IMG/VR virus record: IMGVR_UViG_3300031578_000392
Coordinates: 1-21,611 of that record
DNA from: a virus
DNA length: 21,611 nucleotides
Direction: 5' to 3' (one strand)
Position numbers and translations under genes: made by a program. Positions 1-21,611 of the stretch are shown one piece after another; within the stretch, counting starts at the first letter, position 1; each line of letters starts with the position of its first letter. The notes beneath the pieces were generated by a model. The model worked only from the letters and a program-made list of their open reading frames with translations, did no database searches and was not told the origin of the DNA.

Positions 1-22
1 CTTCTCATTTTTATAACGAAGT

Positions 23-769
23 TTACCTTTGGACCATGTGTCCGTATTTGCCCTTGATGTATTTGTCAGGATCCTGCTTTCCGCGCGGCCCCTTATTTGA
101 GGGGAATTTAGCTTCTCTTTCTTCGCGCTTCCATTTCGTTAAGATGCCGGTCACATAGGGCCAGTACCGTCTGTTTCGTTTTACTGCTTCATGGATAGCA
201 TCAATCACCCAGGCGGCCGAGAATATGTTGATAGTAGCTTCTATATCTTTCTCGATAATCTCACTAAGAGATTCCTCTTCATAGAGTCCTGCAATCTCTT
301 TTTTATAAACTTCAATAACATCTTCTTTTGATAAACTACTACTTTCTTCTTTAGTTTCTTCTTTAACTTTAACTTCTACTTTAACTTGTGCGGGATTATT
401 TCCAGAACCATTCTGTAAATTTTCCGTCTTTGGAGCAGGGATTTGTGATGGAAGTTCCTTGCTTTTGTTCAATCCTATTTGATGCTTCTTGAAATTAGGG
501 AAGCAAATATATGTTGTGCCACCGTTGATGTAACGTTGGATTAACCCACTTTCTACCAATTCATCAAGGTATTTTTGCATGGTTCTGACGTCCATAGAAC
601 GTTGAGGGAACACTATACTCTTGACCGTCTGGGGGTCTCCGTACATCCTGCCTTCGCAATCGAGATGTGGTATAAGCCAAGTGAAAAGAAGCCTTACGCT
701 ATCATTTGAAAGGGCATTCACCTTTTCGTCAAGGCTAATGACCTTGCTTATCATTCTGCCTCTAGCCAT
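23..769 (-). CDS. Phage replication initiator / DnaD-like replisome organizer
   Basis: This 248-residue protein probably helps start phage DNA replication. Residues 1-110 look like the winged-helix N-terminal domain of phage replisome organizers: a basic start (MARGRMISKVISLDEKVNAL), a helical segment with FTWLIPHLDCEGR, then two helices and a beta wing ending near ICFPNFKKHQIG. A low-complexity Lys/Glu/Val linker follows (about 115-145). The C-terminal region (about 150-225) ends in RYWPYVTGILTKW, which resembles the DnaD/DnaB-type C-terminal domain. The start has a good ribosome site (AGGGGG). It is the last complete gene of the early cluster, after a methyltransferase, a normal place for a replication gene. 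The family call is by motif resemblance; the exact subfamily is uncertain. Confidence 0.7.
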   Translation of the reverse strand: MARGRMISKVISLDEKVNALSNDSVRLLFTWLIPHLDCEGRMYGDPQTVKSIVFPQRSMDVRTMQKYLDELVESGLIQRYINGGTTYICFPNFKKHQIGLNKSKELPSQIPAPKTENLQNGSGNNPAQVKVEVKVKEETKEESSSLSKEDVIEVYKKEIAGLYEEESLSEIIEKDIEATINIFSAAWVIDAIHEAVKRNRRYWPYVTGILTKWKREEREAKFPSNKGPRGKQDPDKYIKGKYGHMVQR

Positions 770-804
770 CTAATACCCCCTGTCTATATCTTTCTGGACT
801 CTGC

Positions 805-1419
805 TCATTTACAATAACTCACTAATGATTTGGTTTTCCTGAATACCAAAAAGTAGCTATGAGATTTCCGTGCATGTTGCTGGTTTAGCATATTCGGGCT
901 GATTAATACGCTCCGGGTCAATAAAATGAATAGGTCAAGTGGATAGAAGCCAATATCCGAGGCGTAGTTTATAATTGAGACATGATTCAAATATTGCTTG
1001 CCAGACTCTATTGTATCTTGACATTTGAATATCAGGATACCCTCGGGAGCCAGCAAACGATAGAACTCAGTAAGGGCATCCTCGTAGAATCTAAGAAGCT
1101 CGGGCACATTCTTGTAGTAACCGAACCTCTCTTTGATAATCCCAGGCTTGCCATTTTTCCGGGACCCGCAGATAAAAGGCGGATCAAAGACTATACTATT
1201 CAAAGAGCTATCGGCAAGTGGCAAATGGCGACAATCACACTTAGTTACACCAAGAGATTGAGGGTTCAAATCAAACTTTAATTTCGGCTTAGGTACATTC
1301 TTATAAAACACCCCAGTGGAATACGTTGGGTCTAAATCAAACCCACTTAGGCAATACAGCCGGCAGATATTGTTTAATATCTCCCCTTGGTCACTTGATA
1401 CAGTTTCAATCATAAACAT
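805..1419 (-). CDS. Phage DNA methyltransferase (DPPF motif IV, adenine-N6 or cytosine-N4 type)
   Basis: This 204-residue protein is an S-adenosylmethionine-dependent DNA methyltransferase. Motif IV, VFDPPF, is at residues 77-82; the DPP(Y/F) form is typical of amino-methyltransferases acting on adenine N6 or cytosine N4. Upstream FDLDPTYSTGVFY (27-39) and the acidic CDCRHLPL strand (61-68) fit the rest of the fold, and EFYRLLAPEGILIFKCQD is the usual beta strand after motif IV. No target-recognition domain beyond the core and no partner restriction endonuclease gene are seen, so it looks like an orphan phage enzyme. Likely roles are protection from host restriction or marking phage DNA. A second ATG two codons downstream could be the true start. 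Confidence 0.82.
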   Translation of the reverse strand: MFMIETVSSDQGEILNNICRLYCLSGFDLDPTYSTGVFYKNVPKPKLKFDLNPQSLGVTKCDCRHLPLADSSLNSIVFDPPFICGSRKNGKPGIIKERFGYYKNVPELLRFYEDALTEFYRLLAPEGILIFKCQDTIESGKQYLNHVSIINYASDIGFYPLDLFILLTRSVLISPNMLNQQHARKSHSYFLVFRKTKSLVSYCK

Positions 1420-1495
1420 TTCACTTTATATCTGCTCGCGGTCTAGCCATCTATTCTCCCCAAATCAAAAAGAAGGAATGAGAAGAAGGTAATAG

Positions 1496-1693
1496 TCATT
1501 TAGGCTCCTTATCATAAAGATTACAAGTGGATTTGTGTGTTCTGGGGTCTCTGACTAATATTTGCCTGATTCGTTCTGGGTTTTCACACATATTGCCATA
1601 CTGGTCAGAATATAAGAACCTACATCCTTTGCACCAATCATTCCCTAGAAACCAATCCTGTATGAAGTTACGAAGCCGAATCCCAAACTTCAT
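1496..1693 (-). CDS. Small cysteine-containing phage protein
   Basis: A 65-residue protein of unknown function. I chose the internal ATG at 1693 (MKFGIRLRNFIQDW) because AAAGGAGAGGAA sits directly before it; the longer reading from 1723 lacks a clear ribosome site. Four cysteines (WCKGCRF, NMCENP, STCNLYD) suggest metal binding or a compact fold. It lies in a run of small early genes between the methyltransferase and recombination genes. No family is recognised. Confidence 0.6.
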   Translation of the reverse strand: MKFGIRLRNFIQDWFLGNDWCKGCRFLYSDQYGNMCENPERIRQILVRDPRTHKSTCNLYDKEPK

Positions 1694-1732
1694 TTCCTCT
1701 CCTTTGCAAGAGCAATAATTCATAATCCCTAT

Positions 1733-1942
1733 TCAAAAATTAATTATTTCGACATTATGAATAAAGCGTTTACAGTTACCACAACAATTCCCCAAGGGCA
1801 TATTGATAGTCATTCGCCAGTTGCCCCGTTTGCTACAATCCCGCCCACATATTGCTCTTGTAGAAACTGTCTGTGTATTGGCATCAGCCCGAACTATATG
1901 TAGTTTCTGCCCCCCATATTCCTGTGCATATCTAGCAAACAT
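1733..1942 (-). CDS. Small CxxC phage protein
   Basis: A 69-residue protein of unknown function. It is preceded by a strong AGGAGG site eight bases before the ATG. The middle carries C-x3-C and CCxxC arrangements (ICGRDCSKRG and GNCCGNCKR), consistent with a small zinc-binding domain. It belongs to the early cluster of tiny proteins, and its leader carries the GGGATTATGAAT intergenic motif also seen near other genes here. Confidence 0.6.
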   Translation of the reverse strand: MFARYAQEYGGQKLHIVRADANTQTVSTRAICGRDCSKRGNWRMTINMPLGNCCGNCKRFIHNVEIINF

Positions 1943-1959
1943 TTTTAGCCTCCTTATTC

Positions 1960-1975
1960 ATAATCCCCATTCCTT
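1960..1975. repeat. Intergenic motif GGGATTAT, copy B
   Basis: AAGGAATGGGGATTAT (minus strand), identical over 16 bases to 2597-2612. Shorter relatives (GGGATTATGAAT) are at 1718-1734 and 2398-2410. Each lies just before a small early gene. Confidence 0.6.
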
Positions 1976-2199
1976 CAAGAATGGCTATTTACTCTTAGTT
2001 CCAGTACTTTCATCTCATCCTCATAGACAAAATGGCTACGATATGAAATTTCCGCAAGCTCGCTTTGAAAATCAACTATCCAGGATGCCGGCATAGTCTC
2101 TGTTGCGGGTATCCATCTCTCTCGGACCTTCCCGGTTTGACCGCGGCTCAGTATGGGTGGAATGTCCTTTATAATTTGCACGTAGTCTCCTATTTGCAC
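1975..2199 (-). CDS. Small SH3/KOW-like phage protein
   Basis: A 74-residue protein. The start is GTG at 2199, preceded by TAGGAGG with ideal spacing. The opening pattern (MQIGDYVQIIKD, then GQTGKVRERW) resembles small SH3-like or KOW-type beta barrels in many phage early genes. Function is not assignable. The gene directly upstream (52 residues) ends inside this gene's ribosome binding site, so the two are probably translationally coupled. Confidence 0.6.
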   Translation of the reverse strand: MQIGDYVQIIKDIPPILSRGQTGKVRERWIPATETMPASWIVDFQSELAEISYRSHFVYEDEMKVLELRVNSHS

Positions 2200-2208
2200 T
2201 TTTACCTC

Positions 2209-2367
2209 CTATAGCTTCGCCTCTGTACCGACCTCAGATAGAGTCTCCTTGAGCCTGGCTATTGTGAGTTCATTCTTGTCTATCGTGTCGAAAAGCCTTC
2301 TATTCTCTCGCTCCAACTCTTCAATCTCCCTCTTTAGATCCTGTTTTTGCTCAATGAAGGTTTTCAT
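2209..2367 (-). CDS. Small coiled-coil phage protein (52 aa)
   Basis: This short reading frame starts MKTFIEQKQDLKREIEELER and ends ETLSEVGTEAKL. It is almost entirely charged heptad-like helix (QDLKREIEELERENRRLFDTI), a clear coiled-coil pattern. Its TAG stop overlaps the AGGAGG of the next gene, a typical phage operon arrangement that supports its reality. The ribosome site in front (GGATGAG) is only moderate. Function unknown; it may act as a dimerising partner of a neighbouring protein. Confidence 0.55.
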   Translation of the reverse strand: MKTFIEQKQDLKREIEELERENRRLFDTIDKNELTIARLKETLSEVGTEAKL

Positions 2368-2413
2368 AGTCGCTCATCCATTCTCCGAAGAATGTTCATT
2401 CATAATCCCAACT

Positions 2414-2584
2414 CTACTTGCTGAGTTTATCTAGGATTTGTTGCCAAGAACGCTTCTTTATCGGAATGATTAACCTATCTGGCACTTCACCTACAGGGAA
2501 ATCAGTTATAAAATAAACATCAGCATCCTTCGCAGCATAGGCATTTTCCTTTAGCCATTTTTTTACTTCATCTGTTATTTTCAT
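2414..2584 (-). CDS. Small phage protein, unknown function (56 aa)
   Basis: I chose the ATG at 2584 (MKITDEVKKWLKENAYAAKD) because AAAGGAGGG lies just before it and because this start overlaps the previous stop as ATGA. The longer reading upstream is the overlapping Cys-rich gene in another frame. The product is 56 residues, starts with an amphipathic helix and ends in KKRSWQQILDKLSK. No family is recognised. Confidence 0.6.
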   Translation of the reverse strand: MKITDEVKKWLKENAYAAKDADVYFITDFPVGEVPDRLIIPIKKRSWQQILDKLSK

Positions 2585-2742
2585 TTTCCCTCCTTTATAA
2601 TCCCCATTCCTTGAGCTTGGCTTGCCACTATCGGATATGCCCAGCCACACCAACCATAATGACAGCACAATGAACGCTTGTTCTTCCGCTTAATCCTAGC
2701 ATCACAATATGGCTTGTGAGACACGCAGGTTTTAATTTTCAT
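2581..2742 (-). CDS. Small cysteine-rich phage protein (53 aa)
   Basis: A 53-residue frame starting MKIKTCVSHKPYCDARIKRK, with a good ribosome site (GGAAGGTGA) and a TGA stop overlapping the next ATG as ATGA. Cysteines at residues 6, 13, 27, 28 and 32 (including CCHYGWC), a cluster of basic residues and the aromatic segment GWCGWAY suggest a small zinc-binding or nucleic-acid-binding protein. Function unknown. The first four-base overlap and the conserved operon style make it more than chance. Confidence 0.55.
   Translation of the reverse strand: MKIKTCVSHKPYCDARIKRKNKRSLCCHYGWCGWAYPIVASQAQGMGIIKEGK
2597..2612. repeat. Intergenic motif GGGATTAT, copy D
   Basis: Same 16 bases as 1960-1975. 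Here it forms the last codons of the Cys-rich gene and the leader of the 56-residue gene, immediately before its AAGGAGG. Confidence 0.6.
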
Positions 2743-2745
2743 TTA

Positions 2746-2796
2746 TTCACCTTCCTTTAGGAATTACTTTAACGAAGCCTTCCTTGAGCATATCTT
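2746..2796. repeat. Direct repeat, copy 1 (3' end of the 85-aa gene)
   Basis: This 51-bp segment matches 3170-3220 at 49 of 51 positions by eye. It covers the last codons (GFVKVIPK) and the ribosome site for the following gene. The near-identity at DNA level points to a recent duplication or ongoing recombination between the two paralogues. Confidence 0.85.
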
Positions 2797-3004
2797 GTCG
2801 AGCCTGTCTGACAGACGTTGCCTCAGTTAGGGTATATGGCCCTGATAAAGGCAAGTCTTGATTCTCTGCCCTTATCTCTATGCCATCAAGGGATAGGATT
2901 TGAGTTGCATAATGTTCTGCGCCTTTGCCTTGATAGGCACTTCCATCCATGACTGCCTTCCCAATTATTACTGCTATCTCTTTTACTTTCCGTTCATATT
3001 CCAT
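2747..3004 (-). CDS. Small phage protein, paralogue of the 3171-3482 product
   Basis: An 85-residue protein of unknown function, homologous within this window to the 103-residue product at 3171-3482. The two share QILSLDGIEIR, an acidic/Leu-Pro segment (DLPL versus QSLP) and a nearly identical C terminus (DMLK-x-GFVKVIPK). The N terminus is helical. Its stop codon overlaps the ribosome site of the next gene. The pair arose by tandem duplication (see the repeat entries). Confidence 0.65.
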   Translation of the reverse strand: MEYERKVKEIAVIIGKAVMDGSAYQGKGAEHYATQILSLDGIEIRAENQDLPLSGPYTLTEATSVRQARQDMLKEGFVKVIPKGR

Positions 3005-3005
3005 T

Positions 3006-3167
3006 TCAGTCTCCTTTCTGGATTAAGTCTGCATGCTGCTTAGGCTGTGAAGTTTTCATCCCGTGCTTAATTCCATGCACCATAGCATCCACATAAACTA
3101 TGCGTAGCCACCGTTCCAAAAACTTCCAATGTTGTTCAGCTAATTCCTTAGCTTCCTTCTCTGTCAT
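3006..3167 (-). CDS. Small phage protein, unknown function (53 aa)
   Basis: A 53-residue frame between the two paralogous genes, starting MTEKEAKELAEQHWKFLERW and continuing LRIVYVDAMVHGIKHGMK. Its ribosome site (GAAGGTGA) overlaps the upstream stop codon, and its own stop lies one base before the next ATG. The helical KELAEQHWKFLE...HGIKHG pattern resembles small early-region proteins I have seen in other siphoviruses. No function is known. Confidence 0.6.
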   Translation of the reverse strand: MTEKEAKELAEQHWKFLERWLRIVYVDAMVHGIKHGMKTSQPKQHADLIQKGD

Positions 3168-3169
3168 TC

Positions 3170-3220
3170 TTCACCTTCGTTTAGGAATTACTTTAACGAA
3201 GCCTGCCTTGAGCATATCTT
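3170..3220. repeat. Direct repeat, copy 2 (3' end of the 103-aa gene)
   Basis: Partner of 2746-2796 (49 of 51 positions equal). It encodes the same C-terminal GFVKVIPK segment and the same GAAGGTGA ribosome site. Confidence 0.85.
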
Positions 3221-3482
3221 CTTGTCCTAGCATATAATCGTTATAGCTTTTATTGACAGCATTTCTAACTGAAGGCAAGCTCTGGTCTTTACTTCTTATC
3301 TCTATGCCATCAAGAGAGAGGATTTGATTTATAGCTTCACCCACCGCCTTAGCCTTCAGGTCTGTGATTTCCATGAATTTAGGATTGCCAAGTTCTCGCT
3401 GTTTATCTTCTATCAACTCAGCGAGCCGATGGTCATAGTAATCTATTGCCTGCTCTATCTCTTCTCTTATCCGTTCATACAT
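3171..3482 (-). CDS. Small phage protein, paralogue of the 2747-3004 product
   Basis: A 103-residue protein of unknown function. The N-terminal 45 residues are strongly helical and charged (MYERIREEIEQAIDYYDHRL). The second half shares QILSLDGIEIR and DMLKAGFVKVIPK with its 85-residue neighbour. It probably represents the parental form, with the shorter one derived by duplication, or the reverse. It has a good GGAAGGTGA ribosome site. No catalytic motif is seen. Confidence 0.65.
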   Translation of the reverse strand: MYERIREEIEQAIDYYDHRLAELIEDKQRELGNPKFMEITDLKAKAVGEAINQILSLDGIEIRSKDQSLPSVRNAVNKSYNDYMLGQEDMLKAGFVKVIPKRR

Positions 3483-3546
3483 TCTTCACCTTCCTTTAAT
3501 CTCTCCTACTAGACGGGGGACAATGCCCCCCCCCGAGGTTGATGCC

Positions 3547-4491
3547 TTATTCAAGTCCTTTTGCCTTCTCTGCCGATATATCCTCGGCTTCCTTCTTGTG
3601 ACCATATATTGACACGATGGTCTCCCATGCCTTCTTTCGTTGCTCCGGCTTGGTGATGTCGAAGCTTGCTATCTCGGCATCCACCTTGGACTTGCTTAAC
3701 TTAAACTCTTTGAGGCAGGCTGTGTAGAACTCGCCCGGGTTCTTGAAGTCCAGGCTTTTCAGGTCTATCTTGGGTTCAATTACTGTTTCTTCAGATTCGT
3801 CATTACCTTGCTTTTGTTCTTGACCTGGCTGCTTTTTTATTTCTATGCGGCCAATGTCTTCCATATCCTGAGTAAAGATATCTGACAGTCTGCCGGCTGA
3901 TAATGCAGCATCCACCAGAGCCCGCTTCTTAGCCATCTTGAGGATAGTATTGACCTGGGAATAAATGTCTTCATTCTCGACCCTGCCGATTTGCTGCTCT
4001 TCAATCTCTGGATTCCCATCATAAAATTTGGCTCCGCACCCACCAGTTTTCTTGAAGCATATCCAGCCACCACCGTATTCCTCTTTCCCCTTAATGATTG
4101 CCTCAGCACCGCACACTGGACACTTCCGCTTAGATTCCCGCCATCTATATTTGCCCTCCATGCTGTTACACTCTCCAAGACCTTCGGTTATCACCGCATT
4201 AGTGGCTAGGTGAACCAGTCGGCATTTAATAAGATACCGGAATAGTGGTTCAGTCCAGTCCTCAACCTTATCCAGTATTTCATATTGATCCGAAAGTCCG
4301 AGCAGTTTGGCTATCTTCTCCGCGCCGGGCTTCAGCAAGGTAGGCTTTTGTGTACCTGGGATGACGCCATAATCCAGGCCTACAACCATAGTTGAATGGA
4401 CTATCTGCTGGAAGCGGTTTATAGCCTTCATATCATACTTGAATTGCTCTTCGTCCGGTAGTGTTAATGCTGTTATGATTTCTCCTTCCAT
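3547..4491 (-). CDS. Probable Rad52/annealase-like recombination protein with zinc ribbon
   Basis: This 314-residue protein is likely part of the phage recombination module, binding or annealing single-stranded DNA. The signature is SQVNTILKMAKKRALVDAAL followed by SAGRLSDIFTQDMED (about 178-212), a pattern I associate with Rad52/Erf-like phage proteins. GLDYGVIPGTQKPTLLKPGA (39-58) looks like the conserved N-terminal part. Between them is a zinc ribbon, CPVC (124-127) paired with C145 and C152. The C-terminal third is a variable linker plus a helical tail (YTACLKEFKLSKSKVDAEI). The coiled-coil gene just upstream, almost touching it, is a common partner. Family assignment is from memory of motifs and is moderately certain. 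Confidence 0.55.
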   Translation of the reverse strand: MEGEIITALTLPDEEQFKYDMKAINRFQQIVHSTMVVGLDYGVIPGTQKPTLLKPGAEKIAKLLGLSDQYEILDKVEDWTEPLFRYLIKCRLVHLATNAVITEGLGECNSMEGKYRWRESKRKCPVCGAEAIIKGKEEYGGGWICFKKTGGCGAKFYDGNPEIEEQQIGRVENEDIYSQVNTILKMAKKRALVDAALSAGRLSDIFTQDMEDIGRIEIKKQPGQEQKQGNDESEETVIEPKIDLKSLDFKNPGEFYTACLKEFKLSKSKVDAEIASFDITKPEQRKKAWETIVSIYGHKKEAEDISAEKAKGLE

Positions 4492-4492
4492 T

Positions 4493-5125
4493 CTATTTAC
4501 CTCCTTTGGCGACTGTAATGTATTTCTTCGTTATGAGTACACCGGGTATTTCTGTGACACCTGACTTTACCCTTGCTCGAATACGGCCCAAGTTAGGATC
4601 ACATAGTTCGCGAGGGACCAAGAGAGCGTTTACAATGCTTACATCAAAGTCCTCTCGATAAGTGACGCTGCCCAGGTGAGCATGGCTGGTTTTGAGTGGT
4701 GCTTCGGGGATATCCTCCGCCTGAACAATCTCGACAACCTCTCCTGTTTCTTTAGCCTCAGCAAACTGTTTCGCTTGTTCAGCGAGAGCTATCATCCTTA
4801 GCTCCTCTGCTTCTCTAGCTTGTTGGGCATGGTAGTTCTGTAAAGCCCCATTGACAATATGAATGCCCATGTTAAGTTTGTCAGTTAATGGCTTGAAGAG
4901 GGCGTTTATCCTGTCTCTGGTTTCATTAACCGGCTGTAACAAATCCTTACGTTTGGCTTCAATTTCTCGAAAGGCTTGTCTGGCATGGATTAGCAAGTCC
5001 TCAGCGTTTTTTTGCTCCGCATCAGTGGTAACAACCACACCTGTCATCCAGCTTAATAGTGTTGATTGACTCTGCTCAAGTGTGGTGACTTCGGTTTCTG
5101 TTCGTGTTTCTATTGTTTGCATCAT
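4493..5125 (-). CDS. Coiled-coil phage protein of the recombination module
   Basis: A 210-residue protein. Residues about 38-125 form a long Ala/Glu/Lys/Gln-rich coiled coil (AEDLLIHARQAFREIEAKRK onwards, then AREAEELRMIALAEQAKQFA). The C-terminal domain runs from TYREDFDVSIVNALLVPREL to IPGVLITKKYITVAKG and matches the small C-terminal domain of coiled-coil phage proteins usually next to recombinase genes. It ends one base before the recombination gene start, so the two are co-translated. The molecular role is unknown; a structural or nuclease-modulating role is possible. Confidence 0.6.
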   Translation of the reverse strand: MMQTIETRTETEVTTLEQSQSTLLSWMTGVVVTTDAEQKNAEDLLIHARQAFREIEAKRKDLLQPVNETRDRINALFKPLTDKLNMGIHIVNGALQNYHAQQAREAEELRMIALAEQAKQFAEAKETGEVVEIVQAEDIPEAPLKTSHAHLGSVTYREDFDVSIVNALLVPRELCDPNLGRIRARVKSGVTEIPGVLITKKYITVAKGGK

Positions 5126-5133
5126 TTACCTCC

Positions 5134-5325
5134 TTATGAATAAACCATTGTGGACTTAGGTCTTGGGTTTTTTTCTTGATCTGATTCCCTATACCAAGCC
5201 ATATAGGGTTTTCCCTGACTACCGAGTTCAGCTTGATCTTTGGGGTTTGTTAAATACCACAAGCCATCGCCTCGCTCTTCAATACGCCTCATCTTTCCAC
5301 CTATTTTCATTGTTACAGCTATCAT
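5134..5325 (-). CDS. Small phage protein, unknown function (63 aa)
   Basis: I chose the ATG at 5325 (MIAVTMKIGGKMRRIEERGD) because GGGGGG lies directly in front; a TTG four codons upstream is also possible. The product has a short beta-rich part (GLWYLTNPKDQ) and a basic tail. It sits in the early operon with short spacing on both sides. No family recognised. Confidence 0.5.
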   Translation of the reverse strand: MIAVTMKIGGKMRRIEERGDGLWYLTNPKDQAELGSQGKPYMAWYRESDQEKNPRPKSTMVYS

Positions 5326-5343
5326 CGTTCCCCCCAAATCCAG

Positions 5344-5541
5344 TCATATTGTTCTCCAAACTACTGGCGGACTTTCAACCACACCATAACTAGTAGATGC
5401 CAGTATGTAAGCCCTCTTGCCTTGATTCCCAAGCAACCCCAATAATCTCTCGGCCTCTAATCTGGCTTCATTAAGGACTAAGTGCATCTTTGCCGGTCCG
5501 CTTTTGCCTTCAATCCATACCATCCAGAATTTTTCATTCAT
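5344..5541 (-). CDS. Small phage protein, unknown function (65 aa)
   Basis: A 65-residue protein (MNEKFWMVWIEGKSGPAKMH...) with a beta strand, an amphipathic helix (NEARLEAERLLGLLGNQGKR) and a closing strand (AYILASTSYGVVE). This strand-helix-strand form is common among tiny phage early proteins, often with wording like AEAERLA...GK-VYVLEA, but no function is assigned to them. It is tightly packed against its neighbours in the operon. Confidence 0.6.
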   Translation of the reverse strand: MNEKFWMVWIEGKSGPAKMHLVLNEARLEAERLLGLLGNQGKRAYILASTSYGVVESPPVVWRTI

Positions 5542-5542
5542 C

Positions 5543-5728
5543 TTAGTTTTCCTTCCCCTTCAATTTTTCTTGGGCGACCTTCAGGATATTCTCAGGTGTT
5601 ACTCCTGTTTGGCTGAATCGGGCAATAACCTTTCCGTCCTTGAGAAGTTCCAAGATATGATCACCCTCTTCCCTTATATCAATGCCTTGTTGTTTCCATT
5701 CTTCCGTGATATAATTAGTTTTTAGCAA
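5543..5728 (-). CDS. Small phage protein, unknown function (61 aa)
   Basis: A 61-residue protein (MLKTNYITEEWKQQGIDIRE...) with alternating beta strands (HILELLKDGKVIARFSQTG) and a C-terminal helix (TPENILKVAQEKLKGKEN). It overlaps the upstream 129-residue gene by 14 bases and stops one base before the next start. No family recognised. Confidence 0.55.
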   Translation of the reverse strand: MLKTNYITEEWKQQGIDIREEGDHILELLKDGKVIARFSQTGVTPENILKVAQEKLKGKEN

Positions 5729-6104
5729 TCCTTAACTCCCTGGAGCCAGAAGCGATGAGGTCGCCCCTGGCTCCCTCCTGTATTTGCTTATGACCATTCG
5801 ACCCATGGCGCAACAAGTTAGCTGCGTATCTTAAACCACCTTCTCTGCCCCATTCGGCTAGAAGGTCATGATGTTTCCGAGCCGTTGCCTGTCCACCCAA
5901 GCTGCCAGATTCTACCCTTGTCAATTTGGGACGCATTTTGCGATCATGGATAACTTCAAGACACTCTCGGCGACGGCAATGATTAAGACAGAAATCCTGA
6001 GCTCCAGTTCTAAGCCGTCCATCTCCAAAGTCTTTCACCTTTGTTTTATCCTTATCCTTTAGTAGAGGACATTCATAATTTGTCGTCTTTGTCGCTGTTT
6101 TCAT
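5715..6104 (-). CDS. Phage protein with Cys cluster and KGG-like repeat
   Basis: A 129-residue protein of unknown function. The N-terminal half has cysteines at YECPLL, DFCLNHCRRRECLE, a pattern that could bind a metal. The second half has SLGGQATARKHHDLLAEWGR and then EGG, resembling the GG-x-A...H...GRxGG pattern of KGG/stress-induced small proteins. Overall charge is strongly basic, so nucleic-acid binding is plausible but unproven. It overlaps the next upstream gene by four bases. Confidence 0.5.
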   Translation of the reverse strand: MKTATKTTNYECPLLKDKDKTKVKDFGDGRLRTGAQDFCLNHCRRRECLEVIHDRKMRPKLTRVESGSLGGQATARKHHDLLAEWGREGGLRYAANLLRHGSNGHKQIQEGARGDLIASGSRELRIAKN

Positions 6105-6418
6105 ACCAAACTCATCGTGTTAAATAAGCAAATCCCCAGCATCGCAGCAATTAGAATGACGAATATTCTTTTTACTGGCCGGGGGTATCTATTTGACAAT
6201 ATGAGAAGCACCAGGGCAAAGATTAGCGCCATGCCGATTTTGAATCCCCAGAACACCCATCCGGGCTGCCCTAAAAGGTCCCTCATTATCGGGTTCAATT
6301 CACTCACTCCGCCCTTACTTATTGCTGTTACGGTAAGAGCGGCATCTAGGATATTCAGAGCAACAAAGGCAATCGCCAGTTTTATATTTCTCATCTCTGA
6401 TTTCCTTATAGTTTCCAT
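6101..6418 (-). CDS. DUF5658-like small membrane protein
   Basis: A 105-residue protein with three predicted membrane segments (about 12-33, 53-75 and 84-102). The first carries NILDAALTVTAISKGGVSEL followed by NP, matching DUF5658 proteins (N-x-x-D-A-x-x-T ... E-L-N-P). Biochemical function is unknown. It starts immediately after the integrase stop codon and overlaps the next gene, so it is probably in the integrase operon. An internal ATG (MRNIKL, at 6394) has the better ribosome site (AAGGAA) and could be the real start. Confidence 0.65.
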   Translation of the reverse strand: METIRKSEMRNIKLAIAFVALNILDAALTVTAISKGGVSELNPIMRDLLGQPGWVFWGFKIGMALIFALVLLILSNRYPRPVKRIFVILIAAMLGICLFNTMSLV

Positions 6419-7282
6419 TTAGGAAGAAACCCCTCTCTTATTACTTCTCTCAAATACCTTTCCTGGTGTATGCTTGTGGTGTATCTCGATAACATCTTCG
6501 GTTAATAAAGGTGCGTAGTAATCTGCCGTTGTCTTGATACTTTTATGTCCCAGGATAAGAGAAAGAGATTGCATATCTCCGCCATCTTTCAAATGAAATC
6601 TCCCGAATGAGCGTCTCAAAGTTTGCGGGCCAAACTGCTTACCCGAGTAGCCCACCATAGTGAGGTACTTCTTGACTACCTTGTAAAAGCCAGTCGAACC
6701 TAACGGTTTGTTTTTGTTTTTATTCGTACCGTGAAAGACATAACCATCTTCATGGACTGGTAAGGATAGAATCAAGTCTCTAGTAATCTTGGAGATAGGA
6801 GCTACCCTATATCCCGTCTTGCCATGTATGATGATTCGGTCTTCGCCAACATCTCTTCTCTTTAGATTAACTGCCTCACCCTCTCGGATAGCAGTATCAA
6901 TGAATAGAGCGAGAATCGCCTTGTCTCTAGCTGGCGCTTTCTCTAAGAACACGGCTAATAGGTTTAGCTCCGTGTCTGAGATTGTGGGCATGATTTGTTT
7001 GGGAACACGGGGACGGGTCACACCTCGCATGAAATTGGGAATGCCATATCGCCTCTCGGCATAATTCCCTAGAGCGTGATAAGTTCGCCAGTGGGAATCG
7101 GCATTATAAGTTCCCTTGATAGTTGACAGAAAAATCTGTATGCTTTCAGGTTTTGGTGGGAACTGTGGGGATAGTTGGATAAGTCGCTTGACATGGTAAT
7201 CGTAGCCTCTTAGGGTTCTGGGAGAGAGGCCCCTGAGCCTACAATCAGCCATGAAACTAGCGACAACCTCCTGTGTCTTCAC
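6419..7282 (-). CDS. int: Tyrosine recombinase (phage integrase)
   Basis: This 287-residue integrase would catalyse site-specific recombination between attP and a host tRNA gene. The N-terminal SAM-like domain (about 1-90) includes FMADCRLRGLSPRTLRGYDY. The catalytic domain shows R133 (TAIREGEAVNL), K155 (HGKTGYR), R223 (QTLRRSF), H246 (LGHKSIKTT) and the nucleophile Y255 (or Y256). The usual His of the HxxR box is Gln220 here, a departure from consensus. The start is GTG at 7282 with GGAGG eight bases before it. The tRNA-like att core lies 55 bp upstream of the start, the standard int-attP arrangement. Length is normal for a compact phage integrase. Confidence 0.95.
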   Translation of the reverse strand: MKTQEVVASFMADCRLRGLSPRTLRGYDYHVKRLIQLSPQFPPKPESIQIFLSTIKGTYNADSHWRTYHALGNYAERRYGIPNFMRGVTRPRVPKQIMPTISDTELNLLAVFLEKAPARDKAILALFIDTAIREGEAVNLKRRDVGEDRIIIHGKTGYRVAPISKITRDLILSLPVHEDGYVFHGTNKNKNKPLGSTGFYKVVKKYLTMVGYSGKQFGPQTLRRSFGRFHLKDGGDMQSLSLILGHKSIKTTADYYAPLLTEDVIEIHHKHTPGKVFERSNKRGVSS

Positions 7283-7337
7283 GGTGACCGCCTCCTTTCG
7301 CTAATTCATGACATAATTGTAGGGGAAGATTAGAGAG

Positions 7338-7381
7338 TGAGCCGCCAGGGGATCGAACCCTGAACCTGCTGATTAAGAGTC
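7338..7381 (-). other. attP core: 3' half of a tRNA-Lys(CTT) gene
   Basis: On the minus strand this reads as the 3' half of a tRNA: anticodon loop CTCTTAA (anticodon CTT, Lys), stem strand TCAGC, variable loop, a perfect T arm (CAGGG-TTCGATC-CCCTG) and acceptor strand GCGGCTC with discriminator A; CCA is not encoded. No D arm or 5' acceptor strand follows upstream, and only the two bases next to the anticodon loop continue the stem, so homology begins there. A partial tRNA beside an integrase is the classic attachment core. Phage genes lie on both sides, which favours attP over attL or attR. Confidence 0.82.
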
Positions 7382-7393
7382 TGATTGCCTGTT

Positions 7394-7564
7394 TCATTGG
7401 TGATTATTCCTTTGTCTTGCCCGCCAGATAACCATTGACACAGCACTGGTTTTCATCTTGAACATTCGTGCAATAGATTTATGTCTCCACCCATTATCGG
7501 CAAGCTCCAATATCTTTTCATTTCGCTTCCGGTATCTTTCTACTATTATGTTATCTATTTTCAC
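7394..7564 (-). CDS. Small helix-turn-helix protein next to attP (56 aa)
   Basis: A frame starting with GTG (MKIDNIIVERYRKRNEKILE) and ending RARQRNNHQ. The region ILELADNGWRHKSIARMFKM then KTSAVSMVIWRARQ is a convincing helix-turn-helix of the Trp-repressor/sigma-region-4/transposase type. It could be an excisionase, a small repressor or an activator. No ribosome site precedes the GTG, but a TTGACA promoter lies so close that the mRNA would be nearly leaderless. The stop codon is 12 bp from the attP core. Integration would separate this gene from int. Existence is likely; the function is inference. Confidence 0.65.
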   Translation of the reverse strand: MKIDNIIVERYRKRNEKILELADNGWRHKSIARMFKMKTSAVSMVIWRARQRNNHQ

Positions 7565-7574
7565 TTCTATTCAC

Positions 7575-7603
7575 ACTTTATCACACCCCCGAAATCTTGT
7601 CAA
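7575..7603 (-). promoter_or_regulatory. Sigma70-type promoter before the HTH gene
   Basis: The minus strand has TTGACA at 7603-7598, a 17-base spacer, then TAAAGT at 7580-7575. The predicted transcription start is about 3-5 bases before the GTG of the HTH gene. The -10 box overlaps a GTG-rich stretch (GTGTGATAAAGTGTGAATAG) with repeats about 10 bp apart that could be an operator. Confidence 0.5.
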
Positions 7604-7620
7604 GTCCCCCTCAATCGTAA

Positions 7621-7645
7621 AGGAAATTTCCTGAGAAAATTTTCT
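7621..7645. promoter_or_regulatory. Two tandem 12-bp palindromes (possible operator)
   Basis: AGGAAATTTCCT (7621-7632) and AGAAAATTTTCT (7634-7645) are perfect palindromes separated by one base, consensus AGRAAATTTYCT. They sit 18 bp upstream of the -35 box of the HTH-gene promoter and just after the stop of the 7666-7998 gene. They could be repressor operators, integrase arm-type sites or part of a weak terminator. Confidence 0.5.
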
Positions 7646-7665
7646 TGGGGGAATAAAAGCTAACC

Positions 7666-7998
7666 TCAAGGATATAGAGTGATGTTATCAATTATCAGTG
7701 TATCTAATATCCAGAGTTTTTCAGTTTTTCTTAGCTCTAATATGGCAACCATATATAAATGAGTCAAATCAGTTTGCTTCTTAATTATCCCAGTAACTGT
7801 GTAATGAATTTTATCATCGGTTATCACCTGTAAATCATGGTTATGATGATGAATATCAAACTTGATATATTGCTGAGCAAAGTCTATGGCTTGAACCTTT
7901 GCTTCATCCTCAAGCGATACGGAAAGGGCACAAACAGCAACAACAGAAACAATTACTATAATTACTGCTAATACTGCAATGATTGCCTTCCGTCTCAT
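7666..7998 (-). CDS. Membrane-anchored small protein, possible lysogeny-expressed gene
   Basis: A 110-residue protein with an N-terminal signal anchor (RRKAIIAVLAVIIVIVSVVA, residues 2-21, running to about 27) and an external domain of about 80 residues with alternating beta strands (LQVITDDKIHYTVTG, HLYMVAILELRK, LWILDTLIIDNITLYP). The form resembles small NTF2- or cystatin-like extracytoplasmic domains, but no family is recognised. The start codon lacks a ribosome site and follows a TTGACA promoter almost directly. It has its own promoter after the late-operon terminator and lies at what would be the prophage end, so a role in the lysogen (conversion or exclusion) is a reasonable guess. Confidence 0.55.
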   Translation of the reverse strand: MRRKAIIAVLAVIIVIVSVVAVCALSVSLEDEAKVQAIDFAQQYIKFDIHHHNHDLQVITDDKIHYTVTGIIKKQTDLTHLYMVAILELRKTEKLWILDTLIIDNITLYP

Positions 7999-8006
7999 TA
8001 TCTACA

Positions 8007-8035
8007 AGTAAAAGGTATTCCTCTAATTTTGTCAA
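8007..8035 (-). promoter_or_regulatory. Sigma70-type promoter before the membrane-protein gene
   Basis: The minus strand has TTGACA at 8035-8030, a 17-base spacer, then TTTACT at 8012-8007. The predicted transcription start falls 2-3 bases before the ATG at 7998, giving a leaderless mRNA. It lies just downstream of the late-operon terminator. Confidence 0.5.
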
Positions 8036-8044
8036 GCCCTCTGG

Positions 8045-8077
8045 AAAATAAAAAAGTCCCCCTAGATTTCTCCAGGG
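8045..8077 (-). terminator. Rho-independent terminator of the late operon
   Basis: On the minus strand, CCCTGGA-GAAA-TCTAGGG forms a 7-bp stem (one G-U pair) with a GAAA tetraloop, followed by GG AC and then TTTTTTATTTT. The T-tract is on the minus side only. It follows the last lysis-type gene and closes the structural/lysis transcription unit. Confidence 0.75.
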
Positions 8078-8129
8078 TAAAATAGGCGTATTAAATTAGT
8101 TTTGAGTATAAAGAGGCAGACTAGTATGT

Positions 8130-8309
8130 TCAATGCCCTTTCTTGGGCTTCTCAGGGGCGTTCCGTAAGGTTTTGAAGTAATATGCTGTCCCTTCTTTGA
8201 GTAGAATCCAGGCGATAGTGCCATCGGTCATATTGAGTTTTTCTTTGGCATCCTGGAGCATCTTATCTAGCCAGTTTTCAAACTCGACTATGTTCTCTAT
8301 AAAGGGCAT
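8130..8309 (-). CDS. Small phage protein after the holin-like gene (59 aa)
   Basis: A 59-residue frame (MPFIENIVEFENWLDKMLQD ... KNAPEKPKKGH-like basic tail). It has a helical amphipathic N terminus, a hydrophobic middle (TDGTIAWILLKEGTAYYFKT) and a basic C terminus. AAAGGA precedes the ATG at eight bases. It is the last gene before the terminator and sits 12 bp after the XhlA-like gene. Function unknown; its position suggests the lysis or tail-end cassette. Confidence 0.6.
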   Translation of the reverse strand: MPFIENIVEFENWLDKMLQDAKEKLNMTDGTIAWILLKEGTAYYFKTLRNAPEKPKKGH

Positions 8310-8321
8310 GGCTATTTTCCT

Positions 8322-8585
8322 TTACCACCAACTTACTCTTGAGCCGACCGCAACGATAATCAATGCAATTATAGAAGCTATCAGGGTTATTGTTCGCCAA
8401 TTATCTTTCCATCTTGACTTTGCACTATCGCAACCCGGCGTAACTTCAAGTATGGTAAGTCTCTGCTCATGCTTAGCGATTGTATTATTTAACTTTGCCA
8501 GGTGGTCAACGGTCTCATTACCTTGTTGGGCTAGGAGTACCAATAGTTCTCTATCTGATTTAGTCTCAAAATTAATATGAGTCAT
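8322..8585 (-). CDS. XhlA-like / holin-associated membrane protein
   Basis: An 87-residue protein. Residues 10-50 are a heptad-like helix (LVLLAQQGNETVDHLAKLNN, then AKHEQRLTILE), and one membrane segment lies near the C terminus (about 64-84, ITLIASIIALIIVAVG). This arrangement fits haemolysin XhlA-like proteins that act with holins in phage lysis cassettes, or class III-type holins. Its ATG overlaps the stop of the fibre-like gene (ATGA), with AGGAGG before it. Confidence 0.6.
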   Translation of the reverse strand: MTHINFETKSDRELLVLLAQQGNETVDHLAKLNNTIAKHEQRLTILEVTPGCDSAKSRWKDNWRTITLIASIIALIIVAVGSRVSWW

Positions 8586-9406
8586 ACTAGCCTCCTTACT
8601 AGAACTTCGGCACCCATGACATATATTTCATCGGCGGCATCAGTTGTGCCTGTGATAAGCAAATAATACATTTTATCCGTAGTCACCGTTTCATCATCAG
8701 GATTCGCTGTTTCATCAAACTCACCATCCACGGCCAGTGGGGTTATAGCCCCGTTGGTTATATTTGTAGTACCTATGGGGCCAAGATCCACTCGTACTAA
8801 TTGGCAAGTGAGGGTAGAGGCACCAGTACGAATCATATCTCCTGTCAGATTATAGGATATGATTACATCCCCTATCTTCAAGAAATTAAGAGGCAGATAA
8901 ACCACTGTCCCAGTTTGGGCTACTGGTAGGTGAGCGCCCAAAGAATGTGGCCCCCATTCTACTGTAGGATTAGGATACTGGAAGGCATTTGCCGTGAAAG
9001 TCACATCTCTGGCAGTGAATAATAAGTGCAAATGGCCAGCAGAACATATCAAGGCTACATGCTTACTGGTATCATCGAGGGAGATATCTCCGCCAAGCAC
9101 AAGATTGCCAGTAGTTTTCAGGACAACTGTCCTAGCATCATTTTCGGCTCGCAAGACGATAATATCGCCTTCGCTTACGCCGGCAATAGTAACTAAATTG
9201 CCCGTATCTGCATCTGCTAGTGTGTCTATTTTATGGTATGCTTGCGTTACCGTTACTAACCCAGCAGCATCAAGGGTTAGCTCGACAGCAACGCCTTTTC
9301 CCATCTTTTCCTTCAAGTAAAGAAGGTTGTCTCTTAAATGAGTATTTAATTGGGCAGCGGTTAATACTACATTTGCTACAAAGTCCATCGGGTTAATCCA
9401 TGCCAT
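8582..9406 (-). CDS. Tail fibre / appendage-like protein
   Basis: A 274-residue protein. The N terminus (AWINPMDFVANVVLTAAQLN then THLRDNLLYLKEKM) matches the opening helix (TAAQ-N-x-LRDNL) common to many phage tail fibre and appendage proteins. The rest is beta-rich, with strands typical of trimeric or jelly-roll appendages (TLADADTGNLVTIAG, DARTVVLKTTGNLVLGGDIS). It is the last structural gene before the lysis-type genes. A host-contact role is inferred from position. No enzymatic motif is seen. Confidence 0.6.
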   Translation of the reverse strand: MAWINPMDFVANVVLTAAQLNTHLRDNLLYLKEKMGKGVAVELTLDAAGLVTVTQAYHKIDTLADADTGNLVTIAGVSEGDIIVLRAENDARTVVLKTTGNLVLGGDISLDDTSKHVALICSAGHLHLLFTARDVTFTANAFQYPNPTVEWGPHSLGAHLPVAQTGTVVYLPLNFLKIGDVIISYNLTGDMIRTGASTLTCQLVRVDLGPIGTTNITNGAITPLAVDGEFDETANPDDETVTTDKMYYLLITGTTDAADEIYVMGAEVLVRRLV

Positions 9407-9418
9407 AATTTCCTCCTT

Positions 9419-10345
9419 TTACCAGCCTAGTACATCGTCAGTATTCGGAGCTACTGCGGGCGATAATACGCTGGTATCTAATGTAAATAATTGAGTCTTT
9501 TCTATGTCTCTGACCTGTTCCAGTCCAAATGTTCCTGTCAGGATTCCAGTTCCCTCTCGACTAAATGAGATATTAATACTATTGACAAAAAATTCCTCAT
9601 CCATGGTTAGTCCAGGATGTATGATCTCGTGTTTATCGTCTATCCTCATATTCAGGATTTGAGTAATCTTCGCATCTGTCTCACCCTCTAAAGTCTTTGA
9701 GGCGAAACACACAGGTTCGCAATAGCGCGTACAGTAAGCATCGATTAATGACTGCATTGCATTGGGGGTTATCCCCAAAGGCCATTTCAAATCCATTGCC
9801 CTGCGCCCATATTTTTCAATGCTAGTCTCATTTATGGACCGCAGTTTGATATAACGAGTTTCAGGTGTCAGCGCAATATAAGCCACATCAATCCATATTC
9901 CGATTGCATAGTCTGATTTATTTTCAACCCTTACCGTGCAGGAGGTTGTTGTTCGAGTTATGATTTTAAGAGTCACCTTTGCCAAGCTAGGAGGCAACAG
10001 GCACATAGGGGGGGTTCCATCTCGCCATTCACCACCTAATTCCTCGCATGCTCCCTGGCCCCAGCTGAATAAAGTGACCGGGCTGGCCGAATAGGATGCT
10101 ATATTAAGCCAAACTATTTCGGTATGGATAGATGGGGCAGTGATAACGATATTTACAGTTGCGTCAACATCTATACCGTATTCCCCATTGCCTGCCGTGA
10201 AGCTCTCGAAATATTCAGGTGTCGCATCAGGCCGTACTGTCAGGATTTCCGTAATGTCGCATTCAGCCCGGATGTCATTATAGATTTCTCTATCTGAAAT
10301 CTCTAAAGTGAAGTCTCTTAATTGATTGGCATTATATATCGCCAT
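9419..10345 (-). CDS. Tail hub C-terminal component (third piece)
   Basis: A 308-residue protein beginning MAIYNANQLRDFTLEISDRE then IYNDIRAECDITEI. This start resembles an internal segment of siphovirus tail hub proteins (strand, D-x-x-IYND-x-R-x-x) rather than a natural N terminus. The C-terminal half (MQSLIDAYCTRYCEPVCFAS ... NSINISFSREGTGILTGTFG) also fits a baseplate/hub fold. Its ATG overlaps the stop of the GLUG gene (TAATG), so the two are translationally coupled and probably assemble together. The reading that 11580-12146, 10345-11571 and this gene form one split hub is inference. Confidence 0.55.
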   Translation of the reverse strand: MAIYNANQLRDFTLEISDREIYNDIRAECDITEILTVRPDATPEYFESFTAGNGEYGIDVDATVNIVITAPSIHTEIVWLNIASYSASPVTLFSWGQGACEELGGEWRDGTPPMCLLPPSLAKVTLKIITRTTTSCTVRVENKSDYAIGIWIDVAYIALTPETRYIKLRSINETSIEKYGRRAMDLKWPLGITPNAMQSLIDAYCTRYCEPVCFASKTLEGETDAKITQILNMRIDDKHEIIHPGLTMDEEFFVNSINISFSREGTGILTGTFGLEQVRDIEKTQLFTLDTSVLSPAVAPNTDDVLGW

Positions 10346-11571
10346 TAGAGATTCCTCGCATAGCGTGATTTATAGACGGCCTTGCCTTCCTCATTGATAT
10401 AGAATCGCCCTCCGGCAGCCATCTCAACATTCCGTATTGATTCAAGAGTGATTTTATCTTGGACTGCTACTGTTCTGCGCGGTGCATCCGGCGGGGGTTC
10501 CGGCGGCATTGCCCAGAAGAATGGATAACCAGCATTCGTTATTCCGTTAATTGCCCATATAATAATGAAATCCCAGCCGGTATCGGTGAAGGTTGACTTT
10601 CTTTGCATTTGAGAAGTCGTTTTGCCTGTTCCTCCATCGCTAACCGCTGTCCCTGCTGTCTCAGTATCCCAGAAGCAATCAGTTATTGTATCGCCGTTCA
10701 ACCCACAGAATCCGCCAACATCTGCGCTTCCTGAAGGAGCTCCAGTAGAGTAACAATCTTCTATTGTGCCACCAAGAAGATAGCCGACAAAACCGCCTAT
10801 CCGTTCATCACCTATAGCAGACCCCCTTGCGTAACAATCGTTGATTGTGGTCGTTCCTGTCTCTCTGACATAGCCCGCGAATCCCCCTACCTCATTGAAT
10901 GGTGAAGTTGATTCCACATTGCCCGCTGCATAACACTTGGAAATTGCCAATGTAGAACCAGCGTCCCATATCTGACCCGCAAAGCCCCCAAGTCTAAATC
11001 CCCCTGCTGTAATATTGCCAGTTGCATAGCATCCGGCGATTACTCCATTCGCTGCAAGCCATCCTATAAACCCCCCTATGAAACCGCCCCCAACACCGGC
11101 CGTAATAGTGGCGGTTGAATAGGAATCTGAAATAGAAAGACCTGTGCTGCCTTCCCCACCGATTAATCCACCGACATTATCATCAATACCCTCAACAGAT
11201 CCTGTTGTATGGCAGCCACTTATTGTCGTGCTAGTGCCGAAGTCGTAGCCAACTAATCCCCCAACAAAATCATCGCCGGTAATATCAACATCCGTTAAGA
11301 CAACATCCTTCAATACTGCGCCTGTGGTGATTACACCAAAAAGGCCTATGTAATCCGTGGCAGGCCTATTGATAAATAAATCTGAAATGACATAGCCCTT
11401 ACTATCAAGACTTCCTGTAAAATATGGAGCGCCTTGCCCAATAGGTATAAACCCCGCTCCACCATTCCAAGTAGAAGTAATTGCGGCATCTATGTCATTC
11501 GCAAGCCAGTAAGTCCCGGCCAGGTCATTGTTCATATTCTGTAAATCGGTTACATCTGAAATTGCTGGCAT
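10345..11571 (-). CDS. GLUG-repeat domain fused to a tail hub fragment
   Basis: A 408-residue protein. After a short N-terminal strand region (about 1-70), residues 75-320 carry GLUG-type repeats, e.g. VGGLVGY...ISGCHTTGSV, IGGFIGW...IAGCYATGNI, VGGFAGY...INDCYARGSA and IGGFVGY...IEDCYSTGAP, then FWDTETAGTAVSDGGTGKTT as in secreted GLUG adhesins. A Pro-rich linker (PPEPPPDAP) leads to about 45 residues (RRTVAVQDKITLESIRNVEM ... GGRFYINEEGKAVY) that look like an internal segment of a siphovirus tail hub, not of a GLUG protein. A beta-solenoid displayed from the tail tip, probably for surface binding, is the best reading. Confidence 0.65.
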   Translation of the reverse strand: MPAISDVTDLQNMNNDLAGTYWLANDIDAAITSTWNGGAGFIPIGQGAPYFTGSLDSKGYVISDLFINRPATDYIGLFGVITTGAVLKDVVLTDVDITGDDFVGGLVGYDFGTSTTISGCHTTGSVEGIDDNVGGLIGGEGSTGLSISDSYSTATITAGVGGGFIGGFIGWLAANGVIAGCYATGNITAGGFRLGGFAGQIWDAGSTLAISKCYAAGNVESTSPFNEVGGFAGYVRETGTTTINDCYARGSAIGDERIGGFVGYLLGGTIEDCYSTGAPSGSADVGGFCGLNGDTITDCFWDTETAGTAVSDGGTGKTTSQMQRKSTFTDTGWDFIIIWAINGITNAGYPFFWAMPPEPPPDAPRRTVAVQDKITLESIRNVEMAAGGRFYINEEGKAVYKSRYARNL

Positions 11572-11579
11572 ATCATCTC

Positions 11580-12146
11580 CTAGTATGAACTCGAAGCAGG
11601 ATAAGCTAGTAAATCACTTCCCCCATCCATGTCTATATCTCTCCTATCGCGGCTCCAGCCTGCTGCGTCTAAAATCTTATGAACAGCCTGACCATCAGAG
11701 CAAATTTCCTTATCTGTCAGGTCTTGCGTAATTAGTTGTCTTGCCAATAAGTCGATCCCATCTGTGCAATAGAATGTTACCGATTCAATTCCCAATGCAG
11801 GATTGAAACTTATCCTCTCAATGAATCCAAAGTATGCAGCGATATACGCCCCGAGATGATATGCCCGGACTCTTATAGGAAGCCAGGGTCGTATCTTCCC
11901 TGCTAGGTCAGCGTCAGTTGTAAATGGTGAATATTTCTGGCATAGGCCACGCCTGAGTTCTACCGTTAAAGTCGCAGCCGGGGCATTCCCTTCCTCTCTT
12001 TGCTTTCCCCGTTGCCAGTCTAGCCCGGTAACACCGCCGGTATCTATATCTCCCGATATATCATCATAGGATTCTGAAAAGTCGGGCTCAGCCGCCCAGT
12101 TTACAGCATCGAAATCAACGCGAACTTCAAAAGTTATGTCTGGCAT
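11580..12146 (-). CDS. Tail hub N-terminal component
   Basis: A 188-residue protein directly after the tape measure, where siphoviruses encode the distal/hub protein. It contains strands such as GDIDTGGVTGLDWQRGKQRE, PAATLTVELRRGLCQKYSPF and PWLPIRVRAYHLGAYIAAYF, a pattern typical of the N-terminal domain of phage hub proteins (axis definition, then local frame), and ends abruptly at DGGSDLLAYPASSSY. Hub proteins usually continue past this point; here a TAG stop is followed at once by GGAG and a new ATG of the GLUG gene. It is 188 residues, short for a complete hub, so it is probably the first piece of a split protein. Confidence 0.6.
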   Translation of the reverse strand: MPDITFEVRVDFDAVNWAAEPDFSESYDDISGDIDTGGVTGLDWQRGKQREEGNAPAATLTVELRRGLCQKYSPFTTDADLAGKIRPWLPIRVRAYHLGAYIAAYFGFIERISFNPALGIESVTFYCTDGIDLLARQLITQDLTDKEICSDGQAVHKILDAAGWSRDRRDIDMDGGSDLLAYPASSSY

Positions 12147-13573
12147 TAGAGACTACTTCTCCCATAACCGTAGCTTTGGTTCATGCCAAATAAACTGCGT
12201 CTTTCATCTTCCTGCATCAACTGTTTCAAATCTCGCATGAATTTACGCCGGCTCATTTCATCGCCCAAATAGTTACCAATATGGACATGTAACTCTCTTG
12301 TACCAGTTAAGCCAGCCTGAGAAAGCGGAATAACTGCCTCGGGACCCGCCTCACCTATCAAGGCTCTCGTAGGTCTCGTTACAATCCCACCTTCGGCTAA
12401 TTCCGCTACTGCTGCTGCCGCCCTGCTTTTAACAATGGCTATACTTGCTATTAGTGCCGCTACTCCAGCTATGGCGATGGCAATGCCCGCTATTGGTATT
12501 GCAGAAGCCCAAGCCCATATCTTAGAGGCTGCTAGGGCTACATTACTGGCCACAGCCTTAAAAGCAGCAACGGCATAGCCTCCGAGAGCTATGGCTGAGG
12601 CTTTAAGATTCGCTACCAGCCCGGGAAGAGTAGTTAGAGACATTGCTAACATCATTGGTCCCAATGCTGTCATAAGGGCAAAGACAGGTTCGAGGGGAGT
12701 TAAGAATGAACCCATTGAAAAGGTAAGGTCATCCCATGCCGTCTTTAGTTTGTCCATGATGCCGAACTGCTCATTGGCTACCTCGGCATAAGCCTGTGTT
12801 GCCCCTACAGCTTCAGTGCCTATTTTGTTAATGTATTCACCCATGGTTGCATTGCTAATATTCAGAGCATCGTTTAGGCTCATTCCTTCTTTCGCTGCCT
12901 GTGATACGGCAGTTCGGAATAATCTTGTGGCCGCGGCACCCATTATTCCCCTGTCATTTAGGATGGCCATAATAGCTATCATCTCATTGAGGGTAACACT
13001 TAACTCTGAGCCATACATGGCTACATAATCCATAACCGAGGCAAAATCTGAAAGGTTAATCATTGTGTTTTTGACTAGCCATGTGAACTTATCCATCTCT
13101 TCATTAGTTTTAGGAAGTTCTACTCCAAATACACTAAATGCAGGAATCAATTGATCTGCCACAACTTCAGCACTAGAACCCGTTGCATCAGCTAAAGCGT
13201 CAAAGGCATTTGCCACTGCCTTCAATACCTCTTTGTCACGGATTCCAGCTCTAGCTAAAAGTTCAAGCGTCGGTATCACAGATTTCAGCCTGAAAGTCAC
13301 ATTAGAAAGCTCTAGGGCTAATCCCCTCATCTCTCCTGTCGTCATACCCACCGTAATAGCTGTTTGACCCAATTCAGCGTTCATTTTGCGGGCATCGGCT
13401 ACTAATTTAAGCCCGGCAATACCAACGGCAGTTATGGCAATCGCAGCAATACGCATACCTTTCTGCATTTTTTGTGCTGAAGCATCGGTTTCATCGCCGG
13501 CCGAGCGCATACCTTCATTGAATTGCGTTTTGTCTAATCCTAATTTAACGACTGCATCGCCTACTGAAATCAT
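12146..13573 (-). CDS. Tail tape measure protein
   Basis: A 475-residue tape measure that sets tail length and helps deliver DNA. The N-terminal part includes GDAVVKLGLDKTQFNEGMRS and a hydrophobic helix (AIAITAVGIAGLKLV). The TP901-type core runs from LGQTAITVGMTTGEMRGLAL through ADATGSSAEVVADQLIPAFS to FRTAVSQAAKEG. Hydrophobic membrane-like segments lie at about 300-390, and the end carries EGGIVTRPTRALIGEAGPEA then VIPLSQ, a signature of tape measure C termini. The length suggests a rather short tail. The ATG overlaps the stop of the frameshifted chaperone (ATGA) and the stop overlaps the hub start. Confidence 0.9.
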   Translation of the reverse strand: MISVGDAVVKLGLDKTQFNEGMRSAGDETDASAQKMQKGMRIAAIAITAVGIAGLKLVADARKMNAELGQTAITVGMTTGEMRGLALELSNVTFRLKSVIPTLELLARAGIRDKEVLKAVANAFDALADATGSSAEVVADQLIPAFSVFGVELPKTNEEMDKFTWLVKNTMINLSDFASVMDYVAMYGSELSVTLNEMIAIMAILNDRGIMGAAATRLFRTAVSQAAKEGMSLNDALNISNATMGEYINKIGTEAVGATQAYAEVANEQFGIMDKLKTAWDDLTFSMGSFLTPLEPVFALMTALGPMMLAMSLTTLPGLVANLKASAIALGGYAVAAFKAVASNVALAASKIWAWASAIPIAGIAIAIAGVAALIASIAIVKSRAAAAVAELAEGGIVTRPTRALIGEAGPEAVIPLSQAGLTGTRELHVHIGNYLGDEMSRRKFMRDLKQLMQEDERRSLFGMNQSYGYGRSSL

Positions 13574-14177
13574 TTCTTTCTCACCTTTATTTTATTTCCT
13601 AATTGGTTGAAGAGTTCCTTGTCTGAGACTAACTGGCCACTATTTTCAGGTCTGGAAATAAGCTCATGCTCCCTTCTTATTCGCTTTTCTAGCTTCTGTA
13701 TCATTAAGTTTAAGAGCTCATTTGTCCAGTTGTTTATGATATAGTCGGGTGTTATATGCCACTCTTTCAGAAGGAACTCGAAGGTCTCACCTATTGTGAG
13801 AGTTTCATTGTTATTCCCGTCACGCTTCGAGCTAAAGGGAAGGCCACCTCAAGGATGCTTTCAAAGGCTTTTGCCATCTCTTCATCGGTAGCAACAGCTT
13901 CTACTGCATCCCTTGGTAAGTCTTTGGCATATTCGAATACCAAATTGATAATCGTATCGGGCATACTCACGAACAGGCTATTTATCCCCTCCTGGAATTG
14001 CTCAGGATTATCAGTAGTGGCATTCACGGCGGGAGATATTTGCCCCATCATTTCAGCGAGTTTCCTTCGCCATTCGCGAGCTTCTTTGATGATAAGAGGT
14101 TTAACCTGGTGTTCAATCCCCCCGAAGTAAACCAGAATCGGGGCCTGTGCTACTATTTGTTCTTCTGTTCTAGCCAT
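13570..14177 (-). CDS. Tail assembly chaperone G-GT fusion by -1 frameshift (join)
   Basis: Ribosomes reading the 13791-14177 gene would slip -1 at CCCTTTA (13839-13833) and continue from AGC at 13833 to a TGA at 13572-13570. The fusion has 115 residues of the upstream protein plus 87 new ones (SSKRDGNNNETLTIGETFEF then LLKEWHITPDYIINNWTNEL...). The extension has no stop, has the E-W-x-x-x-P-D-Y-I-x-N-N-W pattern typical of the second tail chaperone, and ends exactly at the tape measure start (ATGA). No good independent start is seen for it. This is the conserved G/GT arrangement of siphovirus tails. Confidence 0.85.
13791..14177 (-). CDS. Tail assembly chaperone (G-type, unshifted product)
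   Basis: A 128-residue protein between the tail tube and tape measure genes, the standard position of the tail chaperone. It is mostly helical (PLIIKEAREWRRKLAEMMGQ, DTIINLVFEYAKDLPRDAVE, EMAKAFESILEVAFPL) and acidic. It would wrap the tape measure during tail assembly. The stop follows 13 codons after the slippery site, so normal termination makes this short form and slippage makes the fusion. Ribosome site AGGAGG. Confidence 0.85.
   Translation of the reverse strand: MARTEEQIVAQAPILVYFGGIEHQVKPLIIKEAREWRRKLAEMMGQISPAVNATTDNPEQFQEGINSLFVSMPDTIINLVFEYAKDLPRDAVEAVATDEEMAKAFESILEVAFPLARSVTGITMKLSQ
13833..13839 (-). promoter_or_regulatory. -1 frameshift slippery heptamer C-CCT-TTA
   Basis: Minus-strand CCCTTTA in the zero frame as C CCT TTA (codons Pro114 and Leu115) fits X-XXY-YYZ with X=C, Y=T, Z=A. 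Both tRNAs can re-pair one base back (CCC, TTT). It lies near the end of the zero-frame gene and at the start of an uninterrupted -1 frame. No strong downstream stem-loop was identified by eye. Confidence 0.8.
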
Positions 14178-14185
14178 GTTCCTCC

Positions 14186-15292
14186 TTATGCAGCGTTATC
14201 TACTATTGTACAAACAGGGCTATCCTGTGTCTTTAGAGCCTTGAAGGATATCGGTATAATGGTCTTTTCGCCCTTCTTATAGCTCATCCCGACTGTTCCA
14301 CTGGCAACAGCTTTCGGAACTTGAATTGCCCTCAAATATCCAGCAGGGTTAGTGCCTTCTATCTTCAGATTCATAGTCTTATTTACTCCATCCCCGAGGG
14401 TGATTTTGGTTCCTGATAGTACGGCACCGGCCATAGCATTGTTCATATTTACTAATGAGGCCTCGGCCATATTACAGGTAATCGTTATTGATTCTTTCGT
14501 TATGGCGCTGTCTATGGGGAAAGTTTCCTCATGGACCATAATATCGGTTTCCTCAGCAGCGTATTCCATGTTCACGCCATCTTCGGTATAGCCAACCTCG
14601 GTATATGGGCTTTCAAATTCAAGAGCTGGTAAATCACTACCTGGTTCTACAGTATAAGAAACGCCATGAATTTTTATTTCATCAATGTAGGAATATCTTG
14701 CATCTTCGCCTTCCCAAAGGTTAATCTTTACCCAAGACAGTATCCAATCATCTGCAGAAGCAGGGTCTGCCACAACACAGCCATTTCCAATTGCGGCTCT
14801 TATGGTGTCAGTGTGAAGACCCGCACCCCAAGTATCTACTCGAGTGCCAACCTCATTTGCTCCATAAGAGGCTGCCGGGGCTGGTGTCGTCGCCTCTGCT
14901 AAAACACCTAAATCGCAGAGTGTCCAAATGTCGGTGCCAGCAATGCTATGATACGGATAAACCGTTACTTCTGCATGGCCATTACTATTCGGGTCATCAA
15001 ACCTGAACCCCCATTGAACCCAGTTTCTTACACCAACTGTTTCTTGATTACGGAACCAAAATTGGTATAAGGGGGCAGTATTTACTTGTGTGTCCCAAGT
15101 CCCTAGAGTGATACCAGGCGGGCAGAATTTGATGCCAGTGCCGCCATTGGTGCCACCACTTCTCTTGGTTAGCTTTACGGAATAGGTTCCCTGATGCCGG
15201 TCTGCGGTTGACCACTCTGCGATGGCGTCGTTTGGCTGTCTAACGAATAATTGTGCTACGCCCACTAATACATTTGCTATTGTTTTTGCCAT
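14186..15292 (-). CDS. Major tail tube protein with inserted lectin-like domain
   Basis: A 368-residue protein immediately before the tail chaperone, so it should be the tail tube. The C-terminal part (about 220-368) is a beta-rich tail tube-like domain: ALEFESPYTEVGYTEDGVNM, TFPIDSAITKESITITCNMA, then ASLVNMNNAMAG. The first 15-20 residues (MAKTIANVLVGVAQLFVRQP) look like the start of the same tube domain. Between them, about 25-215 is a separate beta-sandwich (YSVKLTKRSGG, LYQFWFRNQE, DDWILSWVKINLWEGEDARY) resembling concanavalin-like carbohydrate-binding modules. The insertion would decorate the outside of the tail. The tube role is from context; the insert reading is inference. Confidence 0.7.
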   Translation of the reverse strand: MAKTIANVLVGVAQLFVRQPNDAIAEWSTADRHQGTYSVKLTKRSGGTNGGTGIKFCPPGITLGTWDTQVNTAPLYQFWFRNQETVGVRNWVQWGFRFDDPNSNGHAEVTVYPYHSIAGTDIWTLCDLGVLAEATTPAPAASYGANEVGTRVDTWGAGLHTDTIRAAIGNGCVVADPASADDWILSWVKINLWEGEDARYSYIDEIKIHGVSYTVEPGSDLPALEFESPYTEVGYTEDGVNMEYAAEETDIMVHEETFPIDSAITKESITITCNMAEASLVNMNNAMAGAVLSGTKITLGDGVNKTMNLKIEGTNPAGYLRAIQVPKAVASGTVGMSYKKGEKTIIPISFKALKTQDSPVCTIVDNAA

Positions 15293-15294
15293 TG

Positions 15295-15351
15295 TTATTT
15301 ACCTCCCTTTGTTTTTTGAGATTCTTGTCGCCATTTAGTTTTCTTTGTCAC
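15295..15351 (-). CDS. Possible 18-residue basic peptide
   Basis: A GTG start with AGGAGG seven bases before it opens MTKKTKWRQESQKTKGGK and stops inside the leader of the tail tube gene. The good ribosome site and fill-in position in a tightly packed operon suggest a real small peptide, or a leader that couples translation to the tail tube gene. No homology can be judged at this length. Confidence 0.3.
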   Translation of the reverse strand: MTKKTKWRQESQKTKGGK

Positions 15352-15362
15352 ATTCGAGCCTC

Positions 15363-15755
15363 CTATTTAATCATTATCTCCCAGAAGGATAGAACTCTGA
15401 ACCTTCCCGGTATGTCTGTATCGACTAAATCCTGCCCCTGAACTTCTTCTATCGCGGATAGGATTGTATTGCCGTCCACCGCCACGTTCTGAATGCCCTG
15501 GAGTGCATCGTATAAGGCTCTATAAATCGTTCTAGCCTCAACAGGATCATCTGCCCAGCAATCAAATTGAACGCTAGGAGATGGCAAATCTGGAATATAA
15601 GGGGTAGATCGCCCACCCCGGGTAAAAAATGTAATATTGGGAAGGCCAGCATTCTCCGGAGCGCGGGGGCAATAGATTCTATTCGTTACTGAAGTAGCCA
15701 CTGATTGAATCAATAAATATGTCCTTAGTATAATGTTGGTATCTGGTAAACTCAT
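15363..15755 (-). CDS. Tail terminator / tail completion protein
   Basis: A 130-residue protein. The strand pattern PNITFFTRGG, PSVQFDCWADDPVEARTIYR and ALYDALQGI is typical of DUF3168/tail terminator proteins that cap the tail tube and join it to the head. Its ATG overlaps the upstream gene stop by four bases. Position directly after the gp10-like gene and before the tail tube fits this role. Confidence 0.7.
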   Translation of the reverse strand: MSLPDTNIILRTYLLIQSVATSVTNRIYCPRAPENAGLPNITFFTRGGRSTPYIPDLPSPSVQFDCWADDPVEARTIYRALYDALQGIQNVAVDGNTILSAIEEVQGQDLVDTDIPGRFRVLSFWEIMIK

Positions 15756-16144
15756 TTCAAATACCTCTTGACCTTCTCCCCATATTTAGATTCAGTGAAG
15801 TTCTTATCTAATGCTGGCTTGAAATAGGGTCTTGCTGCCATCCTGGAAGTTCCTGTCTCTAGGAATCCAGAATATCCGCTAGTCCCATAAATCGCTCCTT
15901 CTATCTTGGAATCGTCAACCATTCTCTCGGCTCTGCCTTCTCCCCCGGAAGCTACTGCTCCCATGCCAGAGGCTTCACCGACTATTGATCTACGGTTGTT
16001 CCCTATCCTCCAGGGGGATAATTGCACGGCATCATGGGTAACATCAACTGTGGTGTCTCTCATGGCCATTTTAGAGGCTTCTGTGACTTTTTCTATCGCC
16101 TCGTCTGTCTTGAGATTCAATTCTATCGAACTACTCATTTTCAT
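15752..16144 (-). CDS. HK97 gp10-like tail completion protein
   Basis: A 130-residue protein (MKMSSSIELNLKTDEAIEKV). The segment AVQLSPWRIGNNRRSI and the GYSGFLETGTSRMAARPYFK then PAL motif are characteristic of the HK97 gp10 family (S-P-x-x-T/G-x-x-x-S-I and Y-x-x-x-x-E-x-G-T-x-x-M-x-A-x-P-F/Y). It probably joins head and tail. ATGA overlaps exist on both sides. Confidence 0.85.
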   Translation of the reverse strand: MKMSSSIELNLKTDEAIEKVTEASKMAMRDTTVDVTHDAVQLSPWRIGNNRRSIVGEASGMGAVASGGEGRAERMVDDSKIEGAIYGTSGYSGFLETGTSRMAARPYFKPALDKNFTESKYGEKVKRYLK

Positions 16145-16488
16145 TTGACTATCTCCAAGAAAAGATGCTTATGATGGCCGCTTATGCCATCCTGCCTAGG
16201 AATGACTGAGACAATCTGATATATCCGTTCGTTAAAGATAACTCTATCCTGCTCGGTTACGGTTATATTGCCCACATAGAGCTCATCATAAATTATCACT
16301 ACTTCCTGCCCTACCTTGACTTCTCTGCCTTTTCCCGAGACATAACGGCAAGGGATATCATCATATGAAACACCATCAACAACCTTAATTTGCCAGGTTT
16401 TTATAGGTTGTCCATAGTCATCAGGAACAGGAGCTACTGTAAATTCCTGTATATCGCATTCGTTGATAAGCAAAGAATCAAATGTCAT
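16141..16488 (-). CDS. Head closure / head-tail adaptor protein
   Basis: A 115-residue beta-barrel protein. DSLLINECDIQEFTVAPVPD near the start, DIPCRYVSGKGREVKVGQEV, then YVGNITVTEQDRVIFNERIY followed by QIVSVIPRQDG-x-x-x-HHKHL match Phage_H_T_join (SPP1 gp16-like) adaptors. It seals the portal-connector channel. It overlaps both neighbours by four bases, as expected in this conserved cluster. Confidence 0.82.
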   Translation of the reverse strand: MTFDSLLINECDIQEFTVAPVPDDYGQPIKTWQIKVVDGVSYDDIPCRYVSGKGREVKVGQEVVIIYDELYVGNITVTEQDRVIFNERIYQIVSVIPRQDGISGHHKHLFLEIVK

Positions 16489-16799
16489 GTATTCCCTTCA
16501 TCGGTTCCCATCAAGTCAGGTTCCGCCCAGGCCATAGCAGGGGTAGTGCTTTCAGCATCTTTTAATTTAGCCGCCATATCAAGCATATTTTTTGTAATAC
16601 TCTGAGTATAGGCATAACCTCCAATAGTTTCACTGGCGGGACTTGCCGCATAAGCAGCCGCCCATGCTTCTAATGCTGCCGCTGAGGCTAAATTAACCGA
16701 ACCCTCATCAGTTAAGAATGATTGCAAATCAGTATTTTCGAACTGATAAGGCTCCGTTCTGTCACCTATTTTAAGCCTGATTTTTTCTATATCTGTCAT
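16485..16799 (-). CDS. Head-tail connector protein (gp6/gp15-like)
   Basis: A 104-residue helical protein (MTDIEKIRLKIGDRTEPYQF). The pattern I-E-K-I-R-x-x-I-G-D-x-x...F-x-D/N-x-x-L-x-x-F-L then NLASAAALEAWAAAYAASPA is the form of small connector proteins that dock on the portal. It is followed directly by the head closure gene. Its ATG overlaps the stop of the 1008-residue protein (ATGA). Confidence 0.8.
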   Translation of the reverse strand: MTDIEKIRLKIGDRTEPYQFENTDLQSFLTDEGSVNLASAAALEAWAAAYAASPASETIGGYAYTQSITKNMLDMAAKLKDAESTTPAMAWAEPDLMGTDEGNT

Positions 16800-19700
16800 C
16801 GTTTTACCTCTCTACATATAGGTACTTCTGATTCTGGAATTTCCTTCGATAAAACTCGTTCTATTGGAGTCCTCTTTACGGGAAACCGTGAAACAGGGAC
16901 TCTCTTAGGAGAAAGCCAAGATATCGAGGTTCTCTTTAAGGAGACTCTCTCTATAGGAACCCTTACTGGGGAAAGCCGAGCTATGGGAACACTCAATGGC
17001 TGGCAATACCAGGCAGCTCCATCTGAAAGGATTAAACCTTCTCCGATAAACACGGCGCTGCCCGATACAATGGCAAATACCTCTCCAGAAGATAGAATTA
17101 TCCCTATCCCCACCACTTCGCCCTGTGAGAAGATAATTAAATTGCCACTGGAAATGAACTCACCCTCACCATAGATTTGACCTCCGCCCGGGATAAGTAG
17201 CTTACCACCTGATACGATTAGTCCTTCACCTGAGATTACTCCTGAAGTCGGGATAACAAACAATCCACTGGAGAGCATAGTTCCTATTCCTGAAATTGTG
17301 CCTTCCCCCAGGATAGTGATTAATCCTTCTGATAAAATAGTCCCAATGCCTGAAAAGATGCCACTACCTTCTATTATTGCAAAGGCTAATGTCTGAGCAG
17401 CTACAATATCGCCATAACCTATTCCCGCACTATTAACTGCAAAACCTCTTACCCGATACCAAGTGCTGGGGGTGAGGCTTGAGATTGTTAAGCTATATTC
17501 TCCCTCTCCGAATGAGCCATCTTCATAGGTTGTAGGGGTATAGCCAAGAACATAGGCACAGTCATCACCTGTAGTGTCAATCCAACTTGCGAAATAACGT
17601 GTTCTATAGCCAATAGGGGTTACATCACCAATCTGATACCATACTAGAACATAATTACTGCTATCTCCCCCAGAATACTCTGCCGAAATTCTAACCCATT
17701 CATTTACAGGGATAGACGAAGCAAATACTGCCTCTTCTAAAGTTGCTGCGGCTTGTAGGCTAGAGGCATCTCCCCAAACTTTACTACCTAATATATTGTC
17801 ATCTAGGTCTCTTATGGTAAAAGTCACATCCCCAGAAGGACTCCCAACCTTGCTTAATACAAATGAAAGACTATCCACAAAGCCATTAAGAATTGGTAAC
17901 TTCTGCCCTCTTTTTGTGACACCTCCATAAATAATTCCAGCAGTATCATACGCCATCTGCTCAACATCATCCTCCATTGTCTTCAAGTCCCAACTCTGAT
18001 AAACCCAATCAGCACCAGTTATCGTGCCGTCATTCGCATTTGCGGTAGAATCTCCTGCGGTAGCATCTACTCCTTCGTTGAGCTTCCAATATCCTACTAA
18101 TCCAGCCTCAGTTCCCACAAGCTCAGCATACATATTGGCTTGGATTTCGTCTTGAGTTCTGACATCATTCCAGATATGGATATCATCTTGTGTTCCATCA
18201 AGTCCAGGATAGCTAACTAACATTTTGCCTATTTTAATCGGTAATTTATTATTTCTAGGAATATAAGCTGATAGGTCAGCACTGGTAGCTTTTAGAACTC
18301 CATCAAAATATATCTTTACGAATGTGCCATCAAAGGTTGTTACCAAGTGCGTCTCTGTATTAAGGGGAATTGTGTCTATGGTTCCTACATATCTGTTAGT
18401 ACCAGTAGTATCGACGAAACCACTTTGCACTATATCTGTAGCCGAGATTTGTATAAACCTGTCTGTTACTTCAGCATCACCTATGTAACGCATTATTGTC
18501 TCATATGTTCCACTATCTACCTTTCGGTTAATCCATGTCTCAAAAGTCCAGACTGAGGGAGAACCTACAAGTATGTTGTCAATCCAAACTTCAGAGGTAC
18601 CAGCATTATTCAGGAAAGCCATTATTCCATTATTCCAAGGCTGGAATAACATAACAGCCCCGCTTTTTTCTATGGAGCCATTGAGGTAGATGTCATAAGT
18701 GTGTGCTACCCAGTTTACATTCCTGATACTTAATAGATACTTGGTATTTATTGATACGGTAGAACCAGTAGTTTTTTCACTACCATCATTATAGAACACC
18801 TTCTCATCAGTTCTTATTCCCATCTGAATCGTATATGAGCCATCACCATGACCAAGGATAAAATAAGATGTGTCATCTTTCCTTATCCAAAACTCAATAG
18901 ATTGTGTGGATGTTAAAGGACTCTTTGAAAAGTAAGCTGTAGATCTATTCGTACCATCCCTGTATAACCTGGCACATCTTGTCCCTTGATATGGTACACC
19001 TACTGCATCATCTATCTCAGCCTTGCTTGTCCCTGCCGCTGTGATTGTCCAAGTTACACTTCCACCGGAATCAGATAGGGGGTCTGTGTCGCTTCCCCAC
19101 TCAAAAGTTTCTACCGCAGCCGTGTTAGAATAATAGTCTGCAAGATAGGGTATCTCTACATAATCGCTAATCCCGTTGAAGTCCAGGGCATATTTAAGCC
19201 CTTCGGCATGGACAAACCCTCGCCTTGTTACAGTCAGCCCACCATCATCGGTTATATCGGCATTACCCGTAAATGAAACCGAACCAATATCTGTGACTGC
19301 CAGAGTATCAACAGTAGGTGCCTCTGCTTCTGTATAATAGACTGTGATTTTAACCCAATAGACATAAGCAGCATGGCTATAACCATCAGTATTTGCTGCT
19401 GATAGACGAATCCCGAAGTCCGAGTCATTAACCATTGCAGGAGTTGGTGATGCTCCCCAAGTATCACTCGCATCACCATAAGTGGCAGTAGTTTGGTCTA
19501 TTAGCCAATAACTCGCTGAGGCTTTATCATCCCCCACATTAGTTCCACTTGCATCCACTAGCCTAAGTGATGAATCCTTTATCACACCAGCCGTAGGTGA
19601 ACACCTGCTTATCTCTACTTTAATTCCATCTATGGTAGCACCAGAGGGAATAGCGAACCCAAAACTAGAGGCTCTCAGCCAGCCGGAATATGTCTCACCA

Positions 19701-19822
19701 CTGACAGAACACACAGCATAATTTGCCTCAGCCTGAATATATGTTGGGTTGCTCCAAAGTGGCTTGCCATCTCTATCTTCAGTTGAGCCTAAACTCGGGA
19801 AAGTTGCCCCTGTATCAGCCAT
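16796..19822 (-). CDS. Large multidomain lectin-like structural protein (LamG, FN3-like, tandem repeats)
   Basis: A 1008-residue protein inserted between head genes and the connector. Domains in order: N-terminal beta-sandwich (1-165); first half of an FN3-like domain (168-206, TVDTLAVTDIGSVSFTGNAD, then RRGFVHAEG); first strands of a LamG domain (209-234, YALDFNGISDYVEIPYLADY); an inserted concanavalin-like domain (236-422); the rest of that LamG domain (423-606, WTFETWINRK to GLVGYWKLNEG); another beta domain (611-760); the second FN3-like half (766-812, YSLTISSLTPSTWYRVRGFA). The end is a six-fold 20-residue Gly-rich repeat (818-937) and a six-fold 10-residue Arg/Pro repeat (943-1002). Its probable role is surface adhesion from the virion. 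The nested reading is inference. Confidence 0.75.
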   Translation of the reverse strand: MADTGATFPSLGSTEDRDGKPLWSNPTYIQAEANYAVCSVSGETYSGWLRASSFGFAIPSGATIDGIKVEISRCSPTAGVIKDSSLRLVDASGTNVGDDKASASYWLIDQTTATYGDASDTWGASPTPAMVNDSDFGIRLSAANTDGYSHAAYVYWVKITVYYTEAEAPTVDTLAVTDIGSVSFTGNADITDDGGLTVTRRGFVHAEGLKYALDFNGISDYVEIPYLADYYSNTAAVETFEWGSDTDPLSDSGGSVTWTITAAGTSKAEIDDAVGVPYQGTRCARLYRDGTNRSTAYFSKSPLTSTQSIEFWIRKDDTSYFILGHGDGSYTIQMGIRTDEKVFYNDGSEKTTGSTVSINTKYLLSIRNVNWVAHTYDIYLNGSIEKSGAVMLFQPWNNGIMAFLNNAGTSEVWIDNILVGSPSVWTFETWINRKVDSGTYETIMRYIGDAEVTDRFIQISATDIVQSGFVDTTGTNRYVGTIDTIPLNTETHLVTTFDGTFVKIYFDGVLKATSADLSAYIPRNNKLPIKIGKMLVSYPGLDGTQDDIHIWNDVRTQDEIQANMYAELVGTEAGLVGYWKLNEGVDATAGDSTANANDGTITGADWVYQSWDLKTMEDDVEQMAYDTAGIIYGGVTKRGQKLPILNGFVDSLSFVLSKVGSPSGDVTFTIRDLDDNILGSKVWGDASSLQAAATLEEAVFASSIPVNEWVRISAEYSGGDSSNYVLVWYQIGDVTPIGYRTRYFASWIDTTGDDCAYVLGYTPTTYEDGSFGEGEYSLTISSLTPSTWYRVRGFAVNSAGIGYGDIVAAQTLAFAIIEGSGIFSGIGTILSEGLITILGEGTISGIGTMLSSGLFVIPTSGVISGEGLIVSGGKLLIPGGGQIYGEGEFISSGNLIIFSQGEVVGIGIILSSGEVFAIVSGSAVFIGEGLILSDGAAWYCQPLSVPIARLSPVRVPIERVSLKRTSISWLSPKRVPVSRFPVKRTPIERVLSKEIPESEVPICREVKR
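16817..16996 (-). repeat. Six 30-bp repeats encoding 10-residue Arg/Pro units
   Basis: The units are LSVPIARLSP, VRVPIERVSL, KRTSISWLSP, KRVPVSRFPV, KRTPIERVLS and KEIPESEVPI, consensus KRVPIERLSP. They form a basic, probably extended C-terminal tail. The plus strand shows the periodicity as CTCTATWGGA-like elements every 30 bases. Copies differ by point changes, so the array is old or under selection. Confidence 0.8.
17012..17371 (-). repeat. Six 60-bp repeats encoding 20-residue Gly-rich units
   Basis: The units have the form xxxGxIxGxGxxLSSGxLxI, e.g. LGEGTISGIGTMLSSGLFVI and PTSGVISGEGLIVSGGKLLI. The last unit is offset by two residues. Regular Gly and aliphatic spacing suggests a beta-solenoid or stacked beta-strands. 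It is positioned between the FN3-like half and the Arg/Pro tail. Confidence 0.8.
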
Positions 19823-19859
19823 ATTTCTCCTACAGATTTATGTGTTATCATTCAATCTC

Positions 19860-20300
19860 TTAGTCTAGCTTTACTGTTATGTTATCTATCGGGATTCTGA
19901 AGGTGTCGCCTGTGTTCCAGACTTTCGGTCCGCCTGTTATTTCAGACCAGCCAAGAACATTCCCAGCCCAAGCAGGATTTCCATCTTCGTCAACGAGTAT
20001 GAAATATTTAACTGTCCGTCCTGCCGGAGCTGGCATACTTGCAAACTCAATAGCTGCACCTGGCGGACCGTCCATCTCGGAGGGGTCAGTTCCAGCCTTA
20101 GAGATAGCACCAAAAGTAATAGCCTTCCTGAACCCTGTATATCCCGTGATTTCGCTTACTTTAGGCGTATCGCCTTCCATTTCAGCCTCATCTGCCGTAT
20201 TGTCTATCAATCCGACATAGACAGCGGCCGGAGCGTTGTAAGCTGCTCCCTTTAGCATATCGAGCCATTTATCCTCAAGGTATTTTGATATATTAGCCAT
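19860..20300 (-). CDS. Head-region structural protein (tail-fibre-like annotation family)
   Basis: A 146-residue protein (MANISKYLEDKWLDMLKGAA then YNAPAAVYVGLI). The opening helix, GYTGFRKAITFGA and the ending NTGDTFRIPIDNITVKLD match a family common just after the major capsid gene in many siphoviruses, often annotated as tail fibre or whisker-like. It probably forms a beta-sandwich on the capsid or neck. The ribosome site is clear. The exact role is unknown. Confidence 0.65.
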   Translation of the reverse strand: MANISKYLEDKWLDMLKGAAYNAPAAVYVGLIDNTADEAEMEGDTPKVSEITGYTGFRKAITFGAISKAGTDPSEMDGPPGAAIEFASMPAPAGRTVKYFILVDEDGNPAWAGNVLGWSEITGGPKVWNTGDTFRIPIDNITVKLD

Positions 20301-20308
20301 GTTCCCTC

Positions 20309-20611
20309 CTACTTGTAGCTTACCGTTAAATCAGCCGCCAAAGTGCCATCGAAGCCAATATAAAGCCCTGTCTTGAACTCAACATCATATAAAAGGGTTA
20401 TCGGCTGGACTGACACCGAAGTTGTAGTGGCTAAATGCAATATCCCAATTATCGCAGCCCCGGCTTCTGCCGTATTGTCATAAATCGTGGCATCACCAGC
20501 GGTAGTTAAGCCATTAAGAACTATCGAATGAAGAACACCTTGCCCCGTTCTGACTAAAGTATCTTTAGTTACATGGGCATATTCCCATGGGAAATCACTA
20601 ACTGATTGCAT
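20309..20611 (-). CDS. Small head-region protein (possible head decoration protein)
   Basis: A 100-residue protein directly after the capsid gene. It is beta-rich (GVLHSIVLNGLTTAGDATIY, IGILHLATTTSVSVQPITLL, FKTGLYIGFDGTLAADLTVS) and resembles small capsid-associated proteins that decorate or reinforce the head, though this is by position and strand pattern only. AGGAGG lies seven bases before the ATG. A strong stem-loop separates it from the capsid gene. Confidence 0.55.
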   Translation of the reverse strand: MQSVSDFPWEYAHVTKDTLVRTGQGVLHSIVLNGLTTAGDATIYDNTAEAGAAIIGILHLATTTSVSVQPITLLYDVEFKTGLYIGFDGTLAADLTVSYK

Positions 20612-20631
20612 ATTTACCTCCTATTGGGAAA

Positions 20632-20671
20632 CTGGGGACATGCAGGGAAGGAGAAAACCGCACGTCCCCAG
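20632..20671 (-). promoter_or_regulatory. 12-bp stem-loop after the capsid gene
   Basis: The minus strand reads CTGGGGACGTGC, a 16-base loop, then GCATGTCCCCAG. All 12 positions pair, one as G-U; on the plus strand the same position is a mismatch, so the structure is adapted to the minus-strand transcript. No long T-tract follows, so it is a processing, stability or partial-termination element rather than a full terminator. Confidence 0.7.
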
Positions 20672-20684
20672 ATAACCCCGAAGT

Positions 20685-21611
20685 TTAGTCGGCGACTAAT
20701 TGTCCGTAAGTCGCACGCCACTCAAGTTTGTTGCATCCAAAGACATCCCTCACGCGGTAGAACACGTTATCAGTAGCGAAGTCTCCAGTCATGGGACCGA
20801 GTTCTCCGCCCCCGATGTTCACCTTGTTGGAAGCCTTCATGCAAATCTCAGGTCGCTCGTGTCCTGTCAGGTAATCGCATTCCATAGCTGCGATATCCTT
20901 CGGGTCAGCGAACAGGAACCAACTGCGCTTACGAGTAGAAGCATATACTGGCAGGTATGGGTCAATTATCAACTGCAACCCATACTGTGGGATGACATTT
21001 GTCATAGGCATAGCTATTGTTGTGGTGCCAGCATCTGCTCTATCTACCCACTGTTTAACGGCACTTGTTAGAATTTGACGAGCTGTGAACTCAAGCGCAG
21101 GGCCGACCACAAGGTATTTAGCCCTGTTCATTATCGGCTCGCCATTGACATCCGTGAACGCAGCCATCGCCTCACAGGTATCCTCTAGATTTCCGATGGT
21201 CAAGGGAAGCGCGCCCAGGTTAATGGCATCCACGAGGGCAGAATCATACAGGTTGCCCGCAGCGTGGTTCGTGTCAGCGATTGCATCATTAACGTAAGTG
21301 CTGGTCACTAGCCGATGCTCAGTCCTTATTGCAGCCCGGGCAAACCTCTCCGGGGTGTCCTTTAAGGCACCGAGGTCATCGTTTATCATGGCCTCCCAAG
21401 AGATGTCGAACTGCCTGCCGTATTTCTTGACATACATGGCATAGCGCTTTTCATCCCTCTCGGATGCTAGGTATTCGCCCTTCTCCGCCACTTCAGCAAG
21501 GTACTGGTCTCCCCCGGTGATACCGAACCGATATCCACCTATCTGAGGGTAGATTCTCGGCACAGTTCCCATTCTCACAAACTGTTTCCAAACTGGATCA
21601 ACCGCCTTATA
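20685..21611 (-). CDS. Major capsid protein (Mu gpT-like, HK97 fold), 5' end outside the window
   Basis: About 308 residues are visible and the frame is open to the window edge (YKAVDPVWKQFVRMGTVPRI at the start), so the N terminus is missing. The segment RYAMYVKKYGRQFDISWEAM then INDDLGALKDTPERFARAAI is the hallmark of Mu gpT-like major head subunits (KYGR-x-F-x-I-S-x-E-x-x-INDDLG). Other matching stretches are NRAKYLVVGPALEFTARQIL and the closing FGCNKLEWRATYGQL. It builds the icosahedral shell. It is first among the head genes seen; terminase and portal must lie further upstream on the minus strand. Confidence 0.85.
   Translation of the reverse strand, partial: YKAVDPVWKQFVRMGTVPRIYPQIGGYRFGITGGDQYLAEVAEKGEYLASERDEKRYAMYVKKYGRQFDISWEAMINDDLGALKDTPERFARAAIRTEHRLVTSTYVNDAIADTNHAAGNLYDSALVDAINLGALPLTIGNLEDTCEAMAAFTDVNGEPIMNRAKYLVVGPALEFTARQILTSAVKQWVDRADAGTTTIAMPMTNVIPQYGLQLIIDPYLPVYASTRKRSWFLFADPKDIAAMECDYLTGHERPEICMKASNKVNIGGGELGPMTGDFATDNVFYRVRDVFGCNKLEWRATYGQLVAD

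Follow-up and report, generated by a model that had tools for sequence, protein, structure and literature searches.

It appears fairly probable that the attachment site (attP) of this phage, one of a small group from the environment, lies within its early operon, directly behind the operon's promoter (P_HTH) and first gene, a small HTH gene, and that integration disconnects P_HTH from what follows. The sequence-only reading of this DNA had likened the site to lysogeny switches with attP in or beside the regulator gene, and had taken int, the integrase gene, to be what is separated. The separation of a promoter by integration holds up in that analogy, but attP is placed behind the early promoter and not in the regulator's reading frame, and the separated unit, although it includes int, is larger, as the early genes lie downstream of int in the same orientation. 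The window, by which we mean the whole 21,611-bp IMG/VR virus record IMGVR_UViG_3300031578_000392 (positions 1 to 21,611), carries nearly all its genes on the minus strand (Table 1).

Table 1. Features of the window, in order of position.
Feature	Position	Strand	Remarks
Early genes downstream of int (exonuclease-like, DNA methyltransferase, DnaD-like initiator, unknowns)	23..6418	-	
int, tyrosine-recombinase integrase, 287 aa	6419..7282	-	PF00589 E 1.9e-16; phrog_1 E 6.5e-33
Bridging ORF, 46 codons	7257..7397	-	starts in ATGA of HTH stop, runs through attP, ends inside int
attP core, 3' half of tRNA-Lys(CTT), 45 nt	7337..7381	-	
HTH gene, 56 aa, GTG start	7394..7564	-	predicted three-helix DNA-binding protein
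P_HTH, TTGACA-N17-TAAAGT, TG before -10	7575..7603	-	best coding-strand promoter-like site of the window
110-aa ORF	between capsid/tail genes and HTH gene	-	
Terminator-like hairpin	8060..8077	-	between late genes and HTH region
Capsid and tail genes	21,578 down to ~8,100	-	precede the 110-aa ORF

The core, which reads GACTCTTAATCAGCAGGTTCAGGGTTCGATCCCCTGGCGGCTCAC as the reverse complement of window 7337-7381, agrees, apart from one mismatch, with the 3' portion of the complete tRNA-Lys(CTT) of the relative L005 (an ARAGORN call), and extends from the anticodon stem-loop to one base beyond the called tRNA. ARAGORN found no complete tRNA in the window, and the half itself was called by neither Rfam nor ARAGORN. 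Its sole sub-threshold Rfam match, the 5'UTR of plastid ycf2 (E 0.61), was judged spurious. The tRNA half thus lies between the HTH gene and int on one strand, as had been claimed, and since phage genes flank it on both sides, tail and capsid genes in one direction, early genes in the other, it is to be regarded as attP; nothing that had been named as speaking against this, such as a complete tRNA at the site, was found. The stop codon of the HTH gene (7394-7396) is 12 nt upstream of the core, so the HTH protein is left unaltered by integration. A relative, G001 (locus L002), has the same order of HTH gene, tRNA-Lys(CTT) half and int, and there a strong terminator-like hairpin likewise parts the late genes from the HTH region. 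Among the late genes of the window is a 1008-aa tail-region protein (16796-19822) with a laminin-G/ConA-like lectin domain (PF13385).

Among the relatives examined, only a single prophage had both of its ends in host DNA. It is a complete 37-kb prophage in tRNA-Lys(CTT) (G004, IMGVR_UViG_3300018018_000099; loci L005, L034 and L035), and has the layout that the sequence-only reading had predicted for such a prophage, with int behind the tRNA and the HTH gene at the far end. At one end (attL) host genes lead up to the complete tRNA-Lys(CTT), with int immediately behind it, and at the other end (attR) the order is HTH gene, tRNA half and host genes. The two copies of the core are 45 bp long, identical and 36,986 bp apart, and the core of the window differs from them by one base. 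The tRNA is rebuilt on integration, complete at attL and half at attR, and two things that had been foreseen from the window are directly visible here, namely that the HTH gene and P_HTH are parted from int and that int is placed behind the rebuilt tRNA. Since G001 shares the order and G004 shows both junctions, the arrangement in the window is not due to chance. The host genes before the tRNA have translations that, read by eye, resemble signal peptidase and pyrE. A tRNA-type promoter stands ahead of int at attL in the same direction, and no terminator-like hairpin was found before int there. The suggested use of the tRNA promoter for int in the lysogen fits this anatomy, but would not apply to the whole group, as the half is reversed in G002.

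An int profile run against genome contigs returned only Bacteroidota integrases, 24-26% identical, and no named host; the INPHARED phages held only distant integrases (<30% identity), and scans with a more distant int and with the tRNA-Lys(TTT) core of G002 gave no usable further members.

The window, G001, G002, G004 (with its ends rejoined), G006 and G008 share the order P_HTH, HTH gene, att region and int, while the identity of int falls to about 45%. What lies in the att region is less constant. The HTH gene of G002 is followed by half of a tRNA-Lys(TTT) in the opposite orientation and then by int, and in G006 and G008, whose integrases share 65% and 45% identity with that of the window, the HTH gene is directly upstream of int and a tRNA half is not recognisable. 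As the sequence and orientation of att vary while HTH, att and int stay together, the conserved feature is that int is separated from the HTH gene and P_HTH; judging by these sequences, a coupling between int and a tRNA promoter is not. Exceptions are L006 and L008, two related integrases without the HTH arrangement. L024 (G009) and L025 (G010) have lost int down to a C-terminal remnant and retain the HTH gene; P_HTH is also retained in both, in G009 with a poor -10 at 17-nt spacing, and in L025 the reading frame of the integrase remnant opens within the ATGA that holds the HTH stop codon. In the window int (6419-7282), and likewise in most relatives, QTLR seems to stand where tyrosine recombinases usually have HxxR.

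Phages with a different integrase (about 30% identity) that use the same tRNA-Lys(CTT) core, L029 and L031, served as controls. By inspection, the sequence before their att is unlike the HTH gene, and in L029 two coding-strand promoters tie for best, one 1,354 nt after att and one 1.9 kb ahead of it. The arrangement in the window and its relatives thus belongs to this phage group and is not imposed by the target. A further integrated int relative, with about 71% identity, is found in L004 (IMGVR_UViG_3300031275_000036, ~340-410), where a tRNA-Ala(GGC) half in reversed orientation and a transporter-like host gene adjoin it. No ATG, GTG or TTG start is present in its frame on the phage-proximal side of that half, and its start may come only from the circular form.

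Promoters were scored as matches to a sigma-70-like consensus, which may not be that of the host, and we infer the activity of P_HTH from such matches. Across the relatives P_HTH is of one type, with TTGACA, a spacer of 16-17 nt and an A/T-rich -10. It ranks first or tied first among the coding-strand sites in six of eight relatives (G000, G001, G004, G006, G008 and G010) and second in G002; some of the eight are homologous and not independent cases, with G004 and G008 far diverged from the rest. Sites of at least 10/12 were found neither between the HTH stop and int nor within 8 kb after int in G002, G004, G008 or the covered stretch of the window, and G001 and G006 have one each downstream of int, more than 6.4 kb away. 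An operator role for the G-run inside P_HTH was rejected: a similar run recurs in a minus-strand promoter of the L029 phage, and so it may be the promoter style of the host.

These promoters bear on the strongest alternative, that of an ordinary temperate phage targeting a tRNA, in which int and the early genes have promoters of their own that the scan missed, the repressor went unrecognised, the HTH gene is no more than a small neighbour of attP and the separation of P_HTH has no regulatory weight. In its favour, an attP adjoining int is common among tRNA-associated integrases (PMC2951348), L006 and L008 manage without the HTH arrangement, and most early proteins have no assigned family. The early regions of G002 and G004 contain gaps of 100-170 nt, where weaker or activated promoters may be located. 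It is harder to see why such a phage would have its best coding-strand promoter just ahead of HTH, att and int in nearly all relatives, with no comparable site between HTH and int or near int downstream, and why the order should persist though att changes in sequence and orientation. We hold this alternative to be possible, but unlikely.

We return to an attP behind the early promoter, and to the HTH gene. With a dN/dS of 0.05-0.18 among the relatives this gene is under purifying selection, and its predicted structure of three helices is confident (mean pLDDT 86.7), which together mark it as a real gene. Foldseek with this model gave generic HTH matches only, none with E < 0.001, and the solved structure hit by the HTH profile, 8vd6, is a repeat protein whose single units scored only 6-8 bits, nothing specific. 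The GTG start in the window is 10 nt past the -10 hexamer, and the HTH transcript is there predicted to be nearly leaderless; in G008 an ORF of 58 codons stands between promoter and HTH gene. To the left of P_HTH, on the strand opposite to the HTH gene, G002, G004, G006 and G010 have a gene for what by inspection is a predicted membrane or secreted protein and no repressor, in several cases with a TTGACA-type promoter of its own. Placed at the attR end, it is a candidate for lysogenic conversion or exclusion.

It is conceivable that the HTH protein is an excisionase (recombination directionality factor), so that derepressed P_HTH would trigger excision with int supplied by read-through from the tRNA; the protein is small, modelled as a three-helix HTH and encoded beside attP, and nothing of the HTH_17 excisionase type scored over the cut-off in eight of the nine records, but this is improbable, as strong promotion in the lysogen would destabilise it, a repeat search around attP gave no clear direct repeats in an arm-site pattern, and the gene is held under purifying selection in G009 and G010 (dN/dS 0.08 between the two), both with int mostly lost. 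Selection on the HTH gene where only an int remnant is left favours a regulator over a pure excisionase. The most likely role of the HTH protein is that of a regulator acting in trans to repress P_HTH, which would give autoregulation and immunity.

An ORF bridging the HTH gene and int, starting at or near the HTH stop, is found in all six att regions (in G004 after joining of the ends), with ATGA in three of them and a start 11 nt inside the HTH gene in G002. Its phase relative to int is constant, and it terminates within int in all six. Shuffling gave such an ORF at 0.08-0.5 per sequence, the sequences being partly related. The bridging ORF would fit a translational coupling of int to the HTH gene in the circle that is lost in the lysogen, but it is suggestive only.

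Downstream of int no gap between the genes of the window exceeds 64 nt up to reoriented position 19198. In all seven longer genomes a second, conserved promoter, P_L (TTGACA), is situated where the last early gene ends, ahead of the terminase region. The early gene that ends there encodes about 130-150 aa, with a Cys-rich start in most members and no Pfam or PHROG match, and its position makes it a candidate late regulator. In three genomes, where it has about 145 aa, its TGA stop lies inside the TTGACA of P_L (G001:10452, G002:17855 and G004:11226, reoriented; loci L045/L044, L047 and L035). Searches for HTH_3, HTH_19 and Peptidase_S24, which were positive in control genomes, gave nothing over the cut-off in any of the nine records covered; these are possibly incomplete, and a repressor of an unfamiliar family may sit among the many unnamed proteins.

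In the circular phage, P_HTH would transcribe, as a single early transcript, the HTH gene, the tRNA half, int, the early genes and the gene at the early/late boundary, with P_L following ahead of the terminase region. Integration at the 3' end of the tRNA would open the circle at attP and leave P_HTH and the HTH gene at one end, facing host DNA, and int and the early genes at the opposite end of the prophage without P_HTH. Because int and the early genes lose P_HTH on integration, their further expression would be shut off, and excision would restore it. Where the tRNA half is sense-oriented, weak read-through from the tRNA promoter would be the likely source of int for excision. In lysogens of the G004 type a tRNA promoter without a terminator would also feed the early genes, which counts against full silence. 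The HTH gene would remain joined to its own promoter in the lysogen. We tentatively raise the possibility, which we rate below that of the promoter separation itself, of a lysogeny without cI and Cro, in which integration amputates the only early promoter, the late promoter stays off for want of an early gene product and the small HTH protein, still joined to its promoter, gives immunity against incoming phages. If this is true, a rearrangement of the DNA stands in for repression of the early promoter in a phage lysogeny switch. Similar phages could be found by the signature of best promoter, small HTH gene, att half, int and early genes on one strand, with no cI.

Known switches share parts of this arrangement. 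The attP of mycobacteriophage BPs is inside the repressor gene and immunity depends on integration (PMC4557955); the likeness is that integration alters the regulatory state, and that regulator, attP and int are in line on one strand under one promoter. Here, by contrast, attP is outside the regulator ORF and there is no truncated active repressor. An immunity of the BPs type by repressor truncation was rejected, as the HTH stop precedes the core, and a divergent Cro-like gene was not detected (HTH_3 over the cut-off in none of nine records). The autoregulated intS of KplE1 (PMC2951348) is likewise a tRNA-associated tyrosine integrase at a prophage end, but its promoter overlaps attL, whereas here no site of at least 10/12 lies between core and int.

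Closer parallels are found among mobile conjugative elements. In ICEKp1, ICEclc and ICEEc1 int is under the tRNA promoter when integrated and under a promoter from the 3' end when excised (PMC13023037; Pcirc of ICEclc, PMC2892462). As in G004, int is directly behind the target tRNA in the integrated state, and a far-end promoter reads across the joined ends into int in the circle, as P_HTH is predicted to do; by sequence, P_HTH at the attR end of G004 is such an outward promoter that faces int only in the circle. Those elements are conjugative, while this is a tailed phage with a regulator gene between promoter and att and early genes after int. Terminator-like stem-loops before int are reported there and absent from attL of G004, and the tRNA half is reversed in G002. 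In Tn916, according to the accounts cited, integration parts an operon from Porf7 and silences it (PMC11658703, citing Celli and Trieu-Cuot 1998; PMC9956884). The separation of a main promoter from its operon, there one for replication and transfer that circularization rejoins, is found here in the sequence anatomy. No insulating terminator of that type was found at the operon end in attL of G004, and no antiterminator was identified. The phage differs in having early genes in place of transfer genes and a site-specific tRNA target. A limited search of openly licensed papers gave no description of a phage in which attP separates the early operon from its promoter. As far as we could find, promoter separation by integration is thus known for mobile conjugative elements, and its use on a phage early operon is apparently new; if the arrangement works as proposed, it ties the regulation of this phage to the logic of integrative elements such as Tn916 and ICEKp1.
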